The notes under the pieces were generated by a model, which made no database searches, was not told the origin of the DNA, and worked only from the letters and a program-made list of their open reading frames with translations. Made by a program: the position numbers and the translations under genes. A stretch of 64,000 bases of DNA from Marinilabilia rubra. Lineage in GTDB: Bacteria > Bacteroidota > Bacteroidia > Bacteroidales > Marinilabiliaceae. Position 1 is the stretch's first letter; each line of letters starts with the position of its first letter. The DNA lies in assembly GCF_003121985.1 (NCBI RefSeq), contig NZ_QEWP01000009.1, positions 62,001-126,000 on the forward strand, written 5' to 3'. Below, piece by piece: positions 1 to 64,000 of this stretch.

Positions 1-1
1 A

Positions 2-97
2 GGAAATATTATAATTGCGAAACATGAATTTTTATTTGATAATAGTTTGAAAAAAACTTTTGAAACTGCAATTAAGAAGGAATTTGATAGTGAATAG
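2..97 (+). CDS. C-terminal end of an unidentified protein (partial at window edge)
   Basis: An open frame enters from the left edge and gives 31 residues ending in FDSE before a TAG stop at 95-97. The tail is charged and helical in character (several Lys and Glu), with no motif I can assign to a family. Its stop codon is also the first three bases of a dispersed repeat, as for the gene ending at 55432. That it is a real gene end is inferred from the open frame and the stop/repeat arrangement; the function cannot be judged from so short a piece. Confidence 0.45.
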   Translation, partial: GNIIIAKHEFLFDNSLKKTFETAIKKEFDSE

Positions 98-140
98 TTT
101 TTGCAAGAAAACGCCAAGTGCTGCCACGATAAAAAAAAGA
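95..140 (+). repeat. Dispersed repeat, TAGTNTTTGCAAG end
   Basis: The sequence starts TAGTTTTTGCAAGAAAAC and continues with CCAAGTGCTGCC. It aligns with 55430-55475 and 63338-63380, which read TAGTATTTGCAAGGAAAC and TAGTGTTTGCAAGAAAAC followed by a similar AATTGC-rich part. Here only the first 35-40 bases are recognisable. The leading TAG is the stop codon of the upstream partial gene. Confidence 0.55.
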
Positions 141-308
141 GGTAAACCCAAATTCCCGTTTTTAAAACCAACGCATTAACAAAGAGTAAACCACTTTTTT
201 ACATCCATCCCGGACGAAAGAGACCAATAAAACCAGGGCAGGTTTTATATATTTGACGCTTTAGCCTGTTTTATTCATGGATTATCGCTTACATCAATAA
301 GAACCCTC

Positions 309-1241
309 ATGAAATCAAAACTCATTATTCCTGTCATCTTCATTTGCTTATCAGCAGCATTGCTTCTCGTTTTAACCCCTACAGGTGATGATGACCAACT
401 AACGAAAGCCAAAACAGACCTGCTCCCGGATAAAGCTAATTTGAAAGAGGACATTAAATCCAGTATTGGCCACATAGCGGTTAACATTGCATCCCCGGCC
501 GAGTTAGCAACTTCCATTAAAAGCGCAGGAGGTGCCTTTTCGCGAAACATACTGCTAAATACCGATGTAGACAAATACATAACACCCAAAGACAAAGCAT
601 TGGCCCTAGGAGGTATAGGCGTTGACCTGGTATATATCAACTTATTTGAAAACCGCTCAGCGACAATTGTTCCTTTAAACCAAATCCGAAAGCTATCAAA
701 CGATCTCTACCTGTCGCAATATTTCGATTTCGAATCGCTCAAAAAACTTGCAACCACCAGCCTTACAAAAAAAGAGATGGACTCTCTGGCCCTCATGACA
801 AATGTAAGACTTAACAGCATTGAAGAGCAAATGCTGAAACCCGGCAGAGCTGAAACCGGAATTTTCATGATAATCGGGGCATGGGCCGAGGGCTTGTTCC
901 TCTTAACCCATTACGCTCAGAACTCCGACTCTAAAGAAATAATAGACAAAGTGGCAGAACAGCAGATATCCTTCAAAGAGTTGCTAAAATGGCTCGATAA
1001 ATTTCAGCACATTAAAGAGGTAAATGAAATCCTAAAAGAAATAAAACCTCTCAAAAAAGAAGTTCTGTCTGCTCAGATAAAGTATGAAAAGATTGGCCCC
1101 CCCATAAATACAGTGGATATAGATGGAAATGAAATTTCTTATCGACAAGAAATAAGTATCGCAGTTATTGACTCCACGCAACTCTCAAACATTGCTAGAG
1201 AATCTGCCAAGTTTAGAAATAAAATATTCAAATTAAACTAA
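309..1241 (+). CDS. Exported or membrane-anchored hypothetical protein
   Basis: I do not recognise this 310-residue protein. Residues 1-25 form a hydrophobic N-terminal segment after MKSK and read as a signal peptide or anchor; there is a Cys at residue 13 but no convincing lipobox. The rest is predicted soluble and mostly helical, with a small hydrophobic stretch around residues 185-200 (FMIIGAWAEGLFLL) and a Lys/Glu-rich helical part at 220-265. The combination of an N-terminal export signal and helical body suggests a periplasmic or inner-membrane-facing protein. It sits alone upstream of the signal peptidase gene, 78 bp away on the same strand, so the two may be co-transcribed. A possible -7 element (TATATTTG, 248-255) lies upstream of the ATG, without a clear -33 partner. 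Confidence 0.75.
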   Translation: MKSKLIIPVIFICLSAALLLVLTPTGDDDQLTKAKTDLLPDKANLKEDIKSSIGHIAVNIASPAELATSIKSAGGAFSRNILLNTDVDKYITPKDKALALGGIGVDLVYINLFENRSATIVPLNQIRKLSNDLYLSQYFDFESLKKLATTSLTKKEMDSLALMTNVRLNSIEEQMLKPGRAETGIFMIIGAWAEGLFLLTHYAQNSDSKEIIDKVAEQQISFKELLKWLDKFQHIKEVNEILKEIKPLKKEVLSAQIKYEKIGPPINTVDIDGNEISYRQEISIAVIDSTQLSNIARESAKFRNKIFKLN

Positions 1242-1319
1242 ATTTCCTTCTAATCTAAATATGAATCTTAAATAATTGTAGTAAGGTAATTAGTTAAAAC
1301 AACATTAACATCCACAATT

Positions 1320-2480
1320 TTGAAAAAGAAGATAACAATTTTAATTCCGGCAATAATCGCGCTAATACACCTCCTCATGGGGATGTGGTGGTTAACAGCT
1401 GCATTTTTGCTGGTTACAGCAATCGCATGGTTGTTCGTGAGTGAGCACAAAGCTGTTGCAGCTTTCAGGAATACGACCATTGTTGTTATCCCACTACTTC
1501 TTACCGGAGCTGTTCTACTTGCCATAAGCTTGCGTGTACTGGTATTTGGCGTGTTCACAATTCCTTCGCAATCCATGGAGCGCACCATCGTTCCGGGTGA
1601 TTTGGTTTGGGTAAACAAGCTTGCTTACGGGCCACGCCTGCCTTCAAATGCTTATGAAATCCCATGGATAAACCTGATAGCATGGCTAACGGAAGATCCA
1701 GATACCGACCGGGAGAAATCAACCTGGCCATACCGGCGTTTAAAGGGTTACACCACCCCTCGGCCCGGGGCCGTAGTGATTTTTAATGAACCGCACAAAA
1801 AAACCGTGTTCATAAAAAGATGCGCAGCAACGCCCGGCGATACCCTGCAGATTACAAATGGTCAGGTTTATATTAACGGGGAAAAGTTAAACGATCCGGC
1901 GGGAGTTATTTACTACAGCAGGGTTGCTTACACGGATATGCGTCTGGCCAGGCAGGTTATCGACAGCCTTGGTCTTAATCTCCACAAAAGCCACAAAAAA
2001 AATACATTCAACGGATTCCTTTCAAGAGGTGATGTAAAAAAACTTCTGAAAAGTCCTCATATTCTTTCCGCGGGTATCGAGCCAGAAAGAGCCGATACTG
2101 CATGGAAAGTGTACCCGCGCCGTGAAGAACTGGACTGGAATATCGACAATTACGGCCCATACGTCATCCCGCGAAAAAACCTCGAAATACCACTGAACGA
2201 CAGCACATTTGCCATTTACAGGCAGGTTATGCGAAAATTTGAAAAAACAAAAATTCATAATTCTGACGGACAATACATTGTTAACGGCCTTCCCGCCGAC
2301 AGCTTTACTTTTTCGAGGGATTATTATTTCATGATGGGTGATAACCGACATGACAGCCGGGACTCCAGGTATTTCGGGCCGGTTCCCGAATCGGATATTA
2401 TTGGAAGAGCTACATCGATACTTCTCTCCACCAGTACAAAAATACCCTGGTATCAGAGAATCCTAAAAAAACTCAAATAA
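1320..2480 (+). CDS. lepB: Signal peptidase I
   Basis: Membrane serine protease that removes signal peptides from exported proteins. Two N-terminal hydrophobic stretches (about residues 5-40 and 53-78) anchor it. The catalytic Ser is in IPSQSM (Ser85), the general-base Lys in FIKRCAATPGD (Lys166), and the C-terminal box MMGDNRHDSRDSR is intact. At 386 residues it is longer than the 250-325 usual in proteobacteria, because of an insertion between the Lys box and the GDN box (about residues 190-310), a common feature of Bacteroidota enzymes. The reading frame opens with TTG at 1320; no in-frame ATG lies early enough to keep the first membrane segment, so the TTG start is plausible. Transcription ends at the hairpin just after the stop codon. 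Confidence 0.93.
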   Translation: MKKKITILIPAIIALIHLLMGMWWLTAAFLLVTAIAWLFVSEHKAVAAFRNTTIVVIPLLLTGAVLLAISLRVLVFGVFTIPSQSMERTIVPGDLVWVNKLAYGPRLPSNAYEIPWINLIAWLTEDPDTDREKSTWPYRRLKGYTTPRPGAVVIFNEPHKKTVFIKRCAATPGDTLQITNGQVYINGEKLNDPAGVIYYSRVAYTDMRLARQVIDSLGLNLHKSHKKNTFNGFLSRGDVKKLLKSPHILSAGIEPERADTAWKVYPRREELDWNIDNYGPYVIPRKNLEIPLNDSTFAIYRQVMRKFEKTKIHNSDGQYIVNGLPADSFTFSRDYYFMMGDNRHDSRDSRYFGPVPESDIIGRATSILLSTSTKIPWYQRILKKLK

Positions 2481-2507
2481 AAAAGGCCGCCACCAGGCGG
2501 CCTTTTT
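2481..2507 (+). terminator. Rho-independent terminator after signal peptidase gene
   Basis: GGCCGCC, a four-base ACCA loop, GGCGGCC and then a run of six T follow the lepB stop codon directly. A-rich sequence before the stem means it could also work for the converging rho gene. Confidence 0.9.
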
Positions 2508-2598
2508 TATTTTATATCTTTGTATTCAAGAACGTCCGACGAAACGTTAAAGATAAGCATCTCATCTACTGACCATTCTCTACAAACTCCTCACTTAA

Positions 2599-4362
2599 TT
2601 ATCCATCATTCATAGACACCAGAAACTCTTCATTCGAACGCGTCTTCCTCATTCGATCTCTCAAGAACTCCATGGCTTCAACAGGATTCATATCAGCCAG
2701 ATAGTTACGCAGAATCCAGATGCGGTTCATAGTTTCTTTGTCTAACAACAACTCTTCGCGACGAGTGCTTGAAGCATTGATATCCACAGAAGGATAAATG
2801 CGCTTGTTCGACAAGCGACGATCGAGCTGAAGCTCCATATTACCCGTTCCTTTAAACTCTTCAAATATCACATCATCCATCTTAGAACCTGTCTCGGTGA
2901 GGGCAGTAGCCAAAATAGTCAGCGATCCGCCACCCTCAATATTACGGGCAGCACCAAAGAAACGTTTGGGACGATGCAATGCATTGGCATCCACACCACC
3001 CGAAAGGACTTTTCCTGATGCAGGAGAAACAGTATTGTAGGCACGTGCCAGACGAGTTATGGAGTCAAGCAGAATAACAACATCGTGACCACACTCTACC
3101 AAACGCTTAGCTTTTTCAAGAACAATATTGGCCACTTTCACATGACGCTCTGCAGGCTCATCAAAAGTAGAAGAAATCACCTCAGCATCAACACTTCGAG
3201 CCATATCGGTCACCTCCTCAGGACGTTCATCAATCAGCAATATCAGCATGTACACCTCAGGATGATTACTGGCAATGGCATTGGCCACATCTTTCAGCAA
3301 CACAGTTTTACCTGTTTTTGGCTGGGCTACAATCAATCCACGTTGTCCTTTACCAATTGGGGCAAACATATCAACAACCCGGGTAGATATATTACTATAG
3401 GGCCCTTGTGTTAGTACAAATTTTTGATCGGGGAACACCGGCACCAAGTGATCGAAAGGCACACGGTCACGCACAAAGTCGGGCGTGCGACCATTAATGG
3501 ATTCCACTTTGATTAATGGGAAATACTTCTCACCTTCTTTCGGAGGGCGAATACTTCCTTCCACGGTATCTCCGGTCTTCAAACCAAACAGTTTAATCTG
3601 AGACTGAGAAACATAAATATCATCAGGAGAATTAAAATAGTTGTAATCTGAAGAACGCAGAAAACCATAACCATCAGGCATAATCTCAAGAACACCGGCG
3701 GCTGTTACAATGCCTTCAAATTCGAAAGCTTTATCATTCCGGTTATCCTGCTGTTTATCATGATGTTTACGCTGATGTTGCTGATCACGTCCCTGACCTC
3801 CCTGCTGTTTGTCTCGTTGCTGCCACTTGCCCTGTTGTTTGCGGGAAGATGGCTGATCAACCCGGGAAGCTTCATCTTTAGGCTGTTGAGGCTTGCTTTT
3901 TTGCTTATTAGATGCATCTGCCGAAATTCCTGCAGGTTTTTCAACAGGTTTATCTTCAGCAGGTTTTGTCTGCCCCCTCTCTTTACCAGGCTGAATTTCC
4001 TTCTTTTCTTCTTTGGCGGGCACCTCTTCTTTAGCAGGCTTGGGGGCCTTATCACTTTTTGCCTTCTCAACTTCAGAACTTTTGGGGGGTTCTGATTTCT
4101 GCTCCACAGGTTTTGAAGCTTCTACGACTTTCTTTGGTGGGCGTCCCCTTCTGGGGCGCTTTTCAACTTTGCCTGGATCTTCTGCAGGTTTTTTATTTTC
4201 AGGTTTTTTCTTTCTTTCTGATTCCTGAATAGCTTGTTCGTCAAGAATCCTGTAAACCAGGTCTTGTTTCTTGTAGGATTCAACGCGGCGAATACCCAAA
4301 TCTTTGGCTATTTGACGCAATTCAACAAGCTTTTTGCTGTTTAATTCAATAATATCAAGCAT
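2599..4362 (-). CDS. rho: Transcription termination factor Rho with long N-terminal insertion
   Basis: Hexameric RNA-dependent ATPase that releases RNA from elongating polymerase. Residues 1-45 are the Rho N-terminal helical domain ([20 protein letters not shown]). Residues about 50-215 are a low-complexity, Lys/Pro/Glu/Gln-rich insertion. The RNA-binding cold-shock-like domain follows at about 218-290 ([16 protein letters not shown]), then the RecA-like ATPase with Walker A PKTGKT near residue 348, [12 protein letters not shown], and [16 protein letters not shown]. coli Rho is 419 residues; the excess is the insertion, which is typical of Bacteroidota. It converges with lepB. The ATG start gives the expected N-terminus. 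Confidence 0.97.
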
Positions 4363-5298
4363 ATGAATGTAATACTGACTTTTAGTATAAAATTGGAATT
4401 TATTATTTGATTTCTTGTGTATCCGAAATAAAGATAACAGGTTAAATTAAGAATGGCTTTTATTTAAAGGCAAAACCGGTGTGGCAAACGAATGGCCAGC
4501 CGGGATGGAAATACACTGCAAACATACACCATAAATATTAATTCTGCAAAATTTTTTTCCATGCCGGACAACAACCTCATCCTTTGGTCCTTACCGAGTT
4601 TGATTTTGGTTTCAATTTCAAAAACTGAACAATCATTTCGACCAGCAATATTTATTCTCGTTTTAATTTTTCTATTATGTGAAACAAACAATAGATCGTT
4701 AGATTTTTAGATAAAAGTAGCCCAGCCGCGCGGAAGCCGGAAGCTGGAGGCTGGAAGTTAGAAGCTGGAAACTTTCGAATATAAGAAATTTTGATTCTTT
4801 TTGCGGCATACCTAAAAAATTACGAAAATTATAAAAAACACATTTTAAATGGTTTATGACTTTACTTAGATGAAAGATTTAAGATAAACCATATAGCGCT
4901 AAAAACCAAAACTTTAAAGCAATTACGTGTATAATTCCAAAAAGTTAATTGATAGCCTTTTACAATCCCGAACCATCGGGATAACGGAGCATTGAAATAC
5001 AAAAACAGAGCTGAAATTAATTCAAATTCCCAGAAGCTGGAGATAGCAGGCACTCTCAGTCCTATACTCAAGAAATCAAATCTCTCTATTAAAATATTAG
5101 CATGTCAAATGCGTTTGCATAATAAGCCCCATAAAGTTCGACTTGCAACAGCCTTTATTCTTTCAAAATCAGACCTGTTTATCCCAGGATAAAAAAACTT
5201 GAAGTTAAATTTTTCTGATCAAAAAAAGAATAAATAATAAACACCGAAAGAAGATTTTTGTTAATATTACAATCCCTAAACACAGTAACCAAGTTTTT
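4363..5298. other. Intergenic region between rho and rpoD with repeat traces
   Basis: I see no convincing gene in these 936 bases; the short open frames lack family features. It holds a tandem-like run of GAAGCTGGA/GAAGCCGGA units (about 4732-4772). It also holds AATAGATCGTTAGA (4690-4703) and AGATTTAAGATAAACCAT (4875-4892), both parts of a repeat seen complete at 24541-24628. ATGGTTTAT (4848-4856) and ATAAACCAT (4884-4892) form an inverted repeat. Confidence 0.6.
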
Positions 5299-6168
5299 AT
5301 GAGACAACTAAAAATAACCAAACAGGTTACAAACCGAGAATCCCCGTCACTTGACAAATACCTTCACGAAATTGGAAAGGTTCAATTAATTACAGCTGAA
5401 GAAGAGGTTGTTTTGGCAAAAAAGATCAAACAGGGTGATGAAAAAGCCCTGGGGCAATTGATTAATGCCAACCTGCGCTTTGTCGTTTCTGTTGCTAAAC
5501 AATATCAGAATCAAGGCCTAAGCTTGCCCGATCTAATAAACGAGGGTAATCTGGGGCTCATAAAAGCAGCTCAGAGATTTGATGAAACCCGGGGTTTTAA
5601 GTTTATTTCCTATGCTGTATGGTGGATTCGTCAATCTATATTACAGGCACTGGCAGAACAAGCCCGGATAGTTCGTTTGCCTCTCAATAAAATAGGTAGC
5701 GTCAATAAGGTTAATAATACCTTCTCAAAACTGGAACAGGAATTTCAAAGGGAACCAACCTCCGAAGAAATTGCTGATATTCTGGATATGGCCCCCAAAG
5801 ACGTTAAAGAAGCTTTAAAAGTTTCCAACAGACACGTATCCATGGATGCCCCTCTTAAGCCGGATGAAGAAAACACCCTCTATGATGTACTTCTGGCCTC
5901 AGACACATTAAGTCCGGATGCCGATCTGTTAGATGATTCGCTTCGACGTGAAATAGAACGTTCTTTATCCACTCTCTCTGCCCGCGAAGCTGACATTATT
6001 AAGCTTTATTATGGGCTAAACGGAGAACCTCCCTACTCATTGGAAGAGATTGGAAAGTTATTCAACCTCACCCGCGAAAGAGTACGCCAAATCAAAGAAA
6101 AAGCCATTAAGAGGCTTAAACACACCTATAGAAGCCGGATACTAAGGAACTTCATCAATGATGATTAA
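5299..6168 (+). CDS. rpoD: Primary sigma factor RpoD (sigma-70, Bacteroidota type)
   Basis: Housekeeping sigma factor that directs RNA polymerase to TTTG/TAnnTTTG promoters. It has 289 residues, the short form of Bacteroidota without the large region 1.1 and non-conserved region of E. coli sigma-70. Region 1.2 is at the start ([20 protein letters not shown]). Region 2 has the core-binding and -10 helices ([50 protein letters not shown]). Region 3 follows at about 120-190, and region 4 at about 225-285 has the helix-turn-helix ([20 protein letters not shown]). It is a single gene; a hairpin with a T-rich tract follows 75 bases after the stop. Confidence 0.97.
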
Positions 6169-6243
6169 CAATCCGCACTATACCTGAGTTTATGCCCGTT
6201 TGTTAGGTCATCCTCCAATACAAACATTTTTGTTCTAATGAAT

Positions 6244-6278
6244 AAAGAGACGTACTTTTGTGCGTCTTTTCCTTTTTT
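6244..6278 (+). terminator. Probable terminator after rpoD
   Basis: AAGAGACG, a short TACTTTTG-type loop, and TGCGTCTTTT form a hairpin followed by CCTTTTTTAT. The stem is modest but position and T-tract fit a terminator. Confidence 0.6.
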
Positions 6279-6395
6279 ATTCACGAATCAACAAAAATAG
6301 TACATTGTTCCTACTGAATGAATTTTTCTTCAAAATCTGATTAACCCTGAAAAGATGAGATCTTATTATTTAATTTCTAAAAGAAACATATACTG

Positions 6396-7043
6396 ATGAA
6401 TAAAATGGTTGCTCCTTCTCTCCTGTCCGCAGACTTTGCAAACCTGTCGAAAGATATAGAAATGATCAATGAGAGTGATGCCGATTGGTTTCACCTGGAT
6501 ATAATGGACGGTGTTTTTGTGCCAAACATTTCTTTCGGCATTCCGGTGGTTGAGGCCGTCAATAAACTGGCAAAAAAGCCTCTTGATGTTCATTTAATGA
6601 TCATTCAACCGGAAAAATACATCAACACCTTTAAGGCTGCCGGGGCTGATCTTCTGAATGTTCACTATGAAGCATGCACTCATCTTCACCGCACAATAGA
6701 AGAAATCCAAAATGCCGGAATGAAAGCCGGTGTAACACTGAACCCCCACACTCCTGTTAATTTACTTGAAGACATTATTGATTTGCTTGATTTGGTCTTA
6801 ATCATGTCTGTAAACCCGGGATTTGGAGGACAAAGTTTCATTGAAAACACCTATTCCAAGATTGAAAAGCTCAGAAATTTGATTGAAAAAAAGAACAGTA
6901 AGGCTTTGATTGAAGTCGATGGCGGCGTTTCAACTGCCAATTCGGCACAACTCTACCAAGCTGGTGCAGATGTTTTGGTTTCGGGAAGTTTTATTTTCAA
7001 ATCTGACAACCCGAAAAATACTATTGCCCAATTAAAGAAATAA
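6396..7043 (+). CDS. rpe: Ribulose-phosphate 3-epimerase
   Basis: Interconverts ribulose 5-phosphate and xylulose 5-phosphate in the pentose phosphate pathway, in the cytoplasm. It is a 215-residue TIM barrel of normal length. Visible family motifs are APSLLSADF at the start, HLDIMDGVFVPN with the metal-binding Asp35 and Asp38, VHLMI, VNPGFGGQSF, and EVDGGV with the second catalytic Asp (residue 175), then the phosphate-binding VSGSFIF near the end. The ATG at 6396 gives the standard N-terminus MNKMVAPSLLSADF. It is monocistronic, with the tmRNA promoter starting about 55 bases downstream. Confidence 0.96.
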   Translation: MNKMVAPSLLSADFANLSKDIEMINESDADWFHLDIMDGVFVPNISFGIPVVEAVNKLAKKPLDVHLMIIQPEKYINTFKAAGADLLNVHYEACTHLHRTIEEIQNAGMKAGVTLNPHTPVNLLEDIIDLLDLVLIMSVNPGFGGQSFIENTYSKIEKLRNLIEKKNSKALIEVDGGVSTANSAQLYQAGADVLVSGSFIFKSDNPKNTIAQLKK

Positions 7044-7098
7044 TCATATTAGGTATTCTTCCTTTCTGGGAAAAAGTCTAAAGAAAAGAAAAACTGCC

Positions 7099-7128
7099 TT
7101 GGCAAACCACAAAAAGGCACTATCTTTG
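7099..7128 (+). promoter_or_regulatory. Promoter of the tmRNA gene
   Basis: TTG at 7099-7101, a 19-base spacer, and TATCTTTG at 7121-7128 match the Bacteroidota housekeeping promoter (TTTG, 19 or so bases, TAnnTTTG). The mature tmRNA 5' end is 29 bases downstream. The tRNA-Met gene has the same arrangement. Confidence 0.75.
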
Positions 7129-7156
7129 CAGTTCTATAAATAACACCGCCATTATC

Positions 7157-7554
7157 GGGGCTGACATGGAATTGACAGCAAGGTAAAGTGGTAAGTAAGC
7201 ATGCCGAGCGTTGTGAAGCTGGCTCGTAAATCCCAGGGCTCAACTTTTTTAACTGGCGAAGACAATTACGCTCTTGCTGCGTAACCGAATAACAGTAGGT
7301 TATGCTTAATCCCGGCCCGAGGGGCCGGGACGAGACATCTTCCGGATGCCGTCGTTTCGGGGCTATCCGATCAGAAGGTGCAGATAAACCGAAGCTAGTC
7401 TTAGGCCCGCTCCGAGCCTGAGGCGAAATAAAGGAGCTAAGGTCTGGTTCGGGTGTCGCTACCCTCGCCTGACCCGACAATCAAGAAGCGACTAAGCATG
7501 TAGAAAGCTTATGGCTTCCTTGTCTGGACCGGGGTTCGATTCCCCGCAGCTCCA
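7157..7554 (+). ncRNA. ssrA: Transfer-messenger RNA (tmRNA)
   Basis: tmRNA rescues stalled ribosomes and tags the nascent chain for proteolysis. The 5' GGGGCTG (from 7157) pairs with CAGCTCC (7547-7553) as the tRNA-like acceptor stem, followed by discriminator A; CCA is not encoded. The T arm is ACCGGGGTTCGATTCCCCG. The tag reading frame runs from GGC at 7255 to TAA at 7282-7284 and encodes GEDNYALAA, close to the GENNYALAA-type tags I recall from Bacteroidota. GC-rich stems between 7310 and 7470 fit the pseudoknots. Length about 398 nt. The open frames drawn across it are not genes. Confidence 0.97.
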
Positions 7555-8225
7555 CTCTGAAATGAAAAAGGCTAAACAAATCATTTCATTTTCGGATATT
7601 TATATTCATTCCATCATCCTTCTTGAGAACAAAATTCTCAAGTTATTTCCAGATTTGTTTTACAAATGTTTAACAAAAATGGAAATAACTTGAATGCGAC
7701 AGCCTAATTAATTCTTCGAAGATGTAACTTAAGCAAAGAAAACAAGGAATCCGGAAAAATGAAAATCATTTCTCTCTCAGGAAAATTTTTGATACTTTAA
7801 AATTAAATATCCATTTGCTTATTTTGACTTTAAAAGAATAATACTCCAAGACAAACTGGCCATCAGAAAAGGAAAAACTTTTTTCATTTTAACCGGATCA
7901 AAAAACAAATGAAACCTGTTATCAAAAGATTTATGAACAATTATACTTAAATGAGTGCTCTGAGATTCTTATTCCGGTTCATTAAGGAAAAAGATCCAAC
8001 AAATTCGCATATTCACTTCTAAACGATTAATAGATACTCGCAGTCAAAGATCTTTCCTTATTGCTTGATAAAGCAGACTCATATTACTGAGGGTTACAAT
8101 CATTTTATTCCCGGAGACAAGATGTATTAAAGATTGTTTTTTATTTGATGTACTCTAACCTTTCAGCTCCGCTGAATATGTCTTACCCTCCAGCAATCTT
8201 TTATCAACTTATAAATCGATCTACT
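7555..8225. other. Intergenic region between tmRNA and the PUL
   Basis: About 670 AT-rich bases with no gene I can support. It contains the nested inverted repeats at 7622-7692 and otherwise nothing I recognise; no copy of the tmRNA 3' end and no integrase-like frame is present. The first in-frame codons of the GH82 frame (TTG 8145, ATG 8148) lie at its end but are not needed for a signal peptide. Confidence 0.5.
7622..7692. repeat. Overlapping alternative inverted repeats downstream of tmRNA
   Basis: CTTGAGAA (7622-7629) pairs with TTCTCAAG (7635-7642). Overlapping its right arm, CAAGTTATTTCC (7639-7650) pairs perfectly over 12 bases with GGAAATAACTTG (7681-7692). The two stems share CAAG at 7639-7642 and cannot form together. 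It could act as tmRNA terminator or processing signal, or be a remnant of an insertion end. Confidence 0.55.
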
Positions 8226-10532
8226 ATGAAATTTAAATCTACTCACAAAAAACGTGGTGAAAACATCTATCATCTAAGGTTACTGCAATTAAGGCTCAAT
8301 TTCTTATGGCTTTTTTTTATAGTAACTTTCCCCGGCACATTATATGCTGCAATTGATGATGAGGCAAACTTCTACACCCCGCCTACAAGCTTTAACGTTA
8401 CTAAAAATCTTGTAACAGATTACAATGTTGACAATTCTTTCAACACAGATGACAGCCAGATTTTACAGCAGGCTTTAGATGATATTACCTCATTAGGAGG
8501 AGGAAAACTTGTGATTCCGGCCGGGGATTACACACTATCGGAAATATCCATCCCCTCAAATGTACATATAGAAATTGACTCCGGGACCATTATAAGACCC
8601 TCTACAAGGCCTGACAATAAGAATTATGGGATATTCAGGATTGGAGAAAAAACTCCGGACACAGTAACAGCCACACAGAATGTCAGCATTGTCGGAATAA
8701 ATGGCAATTTCACTATTGATTTACGATATGCCAATAACAAAAATGTAAGATGTTTCTTTTATCGAAACTGTAGTAATTTCTATCTGGCAAATCTCACTGT
8801 ACTGGATACTAAATCGATATTTGCAGCTGTAGAGTATGGAGGAGTAAATATTGACGGAACAGTTTATGGCCCCAACAATGGAATATTAAAAAATATTGAA
8901 GTGTATGACGCTCATTATGGATACGGGGTTGTTCAAGTTCAATATGGGAGAAATATTTTATTTAAAAACCTATTTGGTTTAGGTGGTACAACTTTAAGAT
9001 TAGAGTCCCATTATAAAACCTATTACGGCACAGACTGCTTAAACTACATCGATGATATTGTAGGCAGAGGCATATCAAGTGAAAATGGTAATAGCTCAGT
9101 AATGCTATCTCCCCATTTTGTAAAAAACGGATATGTAGATATTAGTGATATTACATCCAAAGGCTCCGGATTTGCAGTAAGAGTAGAAAAAGGATATACT
9201 ACTTCTGATGAACAAGCGGCAGGTCTAACCCCCGGTTGGTTTATCTCAACCTCTACATTAAGCAATATAAAGGCGAAATTTTCATTAAGCGAAGCTCAGC
9301 TAAAAGAGAAGCATTTCGAATACATGCCATGCTATTTGCGCCCTTACATACTTGAAGATTCAAGTTCGATAATTTATTCCGGCCCATCAATAGCCGCCGT
9401 TGTAGATCGTAACAACTATGACCTCAGTGTGAATGAATCCGAGATAACTGTCAGTGGAGGATTCAGAAGTTCTGAGAAAATCGTCACGGAAATTGACAGT
9501 AAGAGTGATACAGAATGCACAGGTATTGATGCAGACAATGATCTTCTTGCTATTTATGCACCTTCAAACGCCCAGGCAGGCCAGACTGGTAAAATCACTA
9601 TTGATTACACTGCCAATCAGACTCTTGATCTTCATGCAGAGCTCATACAAAAAACGACAGGGGAAGTTATTGAAGAAAAACAAACTGCCATAAGCACAGT
9701 TGCAGGAGCAAAGGATATTGATATTACAATTCCAACCGATGCCAATGGAGAGTATTTATGGAGAGTTTGGACAGCCCTCCCGGGAAGCACCTATAGCAAC
9801 AGACTTGAAGAACTATCCCAAGATGTAACTATCCGGAGGGTCTTTTATATTGTCAATCGCTTTACAAGTAAAAAAATAAAACCTGTTGCAGATAGTCTGA
9901 AAGCACCAATTATCCATGCACCATCGACAGCAACGCATGATTCTGTAAGGTGGGAAAAAGTTGATGCAGGCGATGGATATTTTTATCTCAAAAATGTAGC
10001 TACAGGAATGTATTTCAGACCAAATGGAGTAGCTGATTACGCTCCTTTATATCAATGCCCAACCAGCTGGAATGGCGATTACACCAGATGGACTCAAATT
10101 GAAACGGATGGAGATTACTTCCATTTACAGAATAAATCCACCGGTAAATTTATTAGACCTGAGTTTTGGGCAGACGGGTGTAATATTCTTCAATATCCAA
10201 CCAGTAGCACAGGCAACTGGACTCAATGGAGTTTTGTTGATGTGATAACAGCAGCCAATTTAAAATCTGCTGCTGCAAAACAAGCAATCACTAATAATAC
10301 TTATATTCGGATATACCCAACCCCGACAACAGATTTTCTGAATATTATATTAGATATTGATGTTCAGCCTAATGCTATAATACAAATTCTAAATCTACAG
10401 GGCAAAACCGTAATGGAAGAAAGCCTGGCAGTGTCAAACAAATTGAATGTTCATGATTTGAAATGTGGTGCCTACATAATGCATATCATAAACGGGGAAA
10501 AAAAAACGGTACATAAGATAATAAAACAATAA
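8226..10532 (+). CDS. GH82 iota-carrageenase-like enzyme with C-terminal trefoil-like and T9SS domains
   Basis: Predicted secreted endo-hydrolase of a carrageenan-type sulfated galactan. Numbering is from the ATG at 8226, which gives a long charged n-region and a hydrophobic core ending in TLYA; the frame opens earlier at 8145. Mature residues about 45-430 match the GH82 beta-helix: ANFYTPPTSFNV, DDSQILQQAL, PSNVHIEIDSGTIIRP, GYGVVQVQYGRNILFKN, LRLES and SPHFVKNG. The residues I recall as important in A. fortis CgiA are kept for Gln222 (here Gln237), Arg (258), the acid Glu245 (260) and His281 (297), but the base Asp247 is His262. Residues about 580-690 hold two related beta-trefoil-like repeats (YFYLKNVATGMYFRPN, YFHLQNKSTGKFIRPE). 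The last 75 residues are a type A T9SS sorting domain (YPTPTTDFLNI to KIIKQ). It is transcribed away from tmRNA and converges with the SusCD operon. Confidence 0.85.
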   Translation: MKFKSTHKKRGENIYHLRLLQLRLNFLWLFFIVTFPGTLYAAIDDEANFYTPPTSFNVTKNLVTDYNVDNSFNTDDSQILQQALDDITSLGGGKLVIPAGDYTLSEISIPSNVHIEIDSGTIIRPSTRPDNKNYGIFRIGEKTPDTVTATQNVSIVGINGNFTIDLRYANNKNVRCFFYRNCSNFYLANLTVLDTKSIFAAVEYGGVNIDGTVYGPNNGILKNIEVYDAHYGYGVVQVQYGRNILFKNLFGLGGTTLRLESHYKTYYGTDCLNYIDDIVGRGISSENGNSSVMLSPHFVKNGYVDISDITSKGSGFAVRVEKGYTTSDEQAAGLTPGWFISTSTLSNIKAKFSLSEAQLKEKHFEYMPCYLRPYILEDSSSIIYSGPSIAAVVDRNNYDLSVNESEITVSGGFRSSEKIVTEIDSKSDTECTGIDADNDLLAIYAPSNAQAGQTGKITIDYTANQTLDLHAELIQKTTGEVIEEKQTAISTVAGAKDIDITIPTDANGEYLWRVWTALPGSTYSNRLEELSQDVTIRRVFYIVNRFTSKKIKPVADSLKAPIIHAPSTATHDSVRWEKVDAGDGYFYLKNVATGMYFRPNGVADYAPLYQCPTSWNGDYTRWTQIETDGDYFHLQNKSTGKFIRPEFWADGCNILQYPTSSTGNWTQWSFVDVITAANLKSAAAKQAITNNTYIRIYPTPTTDFLNIILDIDVQPNAIIQILNLQGKTVMEESLAVSNKLNVHDLKCGAYIMHIINGEKKTVHKIIKQ

Positions 10533-10590
10533 GGAGCGAGCAATGAAAATATACACAAGCCCAATTAGCGTGGGGATTGTGCTGTAACAG

Positions 10591-10629
10591 ATACCATCGA
10601 TGATTAATTTTGTCGGTGGTATTCCTTTA
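10591..10629 (+). terminator. Probable terminator of the GH82 gene
   Basis: ATACCATCGA (10591-10600) pairs with TCGGTGGTAT (10613-10622), ten pairs including one wobble, followed by TCCTTTAT. The T-tract is weak. Confidence 0.55.
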
Positions 10630-10715
10630 TATCACTAGTAGTAGAAAACAATGTGAAAGTTTCTTTTATCTCCAAAAGTCCTATAGAAGTTAAGAGCTGT
10701 TTCGAATTATTGCTT

Positions 10716-10919
10716 TCAAAAATAATCTGATTCCCTTCTCCGGACACACTTGAAATGTTGATCCAAAATTGAGAGTATCTTTTTTTCAGGCTGAAGCTTT
10801 AACCAGTTTACTTTCGACTTAAAAGACAATGATTCAATTTCCATTAAAGGACATGCATCCATCCTTTTCAAATGAGGGCAACGATAGGCAATACCGCATA
10901 CTATAAACATTTCTTCCAT
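10716..10919 (-). CDS. Small cysteine-containing protein, function unknown
   Basis: A 67-residue frame between the GH82 gene and the SusCD operon. It has four Cys: one in FIVCGIAY (residue 8) and the pair in YRCPHLKRMDACPLM (14 and 23), then one in HFKCVRRR (about 58). The spacing and the basic/acidic helical remainder look like a real small protein, perhaps metal-binding, and I have an impression of similar short CPHLKR-type proteins in other Bacteroidota, which I cannot verify here. It is predicted cytoplasmic (no signal). It is not clearly part of the PUL. Confidence 0.5.
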   Translation of the reverse strand: MEEMFIVCGIAYRCPHLKRMDACPLMEIESLSFKSKVNWLKLQPEKKILSILDQHFKCVRRRESDYF

Positions 10920-10970
10920 ATAACCTTTGTTATAAACCTTGGATAACCTTCTTTCTGAAAAGATTCATTA

Positions 10971-11007
10971 AAAAAGCCGTTAATTATTAAAACTAACGGC
11001 CTTTTTA
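10971..11007 (-). terminator. Terminator of the SusC-SusD-SGBP operon
   Basis: AAAAAGCCGTTA and TAACGGCCTTTTT form a strong stem around an AT loop, with T-runs on both sides, so it can stop transcription from both directions. It lies 27 bases beyond the stop codon of the last operon gene. Confidence 0.85.
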
Positions 11008-11033
11008 ATTTAAGCACTAAAGAAATGACCTAG

Positions 11034-12674
11034 TTAAGGCCTTTCTTCCAGTTCAACAAATGAAATGTCATCCACATAAAGCAATTGTGGGCCTGAAACA
11101 TCCGAGTTATCAGCTTTGTGAACCTGCAATTTCATTTCAGTATACTCTTTATCGAAAGTAAAATCTTTACTCAGGGTAACCCACTCTCCTTTATTTGCAT
11201 TACTAATATCCCATTGAATCAAATTCCAGGGAATTATTGGCGTTCGAATACCTTGAATGGTTGTTCCCGGATCTATCCAGACTTTTAGGGACATTCTGTA
11301 CTTTCCGGGAGGTACTGACATACCAAGTTCGGCAGCTGTTCCATGGAGGGTTGAGACATTTGGTGCGGACGAATAATCGTCTATCTGATACTGCATGGAA
11401 GCAGAACCGACAGACTGGTCTTCCGACCTGGACCATTGAGGATGTTGTCCCCACCAACCCAAGGCTCCTCCATTCTTATCAGCTGGTGTTTCAAAACCAA
11501 AGACATCCTGATTGCTTAGAATACTTGCACCTAAATACATTTGTACCGTTTCAGGACCAAAATCTTCTAATGGACGTTCATCCAAAGACATGATTGCACC
11601 ACCTGAATAAGAAACAGTAACCAGATCTGTGTTATAGATAGATTCAGCAAGAGTAAGTTCGATAATAGTGGCGTCATTGGGATTTACTTCAACAGATTCA
11701 ACCTCAATAGTCCCTTCAAATCCTGCCACATCATTCGATACATTAACGATGAAATTATCTTCTTCATTAAAGAAGGGGGCTGTTTCTCCGGTAACATTAA
11801 AAGATATCTTTTCAGATTCATGCTCCATCAAATTCCCATCAAAAACGAATGGCTGAGACGATTTAACCACATTTATTTTCAGAGGTATATATTTAAAAGC
11901 GGATCCCGGAGGCAACTCATTCCCCTGTCTTCTGGAAGATATAGATCCAAAATAGCTACCCATCTTGTAATAGGACACTGTTACAATAGAGTCTCCACCC
12001 GAAGAAGGCTTTCCTCCCATCAGGTTCCATGTCCTTGCATTAGGACGGCCATTGCTTGTCAGATCAACATAAGTTAAGGACTCCCCTGCTTCAATTGTTA
12101 TTTCAGGCCAGGAAGCTGAATCTTCTATTTGAACGCCATCCTCTCCCGATACATTAATTATTTCTTCATCACCATTCAAGACTTTAAAAGCAGGACGGAT
12201 ACTATCAAAAACATCAATTTCAAAAGTCTTGTCGATGATCCATAAATCATCGACCTTCTCTGCGTATAATGTATCTTCACCGGTAAAAGCAACCGAGTCC
12301 TCAAAAGTAGTATATAAACGTACTCTGTTTATTCCAGGATTGGAGAATAGAACATGAACGGTGGTTTCCTCAGAAATCAATCCGGCATCTTCATCTATAA
12401 AACTATCCAGCACTGAATCGTTTCTGGTAAATCCTTCCTTCAAAAAGAAATTACCTTCCTCAATTTCCCATTGATGAGTTAACTTTCCAGGAGAGGGGTT
12501 TCTGAAGGAAACAAAACCTCCGGCCGATACCTGATAAGGGGTTCCGGGACGGATGCTCGTGTACCAGGTAACATCCGAAAAAGACTCCGGAGCTACATAC
12601 TCGTCTTTCTCACAACTTACCCCAAGAAGTAAAGAGAAAAATCCGGCTATTATTATTGAAATATTTTTCATCAT
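11034..12674 (-). CDS. Surface glycan-binding lipoprotein (SusE/SGBP-like)
   Basis: Outer-membrane lipoprotein expected to capture the polysaccharide for the SusCD transporter. The signal peptide ends in a lipobox, LLLGVSC, with Cys21. Residues about 30-140 resemble a PKD-like Ig fold (FRNPSPGKLTHQWEIEEGNF). Residues about 280-385 form another beta-sandwich that resembles a SwmB/Ig-type repeat. The C-terminal module (about 395-546: FGFETPADKNGGALGWWGQ, WDISNANKGEWVTL, LLYVDDISFVE) resembles a CBM4/9-like jelly roll and is related to the two repeats in the T9SS protein at 31434-32804. It is the third gene of the SusC-SusD operon, 10 bases after susD, the usual place for an SGBP. Family assignment is by position and architecture; sequence in these proteins diverges widely. 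Confidence 0.8.
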   Translation of the reverse strand: MMKNISIIIAGFFSLLLGVSCEKDEYVAPESFSDVTWYTSIRPGTPYQVSAGGFVSFRNPSPGKLTHQWEIEEGNFFLKEGFTRNDSVLDSFIDEDAGLISEETTVHVLFSNPGINRVRLYTTFEDSVAFTGEDTLYAEKVDDLWIIDKTFEIDVFDSIRPAFKVLNGDEEIINVSGEDGVQIEDSASWPEITIEAGESLTYVDLTSNGRPNARTWNLMGGKPSSGGDSIVTVSYYKMGSYFGSISSRRQGNELPPGSAFKYIPLKINVVKSSQPFVFDGNLMEHESEKISFNVTGETAPFFNEEDNFIVNVSNDVAGFEGTIEVESVEVNPNDATIIELTLAESIYNTDLVTVSYSGGAIMSLDERPLEDFGPETVQMYLGASILSNQDVFGFETPADKNGGALGWWGQHPQWSRSEDQSVGSASMQYQIDDYSSAPNVSTLHGTAAELGMSVPPGKYRMSLKVWIDPGTTIQGIRTPIIPWNLIQWDISNANKGEWVTLSKDFTFDKEYTEMKLQVHKADNSDVSGPQLLYVDDISFVELEERP

Positions 12675-12684
12675 TAGTCTCCTT

Positions 12685-14445
12685 TTAATTATTTGAAAGG
12701 TTGGGATTGGTCAGGATTTCGCCCAACGGAATTGGATAATATGCATGCACCTCTGCTTTGTAATTGTCAGCAGCCTGTTCATAATCTTTTATTACAATAG
12801 AGTTTGAATCCGAAGGCTTTTCTCCTTTAACCAAATGACTTAAAGGTTTGATTTTTGTAATGCCCTCCTGATCAACATACGAATAATCCTCAACATAATA
12901 ATTCTCCTCTGAGAGGTTATTGAACCGTTCTTCAATAATACCCCAACGGCGCATATCGATCCACCTAATGGAGTGACCTTCAATAGACATCTCAAGCGGT
13001 TTCTCAACGTAAATCAAATGATCCATTAATGTTTCAGAATCGTAATTGATCCCATTATAGTCATGTGCAGAGTTTTTGGCAGGACCAACAAGTTGAAGTC
13101 CCCAGCGTTTGCGCACAGCATTAATAGCATCCAAAGCTCCATCAATGTCACCGGTTTTTATCAAACATTCTGCATACATTAGATAAACATCAGCCAACCG
13201 GTTAACTGTCACATTCTTACCGGAGCGCCATGATCCATAGGGAAGATCCAGTTCTGTCGCTACAATATCATGGTTGGTATATTTCTTATAATATCCAAAC
13301 TCAAACTGGGTAAATGGTGCTTGTTGTTGGGTGGTACCATCCAAATAATACATCGACTGATCGTCTTCAACCAATGCTATCATTGAAGAAGCCCTGAGTG
13401 AAACATTTCTAAGCTTCGAACCACCCTCACCGTCACTCACCCAGTTTCTGGGATCTTTGGTATCCAAAGGCTCATTTTGATATTGATAGGTAATCCAGGC
13501 CACGGGAAGAATTCCCCTTCCTGCACCAAACTGCCCCGGACCTGTACGTCCCAGTCGATTGGACATACTTTCCTCATCCCATTGACCAAGCTCCGGCTTA
13601 TGCTCAAGATTATAGGCAATTTCAAAAATCGACTCATCATTAAATTCGCCGGCATTTGTGAATAACAGATCAAGATCCTTTACCAACCTATACCCATATT
13701 CCGGATTGTTTATGACATCTTCAAAATAAACCATTGCCTGGTCATATTCTTCTTCGTAAAGATGGCTGGTTCCAAGAATAGTAGCTGCTGTTCCGGCAGT
13801 AACACGACCCAGGTCTTTCTTTTCTCCCCATTTTGCAGGTAAATGCATATAGGCATACTCAAGATCCTCCCTGAAAAATTCAATCACCTCTTCTGAAGAA
13901 GAAACCGGTAAATTAAAATCCTCTGCAGATTTAGGTACGAAATCACGAATTATAATACGACCCTCATTGAATGAAGAGTGCAAATAAAAATGCAATAACC
14001 CTCTGAAAAACCGGGCTTCTGCCATATGCGTTTCCCATCTATCTTTATCTTCAACAGATCCTTCCATTTTTTCAAGCCCTTCAATAACCTGGTTTGCCCG
14101 AAATATCCCTTCATAACAGGCCTCCCATTTTCGCTCGATATATTGATTACTGTTTCCATAAATTTGGTTATACCATACAACCATATCACCGCTGGGACTT
14201 GGGCGGTTCCAACCAGGATAACCCATATCAGATCGCATTGCATCTGGCTGAATATTCAAAATATAATGATTGAGCATTGTTGTATAAAGTGTAACAACTC
14301 CTGCATAAGACTGATCAAGTGATGTCCAATAACTATCAGTGGCCACTTCAGTAGGGTTGGTTTCTTCAAGAAATTCCTCATTGCAAGAACTCATTGAGAT
14401 AATCAAAGTGAGTAATCCTGCAAAAACTATTATTCTATTTTTCAT
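12685..14445 (-). CDS. susD: SusD/RagB-family outer-membrane glycan-binding lipoprotein
   Basis: Forms the lid on the SusC transporter and binds oligosaccharide at the cell surface. The start at 14445 (MKNRIIVFAGLLTLIIS) gives a clean lipoprotein signal with Cys21 in SMSSC; the frame extends 14 codons further upstream into the SusC-SusD gap without need. Typical SusD segments are visible: AEARFFRGLLHFYL (TPR part), VNRLADVYLMYAECLIKTGD, ALDAINAVRKRWGL, and IRWIDMRRWG near the C-terminus. Length of 586 residues is normal. The start is 19 bases from the SusC stop, so translation is probably coupled. The glycan is inferred from the PUL. Confidence 0.95.
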   Translation of the reverse strand: MKNRIIVFAGLLTLIISMSSCNEEFLEETNPTEVATDSYWTSLDQSYAGVVTLYTTMLNHYILNIQPDAMRSDMGYPGWNRPSPSGDMVVWYNQIYGNSNQYIERKWEACYEGIFRANQVIEGLEKMEGSVEDKDRWETHMAEARFFRGLLHFYLHSSFNEGRIIIRDFVPKSAEDFNLPVSSSEEVIEFFREDLEYAYMHLPAKWGEKKDLGRVTAGTAATILGTSHLYEEEYDQAMVYFEDVINNPEYGYRLVKDLDLLFTNAGEFNDESIFEIAYNLEHKPELGQWDEESMSNRLGRTGPGQFGAGRGILPVAWITYQYQNEPLDTKDPRNWVSDGEGGSKLRNVSLRASSMIALVEDDQSMYYLDGTTQQQAPFTQFEFGYYKKYTNHDIVATELDLPYGSWRSGKNVTVNRLADVYLMYAECLIKTGDIDGALDAINAVRKRWGLQLVGPAKNSAHDYNGINYDSETLMDHLIYVEKPLEMSIEGHSIRWIDMRRWGIIEERFNNLSEENYYVEDYSYVDQEGITKIKPLSHLVKGEKPSDSNSIVIKDYEQAADNYKAEVHAYYPIPLGEILTNPNLSNN

Positions 14446-14464
14446 ATCGTTCTGTTTTTTCAGT

Positions 14465-17400
14465 TTAAAAGTCCAGTTTAAGACCAACCAAATAAAAAGC
14501 TGTCACCGGGTAATTTCCCTTATCCAGACCTCTTGAGGTCACTCCATCTCCTCCAATCTCAGGGTCAAAACCTTCATAACCCGTAAATGTGAGTGCATTC
14601 TGTGCTGACACATAAACTCTCATTTTACCGATTCCCAATCTGCTATTAACACTTTTTGGTAATGTATATCCAAGAGTAATATCCTTCAACCGAACAAAGG
14701 TTCCATCTTCTAACCAAAGGTCGGTAAAGCCGGCATAGTTTACATGGGCTTTACTATCTCCTCTGTAAGCAGGTATAGTGGACGTTGGATTCGCCTCTGA
14801 CCAGGCATAAAGCAGATCCTTATGACGACGGAAGCTGTAAGCTGCAGCCTTGCTGCCATTCATTATTTCATGTCCAAAAGAACCATACCACATCATATTC
14901 AGATCAAATCCTTTATACTTAAAGTTCATATTCAAACCGGTTTCAAAATCAGGCAAACCGCTTCCTGCATAAACCCTGTCAGCATCAGTGATATCACCAC
15001 TTCCATTGGCATCCTTGTAAATAAGATCCCCCATTTGAGCATCAGGTTTAATGGTCTGATATTCGGCGAGTTTTTCTTCAGTATCAACCACGCCGTCAGT
15101 TTCATTTATGAAGAAAGCACCTGCTTCATAACCTTCAGCCAGTACTGTAATTTTTGAATTAGGATCTCCACCAATTAAGCCACCGTCACTTGTGAAGATA
15201 AAGTCACTGTCCCCACTCATATGTGTAATCTCATTTTCATTTTTAGAGAAAGTACCGGCAATTGAGATATCCATTTGTCCTATCTTATCCCGGTATTGCA
15301 GGGATAGTTCAGTACCTATATTGGTCATATTACCAACATTTAAAGTAAGACGTGAATTCCCCCCGGATCCTACGCCCGCAGACCTGGGTAACTGGACAGG
15401 AAACAACATGTCCTCTTTCTGTGTATTGTAGTAGTCGGCTGTGAACGTCACCTTGTTCCTGAAAAGCGTTAAATCAATCCCCACATTGGCCTGTACAGAT
15501 GTCTCCCATTTTACTAATGCATTGGCATAAGAGGTTTGAGCAGCACCATTTACAAGGACATCACTTCCGGAGCGACCAAATGCATAAGCAATCCCCTGTG
15601 TTATGGATGATGAGTAACTGTAAGGAGAAAAATTCTGGTTACCCGTCGTTCCATAGCTACCTCTTAATTTCAAACTATTGGCAATTTCTGAAAGACCTGC
15701 CCAAAACGGCTCCTCAGAAACATTCCAGGCTGCAGAAACAGAAGGAAAGACTCCCCACCTGTTCTCCTCTGAAAACCGGGATGACCCATCCTGTCTGATA
15801 CTGGCACTTAACATGTAACGACTGTTAAAATCATATTGAATTCGTCCCAGGATACCAATTAAGCTATTTGTATAATCATTTCCGGAATAAATAAAAGGAT
15901 CTACGGTGGCACCGTTTATTACTTTAATGTTGTTATCGGTTACACCATAGCGGCCTCCGTAAAATGCCTTATGCGTATAGCTCTCTACCGTATAAGCAGC
16001 TAATGCTTTGATATTATGATTTCGGATTCTTTTTGAATAGCTTATCCGTGAGTCCCAGCTCCAGGATTGCCACCTGTCACTGTATTCTGAAATAGAACTT
16101 TCATTAGGATTATTCAGCAACTGACCCTGCGAATCATAATTCTCAAAAACAGGTCTGAATACCGTACGATTCAAATTTGTAACGTTGGACCCTACTCTTG
16201 TTGACAACTTAAGTCCTTTAATGGCCTCATAAGTAACATTAATGTTTCCATTTAATTTGTCACGTTTGCCATCGTCTTCATTTTTCAGACTCCTCATCAC
16301 CCAGTTAAGGGCAGTAGCTTCGGGTGAGAAACCGGAACCGGGAGACTCAACCTGAACGTCATTGTCAGGATCAAATTGTGGCTGGTAGGGAAAATACCTG
16401 ACTGATTGGGCAATCAACGCAGACGGTTCATTACTTATATCTTCCAACGATATCCCAAGACCAGCATTAATGGACCATTTATCCTTCTTATAAGAAGTAT
16501 TAGCCCTTGCATTAAATCTTTCAAACCCGGAATTTCTAATTACTCCATCTTCTTTGTAATACCCCCCCACGACGTTGTAGGTAATATCCTCAGATCCACC
16601 CGAAACATTGACACTGTACTCCTGGGTAGGAGCATTATTAATGTATACAAGGTCACCCAGGTTTGTTTCATTCTGAAAGTAATAAGGATTTTGAACCAAT
16701 GATAGTATTATCTCCTCATCATGGTTATTATTCACGTTTCTATTGAAAACAATGTCCACGTAAGTTTGCTCTTCCGCCGTCAACAAAGGAGTTCCTGAGG
16801 TTATCCTTCTGATTCCGTAGGATCCTGATGCATTAACCCTTAACTCTCCCTTCTCTCCTCTTTTAGTAGTAATCAATATTACACCCGCAGAACCTCTTGT
16901 TCCATATATCGCGCTGGATGCCGCATCCTTTAATACATCAATTGACTCAATTTCATTAATGCTTAGCCGGGGATCTCCTTCCTGAGGAATTCCATCTACA
17001 ACAAACAATGGTGTATTAGAACCTGATATTGATGAAATACCACGAATCTGGATATTCGAAGATGCTCCCGGAGCTCCTGAACTTGCTGTTACATTAACCC
17101 CGGCGACCTGTCCCTGCAGAGCTGTTCCCAAATCAGAACTCACAGTTTTTTCCAACTCCTCCGATCTTACTCTGGCTACGGCACCCGTAATTTCTTTTTT
17201 CCTGACAGATCCGTACCCAATAGCAATAACTTCATCAAGGGCAACAAAATCGGATTGCATCTCAACATCAATCACGGAACCATTAACGGTTTTATTTACC
17301 GTTTTCATTCCAATAAAGCTAAAACGTAAAACATCTCCTATTGAGGCATCAATAGAATATCTACCTTCTGAATCGGTAATTGTTCCGGTTGAAGTTTCTT

Positions 17401-17566
17401 CTATTAACACTGAAACCCCAGGAACAGGACCATTGTCGTCAATAACGGTTCCGGAAACAGTTATTTCTTGCGCCTGAATACTTATACTTCCTATCAACGC
17501 GAGAATCGATAGAAGTAACCATCTTCCGGGCCGATTGTCTAAAATCAAAAATTTCTTTCTTTTCAT
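14465..17566 (-). CDS. susC: SusC/RagA-family TonB-linked outer-membrane transporter
   Basis: Imports oligosaccharides across the outer membrane with SusD, powered by TonB. After a signal peptide (residues 1-32, ending SIQAQ) comes a carboxypeptidase-D-like domain (about 35-110, VSGTVIDDNGPVPGVSVLIE). The SusC signature LDEVIAIGYGSVRKKEITG and the plug (about 115-240, LQGQVAGVNVTASSGAPG, IESIDVLKDAASSAIYGTRG) follow. The 22-strand barrel fills the rest and ends in YLVGLKLDF with the aromatic C-terminus needed for barrel assembly. 1033 residues is a normal length. First gene of the SusC-SusD-SGBP operon; control is likely by the hybrid regulator at 34442-38575. Confidence 0.96.
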   Translation of the reverse strand: MKRKKFLILDNRPGRWLLLSILALIGSISIQAQEITVSGTVIDDNGPVPGVSVLIEETSTGTITDSEGRYSIDASIGDVLRFSFIGMKTVNKTVNGSVIDVEMQSDFVALDEVIAIGYGSVRKKEITGAVARVRSEELEKTVSSDLGTALQGQVAGVNVTASSGAPGASSNIQIRGISSISGSNTPLFVVDGIPQEGDPRLSINEIESIDVLKDAASSAIYGTRGSAGVILITTKRGEKGELRVNASGSYGIRRITSGTPLLTAEEQTYVDIVFNRNVNNNHDEEIILSLVQNPYYFQNETNLGDLVYINNAPTQEYSVNVSGGSEDITYNVVGGYYKEDGVIRNSGFERFNARANTSYKKDKWSINAGLGISLEDISNEPSALIAQSVRYFPYQPQFDPDNDVQVESPGSGFSPEATALNWVMRSLKNEDDGKRDKLNGNINVTYEAIKGLKLSTRVGSNVTNLNRTVFRPVFENYDSQGQLLNNPNESSISEYSDRWQSWSWDSRISYSKRIRNHNIKALAAYTVESYTHKAFYGGRYGVTDNNIKVINGATVDPFIYSGNDYTNSLIGILGRIQYDFNSRYMLSASIRQDGSSRFSEENRWGVFPSVSAAWNVSEEPFWAGLSEIANSLKLRGSYGTTGNQNFSPYSYSSSITQGIAYAFGRSGSDVLVNGAAQTSYANALVKWETSVQANVGIDLTLFRNKVTFTADYYNTQKEDMLFPVQLPRSAGVGSGGNSRLTLNVGNMTNIGTELSLQYRDKIGQMDISIAGTFSKNENEITHMSGDSDFIFTSDGGLIGGDPNSKITVLAEGYEAGAFFINETDGVVDTEEKLAEYQTIKPDAQMGDLIYKDANGSGDITDADRVYAGSGLPDFETGLNMNFKYKGFDLNMMWYGSFGHEIMNGSKAAAYSFRRHKDLLYAWSEANPTSTIPAYRGDSKAHVNYAGFTDLWLEDGTFVRLKDITLGYTLPKSVNSRLGIGKMRVYVSAQNALTFTGYEGFDPEIGGDGVTSRGLDKGNYPVTAFYLVGLKLDF

Positions 17567-17700
17567 AGTCTGAATATAAATACATTAACAAATGTCATTG
17601 CACATAAAATGCTGATTAAAACTTGTTTGTTTTTAAATACCGGTTTTCCCAGTTAAATAAAACCAGAAAAATTAATAGTTTTCGTCATAGGTCTTTATCT

Positions 17701-19584
17701 TTAATCAAACTCAATTTTTTCTGTTACGTCATTGGTCTCCAAGATTCTATTCGCATTTCCTGAATATTTATTATTCTTAAATTCAATTTTCTCCGAGGCT
17801 TTAACAGAAACTGCAGGATTTTGAGGAAACAACTTTGGGAATTTTTCTGAATGAGAAATCACATTACCCCTGAACAGAAGATCCTGGGTATTATTGATTT
17901 CAAGAATCAAATTATCAAACTGAATAAATTCGTTGTTCAATATTTTAACTCCGTGAAAAGCAATGTTTTTATTATCATCATCGGTAACAAATCGGATAAC
18001 ACCCCTGTTAAAGCCGCTGTGATTACAATTTTCAAACTTGTTATTCACGATAGTAAGATCTGTGACACTACCTGATTCATACCAGTGATTACTCTCCACA
18101 GGAATAAGAAGAGCTTCCATTTCAGTGTGAAAATAGTTGTTTCGGATAACAGTTCTTTTGGGGGTTGATAAAAGTAGTCCTCTTGCCCGGTTATTACTGA
18201 TGTTACAGTTTTCGACCAATAACTCGGGATACGCATCTAAATTCTCTATCAGATCGCCTGCTTTAATGTTATCAGTCAACGGTTTTTTTAACTTAATTAA
18301 ATGGAACCGCCCATTAATGAAAGTAACTTCTTCAATTTCATTTTCTTCAAAAGCAAAGAACGAATTAGCTAGCCGGACAAATCCTATTTTATCTCCAGGC
18401 TTTCCAATCGTAAAGCCAAGTTGTTGATAATGGCCAATCCTTACGCCAATTGTAAATTCATCAATTTTCTTAACAACTTTCTGGTAGGTTCCGTGAACAT
18501 TAGAGGCATCATCCAACTGGTTTTGGAATGTGCAGTTTTTTAACTCCACCTTGCCTCTGCATCCAACGAAATGAGTTGCATCCGCAGTCGTAGAAACCAT
18601 TCTCCCTTTGGAGGGGGTTACATTGAAACTATCAAGAATTAAATCAGCGCTGCTTTCGGCAATTAATCCCATTCCTCCCGCATGATGAACATTAATATTG
18701 TTTGCGGTAAACCCATAAGTATTTACAATATGAAAAGCCGGTGCCAGGCGATTCTGGTTCTGCTCTCCTTTAGATACCAATATTAATCCTACCCTGGGTA
18801 ATTTCTTATTATGATTATACACTCTTACACGACCGGGTTCTATTTCTTTAACCCTTAAGCGGTTTTCTTTACCCATTCTGGAATGCTGGGGATCTCTGGG
18901 ATCCTCTTCATACTTATATTTAATCTCAGAAAGATATTCAGAACTAACTGAATTCTTATACAATGTTAAAGGGGTATGAGATTCAGTGTCATAAGCTATT
19001 GCCTTTCTTTCGGGATTATACAAAATTGCTTGTCCTAAGTTATGCTCATAATACTCCTTAACAAACACAAGCTGGTCATTACGAATTTCATAAGGATATT
19101 CTTTGGTTATTTTCAAGTCAAAAGAGTTTTCTTCCTGATCATTTGCAACGACCAAAGCTTCGCTGTGAAAAGGCATTGCCCAATCTATTGAAAGGTTTTT
19201 AATCTTAAACTTTTCAGAATTATCAATTATAAAAGGAATCATTCGTCCGTGAAAAATAAACTCTGAGCCTTGTCCGTCTATCGTCAACCCGTCATAATTG
19301 TCAATAGGGAAAGCCGTTCTTATCAATTCATCATTGTGATTGGAAATATAACGATACATTTCAAGGCCTCTTTCCGGATAAAAATGATAAATCCCTTTTT
19401 CAAATTTTATTTCGGATATTTCTTTTTCTGTATCGGATAAAAAGGTTTCTAAAACCTTAAAAGTAGCATCATCCTGTATTTCTTTAGTGAAGAATACTTT
19501 TTGTTGAGCCAACGTAATTGGTGCACAACTAAATAGTATTACAAAAAGAGTTATCCAGGTAAAACTCATCTTTATCTTTACCAT
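17701..19584 (-). CDS. GH110-like alpha-1,3-galactosidase
   Basis: Predicted inverting exo-alpha-galactosidase with a right-handed beta-helix fold. The diagnostic block is at residues about 338-362 (ADATHFVGCRGKVEL, then QLDDASNVHGTY), where Asp358 and Asp359 match the paired Asp I recall as the catalytic base candidates in GH110. Repeated beta-helix turns follow (LLVENCNISNNRARGLLLST, VIRNNYFHTEMEALLIP, LTIVNNKFENCNHSGFNRG). Length of 627 residues fits the family. The N-terminus is either a lipoprotein signal (LFSC at residue 19) or a type I signal ending LAQQ. It lies upstream of SusC on the same strand, 134 bases away. In this context the likely substrate is terminal alpha-1,3-linked galactose in carrageenan fragments; the blood-group-type activity of gut homologues is less likely. 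Confidence 0.85.
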   Translation of the reverse strand: MVKIKMSFTWITLFVILFSCAPITLAQQKVFFTKEIQDDATFKVLETFLSDTEKEISEIKFEKGIYHFYPERGLEMYRYISNHNDELIRTAFPIDNYDGLTIDGQGSEFIFHGRMIPFIIDNSEKFKIKNLSIDWAMPFHSEALVVANDQEENSFDLKITKEYPYEIRNDQLVFVKEYYEHNLGQAILYNPERKAIAYDTESHTPLTLYKNSVSSEYLSEIKYKYEEDPRDPQHSRMGKENRLRVKEIEPGRVRVYNHNKKLPRVGLILVSKGEQNQNRLAPAFHIVNTYGFTANNINVHHAGGMGLIAESSADLILDSFNVTPSKGRMVSTTADATHFVGCRGKVELKNCTFQNQLDDASNVHGTYQKVVKKIDEFTIGVRIGHYQQLGFTIGKPGDKIGFVRLANSFFAFEENEIEEVTFINGRFHLIKLKKPLTDNIKAGDLIENLDAYPELLVENCNISNNRARGLLLSTPKRTVIRNNYFHTEMEALLIPVESNHWYESGSVTDLTIVNNKFENCNHSGFNRGVIRFVTDDDNKNIAFHGVKILNNEFIQFDNLILEINNTQDLLFRGNVISHSEKFPKLFPQNPAVSVKASEKIEFKNNKYSGNANRILETNDVTEKIEFD

Positions 19585-19968
19585 ATTAAAAGGATTAAAA
19601 TTTAATTCAAATTATTAATACTTGTAAAAGTGCTTATTATTGGCGGCAGAGGATTATTCCATAGTAAATCCCATGTCTTTTTTAGTCAATATGATCCTCC
19701 CAATCTCCTTAAAAGACTGACTAGATGCGACTTACATGTTTTAAAAAAAGCACAAATTGAATATCTGATGAAAAGACAGTTTATATGAAGAGAGAAACAC
19801 AGCTCCAACCAATTACAGGAACTCAGGAAAAAGGCGCTTTCTCAGAAAAAAACAATTTCCATTTACCTGCAGATACCTTTCAAAAACCCATGAATACAAA
19901 TTATACTCAAAAAAAAACAACTTTTGTATCCAAGATGAAAACTATCTAAACAATAAAATCTTTAAGCC
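19585..19968. other. Divergent intergenic region between GH110 and GH42-like genes
   Basis: 384 AT-rich bases between genes that point away from each other, so it should carry promoters for both and possibly a site for the PUL regulator. I find no clear TTTG-19-TAnnTTTG pair and no long palindrome. No gene seen. Confidence 0.5.
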
Positions 19969-22527
19969 ATGAAATCATCTATACACCCGAATTATCTACG
20001 AATTTTAATAATTCTTTCTATTTGTTGTTCTTGTAGTCTATTGACTGCCCAAACTCTTGAAGATCAAATTTCAGACAAGATCAATCAGCTGGAGCTGTTG
20101 ATTCAGGAAGCCCAAGGGCAAGAGATCGATGTTCGAAAAGAGAAAATGACCATAAGAACAGCAGAGATATTTGTAAAATATGCGGAATGGGATGAAAATA
20201 ACGTGGCCACAAACAAAGAGTATTTTGAACTGGTACCGGATTTTAAGAATGAAGCTCAAAGATATGCTGAAGAGTTACCTGACCTGATACGAAATAATAC
20301 TATAGAGATGCTTGACGAAGCCATTTCAAATATGAATCTATTAATTAATGGTGAAATATATCGTGAACCCATTCCGGAAATTGATTGGACGCAAGTAACT
20401 CATGAAAGTGATATTCTAAGATATAATGGACGTCCTGTTTTTTTGGCCGATTATAACTGGAAACCCAGAATTCCTGAATTGACAGAGTTTTACGGGAACC
20501 AAAATGAATTATATTTTGACCCCAACAGAATTAAAAATGAGCAGGGAGATATTGCTCCCTGGTTTGTAAGTGAATTAGAAAACAAACCAGATGGTGAAAT
20601 TGGCTTCATTTTCCTGGGCAACAAATCTGTGCCTCAGTGGGCAGAGGATAAATATGGCCCCGGATTCAAAATGCGGGAAAATACCTACACAGGTTATGAC
20701 ATCGATAATCCAGGGGCCAGAGAAATGATGGAATTTCTTTTTGAAGGAACTGTACCCTTTATGGCCGGAAAAAAATATTCAGAACTGGGTTACATGTTGT
20801 GCAATGAACCTCATTTTTATACAACTAAAAATTCCTGGGCTACTGGTCCTGTTTCTGAATATACAAAAGAAAAATTCAGAACATGGCTCAGCAACAAGCA
20901 TGAATCGATAAATGTTTTGAACGAACTTTGGGAAACCAACTTCTCATCTTTCGATGATGTAACAATTGAAATCCCAATCGATCAAAATCTTCAGGGAACC
21001 CCTAAATGGTACGATTGGGTAATATTTAATAATTTCAGAGTAACCGAATGGTATAAGTTTCTCAAATCAGAACTACAAAAACATGATCCAAACACCAAGG
21101 TTCATATCAAAATAATGCCCAATTTATGGTCGGACAACAAACGAAATCACGGAATTGACTTTGAAGCCCTTACGCAATTGAGTGAAATAAGTGGGAATGA
21201 TGCTGGTGCAGAAAACTCCTACATGTGGGGAGGGCCTAAAGACTGGGAAGAACATTATTCCTGGGACTGGCGCGAATTGTGCATGAGCTATGATTTTATG
21301 AAGTCAGTAAGTCCGGATAATATCATTTACAATACCGAACTCCATTTTTTATCCAAAATACCATTCAGGGACCGTCACATGGATCCTGCTTATGTTCGAA
21401 CAACATTTTGGACGGCACACATGCAGGGATTAAATGCAAGTCAGATTTGGGTCTGGGCACGATATCAGGATGGTTCAATAAATGCTCAAGCCGGGAAAGG
21501 ATATGCCGGAACTTTTAACCAACAACCCAAGATCGTGAATGAAATTCATTCCACGATGATGGACTTAAATTCATACGCAGAAGAAATAACCGCTGTGCAG
21601 CGGCAAAGAAAACCAATCCGGGTTTTTTATTCGGAAACATCGGCCACTAACAAAACCAGTCACATGGACGATGTCTTTGAAATGTATGAATCTTTGTTTT
21701 TTGAAGGTATACCTATTGGTTTTGCAACCAAAAATATTCTTAACAATCAGAATCACTCCAATTGGGATGTTGTCCTTGTTCACAAAACCCAATTCGTTAC
21801 AGAATCAGAATTGGAGGCACTTCAAACCTATTTAAACAACGGGGGAACAGTAATAATTGACGATGTAAGTCTCTCGGGAAACGAATATGGAAATAGCTTG
21901 TCCACATTGAATCAAGGTACAGGGGCGTTAATTAAAGTTAACTCCATTGAACAAATAAAAGAAGAAGCCCTGAATATTATTGACCAAAAAGGGCTTTTCC
22001 CTGAGGTAGAAGTAACTGAAACAAATACAGGGGGGCATAAGGGATGTGTTTGGAGAGTCGTAAAAAACGAGGCTGGGAACAATGTTTTATCTGTTGTTAA
22101 CCTGGGAAAAACTGAAGCATCATTAACAATTAATCTCAAAGATGCTCAAGTAGGTACTGCTTGTAAAGACCTGCTAAAAGGAATTCCGGTAACAAACAAA
22201 CCGAAACTAAAACCCTATGAAGTTTATTTTGTAGAAATCACTGATGATGAAGAAGTTTCAGCCATTTTTGGAATTGACTCTCCTTCAGATGATATTGCCA
22301 TTATTTATCCAAACCCTTCAAAAGGAGAATTTGCAATTGATTTGAATAGTTTTCATGATAAAATAGACATGTCAATTTCTAACATTTCGGGGCAACCGAT
22401 ATTTGAACATCGTTTTTTCGCAACTAATCGCATATTCCACAACATGGGATCAAGTCCCGATGGCTCTTACATTGTGAACATTAAAACTAAAGATGCCTCA
22501 CAAAGTTTTTTTTTAATTAAACAATAA
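19969..22527 (+). CDS. GH42-like (possibly GH167) beta-galactosidase with T9SS tail
   Basis: Predicted retaining exo-beta-galactosidase of clan GH-A acting on neocarrabiose-type or galacto-oligosaccharides. After the signal peptide (about residues 1-28, ending LLTAQ), residues 30-130 are helical. The TIM barrel follows (about 150-540). Glu280 in MLCNEPHF fits the acid/base and Glu457 in YNTELHFL fits the nucleophile. A beta-galactosidase-trimerisation-like alpha/beta domain follows (about 550-690, VLVHKTQFVTESELEAL, NNGGTVIIDD), then a small beta domain. The last 75 residues are a T9SS sorting domain (IIYPNPSKGEFAIDL, SFFLIKQ). I recall GH167 as the group of such enzymes found in carrageenan loci of Pseudoalteromonas; the choice between GH42 and GH167 needs a search. 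First of a two-gene + strand unit with the sulfatase 79 bases downstream. Confidence 0.78.
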   Translation: MKSSIHPNYLRILIILSICCSCSLLTAQTLEDQISDKINQLELLIQEAQGQEIDVRKEKMTIRTAEIFVKYAEWDENNVATNKEYFELVPDFKNEAQRYAEELPDLIRNNTIEMLDEAISNMNLLINGEIYREPIPEIDWTQVTHESDILRYNGRPVFLADYNWKPRIPELTEFYGNQNELYFDPNRIKNEQGDIAPWFVSELENKPDGEIGFIFLGNKSVPQWAEDKYGPGFKMRENTYTGYDIDNPGAREMMEFLFEGTVPFMAGKKYSELGYMLCNEPHFYTTKNSWATGPVSEYTKEKFRTWLSNKHESINVLNELWETNFSSFDDVTIEIPIDQNLQGTPKWYDWVIFNNFRVTEWYKFLKSELQKHDPNTKVHIKIMPNLWSDNKRNHGIDFEALTQLSEISGNDAGAENSYMWGGPKDWEEHYSWDWRELCMSYDFMKSVSPDNIIYNTELHFLSKIPFRDRHMDPAYVRTTFWTAHMQGLNASQIWVWARYQDGSINAQAGKGYAGTFNQQPKIVNEIHSTMMDLNSYAEEITAVQRQRKPIRVFYSETSATNKTSHMDDVFEMYESLFFEGIPIGFATKNILNNQNHSNWDVVLVHKTQFVTESELEALQTYLNNGGTVIIDDVSLSGNEYGNSLSTLNQGTGALIKVNSIEQIKEEALNIIDQKGLFPEVEVTETNTGGHKGCVWRVVKNEAGNNVLSVVNLGKTEASLTINLKDAQVGTACKDLLKGIPVTNKPKLKPYEVYFVEITDDEEVSAIFGIDSPSDDIAIIYPNPSKGEFAIDLNSFHDKIDMSISNISGQPIFEHRFFATNRIFHNMGSSPDGSYIVNIKTKDASQSFFLIKQ

Positions 22528-22606
22528 GATTTGCATTGTGAGGATATGTTCAGAATCATTCTGCCCTAAAACAGCGCACCTCAAAATTAACTAAATAACA
22601 TTCAAC

Positions 22607-24061
22607 ATGTTTCTAAAAAACATCATTATAGGATTAACCCTTTTTATCACATTAGCGTCATGCTCTACTACCCGCAAGGAGAAAGACACCCAAAAGTCAA
22701 TGCCCAATATTATTTACATCCTGGCCGATGATTTAGGTTACGGTGATTTGGGTTGTTATGGCCAAACTAAAATTGAAACACCCAATTTAGATCAAATGGC
22801 CAATGAAGGAATTCTATTTACACAACATTATTCCGGAAATACGGTTTGTGCCCCTTCAAGAAGTGTAATGTTAACGGGCCAACATACAGGACATACCCCC
22901 ATCAGAGGAAACAAGGAACTTTCCCCCAATGACGGTCAGTTTCCCTTGAAGAAAGAATCTGTCACCATTGCTGAGATGCTAAAAAATGCTGGTTATGAAA
23001 CAGGAGCTTTTGGAAAATGGGGACTGGGAATTACAGGCTCTGAAGGAGATCCTAACAACCAGGGATTTAATGTGTTTTATGGGTATAACTGTCAGCGACA
23101 AGCTCACCGTTATTTTCCTAAATACCTTTGGCATAATAGCGAAAAGGTGTTATTGAAAGGCAACGATTTCAAAAATAAAGTAGTCTATGCCCCAGACGAT
23201 ATACATAAAAAAGCCCTGAAGTTTATTGATGAAAACAAAGACAAACCCTTTTTTATGTATTACCCTCATATTGCACCTCATGCAGAATTAATAATACCTG
23301 AAGGGGAGTTAATGGAAAAATATCGTGGTCGCTTTGAAGAAACACCTTTTATTAATAATCGTCCGGGAGCCGATTACGGGGATGACAATTTTATGGTGAA
23401 ATATTACTGTTCGCAACCCGAACCCAGAGCAACTTATGCAGCAATGGTTTCTCTGCTTGACAAACACGTTGGCCAAGTATTAGCGAAACTCAAGAAATTA
23501 GGCATTGAAGAAAATACTCTGGTCATTTTCACATCGGACAATGGACCTCACGTTGAAGGGGGTGCTGATCCTGATTTTTTTAACAGCACCGGAGGTTTAA
23601 GAGGAGTAAAGAGGGATTTGTATGAGGGAGGAATTCGTGTTCCAATGATTGTAAAGTGGCCCAATCATATTAAAGGAGGTACCAAAACCGACCATATTTC
23701 TGCTTTTTGGGATGTGATGCCAACTCTTGCTGAAGCCTCCGGTATATCGATTCCTGAAAACATTGACGGAATTTCTTTCCTCCCGGAATTATTGGGTAAA
23801 GAACAGAAAACGCATGATCATCTATATTGGGAATTTCATGAGCGTGGAGGGAAAAAAGCTGTGAGAAAAGGAAAATGGAAAGCGGTAAAAATCAATTGCT
23901 TTAATGAGAGCAAGACACGTATAGAACTTTATAACCTTGAAGAAGATAGAAACGAGTCCAATAATATCGCTGAAAACCATCCGGAAATTGTAGCTGAAAT
24001 GGAAAGCATAATGGACGAGGAACATACCCCAAATCCAAATTTTCCTTTTGAAAAGAACTGA
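22607..24061 (+). CDS. S1-family sulfatase (lipoprotein)
   Basis: Formylglycine-dependent sulfate-ester hydrolase of 484 residues, length typical for the family. The lipobox LASC gives Cys19, so it is probably anchored to a membrane facing the periplasm. The metal site begins with IIYILADDLGYGDLG. The maturation motif is CAPSRSVMLTG, with Cys81 converted to formylglycine. Further S1 marks are GKWGLG, HIAPH, and FTSDNGPHVEGG with the Asp-Asn metal ligands. It is co-directional with the GH42-like gene and followed by a terminator, suggesting a two-gene transcript. Target sulfate and S1 subfamily cannot be fixed from sequence alone; a galactose 4-sulfate or anhydrogalactose 2-sulfate in carrageenan is likely from context. 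Confidence 0.93.
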   Translation: MFLKNIIIGLTLFITLASCSTTRKEKDTQKSMPNIIYILADDLGYGDLGCYGQTKIETPNLDQMANEGILFTQHYSGNTVCAPSRSVMLTGQHTGHTPIRGNKELSPNDGQFPLKKESVTIAEMLKNAGYETGAFGKWGLGITGSEGDPNNQGFNVFYGYNCQRQAHRYFPKYLWHNSEKVLLKGNDFKNKVVYAPDDIHKKALKFIDENKDKPFFMYYPHIAPHAELIIPEGELMEKYRGRFEETPFINNRPGADYGDDNFMVKYYCSQPEPRATYAAMVSLLDKHVGQVLAKLKKLGIEENTLVIFTSDNGPHVEGGADPDFFNSTGGLRGVKRDLYEGGIRVPMIVKWPNHIKGGTKTDHISAFWDVMPTLAEASGISIPENIDGISFLPELLGKEQKTHDHLYWEFHERGGKKAVRKGKWKAVKINCFNESKTRIELYNLEEDRNESNNIAENHPEIVAEMESIMDEEHTPNPNFPFEKN

Positions 24062-24120
24062 GTTTTAAATAACGGTGGCTTTTCATTACCCTTTTCTAAT
24101 AATGAATGGTCAAGAAGATA

Positions 24121-24159
24121 AAGGCTGTCTCAAAAACAAGATTTGAGATGGCCTTTTTA
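24121..24159 (+). terminator. Terminator after the GH42-like/sulfatase unit
   Basis: AAGGCTGTCTCAAA and TTTGAGATGGCCTTTTT form a long stem around AACAAGA, with two mismatches, followed by T residues. The left arm also resembles the ends of insertion sequences (GGCTGTCTCAAAA type). Confidence 0.75.
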
Positions 24160-24500
24160 ATCATTTAGTAACCAACTAAAAAGAGATGTTTGTGGCTGTA
24201 GCTTAAAAATGCGTTTTTGCCCTCGGAGATTAAATAGTGCAAGGCCTTGCAAGGTCAAAGTCACCATATTAAAGTAAAAAAAGGCATCATTGGTACTCCT
24301 GAAAAGGTAGTACCGAATTAGGTCTGGCGGATTCCGATCCGCCACCAGAGGTAAAACGGCGGATCGGCTTCGGCTCTGCCGCTTTCCCAGAAAGAATCCG
24401 CCGCACCTGATCTTCCATTGGTAAGGTTCGATCCCCAAAAACACGCAAAAATAAACTTAAGCCATGTTTGTTTTGAGATTAAAAAGAGGTGGTCTGTTTT
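24121..24500. repeat. Palindrome-rich, MITE-like or degenerate insertion element
   Basis: TCTCAAAAACAA (24128-24139) and TTGTTTTGAGA (24467-24477) are inverted and enclose about 350 bases that are more GC-rich than the surroundings. Inside are GGTACT/AGTACC (24294-24316), the strong hairpin TCTGGCGGAT-TCCG-ATCCGCC-A-CCAGA (24323-24349), and further GGCGGATC/GAATCCGCC units to about 24405. The minus-strand open frame here (NPPDLIRYYLFR, TLTLQGLALFNLRG) shows no transposase catalytic motif, so I treat it as an accident of the repeat. Confidence 0.45.
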
Positions 24501-24540
24501 TTTACATTCTCTTAAAGCATTATTGAGTATCTCTTTTAAA

Positions 24541-24628
24541 TAAGATTCAAATCTATCTCAATAGATCGTTAGACTTCCTGCCTATCGGCAGGCAGGTTAG
24601 ATAGAAGATTTAAGATAAATCATAAAAT
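24541..24628. repeat. TAGATCGTTAGA / AGATTTAAGATAAA repeat with inserted GC hairpin
   Basis: AATAGATCGTTAGA (24560-24573) is followed by CTTCCTGCCTATCGGCAGG and CAGG, a GC-rich hairpin, then TTAGATAGAAGATTTAAG and ATAAATCAT. TTAGA is present on both sides of the hairpin. Relatives are at 4690-4703 with 4868-4892, at 52945-52958, and in reverse at 45660-45692 where the hairpin is missing. Confidence 0.5.
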
Positions 24629-25083
24629 ATTGATAATATGCCACTTAATACAAAAACCCAATCAATCACAAACACCTGAACTTTAGGCTTTTATAAAAGT
24701 TCAACAGAGTATTGTATCTAAAACCAATTATTATCTCAAGTAAGCAATTTGCCAATAAGCTGAACAAACAAACTTCAATTAAACAAGTCACAATCCCACA
24801 CTATTGGCTTCTTTCAGATTGGTTCTGATAGGAGTAACTCTTAAAATATAGTTTTATTGCTATATCACAAAAACCAGGAGATTCTTCCTTCCTAGCAAAT
24901 CTTTCTTCAATGAGTATGCACAAGGAGGTAATTAGTTCACCAATATCATAAAAACGCATCATTGCTTGCTCTTTATGATGGGCTAAAGCAGGTACAAAGA
25001 CCTTGTCCCTCATTCATAAACCAACGTTGAATGATAAAGGTAGTTGAATGAAAATCGTGATAACAGGTATTTGGGCAAAATGT
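24629..25083. other. Intergenic region before the GH2 genes
   Basis: AT-rich DNA without a gene I can support. A 70-codon minus-strand frame at 24801-25013 (FYDIGELITSLCILIEERFA) has some protein-like character, but no ribosome-binding site, neighbour or family supports it. Confidence 0.4.
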
Positions 25084-25124
25084 AAAAAGAGAGGCTACCA
25101 TGTTTTGACAGCCTCTCTTTTTAA
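25084..25124 (-). terminator. Terminator of the GH2 genes
   Basis: AAAAAGAGAGGCT (25084-25096) and AGCCTCTCTTTTT (25110-25122) pair perfectly; the T-run follows on the minus strand. It lies immediately after the stop codon of the GH2 gene. Confidence 0.9.
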
Positions 25125-25127
25125 AAA

Positions 25128-28100
25128 TTACTCAACCCTAAGTTCATCAACACATAATCCCCCATCTTCAAGAGCCTTTAATTGTATTGTATTGGCCCCT
25201 ATTTTTAAGGGTACCTTAACTTCATAAACCTGCCAAACATTTCGGAAATTCTTATTTGAGGGTAATGTCAATTCCTGTGATTCATCGTTTACTGTCAGTA
25301 ATACTTTATGGGTATCTCTTATCCACTCCGAAGCACTGTAACGGACTTTTAATTTATAGGTTCCGGGACTGCCATCATTTTCCTGATACCATTCCACGTA
25401 ACCTCCACTGTTTCTGCCAAAATAAACATATCCATCACCATTATAGTTACTCCCCTCGACAGAGATACCAGCAAATTCAATTTTAGCGTCCTCGGCCTGA
25501 TCAGCTCCCGGAACCTCAGGATAGGCAGCGGCATCCCAAACAAATCCTTCATCCTGGGCAAACCTTTCTTCCATTATATGTACTGCCTCTCCGTTTAATA
25601 AAACTAAAGCCTTCACAGTTGTTCCCAAACTTACGTTAAAAGGTGAGGTATACCGCATGGATTTTACGGTTGGCAATGATCCATCAGTTGTGTAAAATAC
25701 CTCTATATCAGCTTCAGGTATTGAACCTCGTAAAGAGAGTAATTGAACATCAATACTCACTTGATCAGAAGAAATTTGCTTTTTTTCTCCCAAAATTGCC
25801 GAGGCAAGGAGTGCAATATTACCGGTCTCATTATTCGACTCAATGTAGGCCCTTGCGAGACCAAAGAATGCAATTCGGTTTGTCGCTTCAAAATGTTTTT
25901 CTGTGTCAATCGGACTCCCATTATCAAGGGCTCTTATCTTAGCAGGGCCTATGACATGGAAATAGTTCCTGTTTTCACCATATGGATAAAATTCCCCTTT
26001 TTGATCGAGCGTGGCAACTCTAATCTGGACAATATCTTTTCCCCTTTCTTTTAATGGCTCCCCATCAACCGAAAGAGCAATTCTTCCAGGGGCATCAGCC
26101 GTTTTTATGGTTTGTTCAGCAACAACAAACCCATCATTGTAGCCAATTGCTTTTAATTCACCGGGAGACCATCCCACCATCCATTCACATTGCATTTCGT
26201 CCCAATTATTTCCAGGCCTTTCTTTTCCTAAAGACTTACCATTTAAAAACAATTCTACTTCATCACAATTAGAATAAACCCACACAGGGATATCCGTTCC
26301 CTCCTCCATGGAAGGGTGTGTCCAATGAGGCAGAATATGAACCATTGGCTCATCAGTCCATTGGCTTTGATAAAGATAATAAAGGTCCTTTTCAAAATTG
26401 GCCAAATCTATTGCTCCGCCCATGAAAGCTTTAAATGGCCAACCTCCATGCACGTAAGAGGCCTCCCCTAAATAATCATGCCCTGTCCATCGGAAAGATC
26501 CCGCATAATAAGAGATATCCCGCAATTGCTGAATATTTTGGCGGGAGGTAAGTCTCACCATTGCGTTATCATAGCTTGAGTTAAAGACCTGCTTAAAATT
26601 TTTTCTACCAGCTGCGTTGGTCCAGTCATATGAAAAAACCTCTTTTTCTGTCAGATCCGGATAGTAATATGGCATTTGTCTCTCATTGGGATAACCATCC
26701 CGATACCAGGTTTGAGTACGATAGAAGCCGCGAACCTGCCAGGTATGTGTATTTTCAGTACCTACAAAGACCCGATCTGTCTCCAGGTTTTGAATAAATC
26801 CCTTCCTTTCGCTATGCCCGTTTACGCCTAAAATATCCATATACTCCGAAGCAGAATGACCAGATGTTACAGGCCGGGTGGGGTCTAGTTCATGACAGCG
26901 GGCAACCAATTTTTCGCCAATCTCTCCATGTGTTTCATTGCCTACGCTATAGATTACGACAGATGGATGATTACGGTCCCTTTTTATCCAGTCAGTCAAA
27001 TCACGGTTCCACCATTTATCAAAAGCATGTGCGCCATAATCATGTTCGGCTTTTTGTGACCAACCATCAAAAATCTCGTTCATGACCAGAATGCCCATCT
27101 CATCACACATATCATAAAATTGAGGAGTTTGAGGATTGTGTGCAGTACGTATAGCATTTACACCCATATCCTTGAGTTGCCTAAGACGATAACGCAAAAT
27201 TTTATCCGGGACAGCAGCACCAAGTGCTCCGGCATCCTGATGGTTACAAACCCCATGCAACTTAATATTCTTGTCATTAAGCCACATTCCGGTTTCAGGC
27301 TTCCACTCAATATCACGAACCCCAAACCGGGTTTCAACCTTGTCTATAACCTGACCATTATGCTCTATTTCACTTATCAGAGTGTACAAATAAGGTGATG
27401 CCGGATACCAAAGATTAGGATTGTTAATAATGAGATCCTGACTTGTTTTCTTTATTTCATCTTTGCCCGCTTTTACTCTCTGCTTGTGTTTGGATACGAC
27501 CTTCCCCCCGGCATCTCTGACAGAAGTTATTAATAAAGCATTCTGTTTGCTGGAGAGGGTATTTTTTATCTCGGTATCCACAATTACTTTATTTCCATTC
27601 GTGCGAACAAAAATTCCTGAATCAGGAATATGAATCTTGTTTTTTACCCTTATCCATGTATTGGCATATATTCCACTACCCGTATACCAGCGGGCGGAAG
27701 GTTGTTTATCATTATCTACCCTCACAGCAAAAGTTATAGAATCAGAATTAGAAACCAGATTGCTGATATCATAACCAAAGGAGATCCATCCGTATGGCCG
27801 ATGCCCCAGCTTTTGGCCGTTGGCCCAGACGGTACTGTTCATAAAAATGCCATCAAAGGCTATTTCTATATATTTATCTTTCCATCCATCAGGAACCTTT
27901 ATCGTTTTTCGATACCAGCCTATTCCGGCAGGCAAATAACCACATTGCCCACCCATCGGATTATTCTTTTTGTATTCTCCTTCAATGCTCCAATCGTGAG
28001 GTAAGTCAAGTGTACGCCAGTCTTTATCAATATCTGTAACACTTTTAGCTTCAGGAAAATCTCCTAATGAAAATTTCCAGTTCTCATTAAAGTCGATATT

Positions 28101-28160
28101 TGTTTGACCATTAATGCCTAACGACAAAGACATTAAAAAAAATAAAAACAATTTTCTCAT
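25128..28160 (-). CDS. GH2 beta-galactosidase-like enzyme with C-terminal beta domains
   Basis: Predicted retaining exo-beta-galactosidase of the periplasm or surface. The start is ATG 28160 (MRKLFLFFLMSLSLGING), since the frame upstream opens only at TTG 28172. GH2 domains follow in order: jelly roll (about 25-185, WRTLDLPHDWSIEGEY, GIGWYRKTIKVPDGW), Ig-like (about 190-295), and TIM barrel (about 300-600, LHGVCNHQDAGALGAA). Glu409 in GNETHGE fits the acid/base, and Glu469 in VGTENTHTW fits the nucleophile. After the DUF4982-like part comes a chitobiase-C-like beta domain (about 800-865, VFYTTDGSLPTVKSM). The last 130 residues form a CBM6/35-like jelly roll (YNGDGYVYFGRNSGGYVEW, CVDELRV). There is no T9SS tail. 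It lies downstream of the second GH2 gene on the same strand. Exact substrate is unknown. Confidence 0.9.
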   Translation of the reverse strand: MRKLFLFFLMSLSLGINGQTNIDFNENWKFSLGDFPEAKSVTDIDKDWRTLDLPHDWSIEGEYKKNNPMGGQCGYLPAGIGWYRKTIKVPDGWKDKYIEIAFDGIFMNSTVWANGQKLGHRPYGWISFGYDISNLVSNSDSITFAVRVDNDKQPSARWYTGSGIYANTWIRVKNKIHIPDSGIFVRTNGNKVIVDTEIKNTLSSKQNALLITSVRDAGGKVVSKHKQRVKAGKDEIKKTSQDLIINNPNLWYPASPYLYTLISEIEHNGQVIDKVETRFGVRDIEWKPETGMWLNDKNIKLHGVCNHQDAGALGAAVPDKILRYRLRQLKDMGVNAIRTAHNPQTPQFYDMCDEMGILVMNEIFDGWSQKAEHDYGAHAFDKWWNRDLTDWIKRDRNHPSVVIYSVGNETHGEIGEKLVARCHELDPTRPVTSGHSASEYMDILGVNGHSERKGFIQNLETDRVFVGTENTHTWQVRGFYRTQTWYRDGYPNERQMPYYYPDLTEKEVFSYDWTNAAGRKNFKQVFNSSYDNAMVRLTSRQNIQQLRDISYYAGSFRWTGHDYLGEASYVHGGWPFKAFMGGAIDLANFEKDLYYLYQSQWTDEPMVHILPHWTHPSMEEGTDIPVWVYSNCDEVELFLNGKSLGKERPGNNWDEMQCEWMVGWSPGELKAIGYNDGFVVAEQTIKTADAPGRIALSVDGEPLKERGKDIVQIRVATLDQKGEFYPYGENRNYFHVIGPAKIRALDNGSPIDTEKHFEATNRIAFFGLARAYIESNNETGNIALLASAILGEKKQISSDQVSIDVQLLSLRGSIPEADIEVFYTTDGSLPTVKSMRYTSPFNVSLGTTVKALVLLNGEAVHIMEERFAQDEGFVWDAAAYPEVPGADQAEDAKIEFAGISVEGSNYNGDGYVYFGRNSGGYVEWYQENDGSPGTYKLKVRYSASEWIRDTHKVLLTVNDESQELTLPSNKNFRNVWQVYEVKVPLKIGANTIQLKALEDGGLCVDELRVE

Positions 28161-28245
28161 ATAACAACCCAATTTAAAAATCTATTAAAACCCTTAATTT
28201 CAACCAAATTGTAATTCGTGATGCATCCTATTAAAGATTCTCAAT

Positions 28246-30588
28246 CTACTTTGTAACCAAAAAATCAACAGCGCCATTTAAACCCTTTTCAGATTTTGCA
28301 GCTAAAGAAATGGACCCTCCGGTTTTCCCAATTCGGACTAGAGCCGTTGCAATACCAGCTTCAGCTTGAACTTTGCCAACATTCATGATCTCAGCATCTC
28401 CATCTAGTAAAAGATCAATTTTCTCCGTAAAATCCGGCACAATGGTGCCATTTTCATCAACTCCGGCGATATATAAAAACAATAAATCATTACAACCGGC
28501 TTCAGGTTCTTTATTGCTTTTGTCTACCCAAAGTTTCAAAGAGACAGGATCTTCGGGTGTTTTCACAACATGCTCTGTAATCAATTGATCCTCAATATAA
28601 CCTTTGGCCTTTAGTTCTCCGGGGCTAAACTCATCAATACTAAAAGTAAAAGGAGGATGTTTAAGATTATAAGAAATAGAATCTGAATCCGGCTTGCGCT
28701 TCTCAATCAGCTCATCGTTCAGGTAAAGAGCAACTTCATCACAGTTGCTAAAAACTTTAACATCCAACGGGGAATCATTATTCCAGTAGGAGGCAATAAA
28801 GAGAGTGGTATCCTTAATAATATCTCTCTGGCTTTTAAAAAAGTAAGTTGAAAATTTAGGCAACCGGAAAATATCCATAATTCCCGAGTGTTCTATTTCA
28901 TCATCATACCCCCTGTTATAATCGTACATAACCCAGTATCCATCAGCAAAAGCGGGAGTATTAAGATTATCATTGTGGGCCTCCTGAACATTTTCCACTT
29001 GCTGAAGCAGGCGAGACTCCCCAAAACCTCGTTTCTGACGACTACTCAGTTCATAACGAAGTTCTTTACCATATTCATGCTGATTTAAACCGGCATTCAT
29101 CGAAAAATATTCCCAATCACCATACTCTGAAACAACATAAGGTTTGATCTGAATTGAATCATAATGCTTGATTCGATGCTGACGAGCCTGAAAGTAAATA
29201 TCATAGACTTCGTTTTTCCAACCTGCAGTATATGTATTTTCCCCCGGATACTGGCGATGTACAATATCATGGAGTTCCTGCATAAAAAACCGTGGCATTT
29301 GAGTTTCATTAAGTGACACCTCCCACGCTAAAACTGAAGCATGATTTCGGTCACGGTAAACCAAATCACGGGCTGAACGATAGCAATACTCTCTAAAGGC
29401 ATCGCTATCTAAATAATACTGCCAACCAAGAATGGCATCTATGGAAACCAGTCCCAACTCATCACAAGCATCCATAAAAGCCGGAGAATGGGGATAATGA
29501 GACAATCGCACATAATCATACCCTGCCTCTTTGATTTTCCATGCGTCACGGTATTGGGCATTATCGGAGAGGGCATACCCGACAAATGGATATTCCTGAT
29601 GACGATTTACACCCCTCAAAAAGGTTTTCTCCCCATTTATATAGAGTTCATTACCCTTAAATTCAAAAGATCTGATGCCAAAACGTGTATCCTGAGAATC
29701 AACAACAACCTGATCTATTAAAACTTTTGTTTTTAAATTGTATAATTTAGGAGAATCAGGAGACCACAACCTTGCATTATCCACCTTTATCGTCTGTAAA
29801 TTTTCAATATCTTCCCCCGGCTTAACAAGCAAATCATTTTTGCTAGTTTGTTCCAGAATCAAATTTCCGTCTAATAATAACTCCTGAACAATTTTTACGG
29901 ATTGAATGCTATCTGAATTATTTTTTATATGGGTTTTAACATTAACAACAGACTGCTTTTCATCAACAACAGGTGTTGTAATAAAGATGCCCCCACCGGC
30001 TTCTTTCTGTTCCAATACGGGGTGGGAGATGTGTACTTTGTTTTTTACAATGAGCCAGGCATTCCGATATAATCCTCCATACATGTTAAAATCAAGAATC
30101 GTTAATGGCTTGGGACCTGTCACCGGATTATCTTCATTATTTAATCTCACCGTAACTACATTTTCTTTCCCGGGAATAATAAAATCTGTGGCATCTACAA
30201 CCACGGGGAGGTAACCACCATTATTCTCAGAAACTTCAATCCCGTTAATCCAAATTAACGAGTGGTTCATGGCTGCCTCAAATTCAATCCAAATCTCTTT
30301 TTCATCATAAATTTCCGGAACAAAAAACGATTTTCTGTACCAACAAGAGCCCTGCCATTGATCATTCACTGTTAATGGTTCGAGTTTTGCGGTGTGGGGC
30401 AAACAAACATTTTCCCAACTTGAGTCATCAAAATCGGACTGAAAAAAGGCACTGTTCTGCATTACAGAATCATCCTGAATCATAAACCTCCAGTCATCAT
30501 TAAAACTAAGTTTTCCAGCTCTTTCACCATCAGCACAACTGCTCAGCAACACCAGAAATAATAAGATAGAAAAAAACGAAATCTTCAT
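28246..30588 (-). CDS. GH2 glycosidase (lipoprotein), second copy
   Basis: Predicted retaining GH2 exo-enzyme. The start at 30588 (MKISFFSILLFLVLLSSC) gives a lipoprotein signal with Cys18; the 21 codons upstream are not needed. The jelly roll (about 30-180, WYRKSFFVPE, NHSLIWINGIEV), Ig domain and TIM barrel (LRGVNRHQEYPFVGYAL) are in order. Glu428 in VSLNETQ is the acid/base candidate and Glu488 in VVSEYGDWEY the nucleophile candidate. The barrel segment differs enough from the GH2 gene next to it that the two are not recent duplicates. It has a C-terminal bacterial Ig-like domain (about 680-780) but no CBM and no sorting tail. It is 85 bases upstream of the other GH2 gene, so they are probably co-transcribed. 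Specificity could be beta-galactosidase or another beta-glycosidase. Confidence 0.88.
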   Translation of the reverse strand: MKISFFSILLFLVLLSSCADGERAGKLSFNDDWRFMIQDDSVMQNSAFFQSDFDDSSWENVCLPHTAKLEPLTVNDQWQGSCWYRKSFFVPEIYDEKEIWIEFEAAMNHSLIWINGIEVSENNGGYLPVVVDATDFIIPGKENVVTVRLNNEDNPVTGPKPLTILDFNMYGGLYRNAWLIVKNKVHISHPVLEQKEAGGGIFITTPVVDEKQSVVNVKTHIKNNSDSIQSVKIVQELLLDGNLILEQTSKNDLLVKPGEDIENLQTIKVDNARLWSPDSPKLYNLKTKVLIDQVVVDSQDTRFGIRSFEFKGNELYINGEKTFLRGVNRHQEYPFVGYALSDNAQYRDAWKIKEAGYDYVRLSHYPHSPAFMDACDELGLVSIDAILGWQYYLDSDAFREYCYRSARDLVYRDRNHASVLAWEVSLNETQMPRFFMQELHDIVHRQYPGENTYTAGWKNEVYDIYFQARQHRIKHYDSIQIKPYVVSEYGDWEYFSMNAGLNQHEYGKELRYELSSRQKRGFGESRLLQQVENVQEAHNDNLNTPAFADGYWVMYDYNRGYDDEIEHSGIMDIFRLPKFSTYFFKSQRDIIKDTTLFIASYWNNDSPLDVKVFSNCDEVALYLNDELIEKRKPDSDSISYNLKHPPFTFSIDEFSPGELKAKGYIEDQLITEHVVKTPEDPVSLKLWVDKSNKEPEAGCNDLLFLYIAGVDENGTIVPDFTEKIDLLLDGDAEIMNVGKVQAEAGIATALVRIGKTGGSISLAAKSEKGLNGAVDFLVTK

Positions 30589-30780
30589 TGTTAATTTATT
30601 GTTAAATAAAGTTTGCCTGCATTCTGTGTATGTCAGAATTGATTCTCTCACTGACCACCTTTACCAATTTTCAGCTAAACAATCGTGAATTATGTCTATG
30701 TGCTTTAAGATTGTATCATTTTTTGAGTTGGAGACATTTCTTTGGTTATCCGCTGTGTGCATTCAAAAGACAACTGAAAT

Positions 30781-31278
30781 TTACAATGCGGAAGCTATTT
30801 GTACCTTAACCTCTTTGAAGCTACTGTTACCAGCGACATCAATCGTCTGAATTTTTAATTTGTATTGCCCAATAGTCGTATTTTCAGGAATAAAGCCAAA
30901 CGGACTTTCATTCTTCAATTCAAAGGATTTTTCAGAAATATGGTAGCCAACCGGATCTGGTTGAAATGAAACTGGATCCGATATACTTGCAACGACATCT
31001 TGAGTATTTAATTCTTCTTTTAATGAAAGGCTTTTCAAATTAGTGGATAGGGTGACAATACAAGTATCCAACCCGACATTATCAGTGAATTGAGCTGTTA
31101 TTTCTATTTCATCTAGTCCGGACAGAAATGAATCACCATCAGCAGGTTTTTCAATAGTAATCTCCGGAGAAATTTCATCCACCGGGGTTTCTTCACTTTC
31201 ATCACCCTTTCCACAACCGGTAAACAAAAACATTGGAATTAAAACACCTATAAAACTATATCTTACAATCCTATTCAT
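30781..31278 (-). CDS. Small DUF4625-like lipoprotein
   Basis: A 165-residue lipoprotein with lipobox FLFTGC (Cys22) and an acidic linker after it (GKGDESEETPVDE). The rest is one Ig-like or FN3-like beta sandwich (ITIEKPADGDSFLSG, ITAQFTDNVGLDTCIVTL, YKLKIQTIDVAGNSSFKEV), the pattern of DUF4625 proteins often found in Bacteroidota PULs. A role in binding glycan or partner enzymes at the surface is inferred from location only. It lies between the T9SS protein and the GH2 pair, on the same strand, with 155 and 192 bases to its neighbours. Confidence 0.75.
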   Translation of the reverse strand: MNRIVRYSFIGVLIPMFLFTGCGKGDESEETPVDEISPEITIEKPADGDSFLSGLDEIEITAQFTDNVGLDTCIVTLSTNLKSLSLKEELNTQDVVASISDPVSFQPDPVGYHISEKSFELKNESPFGFIPENTTIGQYKLKIQTIDVAGNSSFKEVKVQIASAL

Positions 31279-31433
31279 TCCATTTCAATTTTTAATACCC
31301 TCTAACCTGCTAAATAAAACAAGCATGAACTTCGGATAGCCAGTATTAAAAAAGGCCTTCCGAAATTCATTTAAAACAACTCTAAGTAATTAGGAGTTAA
31401 CAACATCCCGGAACCCACATAAAGAAAACAGTA

Positions 31434-32804
31434 TTACTTAATTGTGATTTTCTCAACGATAGTTCTTTTATCTCCTTTGACTCTTAAGATATAAAGGCCT
31501 GAAGGAATCCCTGCCAAAGACAGCCTCTCCAAATCAGATTTAGCAACCAGGGTTTTAACTAAAGTTCCCGTAATATTATAAATTGAGACCTGGCTTCCTT
31601 TTAAATCTTTTAAATAAATATATTCTGTTGCAGGATTTGGGTAGACCTTAATTGACTGCTTATTAACCAAAGAAGCCAAAGAAGAAGGAGTCGTTTCCAC
31701 AACAGAAATATCATCTACACGAAAAGTACCAGAACCTGTTTCAGGAAGATTCTCATTTGGTACACGAACGACCATCAATCGTGAAACGATATCGCCCTCG
31801 GATAATCCTCCTCCGGTATATTCAATAACCTGGGTCTTTTCTATCCATTGACCTCTCTGGGATATTTCATCTAAATTCCAGGAAATGCTTTGAAAACCAA
31901 TTCCACTTTCTCCTTTTATATTTGTTTCAAATCCAGATGGAAATGCAGCTCCGGCTATATCCTCCATAAAAACCTTAACTCTAATTTCATAGAATTTCCC
32001 CATCTCAAGTTCTAAACGACCTTCAGGAATATCTTTTGATGTTGCCATTACATTTACGCTGCTTCCGACAGTAGAATAATCGGCAAAAGAACACTGCAAT
32101 GAAAAAATTCCGGTGGCAGATTCTAAATGATTTACCTCTACGAATTCTTTGTGAGCAGGTTGTATCCACCAACTATCACTACCTGCCTCAAAACTAAAAT
32201 AATTTTCATCAATCTGTGTTCCTGCATCATCAAGATCCACAGCTTCCAATACCTCTATGTCATCTACGTAAAAGGCACCAGATCCTGTCATCCCTGAAAA
32301 GGTGCTTTTGAAGACCTGAACTAAAAATCCTCCATCAACAATATCATTAGGTAACGATATGGTTTGCATCAGCTCAACCCACTCGCCTTTTTTAACATCA
32401 GTAAGATCCCAGTCTACCTGAACCCAATCAGTTTTAAAAATGGTTTTTAATAACGATGGTGCATTATCTTCAACATATACTTTTACTTTCATATAATAGG
32501 TCCCTGCTGTCAAATCAACTTTTGCCCCATCACCTACTACCGTCTCTGCTGCAACGGATGTAGAACCATCACTCAAGGTAGTATAATCAGAGAAGTTAAA
32601 TTTCAAACTGGAAGTTCCTGTTGCTGCTTGCTCAGTGGATATCTCCAAATATGGTGAACTCGCAGCGTTTATCCACCACCCATCGGGACTTTCATTCTCA
32701 AAACCAAAAAATCCTGAAGGCATCAGATTAGTTTGGGCCATTATTAGGCCGGTAAAAGTAAAAAACACAAAAGACCAAAAACCTCTTCGTAAATAATTTT
32801 TCAT
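31434..32804 (-). CDS. Secreted T9SS protein with two carbohydrate-binding-like modules
   Basis: A 456-residue exported protein without a recognisable catalytic domain. The signal peptide ends LIMAQ (about residue 24). Two related jelly-roll modules follow: about 32-190 (FGFENESPDGWWINAAS, VDWDLTDVKKGEWVEL, AFYVDDIEVLE) and about 203-375 (FSFEAGSDSWWIQPAHKEF, ISWNLDEISQRGQWIEK, TFRVDDISVVE). Both resemble the last module of the SGBP at 11034-12674. The C-terminal 75 residues are a T9SS sorting domain (IKVYPNPATEYIYL to KITIK), so it should end up outside the outer membrane. A glycan-binding role is inferred from the module type and the PUL; binding could also be to protein. Confidence 0.78.
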   Translation of the reverse strand: MKNYLRRGFWSFVFFTFTGLIMAQTNLMPSGFFGFENESPDGWWINAASSPYLEISTEQAATGTSSLKFNFSDYTTLSDGSTSVAAETVVGDGAKVDLTAGTYYMKVKVYVEDNAPSLLKTIFKTDWVQVDWDLTDVKKGEWVELMQTISLPNDIVDGGFLVQVFKSTFSGMTGSGAFYVDDIEVLEAVDLDDAGTQIDENYFSFEAGSDSWWIQPAHKEFVEVNHLESATGIFSLQCSFADYSTVGSSVNVMATSKDIPEGRLELEMGKFYEIRVKVFMEDIAGAAFPSGFETNIKGESGIGFQSISWNLDEISQRGQWIEKTQVIEYTGGGLSEGDIVSRLMVVRVPNENLPETGSGTFRVDDISVVETTPSSLASLVNKQSIKVYPNPATEYIYLKDLKGSQVSIYNITGTLVKTLVAKSDLERLSLAGIPSGLYILRVKGDKRTIVEKITIK

Positions 32805-33060
32805 AGCACAAAAATTTAGATTAATACATTAGTGTACTACAAATCACGAGATTTAACTTTTCTTTAAATTATCTTTGAATAAACCAAATGTCTTCAGGAG
32901 TAAATATGTAGCATTCAATAGCCCGCCGTAATGCTATTCTTGGGCTTTTTAAAAAGAACATTTACGTGGCTTGCATCAAAAAACACCCACGCAGGCAGAT
33001 CGGAAAGGTGGAAAAATCACCGCTCCTTTGAACAGAAAATATTCTTTAACGCCTGTTACA

Positions 33061-34284
33061 TTATGGGGTTGATAAGATACAGGTGACTTCTGATGGAAAA
33101 ATTTCAGGACTTTCTTCAATTTTAAATTCATATTCTTCTACAGAACTATTTCCATATATATCACGTGCCATGGTTTTTACAGTGGTCGTTTTGGTAATTT
33201 TCAATTGTATTTCAGGATAAAAAAACTCATTCCAGGTGGCTCCATCATCTAAACTATAGTAACCTCTCCTTTCTCCAGGATATCTATTATCGTGGTAAGG
33301 CTCCGCCAAAGTCAATGTCAATGTAAACGACGCATTTCTAGCGATCCCGCTATCCTCAGATGCAGATATTGTTGGAGGAATATATTCTTTCGAAGTAAAA
33401 GTGGCTATTTCGCCGTCCTCATGGCATACTATCGTTATATGGCCATGAGTCCCTAACATGAATGATTTTAAGCCTGTATCACTTCCCCAGGTATAATTGT
33501 AAAGCTTGTCAAACGATGCATGTGTTAACTCGCCATGACCTGGATTATTACCTGGCATGGTTTGCTTAGTGATAATACCATATTTAGGTTGTATAATTTT
33601 CATAAAATACCCCACAGAAAAATGGTCATCTAACTCAAATTGAGTATGGTGCCCGTATTTCAAAACATCAGCTTTAAGTTCATTCCCATAAGCATTGATA
33701 AGTTCCCTATTTTGATATTCCATGCCATCGCCCATATATAAGAATTTTCTTCCATTGCGCAAATCGGTAATCATACATGCCGCAGAACCGTCATTTTTTC
33801 CTGATTTTGGGTAAGGATCAGGGGGAAATAGTGTTTTGATTTCCACTTCAGGGTCAAGATTTATTAAGGATCCTCTTTTAATTACTTTATATTTAACCTC
33901 CTGATTTAGACTAAAAGGCAGGATCAAAGTGTTAAAAACTGCCTTGGAATCATTTTCATCTACTCCATAAAATTCCGACACATGATACGTTGCAAGAATC
34001 CCGTCCTTTCCTGTCAACCCCCCGTAATGGTCACTATGAGCATGCGTGAGATATACAGCATCAATAGTGGTAATATTCTCCCTCTCTATAAAATTTTTTA
34101 TTCGATTTACATGCCAGGAACTACCCGCATCAATAAGCATGGTTTTACCATTGGGCGTTTGAACTAAGTGTGCATCACCATGCACATGTATGCTATGTAT
34201 CTTTAAACTTTGAGAAAAAATAATATTTACACTCAAAAGCATGAGGCTCAATACAATAATCAGCCTTATTTTAATGTCTATCAT
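33061..34284 (-). CDS. Secreted metallo-beta-lactamase-fold protein (ComEC-like hydrolase domain)
   Basis: A 407-residue protein with an N-terminal signal (about 1-25, ending NIIFSQ). The MBL domain (about 28-285) has the metal-binding THAHSDHYGG (His81, His83, Asp85, His86), an MLIDAGSSWHVNRI strand, FLYMGDGMEYQNRE, and a late YGHHTQF, the arrangement of the soluble hydrolase domain of ComEC/Rec2. Residues about 300-400 are a chitobiase-C/Ig-like beta domain (GYYSLDDGATWNEFF, ARDIYGNSSVEEYEF). The substrate is not evident. Such domains hydrolyse phosphodiesters or related esters; in a PUL it could act on another ester in the polymer, but this is speculation. It lies upstream of the T9SS protein and 157 bases after the hybrid regulator, all on the minus strand. 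Confidence 0.8.
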   Translation of the reverse strand: MIDIKIRLIIVLSLMLLSVNIIFSQSLKIHSIHVHGDAHLVQTPNGKTMLIDAGSSWHVNRIKNFIERENITTIDAVYLTHAHSDHYGGLTGKDGILATYHVSEFYGVDENDSKAVFNTLILPFSLNQEVKYKVIKRGSLINLDPEVEIKTLFPPDPYPKSGKNDGSAACMITDLRNGRKFLYMGDGMEYQNRELINAYGNELKADVLKYGHHTQFELDDHFSVGYFMKIIQPKYGIITKQTMPGNNPGHGELTHASFDKLYNYTWGSDTGLKSFMLGTHGHITIVCHEDGEIATFTSKEYIPPTISASEDSGIARNASFTLTLTLAEPYHDNRYPGERRGYYSLDDGATWNEFFYPEIQLKITKTTTVKTMARDIYGNSSVEEYEFKIEESPEIFPSEVTCILSTP

Positions 34285-34441
34285 TGTTAATCTCGCTTAA
34301 TGCTTTAAAAAACAAGGCTGGGTTCATTCCCTATTGCGGCAAAATGCCATAAGCAGCCTGCAATCTACCGTGCATAGTCTTGACAACCGTTAATCAAATC
34401 TCAATCCTACAAAGCCGTATATCCTGGTGACCATGGAAAAA

Positions 34442-37400
34442 TCATTCCGCAGATAATTTTTTCTTCATCTCATCTGCATATTTTCCCGGAGTAACAGAGT
34501 ATTTGTCCTTAAAAATTTTACTAAAGTGCGTACGACTTTTAAACCCTGTCATCATTGATACCTCAGCAACCGGAACATCCCCATTTACTAACAAATCGGC
34601 AGCTTTTTTAAGTCTAAAGGCCTTTAATAACTCAAAGGGTGTGTATCCTGTAATTGCCTTTACTTTCTGATAAAAATGAGTCCGATTTAGATAAAGTTCT
34701 CGGGCAAAGACATTTATATCCAAATCCTGGTTATCAATATTTTCAGAAATAAGTTGGTAAAGTTTCTCCAGAAAAGCATGGTCTTTTCCCGTATCATTCT
34801 CCTTGTCAAGAGTAAGCGGAAAGTCCATCTGAAAACGTTCTCGTAATTGCTTTCTTCCTTGAAGCAGCGACTCAATTGAAGCAACAAGATGTTCAATATT
34901 GAAAGGTTTTCCTATGTAGGAATCGGCACCTCCCTTTATTCCTTTAATTTGATCTTCTATATCTGTACAGGCGGTTAAAAGAATGACTGGGATATGGCAT
35001 GTTTTAATATCGCATTTTATTTTATCACACAGTTCAAATCCATTAATATTTGGCATTAATACATCACTCACAATAATATCAGGCCATTCTTCATTTAAAG
35101 CCTGATGGCATTTTTCTCCATCAGGGAAAGATTCTACAATAAAAAACTCAGACAAAATATCAGAAATAAATTTCCGCATATCAGCATTGTCTTCAGCTAA
35201 AAACACCTTTGAATTCTTAAATTCGGGATCAACAGATAGTGTTGGATTATTACGCAATTCCAGGTAATTGATACTTGAATGTTTTTCTATTTCTAATATT
35301 TTTTGGATATTTTCTTCCTCGCTCAGTTCTCCATTTTCTGACAGAATCGGTAACCTGATTGAAAAACTTGTTCCTTTACCTACTTCACTTTCCACGCTAA
35401 TAAAACCGTAATGCATCTCAACCAATCTTCTGGTAAAAGCCAATCCAATTCCGGAGCCACCAATATTTTGATGTTTAGGTGATGAAGTGGATTGAAAAAA
35501 GCGATCGAAAACAAATGAAAGGTCTTCCGAAGAAATACCTTGCCCTGTATCACTAATCACTATAAGTAGCTCATCATTCTTTTTTATATATGAAACACTG
35601 ATCCCATCTCCTTCGGAAGTAAATTTGAAAGCATTATTTAAAATATTACTTAGAATTTTCTCTATTTTATCCCTATCCGCTTTAACCCATGTTTCTGATC
35701 CATCTTTTCGATCAATTTTCAGGTTTTTGCCTTCCTGCGAAGCAATGAAATCAAAGTCCTTTATTACATCTGTCAGAAAATCATCAAACAAAAATGTTGA
35801 ATAGTTCAATTTTAATCTTTGATTTTCCGATTTATGAAAGTCTTGAACTTGTTCAACCAATTGGTTCATTCTCTTTAACTGCCTCTTAACCATGAACAAT
35901 TGATTCTGTAGCGTTGTATTTCCTCTAAAATGTTCAGAAATAAAGCTAAATGTTCCACCTATTAACGTCAGGGGAGTTTTTATTTCATGTGAAATATTTA
36001 CAAAGAACCGAAGCTTTTCATCGTTAATCTCTTGGACCTTTTCTTTTTCTACGTGTTCAATTTCCAAATTATGTTTAAGGTTTTGTATTCTCAAGACAAT
36101 CACAATTATCCCGGAAATTATCACCAAAAACAATAAAAAGTAGATACCGTATGCCCAACCGGTTTCCCAAAAAGGAGGGGATATTTTAATCACTATTTGT
36201 CGTGGGGGAGTCCACTTGTTAAAAGAATTTGAAGCCATAACGGAGAATTTATACTCTCCTGGCTTCAATCCCGTAAAGTTTATATATTTCTGATCAGAAA
36301 CAACTTTTATCCATTCGGGACTAACAGGGTCAAGTTTGTATTTTATGTAATGATTTTCGGGTGTTGAAAAATGAATCGATTTGACTTCAATCGAAAAAAC
36401 ATTCTCATTATACCTTAAATCCAGTTCTGACAAATTATTCAAGCGCTTTGTTAATAGTACTCTGCCATTTACAGTATCTCCCGGGAATACTGTTTCATTA
36501 AACATCTTTAAGTCTCCAAATGTCAGATCCGGCAAGGGTTCTTTATCGGGAATATTCTCAGCATCAAAATAAAAGAAGCCATCCAATCCTGAAAACACAA
36601 AGTTCCCATTATCCAATTGTGCTGTTGAGTAGGTAAAATCTTCAAAGGGCAAACCATCCTCCTCATGATAATTCTTTACATCTAATTTTCTGGGATCAAT
36701 TCTATTAAGTCCTATATTAGTGGGAATCCACAGGTTGTTCTTATCATCAAATACAATGGCTTTTACAACATTATTAGACAATCCGTCTTTTTCAGAAAAA
36801 GACACAAACCTCGGATCTCCATTACTATCCAGAACTTTAAAAATTCCACCACCTTCAGTCCCTACCCACAACTGTGTATTGGTCACACGGGTTATTGATG
36901 TCACGAAGTTGCTCGATAAAGAAAGTGGTTCATTATTAATAAATTGACACTGATAAATCTTTGCATTTATTAAACTCACATTTGCCCCGTTTTCAATTCG
37001 AAGTAATCCATCTTTCATCGTTCCAACCCAAATATAATTATACTCCGGATCCTCATATATGGCGAAAACAGGTGAGATTTTTTCAAATTTTATTCCGGCA
37101 TTGTTGTTTATTGATTCTATTTTCTGGATCTCATGCACATCATTTAATACCACCTTGTAAAGATCGTTTTGTGTCCCAAACCAAAGATTGCCACGGCTGT
37201 CTTCATAAATCTTTTTTGGTGCTATTTGATTGAATTGAGGGAAAAACGATGGATCAACCTTTTTGATGTAACGGGTTCCATTTTTCACCACTCCAAGTCC
37301 CAAAGCACCTGGAATTCTTAACCAGATATTCTTATGAGAATCGACAAAAACTGATGTAATGCTAACCGGGTCAACGCCATCTGGCAAATCAAAGGGTAAT

Positions 37401-38575
37401 GGCTCAAATAAATTATTTTTAGTATTAAAAAGACCACTCCCTCCCCTGTGAGTTGAGATAAAAACCCGGTCTTCATCAAAAACTGACATCTGAAGTACTT
37501 CATTTGATTTTACACCATGGTTCAACCCCATCGAAGAATTATAATAAAAAAAAGGACTTTCATCCAGATCAAAACGAAAGATACCATGGGTGAAAGTTCC
37601 TACCCAGCAACCTGAATTTGAAGAAGTATAGACCAAACTCCCTCTTGTACCCGGAGTGTCACGTTCCCAAGTCAAAAAACTAAAATCATTCCCTGTTATA
37701 AAATCATTAGTATTCGTAATTTTAATAATACCATTGTATAAGGACCCCAGCCATAAGTGCCCCTTTACATCTAAAGAAGCAGTATTAAATATTTTATCTT
37801 CAAAATTTCTCTTTTTTAGATAAAACTCATACTTATCTGCCCTGGAATCATATTTTATTAGTCCGACTCCAGTTCTCATGCCTACTAACAGATAGTTATT
37901 ATCCAGGGATAAAACGAAATTCGAAACATCGATTTTCCCGCCAAGAACTTTATTAAATTCTCCATTTTGGATATTAAAAACAAATAAACCATTACTTGTT
38001 GCACACAAATAATCTTTATTGGAAAGCTTTAAGGTTCCATTGAAAACAGGCGGGGGAACATCTGAAGAAAGAGATGGGGTATATTGTCCTATAAATTGTT
38101 GCTGATCGTCAAAAACAATTATTCCTTCACTTTCAGTACCACATAAAACCCTTCCTTCATCAATCAATATATCAAGGACTATAGGGCCTCCTTCCGTACC
38201 AATCTTATCTTTTAAATACAGATTCCTGAAATCATTGTTATTATAATTGTAGATTGTAATCCCTTCGTCAGTTCCTATCCAAATATTACCCCTTTCATCC
38301 TCAGCTAAAGACCTGATTCTATTACTCTTTAAAATACTTTTGCCATTCCTGTTTTTGAAGGTTCTAAGATCATAACCATCATACAAATTTAATCCATCAT
38401 ACGTCCCTAACCACACAAGTCCGTTTCCGGATTGAATAATTGAGGTTACACCATTATGAGCCAACCCATTGGATATGGATAAATGGGCTGTATAATCTAA
38501 TGCCTGCCCATATGAATGTGATTGGGAAAAGCCCAATACAAAACAAATAAGTAATATGTGAAAATGAAACCTCAT
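34442..38575 (-). CDS. Hybrid two-component system regulator (sensor kinase/response regulator fusion)
   Basis: One-protein signal system that senses oligosaccharide in the periplasm and activates PUL genes. The ATG at 38575 (MRFHFHILLICFVLGFSQS) gives a signal peptide; the frame opens upstream only at TTG 38590. It has two seven-bladed reg_prop propellers (about 30-730, repeats such as GLVWLGTYDGLNLYDG, GNIWIGTDEG), then a Y_Y_Y domain (about 735-800) and one membrane segment (about 810-832). Next come HisKA with the phospho-acceptor His in VNISHEIKTP (about 862), HATPase (NILNNAFKF, DTGQGIS, GGSGIGLAF), a receiver (VFLAEDNADM, Asp in VSDVLMPN at about 1170) and an AraC-type helix-turn-helix at the C-terminus (about 1285-1377). 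Position amid the enzymes indicates that this locus is its target. 1377 residues is a normal length. Confidence 0.96.
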   Translation of the reverse strand: MRFHFHILLICFVLGFSQSHSYGQALDYTAHLSISNGLAHNGVTSIIQSGNGLVWLGTYDGLNLYDGYDLRTFKNRNGKSILKSNRIRSLAEDERGNIWIGTDEGITIYNYNNNDFRNLYLKDKIGTEGGPIVLDILIDEGRVLCGTESEGIIVFDDQQQFIGQYTPSLSSDVPPPVFNGTLKLSNKDYLCATSNGLFVFNIQNGEFNKVLGGKIDVSNFVLSLDNNYLLVGMRTGVGLIKYDSRADKYEFYLKKRNFEDKIFNTASLDVKGHLWLGSLYNGIIKITNTNDFITGNDFSFLTWERDTPGTRGSLVYTSSNSGCWVGTFTHGIFRFDLDESPFFYYNSSMGLNHGVKSNEVLQMSVFDEDRVFISTHRGGSGLFNTKNNLFEPLPFDLPDGVDPVSITSVFVDSHKNIWLRIPGALGLGVVKNGTRYIKKVDPSFFPQFNQIAPKKIYEDSRGNLWFGTQNDLYKVVLNDVHEIQKIESINNNAGIKFEKISPVFAIYEDPEYNYIWVGTMKDGLLRIENGANVSLINAKIYQCQFINNEPLSLSSNFVTSITRVTNTQLWVGTEGGGIFKVLDSNGDPRFVSFSEKDGLSNNVVKAIVFDDKNNLWIPTNIGLNRIDPRKLDVKNYHEEDGLPFEDFTYSTAQLDNGNFVFSGLDGFFYFDAENIPDKEPLPDLTFGDLKMFNETVFPGDTVNGRVLLTKRLNNLSELDLRYNENVFSIEVKSIHFSTPENHYIKYKLDPVSPEWIKVVSDQKYINFTGLKPGEYKFSVMASNSFNKWTPPRQIVIKISPPFWETGWAYGIYFLLFLVIISGIIVIVLRIQNLKHNLEIEHVEKEKVQEINDEKLRFFVNISHEIKTPLTLIGGTFSFISEHFRGNTTLQNQLFMVKRQLKRMNQLVEQVQDFHKSENQRLKLNYSTFLFDDFLTDVIKDFDFIASQEGKNLKIDRKDGSETWVKADRDKIEKILSNILNNAFKFTSEGDGISVSYIKKNDELLIVISDTGQGISSEDLSFVFDRFFQSTSSPKHQNIGGSGIGLAFTRRLVEMHYGFISVESEVGKGTSFSIRLPILSENGELSEEENIQKILEIEKHSSINYLELRNNPTLSVDPEFKNSKVFLAEDNADMRKFISDILSEFFIVESFPDGEKCHQALNEEWPDIIVSDVLMPNINGFELCDKIKCDIKTCHIPVILLTACTDIEDQIKGIKGGADSYIGKPFNIEHLVASIESLLQGRKQLRERFQMDFPLTLDKENDTGKDHAFLEKLYQLISENIDNQDLDINVFARELYLNRTHFYQKVKAITGYTPFELLKAFRLKKAADLLVNGDVPVAEVSMMTGFKSRTHFSKIFKDKYSVTPGKYADEMKKKLSAE

Positions 38576-38760
38576 ATGATGCAAAGTCAACCTACCTTTT
38601 ATTTTTCATAATTCACTCACATTAAAACCCTTCGATGACTCCAAAATTAATTCTTCCCAAAAAATAAAATATATTTTTTGGGGTTAATATACCTATTTAA
38701 TTGGATAAAAATATGGGTCTGTATTTATTTACGTTTAAAAGTCTCCAAAAGTTAAAACCC

Positions 38761-38802
38761 AAAAAGGCTGTCACACTTATATAAGCATCACAACCTCTTT
38801 TT
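38761..38802 (-). terminator. Terminator after the CTPSR sulfatase gene
   Basis: On the minus strand, AGGTTGT pairs with ACAGCCT around an inner CTTATATAAG palindrome, flanked by A-run and T-run. It lies 20 bases after the stop codon and upstream of the hybrid regulator. Confidence 0.7.
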
Positions 38803-38821
38803 CGATAGCGAATAATATACT

Positions 38822-40411
38822 TTAATTCAGCTTTAAAATTTCAATTTCTCCATGATCTTTCCCTCTGATTTTTTTAAAGGCATTCACCATTTCATATAAT
38901 TTCTCAGGTTTTTCCTTCGCCATATTATGTTTCTGTCCTATATCATTTGACAAATTATACAATTGATATTCTGAGGAATTTCCCAACTCTATATTGACTT
39001 TTTCATTTTTTACCGGCCCCTTATATGGGGGAATCATAACCCAGTCCCCTTTTCGAAAGGCAGTTCGGGTTGTGGCCTCAAGCACCAGCTGATCGCGTCC
39101 CTTCTTGCTTTCCCCCATTAAAACATTCATCAAATTTTGACTATCAGGACCTTCTAAATCACTACCTACTAGTGAGGCTATGGATGAAAAAAGATCCAAC
39201 TGACTCACCAATGCATCGGATACTCCAGGCTGAATAGTTCCTTTCCAATAAGTAATGAAAGGCACACGGGTTCCTGCTTCAAACAAACTGTACTTACCGC
39301 CTCTCAAGGGACCTGCTGGAGTATGATCACCAAGTTTTTCAACCGCATCATCGTAATAACCATCATTGAGAACAGGCCCGTTATCACTAGAAAAGACGAT
39401 CAAGGTATTTTCCATAAATTCTTCTTCTTCAAGAGTCTTCATAAATTCACCAATGCACCAGTCGGCCTCCAGAATTACATCTCCCCGTGGGCCCATGCCG
39501 GACTTTCCAACAAAACGAGGGTGGGGCGTTCTTGGGACGTGGGGCTGTTGCATAGCGTAATAGAGAAAGAATGGTCGATCATCTTTCTGTGATTTGACAT
39601 ACTGCTGAGCTTTCTCCAAAAAATGATCAGCCATATCCACATCACTCCATTTGGCACTTTCTCCACCTTTCATATAACCAATACGTGGAACACCATTAAC
39701 TATCGTGGAATTATGTCCATGATGCCACATCATATCACATAATTCCGGATTATCTTTACCCGTTGGCTCTCCTTCAAAATTATTCTTATAATCCACTTGA
39801 ATGGGATCTTCAGGATCCAGCCCCACTACATACCCGTTTTTTAGATAAACGGTTGGAACCCGGTCTTGTGTTGCTGCCATGTAATAGGCATAATCAAACC
39901 CCACTTCATTGGGGCCGGGAGAAACACGCTTATTCCAATCAACCACTCCGGTTCCGAGGCCAAGATGCCACTTACCCACTAAAGCAGTTTGATAGCCTTC
40001 AATTCTTAATAATTTCGGCAATGTCATCCGCGCAGTATCAATAATTAAAGGCGCCGTTCCCGGGAGAATTTTGGCATTTTTATTCCTCCACGGATACTGA
40101 CCTGTCATCAATGCGTAACGACTGGGGGTACAGGTGGCAGAAGAGGCATATCCCTGTGTAAATCGCACACCGCCCTTCGCCAGATTATCAATATTTGGGG
40201 TTTCAAGTTCGGTAGCCCCGTAAGCACTCACATCGCCATACCCAAGATCATCAAGATAAATAAAAACAATGTTGGGGGATTGTGTTTTTTGATTAGATTT
40301 TTCGCCGGAAGGCAAGACATTACATGCTAAGAAGAAGGTACTCATAACAAATAAAACCGCTATGTGACAAATATTTGGCTGGCACCTCAATGGTTTACTT
40401 TTTCTTTTCAT
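38822..40411 (-). CDS. S1-family sulfatase (lipoprotein), CTPSR type
   Basis: Formylglycine sulfatase of 529 residues. The signal ends with a lipobox FFLAC (Cys30). The metal-binding start is IVFIYLDDLGYGDVSAYG. The maturation motif is CTPSRYALMTG with Cys94. VGKWHLGLG, AMQQPHVP and VFSSDNGPVLNDG are the remaining S1 marks, and TRVPFITYWKG follows. It is about 40 residues longer than the sulfatase at 22607 and is a different subfamily by eye. It is 109 bases downstream of the third sulfatase and on the same strand, so the two may share a transcript that ends at the 38761 hairpin. Target sulfate is unknown. Confidence 0.93.
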   Translation of the reverse strand: MKRKSKPLRCQPNICHIAVLFVMSTFFLACNVLPSGEKSNQKTQSPNIVFIYLDDLGYGDVSAYGATELETPNIDNLAKGGVRFTQGYASSATCTPSRYALMTGQYPWRNKNAKILPGTAPLIIDTARMTLPKLLRIEGYQTALVGKWHLGLGTGVVDWNKRVSPGPNEVGFDYAYYMAATQDRVPTVYLKNGYVVGLDPEDPIQVDYKNNFEGEPTGKDNPELCDMMWHHGHNSTIVNGVPRIGYMKGGESAKWSDVDMADHFLEKAQQYVKSQKDDRPFFLYYAMQQPHVPRTPHPRFVGKSGMGPRGDVILEADWCIGEFMKTLEEEEFMENTLIVFSSDNGPVLNDGYYDDAVEKLGDHTPAGPLRGGKYSLFEAGTRVPFITYWKGTIQPGVSDALVSQLDLFSSIASLVGSDLEGPDSQNLMNVLMGESKKGRDQLVLEATTRTAFRKGDWVMIPPYKGPVKNEKVNIELGNSSEYQLYNLSNDIGQKHNMAKEKPEKLYEMVNAFKKIRGKDHGEIEILKLN

Positions 40412-40520
40412 TTATTAGTGTTTTAGTATTAGTTGATTATAAAACGATAGGACAAGTATTCACACAAACATTTTATTCCCCTTGCAAACTCAATTCAATT
40501 AGTAAATTAAAAAATGTTGA

Positions 40521-42044
40521 TTAATTAAACTGATCAAATTCAGGACTAACATCAGCATTTTTAAATATGGGCCTGTCTTTCCACAGGTCGTAAGTCGCCT
40601 TTAGCTGAACCGAATCCTCAAGATACTGCCCCTGGTCGTCAGTTTCTTTAATCCACCTCCCCAGCAAATCCCTGTGAAATTCAAGAATATCCTGATATTT
40701 GGTTTTATCTGCCAGGTTATTCATTTGGTGAGGATCTTTTTCAATATCATATAGTTCTTCCCGAGGTCTTAATCCAAACCAATGATTAGACTGATATTCA
40801 TTTAGATCACCATCCTTATGTAATTTCTTTAAATCTTTAACAATACGGCTGTTGTCTCTATAACCTGCCTGCAGCATAGGTCTGTGTGGGAAGTAATTTC
40901 TGATATACCGAAACCGCTCTGTGCGTACAGATCTTATTCTGTCAATAGTATAATCGCAACGGTCTCTCGCTCCAATTACATATTCTCTGGGTTGGTAATT
41001 ATCGCTAAACAAATCCTGTCCATCCAGATATTCTGGTAATTTCACTCCTCCCAATGCTAATGTCGTTGCAGAAACGTCTAATAAGGAAACTAAATCTTGT
41101 ACCACCTCACCTTTTTGAAATGCCGGATGATTGCCGGAAATAATTAAAGGCACGTGGAGTCCCCCTTCGTAACAAAACTGTTTGTGTCTCAAGGACGTAT
41201 TACTTCCATGATCGGAAAAGAAGAAAACAATGGTATTTTCAAGCTCTTTGTCTGCCTTCAGTTGATTTAATATTTCCTCAACTTGTGCGTCTGTTCCTCT
41301 GCATGCATTGTATTGGTCCGTCCAGGCTTTTCTTTGAGATTTAATATCAGGGAAGTATGGAGGTGGTGTTAATGCGAAATCATCTAATTTCTCACCTTCA
41401 CGAACATGCCTGGCAAAAGCTTTCCCTCCTTTCAGCATTATTTGCCCAAACCATGGCTGGGATTTATCTTTTCTGGCATTCCATGTGTCTTTTGTAAATG
41501 ACATCGAATACTCAGCCATATTTCCCTGCCAACCATTCATCCCAGGCAAATAACTATCCGGAGTTCCTACTTCGTATAACTGATTTCTATCATAATGAAA
41601 GTTGTAATCATCCTTACCACTATTAAAGGTAAAATAACCTGCAGATTTCATTAATTCAGGAATTGTATTTACATGTTTTGGGAGATAGATTCTTGCCTTT
41701 TCAGGGACTACTTTTCCGTCTGTCCACCTGCTTGATCGATGATTATGCGTACCCGTAGTAGTTTGCATAATACCTGTAATGATTGCTGATCTACAGGGTG
41801 AACACACAGGAGAGCTGGCATAGGCCCTTGAAAAAAGAACTCCTTCTTCTGCAAGGCCATCTATAGCCGGAGTGTGTCCTTTGTTTATGGAATCTCCATA
41901 ACAACCAAAAAAAGGTGATATATCTTCGGGGAAAATCCATAGGATATTTGGTTGGGGTGTTGCTTTTTCTTCTTTACAGCCATAAAAGGCAAAAAGGAGA
42001 ACCAACAAAATGAAAAAGGACCAACCTGGTGAAAGTTTTCTCAT
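40521..42044 (-). CDS. S1-family sulfatase (lipoprotein) with CSPCR maturation motif
   Basis: A 507-residue member of the S1 arylsulfatase fold, closest by eye to the sulfamidase-like branch. Lipobox AFYGC gives Cys23. ILWIFPEDISPFFGCYG replaces the usual DD with ED at the metal site. The maturation motif is VCSPCRSAIITG: Cys81 is the residue to be modified, and the position usually Ser or Ala is Cys84. FFFSDHGSNTSLRHKQ has Asp-His in place of Asp-Asn. These are variations seen in the sulfamidase-like group in my recollection, but the Cys at the fourth motif position is unusual. It is the first gene of the two-sulfatase unit at the edge of the PUL. The substrate could be a carrageenan sulfate; not determinable here. 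Confidence 0.9.
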   Translation of the reverse strand: MRKLSPGWSFFILLVLLFAFYGCKEEKATPQPNILWIFPEDISPFFGCYGDSINKGHTPAIDGLAEEGVLFSRAYASSPVCSPCRSAIITGIMQTTTGTHNHRSSRWTDGKVVPEKARIYLPKHVNTIPELMKSAGYFTFNSGKDDYNFHYDRNQLYEVGTPDSYLPGMNGWQGNMAEYSMSFTKDTWNARKDKSQPWFGQIMLKGGKAFARHVREGEKLDDFALTPPPYFPDIKSQRKAWTDQYNACRGTDAQVEEILNQLKADKELENTIVFFFSDHGSNTSLRHKQFCYEGGLHVPLIISGNHPAFQKGEVVQDLVSLLDVSATTLALGGVKLPEYLDGQDLFSDNYQPREYVIGARDRCDYTIDRIRSVRTERFRYIRNYFPHRPMLQAGYRDNSRIVKDLKKLHKDGDLNEYQSNHWFGLRPREELYDIEKDPHQMNNLADKTKYQDILEFHRDLLGRWIKETDDQGQYLEDSVQLKATYDLWKDRPIFKNADVSPEFDQFN

Positions 42045-42441
42045 TATTATCTATTTTTAGTGGTAGTAGTTCTAAAATCAAAAATGAATGAAAACGCCAA
42101 AGACTTCGTATCCCTGAATATATTAATTGTATTCCAGGGTAAAATCGATTAAACATAAATCTATTGGATAGGTTATAACCGATTAATCAAAGGGAGCGAT
42201 TCGACTTCCAGCTATACCTGATCTTTGAAATTATCAATATTGAGATGTGCTTCAAAAGCTGACATCCGCTTATTTACCGGGATGACGAAAGTTTTCTCGG
42301 CTGGTGTGATTAATGTGTAATTAAAAATTATTCTAAGATAATTAAAGCAGGACAAGAAATACTATAATTAATCCATCTTGAAAATGGAGACGATTATCCC
42401 GGGATGTTCTGGAAAATTAAACCTTTCACCCGTAAATGATT
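42045..42441. other. Intergenic region between PUL and nickel-uptake cluster
   Basis: 397 bases with no gene. It contains an inverted repeat CCCTG...CCAGGG around 42111-42140 and a small GGTTATAACC palindrome near 42171-42180, either of which may be a regulatory site or part of a terminator. The end of the PUL is placed here by gene content. Confidence 0.45.
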
Positions 42442-43224
42442 TTATTTCACCCGTGGCAGAAAGACATATCTCCCTTCATGTTTAAACATGGTTAAATCAT
42501 CGTAAAACACTTCCCGAACCAGCTCATGGTTGAAAGTTTCTGCAGAATCGACTTCATGCACTTTGCGGTTATGCACAAAGAGAAATCTTTCCCCAAATAA
42601 ATTAGCCATATTAGGGTCGTGAAGTACTGCAACGATAGTCAGGTTTTGATTTGTCAACGAACTAAGCATTTTCAAAACCCGCAGCTGATTATTGTAATCA
42701 AGATGGCTAATGGGCTCATCCAACATCAATACCTCAGGCTTTTGAGCAATAAGACGTGCTATCATAACCAATTGTTGCTCACCTCCTGAAAGATCGGAAT
42801 AAACCCGATCTTTCAGGGCTGATATTCCTAAAAGTTCCAGTGCTTTATCAACCTCATAAACATCCTTTTTTCCGGGAGTAAAATTCACATAAGAAGCCCT
42901 CCCCGTAAGAACCACTTCGGATACTTTAAACGGGAAAACCGGTTTATGATGCTGGGGAAGAAAGCCAATTTTACGGGCTCTTTCTTTAGGCTTTAATTCT
43001 CTGACTTCGCTCCCCTTTGCCTTCACAGTCCCGAAATGATAAGGCAAAATCCCGGCTGTCATCCTTAATAAAGTAGATTTCCCGGAACCATTTTGTCCCA
43101 TTATAACGGTAAACTGATTTTCAGGAATGGAAAATGAGACATCCTGCAAAACCGGTTTTCCATTAACATAGGAATGGGAAAGACGATTTACCGTTATCGC
43201 TGGTTTGTCGACTATTGCTGCCAT
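42442..43224 (-). CDS. ABC transporter ATP-binding protein (FecE/BtuD-type)
   Basis: Energises import of a metal complex with the permease and binding protein encoded just upstream. It has 260 residues. Walker A is MGQNGSGKSTLLR, the Q-loop region is GFLPQHHKP, the signature is LSGGEQQLVMIARLIAQ, and Walker B is VLMLDEPISHLD, with an H-loop His in AVLHDPN. Its start overlaps the permease gene by 13 bases, showing a three-gene operon in the order binding protein, permease, ATPase. Proteins of this subfamily carry iron-siderophore, cobalamin or nickel; the NikR gene nearby favours nickel. Confidence 0.93.
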   Translation of the reverse strand: MAAIVDKPAITVNRLSHSYVNGKPVLQDVSFSIPENQFTVIMGQNGSGKSTLLRMTAGILPYHFGTVKAKGSEVRELKPKERARKIGFLPQHHKPVFPFKVSEVVLTGRASYVNFTPGKKDVYEVDKALELLGISALKDRVYSDLSGGEQQLVMIARLIAQKPEVLMLDEPISHLDYNNQLRVLKMLSSLTNQNLTIVAVLHDPNMANLFGERFLFVHNRKVHEVDSAETFNHELVREVFYDDLTMFKHEGRYVFLPRVK

Positions 43225-44201
43225 CCTATTTTTGATTTTTTAAGTAGCCAAATGAAAAAAGGAGCACATATCAGCATAGTAAAAACCCCAACCGGAATTT
43301 CAAAACCTTTGAAAGACCTGGAGAAATTATCAATAATCACTAAAAAGCTTCCTCCCAGTAGAATATTTATCATCATGGTGGTTTTATTATTAACACCCAT
43401 AAGCATTCTGACGATATGAGGCACTATCAAGCCATACAAACCAATAATCCCTGAAACAGCTATTACTGCGGAACTTGCCAGTGTTGCAGATAACAAGATC
43501 CAGATTTTTATGCGTCCCGGATTAAGGCCTGCCGACATAGATTCTTCATCCCCAAGAGCCAACACATTCAGTTTCCACCTAAAAAGGTAAAGCACTATCC
43601 CCCCGGCCACAACGGGAAAAAGGACCATGTTCAGTTCATCCCAATTGGCCGAATGAAAACTTCCCATTATCCAATGCACAATACTTTGTAGTTGAAGGGG
43701 GTTACTGATAATCTGTACAACCGTTAATAATGAAGTAAAAATGCCGTTGGTAATTACGCCAGCCAAAATAAGTCCTACAACCGAGATCTGCCTGTTTTTA
43801 CGAGCCATCATATAACTCAGGCCCACAGCTGCTAAGCCAAAAATAAAAGCCGATAACTGAACCGGGATAAACAATACAGAAACAGCCAAAGCTGCCCCAA
43901 AAGCAGCACCTGAAGACAGCCCAAGAATATATGGGTCTACCAATGGATTTCGAAAAACGGCCTGCATCGCAGAGCCGGAAACAGCCAGTACTGCCCCCGT
44001 AATAAACACAAGTAGTATTCTGGGCAAACGCACATGAAAAAGAATGGTATGAGCCAAATTGGAACCGGAGGTATTTGTCCAAAATTCATAACTAAAGATT
44101 TTGGCTAAGGAAATACTCTCGGAAGCCCCTACCAATAGAGAAAGCAGCAATATCGGCAGCGGTAAAACAACTATCAGTTTTGTCAAAATTCCCTTTTTCA
44201 T
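43212..44201 (-). CDS. FecCD-family ABC permease
   Basis: Inner-membrane permease of 329 residues with about nine to ten membrane segments, the size of FecCD/BtuC proteins. It begins with a hydrophobic segment (LTKLIVVLPLPILLLSLLVG), then has RLPRILLVFITGAVLAVSG, and YILGLSSGAAFGAALAV; the ATPase-contact region is GLYGLIVPHIVRMLMG. The start codon overlaps the binding-protein stop as ATGA (44198-44201), so translation is coupled. It would form a homodimer with two copies of the ATPase. Cargo is inferred from the cluster (see the NikR entry). Confidence 0.94.
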   Translation of the reverse strand: MKKGILTKLIVVLPLPILLLSLLVGASESISLAKIFSYEFWTNTSGSNLAHTILFHVRLPRILLVFITGAVLAVSGSAMQAVFRNPLVDPYILGLSSGAAFGAALAVSVLFIPVQLSAFIFGLAAVGLSYMMARKNRQISVVGLILAGVITNGIFTSLLTVVQIISNPLQLQSIVHWIMGSFHSANWDELNMVLFPVVAGGIVLYLFRWKLNVLALGDEESMSAGLNPGRIKIWILLSATLASSAVIAVSGIIGLYGLIVPHIVRMLMGVNNKTTMMINILLGGSFLVIIDNFSRSFKGFEIPVGVFTMLICAPFFIWLLKKSKIGWQQ

Positions 44202-45226
44202 TTCATCAGCTTTTTGCCATACAACACCTCATACATTCGTCTCAATTCCCTTTCCAAGATCTCACTTTGAATTTCTTCGGCATATGCCCACTCTGCAATT
44301 AATCGAGCCGGATATTGCATTTTCAAAGTCCAGAAATCACATGAAAAAACTTCAGGCAGTTCATATACCCGACCGTTTTGAATTGCACTAAGTCCCTGGA
44401 GCAATGGATCTTTCAGCACATCCTCAGGATCCATCCCCTTGTTATTCCACATAACAATCATATCCGGGTCCCAGTCATATATTTTTTCAACACTGACTGT
44501 TACATGTTCAGAGGGCATATCACATGCATTTTCAACTACTGCGGTCTGAAACAACTGAGTCACGGTACTGTTTTTACCAGAAGTTTCGTTTATTCCCTCT
44601 GACCACATAAAATAAGCACTTTTTTTATTTTGGGTTGAAGAGTATTTCTCCCGAAGGTTTTCCAATGTTCCTGCTGTATATTTAATAAGAGAGTCTGCGC
44701 GCTCCTCACAGTTCATTATTTTACCAAAATCTTCAATTTCCTTATACACGTCTTCAAAACTGTGCAGCATCACGGCATACACCGGAATCCCAAATTGCTC
44801 TATACTTGAAATAGCATCAGTTTGTGAGGCCCATATTATTACCAAATCAGGCTCCAGTTCTATTATTTGCTCAAGACTAATAAAATCCCAATCTCCTGGA
44901 GTCGGCAATGTTTGCTCCTTTATTCGCTCATCAAGGCGGGAGTAATAGCTATAAAGCTCCTGATCATAGACACTTGATGGTACGCCTACCACCCTGTTTT
45001 GCTGACCCAGCATATAGATTCCAGACAAAGCACTCTCTATGAGACAGACAACTTTTTGGGGAGGCTCAGTAAATACCAGTTCCTTTCCCCTGAAGTCGGT
45101 TACCTTAAGTTTACCGGTCTTTTCTCCTGACTCTGTTGTTCCCGGACAACCGTAAAGCCCTGCAAGCATCAGAACACATAACACCCAGGTTACGATCTTT
45201 ATCGTTACTCCCCGCTTCAGTCTCAT
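44198..45226 (-). CDS. ABC transporter substrate-binding lipoprotein, probable nickel-chelate uptake
   Basis: Periplasmic binding protein of 342 residues of the class III (BtuF/FepB) type. The signal peptide ends in LAGLYGC (Cys27). The two lobes are visible: FTEPPQKVVCLIESALSGIY, LEQIIELEPDLVIIWASQTD and FGIPVYAV in the first, and YAYFMWSEG-like and WDPDMIVMWNNKGMDPEDV in the second. Near the C-terminus is VFSCDFWTLKMQYPARLIAEW, which carries Cys and aromatic residues that could contribute to ligand choice. It is the first gene of the ABC operon. It has the shape of iron- or cobalamin-binding proteins; nickel is inferred from NikR. Confidence 0.9.
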   Translation of the reverse strand: MRLKRGVTIKIVTWVLCVLMLAGLYGCPGTTESGEKTGKLKVTDFRGKELVFTEPPQKVVCLIESALSGIYMLGQQNRVVGVPSSVYDQELYSYYSRLDERIKEQTLPTPGDWDFISLEQIIELEPDLVIIWASQTDAISSIEQFGIPVYAVMLHSFEDVYKEIEDFGKIMNCEERADSLIKYTAGTLENLREKYSSTQNKKSAYFMWSEGINETSGKNSTVTQLFQTAVVENACDMPSEHVTVSVEKIYDWDPDMIVMWNNKGMDPEDVLKDPLLQGLSAIQNGRVYELPEVFSCDFWTLKMQYPARLIAEWAYAEEIQSEILERELRRMYEVLYGKKLMK

Positions 45227-45287
45227 TACATAGTTGTTTTAATAATTGATGAATATCCGATTACGTCCCTAATTGAAAATCCAGACA

Positions 45288-45422
45288 GGCTGTCCAAAAA
45301 TTCATGAATTTTTAGCCTTTTGTCATTCTGAACGTAGTTAAGAATCTTTTCGTTTGATATACAAACGTTTCGCCTACGCTTAACATGACAACCTTTTGGT
45401 GTTTTTAACTTTTTGGACAGCC
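45288..45422. mobile_element. 135-bp MITE-like palindromic element with 13-bp terminal inverted repeats
   Basis: GGCTGTCCAAAAA at 45288-45300 is the exact inverse of TTTTTGGACAGCC at 45410-45422. Nested inside are GTCAT with ATGAC, CGTAG with CTACG, and a central CGTTTG-ATATA-CAAACG hairpin, so the whole unit can fold into one long imperfect stem. The inner GTCATTCTGAACGTAG resembles the GTCATTCTGAGCGAAG repeats scattered through many bacterial genomes. The end sequence resembles insertion-sequence ends. No coding frame is inside. Confidence 0.75.
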
Positions 45423-45659
45423 CCCTTAAACCCCAATTACTTTTTTGTCTTGACACAAAAAAGTAATCAAAAAAAGTCAAGGCTGTGACCGCTTCACTCA
45501 AAAAAAACAGCGTTTGATGGCTAAAATCTTTTAAACTCTCCTATCGGCTCAAACAGAAAAGATTTTTTAACGCCATCTTCACTTGTTTTTTTGGCTCACC
45601 GGTCAAGGCCGTCCTTTTAGGCGGGTCTGCTTTCAAGTTGGGTATAAAAACGGATACTC

Positions 45660-45692
45660 ATTTTATCTTAAATCTAATATCTAAGGATCTAC
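45660..45692 (-). repeat. Reverse copy of the TAGATC-TTAGA-AGATTTAAGATAAA repeat
   Basis: On the minus strand this reads TAGATCCTTAGATATTAG followed by ATTTAAGATAAAAT. It lines up with 24560-24622 except that the GC hairpin between TTAGA and ATAG is missing, so it may be the uninterrupted form. Confidence 0.45.
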
Positions 45693-45739
45693 TGGTAACG
45701 GATACTCATGTGAAAAAATTCTATTTGGGTAGTCGCTAA

Positions 45740-45908
45740 TTAGTGCGTGTCCATAAAGTCCCATTTACTGCGTTACGCTTGCCCGAAAATTACTCATTTA
45801 CAAAAGTAAACTGCGTATTTTAGGGCTTCGCAAGCCTTGTAAATGAAACTTTCTGAACACTCACATAAATTTTGACACTGTTTTGCTTAGTTTATAGACC
45901 GACGCTAA
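45740..45908. mobile_element. Palindromic element overlapping the TonB-receptor stop codon
   Basis: TTAGTGCGTGTCCATAAA (45740-45757) and TTTATAGACCGACGCTAA (45891-45908) are imperfect inverted ends. CGCTAATTA occurs as a direct repeat at 45734-45742 and 45903-45911, as if duplicated on insertion. Part of the interior (GCGTTACGCTTGC, CTTTCTGAACACTCACATAA, GCTTAGTTTATAGAC) aligns with the element at 63338-63437. The TAG stop codon of the receptor (45905-45907) is inside the right end. Confidence 0.6.
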
Positions 45909-48040
45909 TTAAAAGTGACTTTGAAACCTCCTGAAATGGCAATACCTGTATTTTTGAATTGCCAGGGCATTTCAAACCGATTATCTGTCAAATTGTATAC
46001 TTCAGTAAATAAATCAATCGCATAAGCTTTCTCCTCAGCCAGGCGTTGGGACCCAAAAAAATTAATTACAACACCAGGCTCAAATTCGTTCCTGCCCGAC
46101 TTTGAACTACTGTCGTAATAAGCTCCGGTATAATTCAATACGGGTCTCAGGGTCAACCCGAAGTCAGTAGTCAACAGAATTCCCGCATTGCCAACCAGCT
46201 CAGGAGCAAAAGGGACCGATGCGCCATCCTGATCGTCATCGCGATCATTGGAGATCCGGGTCTCCATGCTTGTGGCATTGGCAAACCAAGAGAAACCTGG
46301 ACTTAATTCCTGTCTGAATTCCAATTCAAAACCTGAAGATCTGGTACCACCCGCATTGATTGATTGTGATTGAGAAGGGTTTTCACTCACGCGAATATCA
46401 ATAATGGCATCATCCACTGAAATGTAGAAAGCCCTTAGATCCAGAAAAAGATTATTTCCAATCGATACATTACCCCCGAGGTCAAATGCCCGGCCCAATT
46501 CAGGATCCAGATCGGGGTTTGGCAACTGCCCGTGTTTCCCGGGTTCATTTCTGTCTTCAGGATCCAGTGTTCCACCCATTGATTTTAACCCGGGCGCCAT
46601 GAAGCTGTTTCCGCCATTGGCAAATAATGATACAGCTGTTGAAAGATGGTATTTCAGCCCTGCACTCCACAAGAATCTATGGTAAGCAATCTCTGGTTCA
46701 CCGGGATTACTTCCGGCAAAAAGATCAATTTGGGTGTTCAAACTATTGTAACGCAAACCTCCGCGAAGGGTGAGATCTCCAAAATTCAATTCCTCCTGCA
46801 AGTAAACGCCAGCCTGGGTAGCCCTGAATTTATTGCCATACTGCTCATAACCATTCACAGGATTTGAAGTGGTATTATAAGAAGCATTCTGATAATCGGC
46901 TCCAAAGGTCAGCAGATGCGCTTCTCCATGTCCCAGAGTGAAATTAACATCAAAGGGTAATATCCTTTGGTTGGCACCATTTTCTGAAACCAGACTGTCA
47001 ACCATATTGAAATTACTTTCCTGCCAACTGCGGTCATAGAGCCGCATTCCTGCAGAGGCATTAAAGGTGAAATTTTCAGACAACTTTGATGACTGAGCAA
47101 TATTTACCGTTGTGTACTCATGCGCAAATCCGCGGTAAACGCGGCCGGCATCTCCATTATGCCAGGTTTTATTGATAAAAACAGATAGCTGATGATCGTC
47201 ATTCTCACCAAATAAGAAATTAGCCCCACCAAAGATTTTAAACTTTTCATACTCCGGGTCTTTCTGCATATTCAACCACGAATCAGATGTTCCATAGTTA
47301 GTATAATCTGATTTTTCATAATTGACACCTCCAAAATAATTCAAGTTATCATTCCCGTTCTGATAGTAGGTTTGGGTGTTAAAGGTATTATAAGAGCCGT
47401 AAGATGATTTAAAAACCGCCTTTTCGTCCTCGAAGTTTTCTTTTAAAATGAGGTTTACAGTCCCGGCCAAAGGACTTTGATTACCTGCAAAATCCTGCGA
47501 TAAGTAACCGGGATACAATACCGATGCAGGACCACGTTGTATCTCGATACGCTCAACAGCCATTAAATCCAGAGCCATCGGATCAATAAAGGCATCCACC
47601 GGGAGTCCGTTCAGCATATAAGTGCTGTATTTGGGACCAATGCCGGCGTATGTGCCCCAGTTGGCATCATTACGGGACAATGCACTTACAGAAACTCCGG
47701 GTTTACCTCTTAAAACTTCAGCAATATTGTTGTTGCCGGAAACCGCATTCTCAAGATCCCTGGTTTTTAGAACATCAATTTTTTGAGTGACATTTCCGGC
47801 AGAACGATATCTTTTGCTCCCGGTCACCACCACTTCTTTCAATGCCACCGAATCACTGACCATCTCCTGAGAAATCACGGGCAAAGACAACAAAAAGAAA
47901 AGGAACAAAAATGTCCCTTTCAGAACAATAAATGACAACTCTTTCGCATAACATCTTCCACAATAATTCTGATTAGCAGGTATTCTGTTGAGGAATTCGC
48001 CTTTAAACAAGTCCGGTTTTGAGAAATTTGAATGTTTCAT
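45905..48040 (-). CDS. TonB-dependent outer-membrane receptor, probable nickel-chelate uptake
   Basis: Outer-membrane receptor of 711 residues without the carboxypeptidase-like extension of SusC proteins. A long N-terminus (about 1-58) contains the hydrophobic signal core LKGTFLFLFFLLSLPVISQ. A TonB-box-like segment (ALKEVVVTGSKRY) is followed by the plug (about 75-210, NNIAEVLRGKPGVSVSALS, VERIEIQRGPASVLYPG) and a barrel that ends GISGGFKVTFN-like with a terminal aromatic two residues before the end. It lies downstream of nikR on the same strand, and a NikR-like palindrome sits just before its start. Nickel or a nickel complex is therefore the likely cargo; cobalamin or iron would be the default reading without nikR. 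Its stop codon lies in a repeat element. Confidence 0.9.
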   Translation of the reverse strand: MKHSNFSKPDLFKGEFLNRIPANQNYCGRCYAKELSFIVLKGTFLFLFFLLSLPVISQEMVSDSVALKEVVVTGSKRYRSAGNVTQKIDVLKTRDLENAVSGNNNIAEVLRGKPGVSVSALSRNDANWGTYAGIGPKYSTYMLNGLPVDAFIDPMALDLMAVERIEIQRGPASVLYPGYLSQDFAGNQSPLAGTVNLILKENFEDEKAVFKSSYGSYNTFNTQTYYQNGNDNLNYFGGVNYEKSDYTNYGTSDSWLNMQKDPEYEKFKIFGGANFLFGENDDHQLSVFINKTWHNGDAGRVYRGFAHEYTTVNIAQSSKLSENFTFNASAGMRLYDRSWQESNFNMVDSLVSENGANQRILPFDVNFTLGHGEAHLLTFGADYQNASYNTTSNPVNGYEQYGNKFRATQAGVYLQEELNFGDLTLRGGLRYNSLNTQIDLFAGSNPGEPEIAYHRFLWSAGLKYHLSTAVSLFANGGNSFMAPGLKSMGGTLDPEDRNEPGKHGQLPNPDLDPELGRAFDLGGNVSIGNNLFLDLRAFYISVDDAIIDIRVSENPSQSQSINAGGTRSSGFELEFRQELSPGFSWFANATSMETRISNDRDDDQDGASVPFAPELVGNAGILLTTDFGLTLRPVLNYTGAYYDSSSKSGRNEFEPGVVINFFGSQRLAEEKAYAIDLFTEVYNLTDNRFEMPWQFKNTGIAISGGFKVTFN

Positions 48041-48050
48041 CTTTAATGTC

Positions 48051-48078
48051 GTTGTTACTTTTTATATTTTCGTGTCAC
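48051..48078. promoter_or_regulatory. Possible NikR operator before the TonB receptor gene
   Basis: GTTGTTAC (48051-48058), 13 bases, GTGTCAC (48072-48078) form an imperfect palindrome 10-37 bases before the receptor start codon. It has the same half-site type and spacing as the site before nikR. The match to the GTGTTAC/GTAACAC pattern is partial (six and five of seven). Confidence 0.5.
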
Positions 48079-48095
48079 CAATTGATCAAAAAAAT

Positions 48096-48497
48096 TTAGC
48101 TGGCCCGTGTCATAGTCAGCTTTCCATGCTGCATTCCTTTAAGGGCAATGAGTTTATCGGCAAGTTCGGTAAGTTTAACAGCTTTCCCTTTTACTGCTAT
48201 AATTTCCAAACACAAATCTTTGTCGAGATGAAAATGCTGGGATGACAAAATTTCTTCGTGGTAATCATGTTGCAAATCCATAAGTTTCGTCAACAAATCC
48301 CGTTTGTGATGATCATATACTAAAGTAATAGAACCCGCAACAATATTATTGCACTGCCATTTCGAGGTTACCGTATTTTTATTTATGAGGTTTCGGATTG
48401 CCTGGGACCGGTTTGTAAAATGGTTGTCTTTCACATATTTGTCCAGAACCTCCATCAACTCCTTTTCAAGAGATACCCCAAATCGAACAATAGACAT
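48096..48497 (-). CDS. nikR: Nickel-responsive repressor NikR
   Basis: Tetrameric repressor that shuts off nickel uptake when nickel is sufficient. The start is taken at 48497 (MSIVRFGVSLEKELMEVLD), giving 133 residues as in E. coli NikR; the upstream 13 codons in the frame are not conserved-looking. Residues 1-45 are the ribbon-helix-helix DNA-binding part (RFGVSL, then NRSQAIRNLI). The ACT-like C-terminal domain has all four high-affinity nickel ligands: His77 in LQHDYH, His88 and His90 in QHFHLD, and Cys96 in DLCLEI, matching His76, His87, His89 and Cys95 of E. coli. It lies 55 bases upstream of the TonB receptor on the same strand and probably controls both that gene and itself. Confidence 0.93.
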   Translation of the reverse strand: MSIVRFGVSLEKELMEVLDKYVKDNHFTNRSQAIRNLINKNTVTSKWQCNNIVAGSITLVYDHHKRDLLTKLMDLQHDYHEEILSSQHFHLDKDLCLEIIAVKGKAVKLTELADKLIALKGMQHGKLTMTRAS

Positions 48498-48498
48498 C

Positions 48499-48525
48499 GT
48501 GTTACTATTTATAAATTCGTAATAC
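48499..48525. promoter_or_regulatory. Possible NikR operator before nikR
   Basis: GTGTTAC (48499-48505), 13 bases, GTAATAC (48519-48525), an almost perfect palindrome directly before the nikR start codon. It matches the GTGTTA...TAACAC class of NikR sites I recall from comparative genomics in one half completely and in the other with one change. It suggests autoregulation. Confidence 0.6.
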
Positions 48526-48960
48526 CAACAGATCAAAGGTAAATAATTAATGTAAATAGGAGCGAAAAAGGATTATATTAAAAAAGCAGTTCTTTACACC
48601 CACCTTGCATCGCACCTGCTTCGGCACATAGCCGTGCCCACTCCTCTGTAAAGTCATATTAAAGTCAAATTAAATTCAATTAGAATAGTATTTAGTTAGG
48701 CTTTAATACGATTTAAATACATCTTGAAAAAGACTTTAATGTGAATTTGAGACGGAGTTGTTTCGAAACTGAAACGAAGCTGTTTAGGACAGGGAAAACT
48801 ACTTTATTTGCAGAAGTACTAATTTTGCCAGATCATTCAATGCTAAAATAAAAGATTTCAGAAGGCAGTTCAGGGGCGTGACGGATGTGAAGTTCTTCCT
48901 TTATAGATTAGCTAAAGTTTATGCCTAGACCAAGGTTTTGCATGTGGTCCCTGGCTCCTT
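48526..48960. other. Intergenic region between nikR and tRNA-Met
   Basis: About 435 bases without a supported gene. It includes a short GC-rich patch around 48600-48650 (CTGCTTCGGCACATAGCCG) and an AT-rich stretch with TTAAAGTCAAATTAAA-like repeats at 48655-48745. Its function is not apparent. Confidence 0.4.
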
Positions 48961-48964
48961 TGAA

Positions 48965-49002
48965 ATAAAAAAGGTTGTAATCCTTTTCAGAACTACAACC
49001 CT
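48965..49002 (-). terminator. Terminator of tRNA-Met
   Basis: On the minus strand AAGGGTTGTA pairs with TACAACCTT around a 14-base loop, followed by TTTTATTTC. It starts about 10 bases after the tRNA 3' end. Confidence 0.75.
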
Positions 49003-49009
49003 TATTCTG

Positions 49010-49083
49010 TAGCGAGAGGCGGGTTTGAACCGCCGACCTCATGATTATGAATCATGCGCTCTAACCAACTGAGCTACCTCGCC
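49010..49083 (-). tRNA. tRNA-Met (CAT anticodon, elongator type)
   Basis: 74 bases on the minus strand fold into a full cloverleaf: acceptor GGCGAGG with TCTCGCT, D arm GCTCAGTTGGTTAGAGC, anticodon stem around TTCATAA (anticodon CAT), and T arm GGCGG-TTCAAAC-CCGCC. CCA is not encoded. The G-U or paired first position of the acceptor stem, in contrast to the C1-A72 mismatch of initiators, points to an elongator tRNA; a CAT tRNA modified to read Ile codons cannot be excluded. Confidence 0.95.
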
Positions 49084-49101
49084 ATTCCTTTTTTGCGGTT
49101 G

Positions 49102-49132
49102 CAAATGTATGCGATTTAGGGATATTCTCCAA
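49102..49132 (-). promoter_or_regulatory. Promoter of tRNA-Met
   Basis: On the minus strand TTG, a 20-base spacer and TACATTTG precede the tRNA by 18 bases, matching the TTTG/TAnnTTTG promoter form seen before tmRNA. Confidence 0.7.
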
Positions 49133-49207
49133 TAAAAATTTGACATTTTTTTCATCCCATCCCCAGCCCCAGCCATAATCTATTCGTTTACCGAAACTTG
49201 CAATTCA

Positions 49208-50164
49208 CTATTTTTTGTCATGCAAACTCTTAAGTTCTTTAAAAAGCCTTTCTTCTTCAGCTGACAGATTGGTCGGGATTTCCACCTTAAGCCTTAGAAG
49301 TAAGTCTCCGTGCTTCCCGGATTTGTCCTGATAAGGCATTCCTTTCCCCCTCAATCTAAACACTTTTCCAGGCTGAGTTCCCTTTGGAATGTTTACATTA
49401 ACAACACCTGCAAGGGTTTTCATCCTTATTTTTCCACCTAAAACAGCTGTATAAAAATCAACAGGAACATTCTTTATTAAATTTGCACCCTCAATCTGAT
49501 ACTCATCATCCGGAACAATCTTAATACGAAGATAGATATCCCCATTAGGCCCACCTCCAACTCCCGGTGAACCATTTCCTTTAATCCGGAGTTCCTGCCC
49601 ATTCCAGGCACCCGGCTTGGTATTTACTCTCAGTTTTTTCCCATTCACATTAAGAATTCGGGATGTACCGTGGAAAGCCTCATAGACCGACAATTCCAAT
49701 TCGGCTTTTAAGTCCTGTCCTTTAGTAGCTCTTCTACCACTAAAGCCCCCTGCTGAAGAGGCCCCCATTCCTCCAAAGAACATATTAAAGAAATCGGAAA
49801 AACCACCTGCGGATTTACCAAACATATCGCCAAGGTCTCCTTCAAAGTGATTGGAACCACTGCCCGGTCGACCTCCGAATTGAGACCAGTCAAATCCACT
49901 AAAGTCACCACCCTGGTTGCCATAGCCTGCATGCTCATATTGCTTCCAATTAGCGCCTAACTGATCATATTTTTTACGCTTTTCCTGATCTTTTAAAACT
50001 TCATAAGCTTCATTTATTTCTTTAAAACGATTTTCTGTCTCCTGGTCATCAGGATTCTTATCAGGATGATATTTAACAGCCAGTTTTCTGTAGGCTTTTT
50101 TTATTTCATCCTGACTTGCACCTTTCGATACACCCAGAGTTTTATAGTAATCTTTATAATGCAT
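49208..50164 (-). CDS. DnaJ-family co-chaperone, CbpA type
   Basis: Hsp40 partner of DnaK that stimulates its ATPase and delivers clients. The start is ATG 50164 ([17 protein letters not shown]); the frame runs 43 codons further upstream but with Cys-rich, non-homologous sequence. The J domain is at residues 1-70 with the HPD motif in [10 protein letters not shown] long Gly/Phe-rich stretch follows (about 75-155). The C-terminal substrate domains (about 165-305) include [16 protein letters not shown] and [17 protein letters not shown]. The CXXCXGXG zinc fingers of DnaJ are missing, making it a class B protein like CbpA. It diverges from the phosphatase gene over a 201-bp gap. 318 residues is normal. 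Confidence 0.94.
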
Positions 50165-50341
50165 TTTTGGATAATCTTTTCTTTTTTTAGCACAAAGTCC
50201 ACGCCAATAACAAAACCGTAACCACAAACAGCCAAATTGACCTAAACACATAACAGCAAGCGCCTTAACTTGACATTTTGGCACTAAAAACAAAACAGGA
50301 AACCTTTAAAACCAAGCCATTCATCTTCTCTGAAAACATTA

Positions 50342-50349
50342 TATATTTG
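50342..50349 (+). promoter_or_regulatory. -7 promoter element before the phosphatase gene
   Basis: TATATTTG fits TAnnTTTG and ends 16 bases before the ATG. No clear TTTG is seen at the expected -33 distance, so the call rests on the -7 element alone. Confidence 0.4.
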
Positions 50350-50365
50350 CAAAAAACACGATACA

Positions 50366-50845
50366 ATGGAAAAGAAAAAAATACTTTTTGTTTGTCTTGG
50401 AAATATTTGTCGTTCTCCAAGTGCAGAAGCTGTTTTCAGGGGATTAATAGAAAAGGAGGGCATTCAGGACCAAATGCACGTAGACTCGGCTGGCATTACC
50501 GATTACCATGCCGGTGAACCAGCAGACCAAAGAATGCAGGAGCATGCAATAAAAAGAGGCTACAACCTTACCAGCATTAGCAGACCGGTTAATCCACGGT
50601 TTGACTTCAAAGAATTTGATATGGTCATCGGCATGGACAATCAAAACATAAGGGACCTGGAGCGTCTTGCCGATGGCGAGTCAGATTTGAGTAAAATCTT
50701 TAAGATGACGGACTTCTGCAAAGAATGCTTTTACGACGAAGTTCCTGATCCATATTATGGTGGAGATGAAGGTTTTGAATTGGTATTAGACCTGTTAGAA
50801 AAGTCATGCACAGGCCTGCTGAACTTTCTTAAAACAACTGAATAA
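50366..50845 (+). CDS. Low-molecular-weight protein-tyrosine-phosphatase-like enzyme
   Basis: Cytoplasmic phosphatase of 159 residues. The P-loop CLGNICRS near the N-terminus holds the nucleophile Cys10 and Arg16, and DEVPDPYYGG near residue 125 carries the general-acid Asp. It is followed 12 bases later by a fructosamine-kinase-family gene, so the two form an operon. Homologues in this pairing are reported to remove phosphate from ribulosamine 5-phosphate adducts on proteins, after which the kinase acts; this is a better guess here than regulation of tyrosine kinases. Length and motifs are complete. Confidence 0.93.
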   Translation: MEKKKILFVCLGNICRSPSAEAVFRGLIEKEGIQDQMHVDSAGITDYHAGEPADQRMQEHAIKRGYNLTSISRPVNPRFDFKEFDMVIGMDNQNIRDLERLADGESDLSKIFKMTDFCKECFYDEVPDPYYGGDEGFELVLDLLEKSCTGLLNFLKTTE

Positions 50846-50857
50846 AACACAGAAACC

Positions 50858-51721
50858 ATGAAAAAAGAAATGCTGGAAGAAATATTGAACGAAAAACTCA
50901 CAGGCATGTCGTCTGTGGGGGGAGGATGTATTGCCGACTCACAGGTCATCTCAACACAATCCGGAAGAAAATATTTTCTTAAGCAAGGCTTTTCAAATGG
51001 CATGTTCCGAAATGAGGCCAATGGTCTAAAAGAACTCGCAAAACCCAACGCAATAAAAACCCCTGAAGTCATTGACTTTGGTGAAGATTACCTAATTCTT
51101 GAACACATTGAGCAGGGTTCCCGGAAAAAAAATTTCTTTGAAGAATTTGGTCGCAAGTTTGCAGAACTACACCGCTTCAGCTCAGATAAATTTGGTTTTT
51201 TCGAGGACAATTTCATTGGCTCCACTCCTCAAAAAAATCTGCCTGCGGAGGACGAAGCCGCAAATTGGGCTAATTTTTACTGGAATAAAAGGTTAATGTT
51301 TCAACTAAAACTAGCTGAAGAAAATGGTTATGCTGACGAAAAAATGCTTCGCCATTTCTCCCGCCTGGAAGAGATTTATGAATCACTTCTTAATGGAAGT
51401 GAGGAGCCACCTGCACTGATGCATGGTGATCTTTGGAGCGGAAATTACATGTCGGATATCGACGGAAACCCGGTAATAATCGACCCTGCTGTTTATTATG
51501 GCCACCGGGAAGCAGACCTGGCAATGACAAAACTTTTTGGAGGTTTTTCCGGTACATTTTACAAGACATATAACGAAACCTGGCCATTAAAGGATGGAGC
51601 TGAAAGAAGAGAGCCTCTGTATCTTTTATATCATGTAATGAACCACCTGAACTTATTTGGACCGGGCTACTACGGACAAGCAATAAACTTAATTGAAAAA
51701 CTGACCCGGGAAAAAGCTTAG
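50858..51721 (+). CDS. Fructosamine/ketosamine 3-kinase family protein
   Basis: Phosphorylates C3 of ketosamines attached to proteins, which then break down and free the amine (protein deglycation). The 287-residue protein has the kinase-like fold: GSGCIAD-like Gly-rich segment (SSVGGGCIADS), the Lys in KYFLKQGF, the catalytic loop HGDLWSGN (about residue 188) and the metal-binding IDPAVYYGHREADLAMT. In bacteria these enzymes often prefer ribulosamine or erythrulosamine over fructosamine. It is translated from the same transcript as the phosphatase gene 12 bases upstream. Its TAG stop codon overlaps the first base of a repeat element at 51721, so the element may have set the exact end of the protein. 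Confidence 0.92.
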   Translation: MKKEMLEEILNEKLTGMSSVGGGCIADSQVISTQSGRKYFLKQGFSNGMFRNEANGLKELAKPNAIKTPEVIDFGEDYLILEHIEQGSRKKNFFEEFGRKFAELHRFSSDKFGFFEDNFIGSTPQKNLPAEDEAANWANFYWNKRLMFQLKLAEENGYADEKMLRHFSRLEEIYESLLNGSEEPPALMHGDLWSGNYMSDIDGNPVIIDPAVYYGHREADLAMTKLFGGFSGTFYKTYNETWPLKDGAERREPLYLLYHVMNHLNLFGPGYYGQAINLIEKLTREKA

Positions 51722-51882
51722 TGTCAAGTCAAGCATAGTCTGACGGCCCAAGCCTTGCTCTTTCTACCTTGTGCTTCTCAAAAAAAGACTCACGTAGCTA
51801 CGGCTATGCTTACTTTTTTGTTGTTTTCCACAAGGCGAAAAATAGCGGTGGCTTACCCGACATTCTACACTTGACTTGACAC
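51721..51882. mobile_element. 162-bp MITE-like element, copy 1
   Basis: GTGTCAAGTCAAG (51721-51733) and CTTGACTTGACAC (51870-51882) are perfect inverted ends, with TA on both outer sides (51719-51720, 51883-51884). The inside also pairs partly (AAGCATAG with CTATGCTT, ACCTTGTG with CACAAGG). No coding frame. It is nearly identical to 53020-53182, same orientation. The preceding TA plus its first G make the stop codon of the kinase gene. Confidence 0.85.
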
Positions 51883-51955
51883 TAGTGTCTGAAAAAAAAG
51901 GGGGGGAGATGGAAAAAACTCACCCCTGGCAACCTCTTCATTCACCGGAAACAGA

Positions 51956-52660
51956 TTAAACCACAAAGCCTCTGGATTCGGCAAGAATCACTATACTTTC
52001 AATAATCTCTTCATCCGACAGAGTTGAACAGTTAAAAAAGAGATCGAAAAAATCAATATCGGGCCGTTCTTTTTCAAAATAATTGCGGAAAAGGGACCGA
52101 CGATGATCCATTTCTATTGCCTCTCTTTTAGCCTCCTGAATATTCATCCCCTGAGAATCGGCAACTATTTTTGCCCTCCAGTCAAGTGGTGCCTGCAATT
52201 TCACATGAAGTGAATTAGCAAAATTTTTGGTAATAGCCTCAGCAGCACGACCTACAATAACAACACTTCCTTCAACGGAGGCATTGTATATAAATTTCGC
52301 AATGGTATTTTTAATTTTTACATCACTGGGATAATATTCATCGGAAAAGAAAAGAGCAAGATTTTCAAAAAAGCCACGCTCTTTATATTCCGATAAATCC
52401 TGCATCAACGAAGGAGAAAGCTTAAGTTCTCTGGCAGATTCTTCAATAATTTCTTTGCTAATCCACCTCCAGGTCCTGTTATTGCCGAAGGATTTATTTT
52501 TTTCGGTAAGCGTCTCCGATAATTTACGGGCAATTCTTCGACCAGGACAACCATACTCACGAGAAATTGTAATTACAGGTCCTGGAGATTCAAAACTGGG
52601 TCCCGGACTCTTTTTCCGTCCGGTGCGTTCACGCATGTATTTCAAAAACAGATTATCCAT
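51956..52660 (-). CDS. Cytidylate kinase-like family protein
   Basis: A 234-residue P-loop protein of the cytidylate-kinase-like group. The nucleotide-binding loop is ITISREYGCPGRRIARKLSE, of the form seen in this group instead of classic GxGKGT. Other parts include SVVIVGRAAEAIT (a Gly-Arg core strand) and LHVKLQAPLDWRAKIV; the C-terminal third includes DHRRSLFRNYF. The natural phosphate acceptor of this family is not established, so it should not be called Cmk. It lies between the two copies of the MITE-like element and points away from the downstream repeats; no operon partner is visible. Start at 52660 gives MDNLFLKYMRERTGRKK. Confidence 0.85.
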   Translation of the reverse strand: MDNLFLKYMRERTGRKKSPGPSFESPGPVITISREYGCPGRRIARKLSETLTEKNKSFGNNRTWRWISKEIIEESARELKLSPSLMQDLSEYKERGFFENLALFFSDEYYPSDVKIKNTIAKFIYNASVEGSVVIVGRAAEAITKNFANSLHVKLQAPLDWRAKIVADSQGMNIQEAKREAIEMDHRRSLFRNYFEKERPDIDFFDLFFNCSTLSDEEIIESIVILAESRGFVV

Positions 52661-52944
52661 AAATTACGAGATTGGTGTGCAACAAGCCCTAACCGATTCC
52701 AACAGGAATAAATTCTGGCTATCTGTTTTAAAAATACGGTTTTTTGTCTAAATACACAAAATAAAAAAGGGCAGAATAATTCTGCCCTTTCCCTTTAAAT
52801 CAGCATTTGCTAACCAAATCCAAGTCTATGAAAAAAATCTACACTGCAAAAGTGAGAAATATTTCCTTTAATAACACTAAAACTCGCTTAAAGCTTGTTA
52901 AAGAATTTTCATGGGCAAATACTCTAAAACAACTCTGTCCTTAG

Positions 52945-52958
52945 AATAGATCGTTAGA
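52945..52958 (+). repeat. AATAGATCGTTAGA repeat copy
   Basis: Same 14 bases as at 4690-4703 and 24560-24573, followed here by CCCTAACTTTCGGGAT, which makes a small hairpin in place of the GC hairpin at 24574. Confidence 0.45.
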
Positions 52959-53019
52959 CCCTAACTTTCGGGATAAATACCTGCCTGGTTGAAGTCAAAC
53001 AACATCTATGGGAAACCAA

Positions 53020-53182
53020 GTGTCAAGTCAAGCATAGTCTGACGGGCCAAGCCTTGCTCTTTCTACCTTGTGCTTCTCAAAAAAAAGACTCACGTAGCTT
53101 CGGCTATGCTTACTTTTTTGTTGATTTGCACAAGGTGATAAATAGCGGCGGATTACCCGATATTCTACACTTGACTTGACAC
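53020..53182. mobile_element. 163-bp MITE-like element, copy 2
   Basis: Same ends GTGTCAAGTCAAG and CTTGACTTGACAC as copy 1 and only a few substitutions inside (for example CGTAGCTTCGGC in place of CGTAGCTACGGC, and one extra A in the A-run). There is no TA duplication here; the flanks ACCA and TGGT extend the palindrome instead. The near-identity suggests recent movement or conversion. Confidence 0.85.
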
Positions 53183-53835
53183 TGGTAATGCTGATAAGCT
53201 TAGAACTTACACAGACACACCTGCAGCTTAAACCAATTGAATTTTAGATATTCACAAATATATGCCGAAGTATTGCTCTCAGATTTGGTCAAAAAAAAAG
53301 GACAGCGTTTTTAAAACCCCTGCCCTTTTCCCTTAAATCAGCTTTGTTAACCAAATCCAAATCTATGAAAAAAAATCTATATCAAATATAGCCATTCATT
53401 CAATTAAAAAAATCCAACGATGGTTAAATGAGGTTAAAAAAATGACTGAATAAAAAAGGAACATTGCTCCTTAATCAATCCAGTCATTTTTAAATCCAAG
53501 TTTTATGAAAAAATCCCAATACAAAGATGACTAATTAAGTGCAAAAAGCACAGTTATTTGAGTTAATATTTGTTAATCAACAGGCAGCAAAACATCATTC
53601 TATAACTTCAAAGCACCTGAAAATTACATTCCTCAATCCGTTGAGAGATATTAATTGCAATATGAAACACACCACTTTTATTCCGGGGCTCCCCAAAACG
53701 CTCTATTGCTCAAAAGCCATTTAGGGGTATCTGATAATACCTTCCTAAATGGCTTCCATGAAAATCACATAGTCCTTGTCTGAAAAACAAAGCCCCATTG
53801 TAAGGTGAAGATGTATTTCTTTTTTAAAGTCTCTC

Positions 53836-54195
53836 TCATTCACCTAAAGTAATTTCCTTCCTTTTTTTTCTTGTCAAAAGATAAAAACCCAAAAGGGCAA
53901 TTCCCCCAAACAAAAGCACCATTGAAATATAAGAAACTCCTTCACTCATAACCCCATTCATTGCCAAAGAATCTCCAACCATAAAACCAATGGCAATTCC
54001 AATAAGAAATATCCCGTATTTCAAAGAACTGATTTTACTTTTTTTCTCTTCCTCCTCGAAAATTGAGGCGTCCCTGCCTGATGCGATCAGGGCTGTGCGT
54101 TCCATTCGTTTGTTACGGTAATAAGTAACCAACACAATAATCCCAAATATCATTGCAAAAAACGCTACCGGTACAATTACTTCTACGTCGCTCAT
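53836..54195 (-). CDS. Small inner-membrane protein, DUF6249-like
   Basis: A 119-residue protein with an N-terminal membrane segment (about 6-25, VIVPVAFFAMIFGIIVLV), a charged cytoplasmic linker (RNKRMERTALIASGRDA, EEEEKKSK) and two more segments (about 60-78 and 88-108). The layout is that of DUF6249 proteins. It diverges from an ECF sigma factor gene, separated by 141 bases, and such pairs in Bacteroidota suggest that it is under control of that sigma factor or takes part in its signalling. Function is not known. Confidence 0.8.
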   Translation of the reverse strand: MSDVEVIVPVAFFAMIFGIIVLVTYYRNKRMERTALIASGRDASIFEEEEKKSKISSLKYGIFLIGIAIGFMVGDSLAMNGVMSEGVSYISMVLLFGGIALLGFYLLTRKKRKEITLGE

Positions 54196-54336
54196 AATTA
54201 TTGATTTTTATTTGTTTTGTCCATTGGACGCCTCAATTTTCTTTTTGGTTACACATTCTTCCCCCGGTTTATCCTTTTTTATTAAAATTCATATTAACTT
54301 GTAACCAACACGGAACAAACAGCGTCATAATATCAA

Positions 54337-54915
54337 ATGGCAGCAAAAGAAGACAAACATATTATTAAACAAATAAAGAATGGAGATGTAGCCGCGTATT
54401 CGGTTCTCATTGAAAGATACCGTCATATGGTTTTCACTTTGGCTTTGCAGTTATTAAAAAATGAGGCCGATGCAGAAGAGGTAGCCCAGGATGCATTTCT
54501 TAAAGCCTACAGAGCTTTAGATAAATTTGAGGGGCGTTCTTCTTTTTCAACCTGGATATATAAAATCACCTATTTTCAGGCCATATCAAAATTAAGGAAA
54601 TCAAAGAAAAAAGAAGTAGGCTATGACGAAGATTTCAACGGTTATGAAAAAAGCCAATTTACAGAAGATTTAGGCACCGATCTTTTAGAAGCCCAGGACA
54701 GAAGCCGCTTTTTAAAAATAGCTTTAGGAAAAATTAAAGGAGAAGAAGCCACGGTTCTGACACTTTTCTATTTTGAAGACCTTAAAACAGAAGAGATTGC
54801 CGAAATAACAGGAATGAGTGTATCTAACGTCAAAGTAAGGCTGCATCGGGGAAGGCAAAATTTGCTCAAAGAACTTAAAGTGGCATTAAAGAAAGAAGCA
54901 GCTTCTTTGTTGTAA
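54337..54915 (+). CDS. ECF-family RNA polymerase sigma factor
   Basis: Alternative sigma factor of 192 residues. Sigma-70 region 2 is at about 15-85 (VLIERYRHMVFTLALQLL, EVAQDAFLKAYRALDKF, FSTWIYKITYFQAIS) and region 4 at about 120-185 (ALGKIKGEEATVLTLFYFE, TEEIAEITGMSVSNVKVRLH). It lacks region 3, as expected for the ECF group. The next gene on the same strand encodes a two-segment membrane protein in the place of an anti-sigma factor, 109 bases downstream. Its target promoters cannot be told from here; the divergent DUF6249-like gene is a candidate. Confidence 0.93.
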   Translation: MAAKEDKHIIKQIKNGDVAAYSVLIERYRHMVFTLALQLLKNEADAEEVAQDAFLKAYRALDKFEGRSSFSTWIYKITYFQAISKLRKSKKKEVGYDEDFNGYEKSQFTEDLGTDLLEAQDRSRFLKIALGKIKGEEATVLTLFYFEDLKTEEIAEITGMSVSNVKVRLHRGRQNLLKELKVALKKEAASLL

Positions 54916-55024
54916 CCGCTTTCTATCGCCGATAAAAGATGAATTTTTAGCCCAGGCCCAGCTTAATCTTAAGCAAAAGTTGCTTAAAAAACGCTTGAGA
55001 TCTTTCATTCAAAAAAGACAGGAA

Positions 55025-55432
55025 ATGAAAAAAAACAAACATAAAACAGAAGACCAGGTCATTAGAGAGTTATTTCAAAATAGCTTTCAACCAGGTCAGA
55101 TTAAATCTGAGGACTTTAACCGCAACATAATGGATCAGGTAATGAGCGAATGGGTATCGCAATCTAATTATTACCAACCATTGGTAGACAAAAAGAACCG
55201 ATGGTGGATTTTGCCCGGAATCGCCGTGCTTTTTATTGTTGGTTATTTATTTGATTTGACCAGGATCGGCTCTGCAAGCAAGGAAGCAATGTTGCTGAGC
55301 AACATGGCATCAGCTCTCCAGTCACTTTATTCCTGGATTGAACCAATACATATTATTATTCTCGGAGCATCTGCGGCCATTGGTTTATTGCTAGCCCTGG
55401 ATCGTTTTTTTCAAAAATTATCCAATATATAG
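55025..55432 (+). CDS. Membrane protein downstream of ECF sigma factor, possible anti-sigma regulator
   Basis: A 135-residue protein from ATG 55025 (MKKNKHKTEDQVIRELFQN); the frame opens 15 codons earlier with TTG. The N-terminal 55 residues are charged and predicted cytoplasmic (helical, DQVIRELF, FNRNIMDQVMSEW). Two membrane segments follow: RWWILPGIAVLFIVGYLF and IIILGASAAIGLLLALDRFF. There is no zinc-binding HxxxCxxC motif, so it is not a ZAS-type anti-sigma factor; the position and topology make a sigma-interacting role plausible but unproven. The TAG stop starts a dispersed repeat at 55430. Confidence 0.7.
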   Translation: MKKNKHKTEDQVIRELFQNSFQPGQIKSEDFNRNIMDQVMSEWVSQSNYYQPLVDKKNRWWILPGIAVLFIVGYLFDLTRIGSASKEAMLLSNMASALQSLYSWIEPIHIIILGASAAIGLLLALDRFFQKLSNI

Positions 55433-55475
55433 TATTTGCAAGGAAACAACAATTGCTGCTTTATGCTTGTCTTCA
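55430..55475 (+). repeat. Dispersed repeat, TAGTNTTTGCAAG end, at a stop codon
   Basis: TAGTATTTGCAAGGAAAC, followed by AACAATTGCTGCTTTATGCTTG, aligns with 63338-63380 (TAGTGTTTGCAAGAAAAC, then GACAATTGCGGCGTTATGCTTG). The TAG is the stop codon of the preceding gene. The other end of the element is not recognisable here. Confidence 0.6.
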
Positions 55476-55637
55476 AAACAGTTATTTAGGAAAAGCAAAC
55501 ACCTCTTTTCAGAAATCGCAAGCCTTGCACTTGACGTCTTCTTTCAAGCACAGATGAAAAACATGTTTTTTCTTGCAGGGTTTCCTGAGCTGGCAACAAT
55601 ATTAAAGCCTGCAAAACGAAAGAGTATCAAAAATCAT

Positions 55638-56798
55638 TCAGGTAAAAAAATTCAGCCCCACAAAAATCAAATGAGCCGTAATTCCCGCAATCAAACCTCC
55701 AACAGTATGCGCCAGTAATGCCCTTGAGGTCAAACTCCTATACCCGAGAGTATCCAGCATCGCAGTATGTGTACTTAAATATCCGCTCCAACACATTCCC
55801 ATCGCTGTAAATACTGCAATTTCATTAGTACCTACAATACCTTGAGCCACAAAAGCTTTCACCATCGACAAGGCAGCTCCAACTGCTCCTAAAGAAGTAA
55901 CGGGAAAGGCAATCAATTCAGGATTCTCAAATCCGAAAAGGAACTCAAAAATCCACGAGCAATAACCTGCCAGGCGCGGCAAAACAGGAACTCCCTCATA
56001 AGCAAGCCCCTGGTAGCCGACCGACGGATCATTTACTGAAAACGTAACCACCATTATGAAGGTACTGATTACCAAAACTCCGGGAATAATTGACAGTCCC
56101 AGATCCACTCCCGATTTCCCTCCATCAAGAATGGCATTCAAAAAACGCTGGAATGTGGGCCCGCGGGAATCAAAGCGAATTTTTTCAACATTCTGTTTTT
56201 CCTCTGCAATGGTTGTCTCCTCAAAGGAAACATTTTTTAACAGAGCCTGCATTAAACGCGTACTCACTATGGCTCCGGCCAATGCACCAACCAGGCCAAT
56301 CATCGCTCCTTTAAAAAAACCAAGGCTGCTCATAAAAGCCAGAACAATCAGTCCCATTCCAAATGCTGTCCCAAAATTAGTCAGCGACAATAACTCACGC
56401 TTCTTAAAGAAACTATTAAAATGCCTGTCATGCGAGAGACCGATAATTGCCGGATTGTCAGAAAAAAAAGTCATTAATCCTGCAAGCGAAGCTACCCCCG
56501 GAAGTCTAAACAAGGGGCGCATAAGTGGTGCAAGAACCAGCTCCAGTAATCGTACCACTCCAAATTCGATCATCAATTTGCCAAGAGCTCCCGTTAGAAC
56601 TGTTATGCCAAGAATAAACAACACGGTATTCATAAGTAAGTCATGAGCCGTTCGCATTAAGGTGTTAAGCAAATTGGTGACTCCCATTTCACTTCCGAGA
56701 TAACCAAAAAATAACCCAAAAACCATTAAAAACACAACCGCTTCATAGCGCCTGCGTTCCAGGTAACCCCTTTCTTTCAATTTTTTGACTGGTCCCAT
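55638..56798 (-). CDS. Nucleoside-recognition (Gate domain) membrane protein
   Basis: Polytopic inner-membrane protein of 386 residues with about ten hydrophobic segments. Two Gate-type halves are visible: MNTVLFILGITVLTGALGKL through PLFRLPGVASLAGLMTFFSDNP, and GLSIIPGVLVISTFIMVVTF through FPVTSLGAVGAALSMVKAFV. This is the pattern of the nucleoside-recognition domain shared by SpmA/SpmB, YjiH and relatives. The transported or sensed ligand is not established in this group, so no substrate is given. It faces away from mutS2 and converges with the ECF operon; no obvious partner gene. Confidence 0.82.
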   Translation of the reverse strand: MGPVKKLKERGYLERRRYEAVVFLMVFGLFFGYLGSEMGVTNLLNTLMRTAHDLLMNTVLFILGITVLTGALGKLMIEFGVVRLLELVLAPLMRPLFRLPGVASLAGLMTFFSDNPAIIGLSHDRHFNSFFKKRELLSLTNFGTAFGMGLIVLAFMSSLGFFKGAMIGLVGALAGAIVSTRLMQALLKNVSFEETTIAEEKQNVEKIRFDSRGPTFQRFLNAILDGGKSGVDLGLSIIPGVLVISTFIMVVTFSVNDPSVGYQGLAYEGVPVLPRLAGYCSWIFEFLFGFENPELIAFPVTSLGAVGAALSMVKAFVAQGIVGTNEIAVFTAMGMCWSGYLSTHTAMLDTLGYRSLTSRALLAHTVGGLIAGITAHLIFVGLNFFT

Positions 56799-56960
56799 AC
56801 CATCTATCCTAAAAACATATTAATCATGGTGGCTAAAATAATTTGGGAATTCTAAAAAAAACAAGACGAAACTCAGGCTTTTCAACTAACGCTACATGAA
56901 TTATATCAGCGATTTAGATTGATAATTACCATAAAAAAGTGCTGCACCCAATCTTTTATT

Positions 56961-56968
56961 TATTTTTG
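56961..56968 (+). promoter_or_regulatory. -7 promoter element before mutS2
   Basis: TATTTTTG matches TAnnTTTG and ends 17 bases before the GTG start codon. The -33 element is not clear. Confidence 0.35.
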
Positions 56969-56985
56969 CAAAAAAATGAAGACAC

Positions 56986-59493
56986 GTGATTTATCCAACC
57001 ACATTTGAATCAAAGTTATATTTCGATAAAATAAGAGAATTAGTCAGAGGAAACTGTCTTAGCCCTATGGGGCAGGAACGGGTTGACAAGATGACTTTTT
57101 CCGACAATTATGAGAATATCACCACCTGGTTGCGTCAAACGCACGAAATGATGCATGTCTCTGATGACGGACAGGAAATGCCGGTGGGGCACTTCTATGA
57201 CTTAAGAAAACCACTTAAGAAATTAAGAGTAGAAGGCCTTTTTCTCGAAATACAGGAACTTTATGACCTTAGAAGGGCCTTAGGAAGCGTTCGTGATATA
57301 CTCCGTTTCCTCCAAACAAAAGACAAGGAAGACTTTCCGGCTCTATTCAAATTAGCAGATCCGGTAATGGTATACCCGGCTGTGCTGGATAGGATAGACA
57401 CTGTCATCAATAAGCATGGCGAAATACGAGACAATGCTTCCCCTGATTTATTGCGGATACGTCGGGAAATACGGAGCAAGCAAAGCAGTATTTCAGGAAA
57501 AATGTCTGCCATTTTGCGCCGTGCTCAACAAGCAGGCATAGTGGATTCGGAAGCAACGATAGCTATCCGGGACGGAAGAGCTGTAATCCCAGTACTTTCT
57601 GCTAATAAACGCAAACTTGCCGGCATCGTTCAGGATGAATCGGCTACAGGAAAAACGTCTTACATTGAACCGGCAGAAATAGTTGAAATCAACAATGAAA
57701 TACGAGAACTGAGCTATGCTGAAAGAAGGGAGATCGCCAAGGTGCTTTCAGAGCTTTCTGTTTTCCTGAAGCCTTATCTGGAAGAGATATTATATGCGTT
57801 CCGTTTTATAGGCATAATCGATTTCATCAGAGCCAAAGCACGTTTTGCAAAACGAATAGAAGCCATTGTCCCCAATGTTTCCAACGAAACATCCTTTGTC
57901 TGGGAAAAAGCCATGCACCCCTTGCTTTTTATCCAAAATAAAGCCGCAGACAAACCGATTGTTCCATTGGATATTGAACTCAACGAGGAACAAAGGATAT
58001 TGTTGATTTCCGGACCCAATGCCGGAGGTAAATCTGTATGTCTCCAAACAGTAGGTCTGCTTCAGTATATGCTTCAATGCGGTCTTGCTGTTCCGGTTGG
58101 AGATAATTCCAGAATGGGCCTTTTCAGCAGCATTTTCATGGATATGGGCGACGAACAATCCATCGAAAACGATCTAAGCACCTACAGTTCCCATCTTCTG
58201 AACATGAAAAACTTCCTGCGACATTGCAATGAAAAATCATTGCTTTTAATTGATGAGTTTGGAACGGGAACAGAACCAATGCTGGGAGGGGCCATTGCAG
58301 AGGCAGTTCTGGAACAACTAAATCAGCAACAGGTATACGGGGTAATCACCACGCATTACACCAATCTGAAACATTTTGCCTCAGAACATGAGGGGATAGT
58401 GAATGGGGCAATGCTGTTTGATACACACCATATACAACCACTTTTTAAGCTGGAGATGGGACAACCAGGCAGCTCCTTTGCTTTCGAGATTGCCAGAAAA
58501 ACAGGTTTGCCTGAGGATATACTTCAAAAAGCTAAAAACCGGCTGGGTGAAGATCACATCAATTTCGACAAGCACTTGCGGGAAATCATCCGGGACAAGA
58601 GATATTGGGAAAAGAAAAGGCAATCTGTTCGTGACCGGAACAAAAAACTTGAAGATACGATTGCCAGATACGAAAAAGACCTGGAAAAATTAAAGAGTGA
58701 ACGCAGCCAGATCCTGGATTCAGCAAGAAACCAGGCAAAAGAAATGCTGAGTTCTACCAACCGGGAAATAGAGAAAACCATACGTGAAATAAAAGAGGCC
58801 CAGGCAGAAAAAGAGAAAACACGAAACCTTCGAAAAGACCTTGATTCTTTTAAAGAAAAGATTGAAGACAATAGTGTAAATGAAGAAGAGCAGAAAAAAC
58901 TGGAAAAAAAGATCAGAAAAATAAAAGATAAACAAGCCGGCAAAAAGAATAAAAAAGAGAGTCAGCCAAAATTAGCAGAAGAAAAGAAGTCCGGCAAAAA
59001 AATCAAAGAGGAGCAACCCAGACAACTAGAGGCTGGAGATCCGGTAAAACTTGAAGACCAAAATGTACCCGGAGAGATAATTCAAATAAATGGAAAAGAA
59101 GCACTTGTCGCTTTTGGACAGTTAATGACATCTGTAAAAATAAACCGACTGGAACGAATCAGTAAAAACGAATACAAAAAAAGTTTGCGCCAATCGGGCA
59201 GCATATCCACTCCCAACTATAGTGATCAGGTTCGTGAAAAGAAACTCTCATTCACCCCTGACATTGACGTGAGAGGCATGCGCGCCGAAGATGCTATTTC
59301 AAGAGTTTTAGAGCATCTGGATGAAGCATTGCTCTGCGGAGCGGAAACCGTCAAAATCCTTCATGGGAAAGGCAATGGTGTACTAAGAGAGCTCATTCGT
59401 CAACATCTTGCAACTCTTAGCTTTGTTTCACGTTATTATGACGAACATGTTCAGTATGGAGGTAGCGGGATAACCATTGTTGAACTGGAATAA
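56986..59493 (+). CDS. mutS2: MutS2 (Smr-domain MutS homologue)
   Basis: MutS-type ATPase with a nuclease domain; the family is linked to suppression of recombination and, in Bacillus, to splitting collided ribosomes. It lacks the mismatch-recognition domain of MutS. The clamp/lever part spans about 1-320, and the ATPase about 325-530 with Walker A GPNAGGKSV (about 343) and DEFGTGTEP (about 423). A long, highly charged coiled coil covers 520-690. A KOW-like segment (about 685-730) and the Smr domain (about 755-835, DVRGMRAEDAIS, ILHGKGNGVLRELI) follow. The start is GTG 56986 (MIYPTTFESKLYFDK); the ATG 10 bases upstream is in another frame. 835 residues is normal. Confidence 0.95.
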   Translation: MIYPTTFESKLYFDKIRELVRGNCLSPMGQERVDKMTFSDNYENITTWLRQTHEMMHVSDDGQEMPVGHFYDLRKPLKKLRVEGLFLEIQELYDLRRALGSVRDILRFLQTKDKEDFPALFKLADPVMVYPAVLDRIDTVINKHGEIRDNASPDLLRIRREIRSKQSSISGKMSAILRRAQQAGIVDSEATIAIRDGRAVIPVLSANKRKLAGIVQDESATGKTSYIEPAEIVEINNEIRELSYAERREIAKVLSELSVFLKPYLEEILYAFRFIGIIDFIRAKARFAKRIEAIVPNVSNETSFVWEKAMHPLLFIQNKAADKPIVPLDIELNEEQRILLISGPNAGGKSVCLQTVGLLQYMLQCGLAVPVGDNSRMGLFSSIFMDMGDEQSIENDLSTYSSHLLNMKNFLRHCNEKSLLLIDEFGTGTEPMLGGAIAEAVLEQLNQQQVYGVITTHYTNLKHFASEHEGIVNGAMLFDTHHIQPLFKLEMGQPGSSFAFEIARKTGLPEDILQKAKNRLGEDHINFDKHLREIIRDKRYWEKKRQSVRDRNKKLEDTIARYEKDLEKLKSERSQILDSARNQAKEMLSSTNREIEKTIREIKEAQAEKEKTRNLRKDLDSFKEKIEDNSVNEEEQKKLEKKIRKIKDKQAGKKNKKESQPKLAEEKKSGKKIKEEQPRQLEAGDPVKLEDQNVPGEIIQINGKEALVAFGQLMTSVKINRLERISKNEYKKSLRQSGSISTPNYSDQVREKKLSFTPDIDVRGMRAEDAISRVLEHLDEALLCGAETVKILHGKGNGVLRELIRQHLATLSFVSRYYDEHVQYGGSGITIVELE

Positions 59494-59587
59494 AACGTTT
59501 ATGGTATTTCTGATAAAAAGTTCCACTTTTCGAATATATTTATCAGACCCGTTTACATCACTGAATAAAATCTTTTTATATTTCGGC

Positions 59588-62500
59588 ATGCTTGCACCGG
59601 TGAAAAATATATTCTTTTGCAATCTGGGACTTTTAAAAAAAACGACCCTGTGTTTTTTTATGCTTTTCACTTTCTTAGTCAGTAAAAGCCAGAATAATAA
59701 TGGTCCGGTGCATTTCGAAAACCTTTCCAGGGCAAACGGACTGGTGCAGTCGAATATTAGCTCCATAACCTGCGACCACAGAGGATTTGTATGGTTTGGT
59801 TCGTCTGATGGTTTATATGAATGGGACGGATTGTCTCTTTCCATATACACCAGCGAAAAAGGTGATTCGCTAAGTCTGAGCGATGATAATATAAGTTGCC
59901 TCCATCCCGATCCCAATCAAAAAGGATTATGGATAGGAACCGTTTTTGGGGGTATAAACTATTTCGACTACGACAAAAAAGAGTTTCATTCATTTTTACC
60001 CTCAATAAACAATGAGAATGGAGTCAAAAACTATCTCAACAACATAAGAAGCCTTTGCAAAATAAACGACTCTACATTACTTATCGGAACCAAAGCCCAG
60101 GGCCTTATAAAGCTCATTATCAAAGGCAAAAAAATAAAATCCCTTGAAAGAATCAGCACTTCTGCCGATGAACTGAACTTCAGAGTTTACAAAATAAAAA
60201 AAATCAATACTCAGATATTTGTTGGCAGCTCCAGGGGCCTTCTAATTCTAACAGAAGAAGGAAAGCTCACTGAGCACTATTCTCCTTTCACCTTCTCAAA
60301 AAACAGCAGAACACTTTTCAAGGACTTTACAACTCTTCCTTCGGGGCAGATTGTATTGGCTTCAGTAAATAACTTATGGTATTGGAATCAAAAAAACAAT
60401 TCTGCCTCCATTCTAGCCATGGACGAAAGCATTTCCAATATAACCTGCTTATCCACCGATCACAAAGGACGACTTTGGATAGGAACTATCAGTGAAGGTT
60501 TATATAGTTTTGACACAAAAAAAAGAAAACTAAGACACTACACTTCGGATTACCAAAACACACATAACTCGGGATTAATCAACAATCAGGTGAATGATCT
60601 GGTTTTTTACAAACATCAACCATTTTTAATGATAGCCACCCCGACGGGTATTTCTTCGATAGACTTTAACCGCTATCTCTTTAAAAGCTACGACATTCAG
60701 AAACTTTCAGAAGCCAGCAACACTTCTGTATTCTTTCAGCTCAAACATCCGGATAATACACGCTGGTTTTGGACACTAGATGGTCTTTACAGACAATCGC
60801 AACCTGACCAGGAATTTCAGAAAGTTCTCCATAGTGATATTGGGAAAAGAGTCAATCTGATCAACAAAGGAATTGTCGAAAACCGCACTATTTGGTTTGC
60901 GACATCTAATGGTTTACTTGAAATGCGGGAAAATCAAAAGATGGGAAAATGGCACTTTTTTGAGCATCCTGATTTGCCTGCAAAAAAGCTCAATGATTTT
61001 GGCAGCCTGAAAGCAGATGAAAACGGAATGATTTGGCTGGCTTCACGAGCCGGTTTAGTCGTATTTGACACCACTGATAATAATTATACGGTATATCCTT
61101 TCCCCCTTAATGAATGGGGTCTGGATATAGTTCCGGTTACAGATCTGGTACTGACAAACAATCGGGAAGCCTGCTGGATTGGGAGTAAAAGTGAGTTTCT
61201 CATAAAATTTGACAGGAAAACCAAAGAATATTATCAAGTACCTGCGTGGGTAGAAGCCACCGATTCAACCCGTCACTCCAAAGCCAACTATGTTTTATCA
61301 ATGGTGACCGATGAAGATAACCGATTGTGGCTGGCAACCTATGGCAACGGATTGTTATACATGAATCCGGATTCACCTCAACTACAGGACGTCTTTGCTA
61401 AAAGCACCCTGGCAGGAAATACTTATGCCCTTACTTTTGGAAGCGACAGCAGCCTTTGGATTTCAACCGATTACGGCATCACTCAATTAAACCCAAAAAC
61501 CGAAAAAATGATGGAATTTGGGTTAGACGAAGGAACTTTTTGCCAGGAGTTTAATGAAGGTGCTGTTTTCCAAACTTCTGAGGGAGAAATATTAATGGGG
61601 GGAATGAATGGCTTCATTGAATTTGATCCTCATAAAATAAAGCTCAACAAATACATTCCTCCGGTTTATATCACAAGCTATTCTATCGGATCATCCAATG
61701 TCACCATTGGCGGACAGGTTTTACGGGATGTGGAATCTGTCAAAAGTAAGGAAATTGAAATTCCTTACGGAAAAGACATCATCTCCTTTGAAGCTTCAGT
61801 TCTAAACTTTAGTCATCCTCTTAAAAATCAAATATCGTGGAAGCTGGAGGGCTTTGATGAAAAATGGTCTAATGCTCCCTCTTATCATGTCATAACCTAC
61901 TCCAACCTTCCTCCCGGCAATTACCGGCTGAGAGTAAGGGGAGCCAATAACCACGAGGTTTGGAATAGCGAGGGAGATTATCTTGATATCATTGTTAAGG
62001 CACCGTTTCACCTTCAGCCATGGTTCCCCTGGCTTATTGGAGGTCTCATTTTAGTACTTATTGTTCTTGTTTACTGGCTTCAAACACGTTTACTTCAACG
62101 ACAAAAAACATTGCTTTCGAAGATGGTACGGGAGCGCACAAAAAGCCTTCAGGAGGCGTACAGTGAATTAAAGAAAAGCCAGCAAAAAGTAATGGTTCAA
62201 AACCAGGAACTGGAAATGCACCGGCATGACCTGAAAAAACTCGTTGCTGAAAGAACAGCGGACCTTGAAAAAGCCAAGAAAAAAGCTGAAGAATCAGATC
62301 GTTTAAAAACAGCCTTTCTGGCCAATCTATCCCATGAGATACGTACGCCAATGAATGCCATTGTTGGGTTTTCAACACTGCTTTCAAATATAGATTTATC
62401 GGATGAGGATAAAGATGAGTTTGTTAAAATGATTCAACAGTCAGGAGATAATCTTCTGGCCTTAATTAATGATATTATTGATATCAGCCGCGTTGAGACC

Positions 62501-63055
62501 GGTCAAATGATCCTCCATAAAGAGGAATTCATCCTGGGTCCCTTCCTACAGGAAATCATCAAGACTTTAAAAATGCAGCCACAGAAGAAAAGCCAGGTAA
62601 GCATTAATCTTGATGTCCCGGAACATCTTTTTAACCAACCTCTAAAAACAGACAAACAAAGGCTAAATCAAGTCATTACCAACCTCATGGGAAATGGCAT
62701 GAAATTCACAGCAGACGGACAAGTAAAGCTCTCTCTTGAAGCCCTTAAAGGCTCTGAACTCCTCAGCTTTATTCCATGGTTTGAAGTGGAATCAATTCCG
62801 GAAGATGTTCTTCTTTTCATTGTAGAAGATACGGGAATAGGCATTTCTGAAAAAAATCAAAAAAACATTTTCCAACCGTTTAGCAGAGTCGAAAACTCAG
62901 GAGAATCAATTTATGGTGGCATGGGACTGGGCCTCAGCATCGTGAAAAGCATCCTTCCTCCTCTTGGCGGAGATATTACCCTGAAATCCCGTCAGGGAGA
63001 AGGTACAACCTTTTATTTCTATCTGCCAGTCAACAATAACCTGCCAGATTCTTAA
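59588..63055 (+). CDS. Sensor histidine kinase with periplasmic propeller (no receiver or HTH)
   Basis: Membrane histidine kinase of about 1155 residues. The open frame begins at 59477 inside mutS2, but the first 37 codons are not needed; ATG 59588 (MLAPVKNIFFCNLG) gives a signal peptide ending near VSKSQ. Reg_prop propeller repeats fill about 30-700 (GFVWFGSSDGLYEWDG, KGLWIGTVFGGINYFD, GRLWIGTISEGLYSFD), then a Y_Y_Y domain (about 720-790) and one membrane segment (WFPWLIGGLILVLIVLVYWL, about 812). A coiled coil (about 835-905), HisKA with SHEIRTPMNAIVGF (His about 915), and HATPase (NLMGNGMKF, DTGIGISEKN, GGMGLGLSI) complete it. In contrast to the PUL regulator it has no receiver or AraC domain, so it must pass phosphate to a separate regulator, none of which is in the window. 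The ligand is unknown. Confidence 0.9.
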   Translation: MLAPVKNIFFCNLGLLKKTTLCFFMLFTFLVSKSQNNNGPVHFENLSRANGLVQSNISSITCDHRGFVWFGSSDGLYEWDGLSLSIYTSEKGDSLSLSDDNISCLHPDPNQKGLWIGTVFGGINYFDYDKKEFHSFLPSINNENGVKNYLNNIRSLCKINDSTLLIGTKAQGLIKLIIKGKKIKSLERISTSADELNFRVYKIKKINTQIFVGSSRGLLILTEEGKLTEHYSPFTFSKNSRTLFKDFTTLPSGQIVLASVNNLWYWNQKNNSASILAMDESISNITCLSTDHKGRLWIGTISEGLYSFDTKKRKLRHYTSDYQNTHNSGLINNQVNDLVFYKHQPFLMIATPTGISSIDFNRYLFKSYDIQKLSEASNTSVFFQLKHPDNTRWFWTLDGLYRQSQPDQEFQKVLHSDIGKRVNLINKGIVENRTIWFATSNGLLEMRENQKMGKWHFFEHPDLPAKKLNDFGSLKADENGMIWLASRAGLVVFDTTDNNYTVYPFPLNEWGLDIVPVTDLVLTNNREACWIGSKSEFLIKFDRKTKEYYQVPAWVEATDSTRHSKANYVLSMVTDEDNRLWLATYGNGLLYMNPDSPQLQDVFAKSTLAGNTYALTFGSDSSLWISTDYGITQLNPKTEKMMEFGLDEGTFCQEFNEGAVFQTSEGEILMGGMNGFIEFDPHKIKLNKYIPPVYITSYSIGSSNVTIGGQVLRDVESVKSKEIEIPYGKDIISFEASVLNFSHPLKNQISWKLEGFDEKWSNAPSYHVITYSNLPPGNYRLRVRGANNHEVWNSEGDYLDIIVKAPFHLQPWFPWLIGGLILVLIVLVYWLQTRLLQRQKTLLSKMVRERTKSLQEAYSELKKSQQKVMVQNQELEMHRHDLKKLVAERTADLEKAKKKAEESDRLKTAFLANLSHEIRTPMNAIVGFSTLLSNIDLSDEDKDEFVKMIQQSGDNLLALINDIIDISRVETGQMILHKEEFILGPFLQEIIKTLKMQPQKKSQVSINLDVPEHLFNQPLKTDKQRLNQVITNLMGNGMKFTADGQVKLSLEALKGSELLSFIPWFEVESIPEDVLLFIVEDTGIGISEKNQKNIFQPFSRVENSGESIYGGMGLGLSIVKSILPPLGGDITLKSRQGEGTTFYFYLPVNNNLPDS

Positions 63056-63337
63056 GCTTTAGATTATCTATTAATAGAAAATCACCTCTTCCGTTTAATC
63101 AGGAAGCGCTGAAAACACATATTTCATTAACTATCAAATCCTTACACTACATCAACAAACACTTAAGTGAAAGGTTATTTCACAATACACTCAAATTTCT
63201 TTGCATTGGACTATATTAAAATAGCTAATCAAAAGAATAAAATTTACTTCACCCCCACAACCTCAAAGTATTTACACATTCCTTCGATTGGGCGGCTTGT
63301 AAATTATGCCAATTTGACTTTTTCAGCAGTCCCTTCT
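63056..63337. other. Intergenic region after the histidine kinase gene
   Basis: About 280 AT-rich bases, no gene and no clear terminator. It continues into the repeat at 63338. Confidence 0.45.
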
Positions 63338-63437
63338 TAGTGTTTGCAAGAAAACGACAATTGCGGCGTTATGCTTGCACTTTCTGACCAGACACATGAC
63401 TAAAAACAAATTTTACTTAGTTTATAGACAGGCACTA
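63338..63437. mobile_element. 100-bp palindromic element between kinase and transporter genes
   Basis: It starts TAGTGTTTGCAAGAAAAC and ends TTAGTTTATAGACAGGCACTA, so the outermost bases are TAGTG and CACTA. The left part matches 55430-55475 and 95-140; the right part (CTTTCTGA, ACTTAGTTTATAGACAGG) matches 45849-45908. It is the only copy in which both ends can be seen. One base separates its right end from the stop codon of the transporter gene. Confidence 0.65.
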
Positions 63438-63438
63438 C

Positions 63439-64000
63439 TTATAAAACTTTCTTCTTCCGGTTTTGAAGATTGTATAATACAAGGGAAATGCCAATAATAA
63501 TCATCCCGACGACCTGAAGAAGAGTTGGATTTTCTGACTCAATCAAAAGCCAACTAAAAAAGGCCCCGAAAACAGGTATAATAAATTTCCAGATATTCAA
63601 ATCGGACACTTTTACAGCGGGCCGGTTCAACAAGGTAAACCAAAGTGAAAATGCTGCAGCAGATAAAAAACTTAGCCATAATAAAGAAACGTAATACGGC
63701 CATTCAAAATCAAACCCATTGAATGGCTCTACCCATAATGAGATTACAAATAACCCGGCTCCTCCTAACATCAATTGGACAGAGCTAAGGCTCACGGGTG
63801 AAATATCAAGTTGGCTTTGCCGGCTGACCAAGACATTTCCATACCCTGAAGCAATATTGGCTAATACTAATAAACCAATACCCCCCAACTGAGACAACAA
63901 TCCAGCACCACTAAAGCTCAGCCCCTTCTCTATCGCCACCAGAATAATCCCTGCAATGCCTATCACAATGGTTTGAAATTTCTTCATGGTAAGAAGGTCA
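63439..64000 (-). CDS. EamA/DMT-family transporter, C-terminal half (partial at window edge)
   Basis: The visible part is about 187 residues with five to six membrane segments (IVIGIAGIILVAIE, GIGLLVLANIASGYGNVLVS, LMLGGAGLFVISLWV, YVSLLWLSFLSAAAFSLWFTLL, IWKFIIPVFGAFFSWLLIE, VVGMIIIGISLVLYNL), matching the second EamA domain. EamA proteins are about 300 residues with two such domains. The frame stays open to the window edge beyond MKKFQTIV, so the first domain lies outside. Predicted inner-membrane exporter of metabolites or amino acids; cargo unknown. Its stop codon is next to a palindromic element. Confidence 0.85.
   Translation of the reverse strand, partial: DLLTMKKFQTIVIGIAGIILVAIEKGLSFSGAGLLSQLGGIGLLVLANIASGYGNVLVSRQSQLDISPVSLSSVQLMLGGAGLFVISLWVEPFNGFDFEWPYYVSLLWLSFLSAAAFSLWFTLLNRPAVKVSDLNIWKFIIPVFGAFFSWLLIESENPTLLQVVGMIIIGISLVLYNLQNRKKKVL

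Follow-up and report, generated by a model that had tools for sequence, protein, structure and literature searches.

At the locus examined here, within a window of 64,000 nucleotides (the whole stretch of Marinilabilia rubra DNA that was analysed), two near-identical repeats of about 160 bp lie on either side of a kinase-like gene, which raises the question of what such repeats are, what moved them and whether the gene between them moved as well. The features concerned are as follows.

50858-51721, plus strand: fructosamine-kinase-like gene (PF03881), which ends at copy 1
51719-51720, no strand: left TA of copy 1, which together with the first base of the element forms the TAG stop codon of the upstream gene
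51721-51882, plus strand: element copy 1, 162 bp, perfect 13-bp inverted ends, full-length hairpin
51791-51810, plus strand: apical core of copy 1 (CACGTAGCTACGGCTATGCT), 0 mismatches
51883-51889, no strand: right TA of copy 1 and a 5-bp stub (GTGTC) of another element end
51956-52660, minus strand: cytidylate-kinase-like gene (PF13189) between the copies, a host gene and not cargo
53020-53182, plus strand: element copy 2, 163 bp, perfect 13-bp inverted ends
53091-53110, plus strand: apical core of copy 2, 1 mismatch

The two copies were 94% identical, in the same orientation and 1.14 kb apart, with the terminal pair GTGTCAAGTCAAG / CTTGACTTGACAC perfect in each, which confirmed the sequence-only reading of a near-identical pair with perfect 13-bp inverted ends at a spacing of 1.1 kb. 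The end motif, at two mismatches or fewer, occurred six times in the window compared with 1.21 expected, and none of 100 shuffles reached six. No open reading frame of 80 or more amino acids was noted within the copies (162-163 bp). Copy 1 formed one imperfect full-length hairpin (z of -5.8 as DNA and -7.1 as RNA) and gave the top covariance-model score among the searched stretches of the genome that contains the window (G000; 5.38 Mb in 59 contigs). The TA duplication that had been proposed for copy 1 fits the presence of TA at both edges (51719-51720 and 51883-51884), and the stub after the right TA resembles tandem copies elsewhere in the genome that share a TA. Copy 2 is flanked by AA on the left and TG on the right, with no visible TA duplication.

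Two other kinds of hairpin were noted in the window. Copy 2 sits between two similar units (52757-52838 and 53289-53375, minus strand) that are like the Bacteroidetes FopS small RNAs in Rfam and that score below the family cut-off (28.5 versus 56 bits). A separate palindromic repeat family with TA-like ends, near-full at 45737-45915 and a fragment at 63377-63441, has a different apical stem (TCATTTAC..GTAAACTGCG) and gave BLAST matches at many places in G000 stretches.

A DNA search of G000 with the element gave at least 45 matches (40 of 72 first-look candidates were scored), and the end motif, at one mismatch or none, occurred 102 times compared with 5 times for the reversed control. With nhmmer applied to fetched G000 loci, at least 57 places were found, at least 51 of which exceeded 150 bp, so that the count of 51 near-full copies is a lower bound for this genome. 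Identity of these copies to their consensus averaged 95% (range 85-99%). By a rough call of open reading frames, 50 of the 51 are intergenic, in settings that are tandem (27), convergent (13), divergent (6) or undecided (4), and one lies inside a reading frame. The repeat is thus not a chance occurrence, and its MITE-like nature, proposed from the window alone, is supported by the number of dispersed copies, by their placement between genes and by TA flanks, in addition to the hallmarks of terminal inverted repeats, short length and lack of genes. One G000 stretch (L377 4340-4506, contig C1) is a chimera that switches at the core from the left half of one arm family to first-family sequence in its right half, which suggests that recombination between copies occurs.

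Target-site preference was evident from the flanks of the 47 copies, of 51, that had both ends (four were dropped). The consensus was CTA-GTGTC...GACAC-TAG, where hyphens mark the element edges, with C in 40, T in 40 and A in 44 copies on the left and T in 38, A in 39 and G in 37 on the right; a symmetric preference was also seen three bases outside CTAG (A in 28 and T in 26 of 47). This consensus fits either a 4-bp duplication of CTAG or a duplication of TA within CTAG, and the two are told apart by copies with an outer base other than C or G. None of the 7 copies with a non-C base at -3 repeated that base as the last element base and 2 of the 10 copies with a non-G base at +3 repeated it as the first element base. 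Thus, a 4-bp duplication was unsupported and TA duplication within a preferred CTAG target is favoured. Tandem copies hold one TA in common. Against the TA-duplication reading, TA was found on the left in 37 copies, on the right in 31 and on both sides in only 24 of 47, the other 23 deviating on one side (20 copies) or both (3 copies) and never showing the same dinucleotide twice. These deviations were mostly one-sided, with CA or TG in place of TA. We read them as post-insertion decay, although the CTAG bases of the flanks deviate at 0.156 per site compared with 0.035-0.053 inside the element, about four times more often, which is more than decay at the element's own rate would fully account for.

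Whether copies occupy the same sites in relatives was examined in four genomes of the same genus (G001-G004), of which G004 has three loci identical to NZ_AJKI contigs of Marinilabilia salmonicolor JCM 21150. The PF03881 and PF13189 kinase genes adjoin in all four, and in all four copy 1 is missing from the spacer between them, which is a few tens of bases long; no element match was reported in G001-G004 for the stretch that matches the position of copy 2. The copies are therefore dispersed and variable between relatives instead of being held at fixed orthologous positions without target duplication. At base level, comparison of empty sites, both for copy 1 in G001-G004 and for a pair of G004 elements set against G003, was defeated by sequence divergence or by extra insertions. 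Three copies (G000 C59:200013, G004 C11:53186 and G002 C267:7414) at first resembled a single shared insertion; the match between their flanks proved to be a second hairpin repeat, at which it ends, so that descent from a shared site is unsupported. Composites of two different hairpins lying side by side and sharing a TA (L039 546-875, on G000 C59 near 200 kb, L095 and L088) recur in G000, G004 and G002. In another arrangement, seen at L078-L082 and L084 of G001, G003, G004 and G016, hairpins of a second arm family are embedded in a larger repeat, the flanks of which are common to several genomes.

Relatives of the element were not confined to this genus. A search of 61 genomes, G000 included, gave matches in 8, and several of these were limited to about 37 bp at the centre of the element, the surroundings being a different hairpin with other arms. 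The exact apical core (CACGTAGCTANGGCTATGCT) was found in genome contigs in at least 108 stretches (at least 110 matches), compared with a chance expectation of about 2 (2 x 257 Gb / 4^19). Among 80 of these matches, at least 39 assemblies were represented (by accession prefix), most of them Bacteroidota; Balneolaceae, Chlorobiota, Anammoxibacter, Methylacidiphilales and Endozoicomonas each appear in the title of a single row. The core, at one mismatch or none, was present in 3 of 295 genomes of the class sample, G000 included, and its distribution is therefore patchy. The exact core was absent from viral contigs, and a plasmid and phage search gave no match. In word searches of the open-licence PMC literature, neither the core nor the hairpin family was found.

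The wide set was chosen by the 19 fixed bases of the exact core, such that conservation of the core within it is partly a matter of choice, and many of its rows come from a few MAGs. YTAR at both ends, together with complementarity of 10 or more of the 14 inner bases, was noted for 67 of the 110 listed core matches as opposed to 2 of 1917 control positions within these loci; the 43 that failed include truncated contigs, runs of N and non-YTAR ends. Among the matches listed, the 67 passing elements were alike in layout: the ends read CTAG..CTAG in 50, the length falls within 165-168 bp in 60 and the distance from the left end to the start of the core is 73-74 bases in 58. Pairwise identity among fourteen representatives of them is below 75%. 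When 16 diverse elements, including both window copies, were aligned, 83.1% of paired cells pair compared with 61.5% when shuffled and 35-42% when slid, the last comparison being biased in favour of the structure, which was derived from the same alignment. Two-sided changes were seen in 28 of 36 pairs; in helices 3 and 4, each of the 12 inner pairs had them.

A covariance model (R1) matched 98 of the 100 loci tried (of 108) at E of 0.001 or less, 13 of them by construction; the two without a match were L121 (the Anammoxibacter row), in which the core may be due to chance, and L154. Beyond the set picked by core, the model matched ten further stretches in core loci, of which nine were inspected, and in 1.2 Mb of G000 another ten that do not belong to the first family; the weakest matches were near E 1e-3. 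The 19 inspected stretches had from 1 to 11 core mismatches (three or fewer in 9), and the core is therefore common and not universal. A second G000 family has CTAG..CTAG flanks, a length of 168 bp and a core that is off by 2-3 bases, further families with TTAG or TAAG ends are present in MAG-117, and one apical stem shows compensatory changes (AATAGC/GCTATT versus CGTAGC/GCTATG). One G000 copy of another family (L374) is without the core, a related copy that has it adjoining a first-family element at C59:200 kb; given L374, the core may be dispensable. These findings indicate that the two window repeats belong to a wide superfamily of full-length hairpins of about 160 bp with arms that co-vary between lineages. 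In kind the element is a MITE, and what is unusual is this wide, nearly fixed-length and co-varying superfamily.

As to what moves the elements, the explanation that we hold, with confidence somewhat above even, is that the window repeats are non-autonomous, TA-inserting elements mobilised in trans by an IS630/Tc1-mariner-like transposase and that the hairpin is needed for propagation. A transposase supplied in trans would act, probably by cut-and-paste, on GTG...CAC ends; insertion would be at TA, preferably inside CTAG, with duplication of TA; the hairpin would be required by the propagating element, the fold presumably acting during mobilisation; and the inserted copy would be neutral and would then decay. 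An enzyme of the IS630 type is suggested by the TA-in-CTAG target, the fit to TA duplication, the tandem copies that share a TA and the absence of copy 1 from relatives. TA within CTAG is also named as the IS630 target in the title of a reference cited by PMC2170065. The Tc1/mariner or IS630-like movement suggested by the sequence-only reading stood in the main. No transposase with the same ends emerged, an IS630 motif scan of 1.73 of the 5.38 Mb of G000 and of other fetched loci giving nothing convincing. Evidence against a single transposase is that end sequences differ between arm families, which would be unusual for one enzyme.

Two other classes of candidate were rejected. Duplication of a 4-bp YTAR target is a property of IS5 and IS701 elements. 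Derivation from IS4/IS5 (PF01609) or IS701 (PF13546) was made unlikely by the lack of a match to either in G000 and by the few informative copies, given above, that fit such a duplication. A lead to Rpn/PDDEXK_2 (PF12784) came from a Thiomargarita MITE, as described in part of PMC4853749; this gene is absent in G000 and was found in 6 of 25 genomes, and the cores noted at 30 PF12784 loci (at one locus an exact core at a distance of about 0.3 kb, at another a core with 3 mismatches at about 0.9 kb) were judged to be chance.

A single-strand enzyme of the HUH/Y1, RAYT type, acting on single-stranded DNA folded chiefly on the lagging strand and read as a hairpin like REPs and IS200/IS605 ends, is a rather unlikely mover of the elements, the evidence being divided. 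The full-length hairpin and the covariation of its arms are as such an enzyme would predict, a search for Y1_Tnp in 27 genomes, 26 of them core-bearing and G000 included, gave matches in 25, and a Bacteroidetes RAYT subclass is reported, in the portion of PMC6006769 that was available, to have on its flanks atypical secondary structures that also occur as copies at other places. Moreover, an 8-row RAYT alignment (A3) matched 26 of 33 element- or core-bearing genomes compared with 12 of 27 core-free genomes, figures that are uncorrected for phylogeny and genome size. Opposed to these results, none of 52 Y1 loci contained the core at four mismatches or fewer (there was one 5-mismatch place, in L221), no element was found by BLAST near 30 A3 loci, G000 itself is without an A3 match and G063, the source of several core rows, is without a match to PF01797. 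Nor was the strand of the core related to replication skew (22 of 51, 64 of 108 with 2 dropped, and 5 of 14). Three Y1_Tnp genes of G000 (L206, L207 and L208) lie amid short palindromic repeats of their own that are unrelated to the element.

The REP/RAYT arrangement as such was also rejected, no repeats flanking RAYT genes being found at the 52 Y1 loci and 30 further loci. The element is like REP/REPIN repeats in being a hairpin that would be spread by a trans-acting enzyme, and differs from them in that no RAYT adjacency was seen; REPs are 20-40 bp long with GTAG as a foot tag at one end (PMC3733652, in part), whereas here the hairpin spans 160 bp and carries GTAG in its apical stem.

Changes among resident copies bear on the role of the fold. 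Of 267 single changes in G000 that fell on paired sites, 57 kept the pair (21.3%) and 210 broke it, compared with an expectation, computed from the observed mutation spectrum, of 62 of 288 (21.6%), and two-sided changes kept the pair in 5 of 10 cases. Change per site was 0.035 in the core, 0.039 in the outer stem and 0.046-0.053 in the rest. In resident G000 copies, therefore, the fold is not maintained and the copies seem to decay as neutral sequence. For a fold that is kept between lineages but not in resident copies, the simplest reading is that it matters during spread, and thus it seems to be selected during spread and not by the host.

These results make it improbable that the hairpins serve the host as RNAs, whether terminators, stabilisers or small RNAs, with a fold kept for that purpose. 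The intergenic position of 50 of 51 copies, the excess of convergent over divergent placements (13 versus 6) and the very stable RNA fold are in keeping with such a role, but pairing is not favoured in resident copies, the core mutates nearly as fast as the remainder, copy 1 is missing in all four relatives and no Rfam 15 family matched the window elements at E of 1 or less. Rfam searches of 11 related loci gave two matches, both below cut-off, one of them MIR7504 (E 3.7e-5) on a hairpin, and membership of a known Rfam RNA family was rejected for lack of a match at family cut-off in the stretches searched.

Covariation would be mimicked by quasi-palindrome correction, in which template switching makes the arms alike without selection on the fold. 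We consider this origin improbable also, since G000 shows no sign of it (the 210 single changes that break pairs and the 5 of 10 two-sided changes that keep them) and since bulges, length and core position are constant across arm families. Finally, although the cytidylate-kinase-like gene is flanked by two direct copies, it is very hard to credit that the pair is a composite transposon carrying this gene, and movement of the segment as a unit is unsupported as transposition, since the gene is in the same place, paired with its neighbour, in all four same-genus genomes without copy 1, and is therefore host DNA and not cargo, and since the bases just outside the pair differ (TA on one side, TG on the other); homologous deletion between the two direct copies is possible.

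Movement of a MITE by an IS630 enzyme, as favoured here, has a precedent in RUP, a Streptococcus pneumoniae repeat for which IS630-Spn1 is the proposed mover (PMC2229807, in part). According to that account, RUP resembles the present element in being short, gene-less and present as many intergenic copies, with a TA target and inverted ends, and differs from it in being 107 bp long, in being from one species and in having ends that match a known IS; here the length is about 160 bp, many taxa are involved and a matching IS was not found. ERIC/IRU (127 bp) and Correia/NEMIS are likewise palindromic MITEs with TA ends, of which the transcripts form long stem-loops, and they differ in sequence and in host group; for these, no counterpart of a phylum-wide set with co-varying arms and a common apical core was met in the part of the same source that was available.

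Beyond the type of transposase, a more tentative possibility, which we regard as the less probable outcome, is that the enzyme reads the full-length hairpin in its folded form, with bulges and apical stem-loop, and not the terminal sequence alone, acting on a phylum-spanning superfamily of fixed length (about 160 bp) that inserts at TA in CTAG and has arms that drift while co-varying. The usual account of bacterial MITEs is that they derive from insertion sequences by internal deletion and need only the IS ends. Unlike that account, the ends here diverge while the length, the fold and (mostly) the apical core persist between lineages. If recognition of the fold is true, the element would represent a structure-guided kind of MITE. 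The findings set selection that acts as the element spreads apart from selection exerted by the host and lead to the testable claim that the enzyme reads structure, for which the covariance model and the core motif provide handles, both for finding the enzyme and for annotating a class of repeats that had no match at Rfam 15 cut-offs in the stretches searched.
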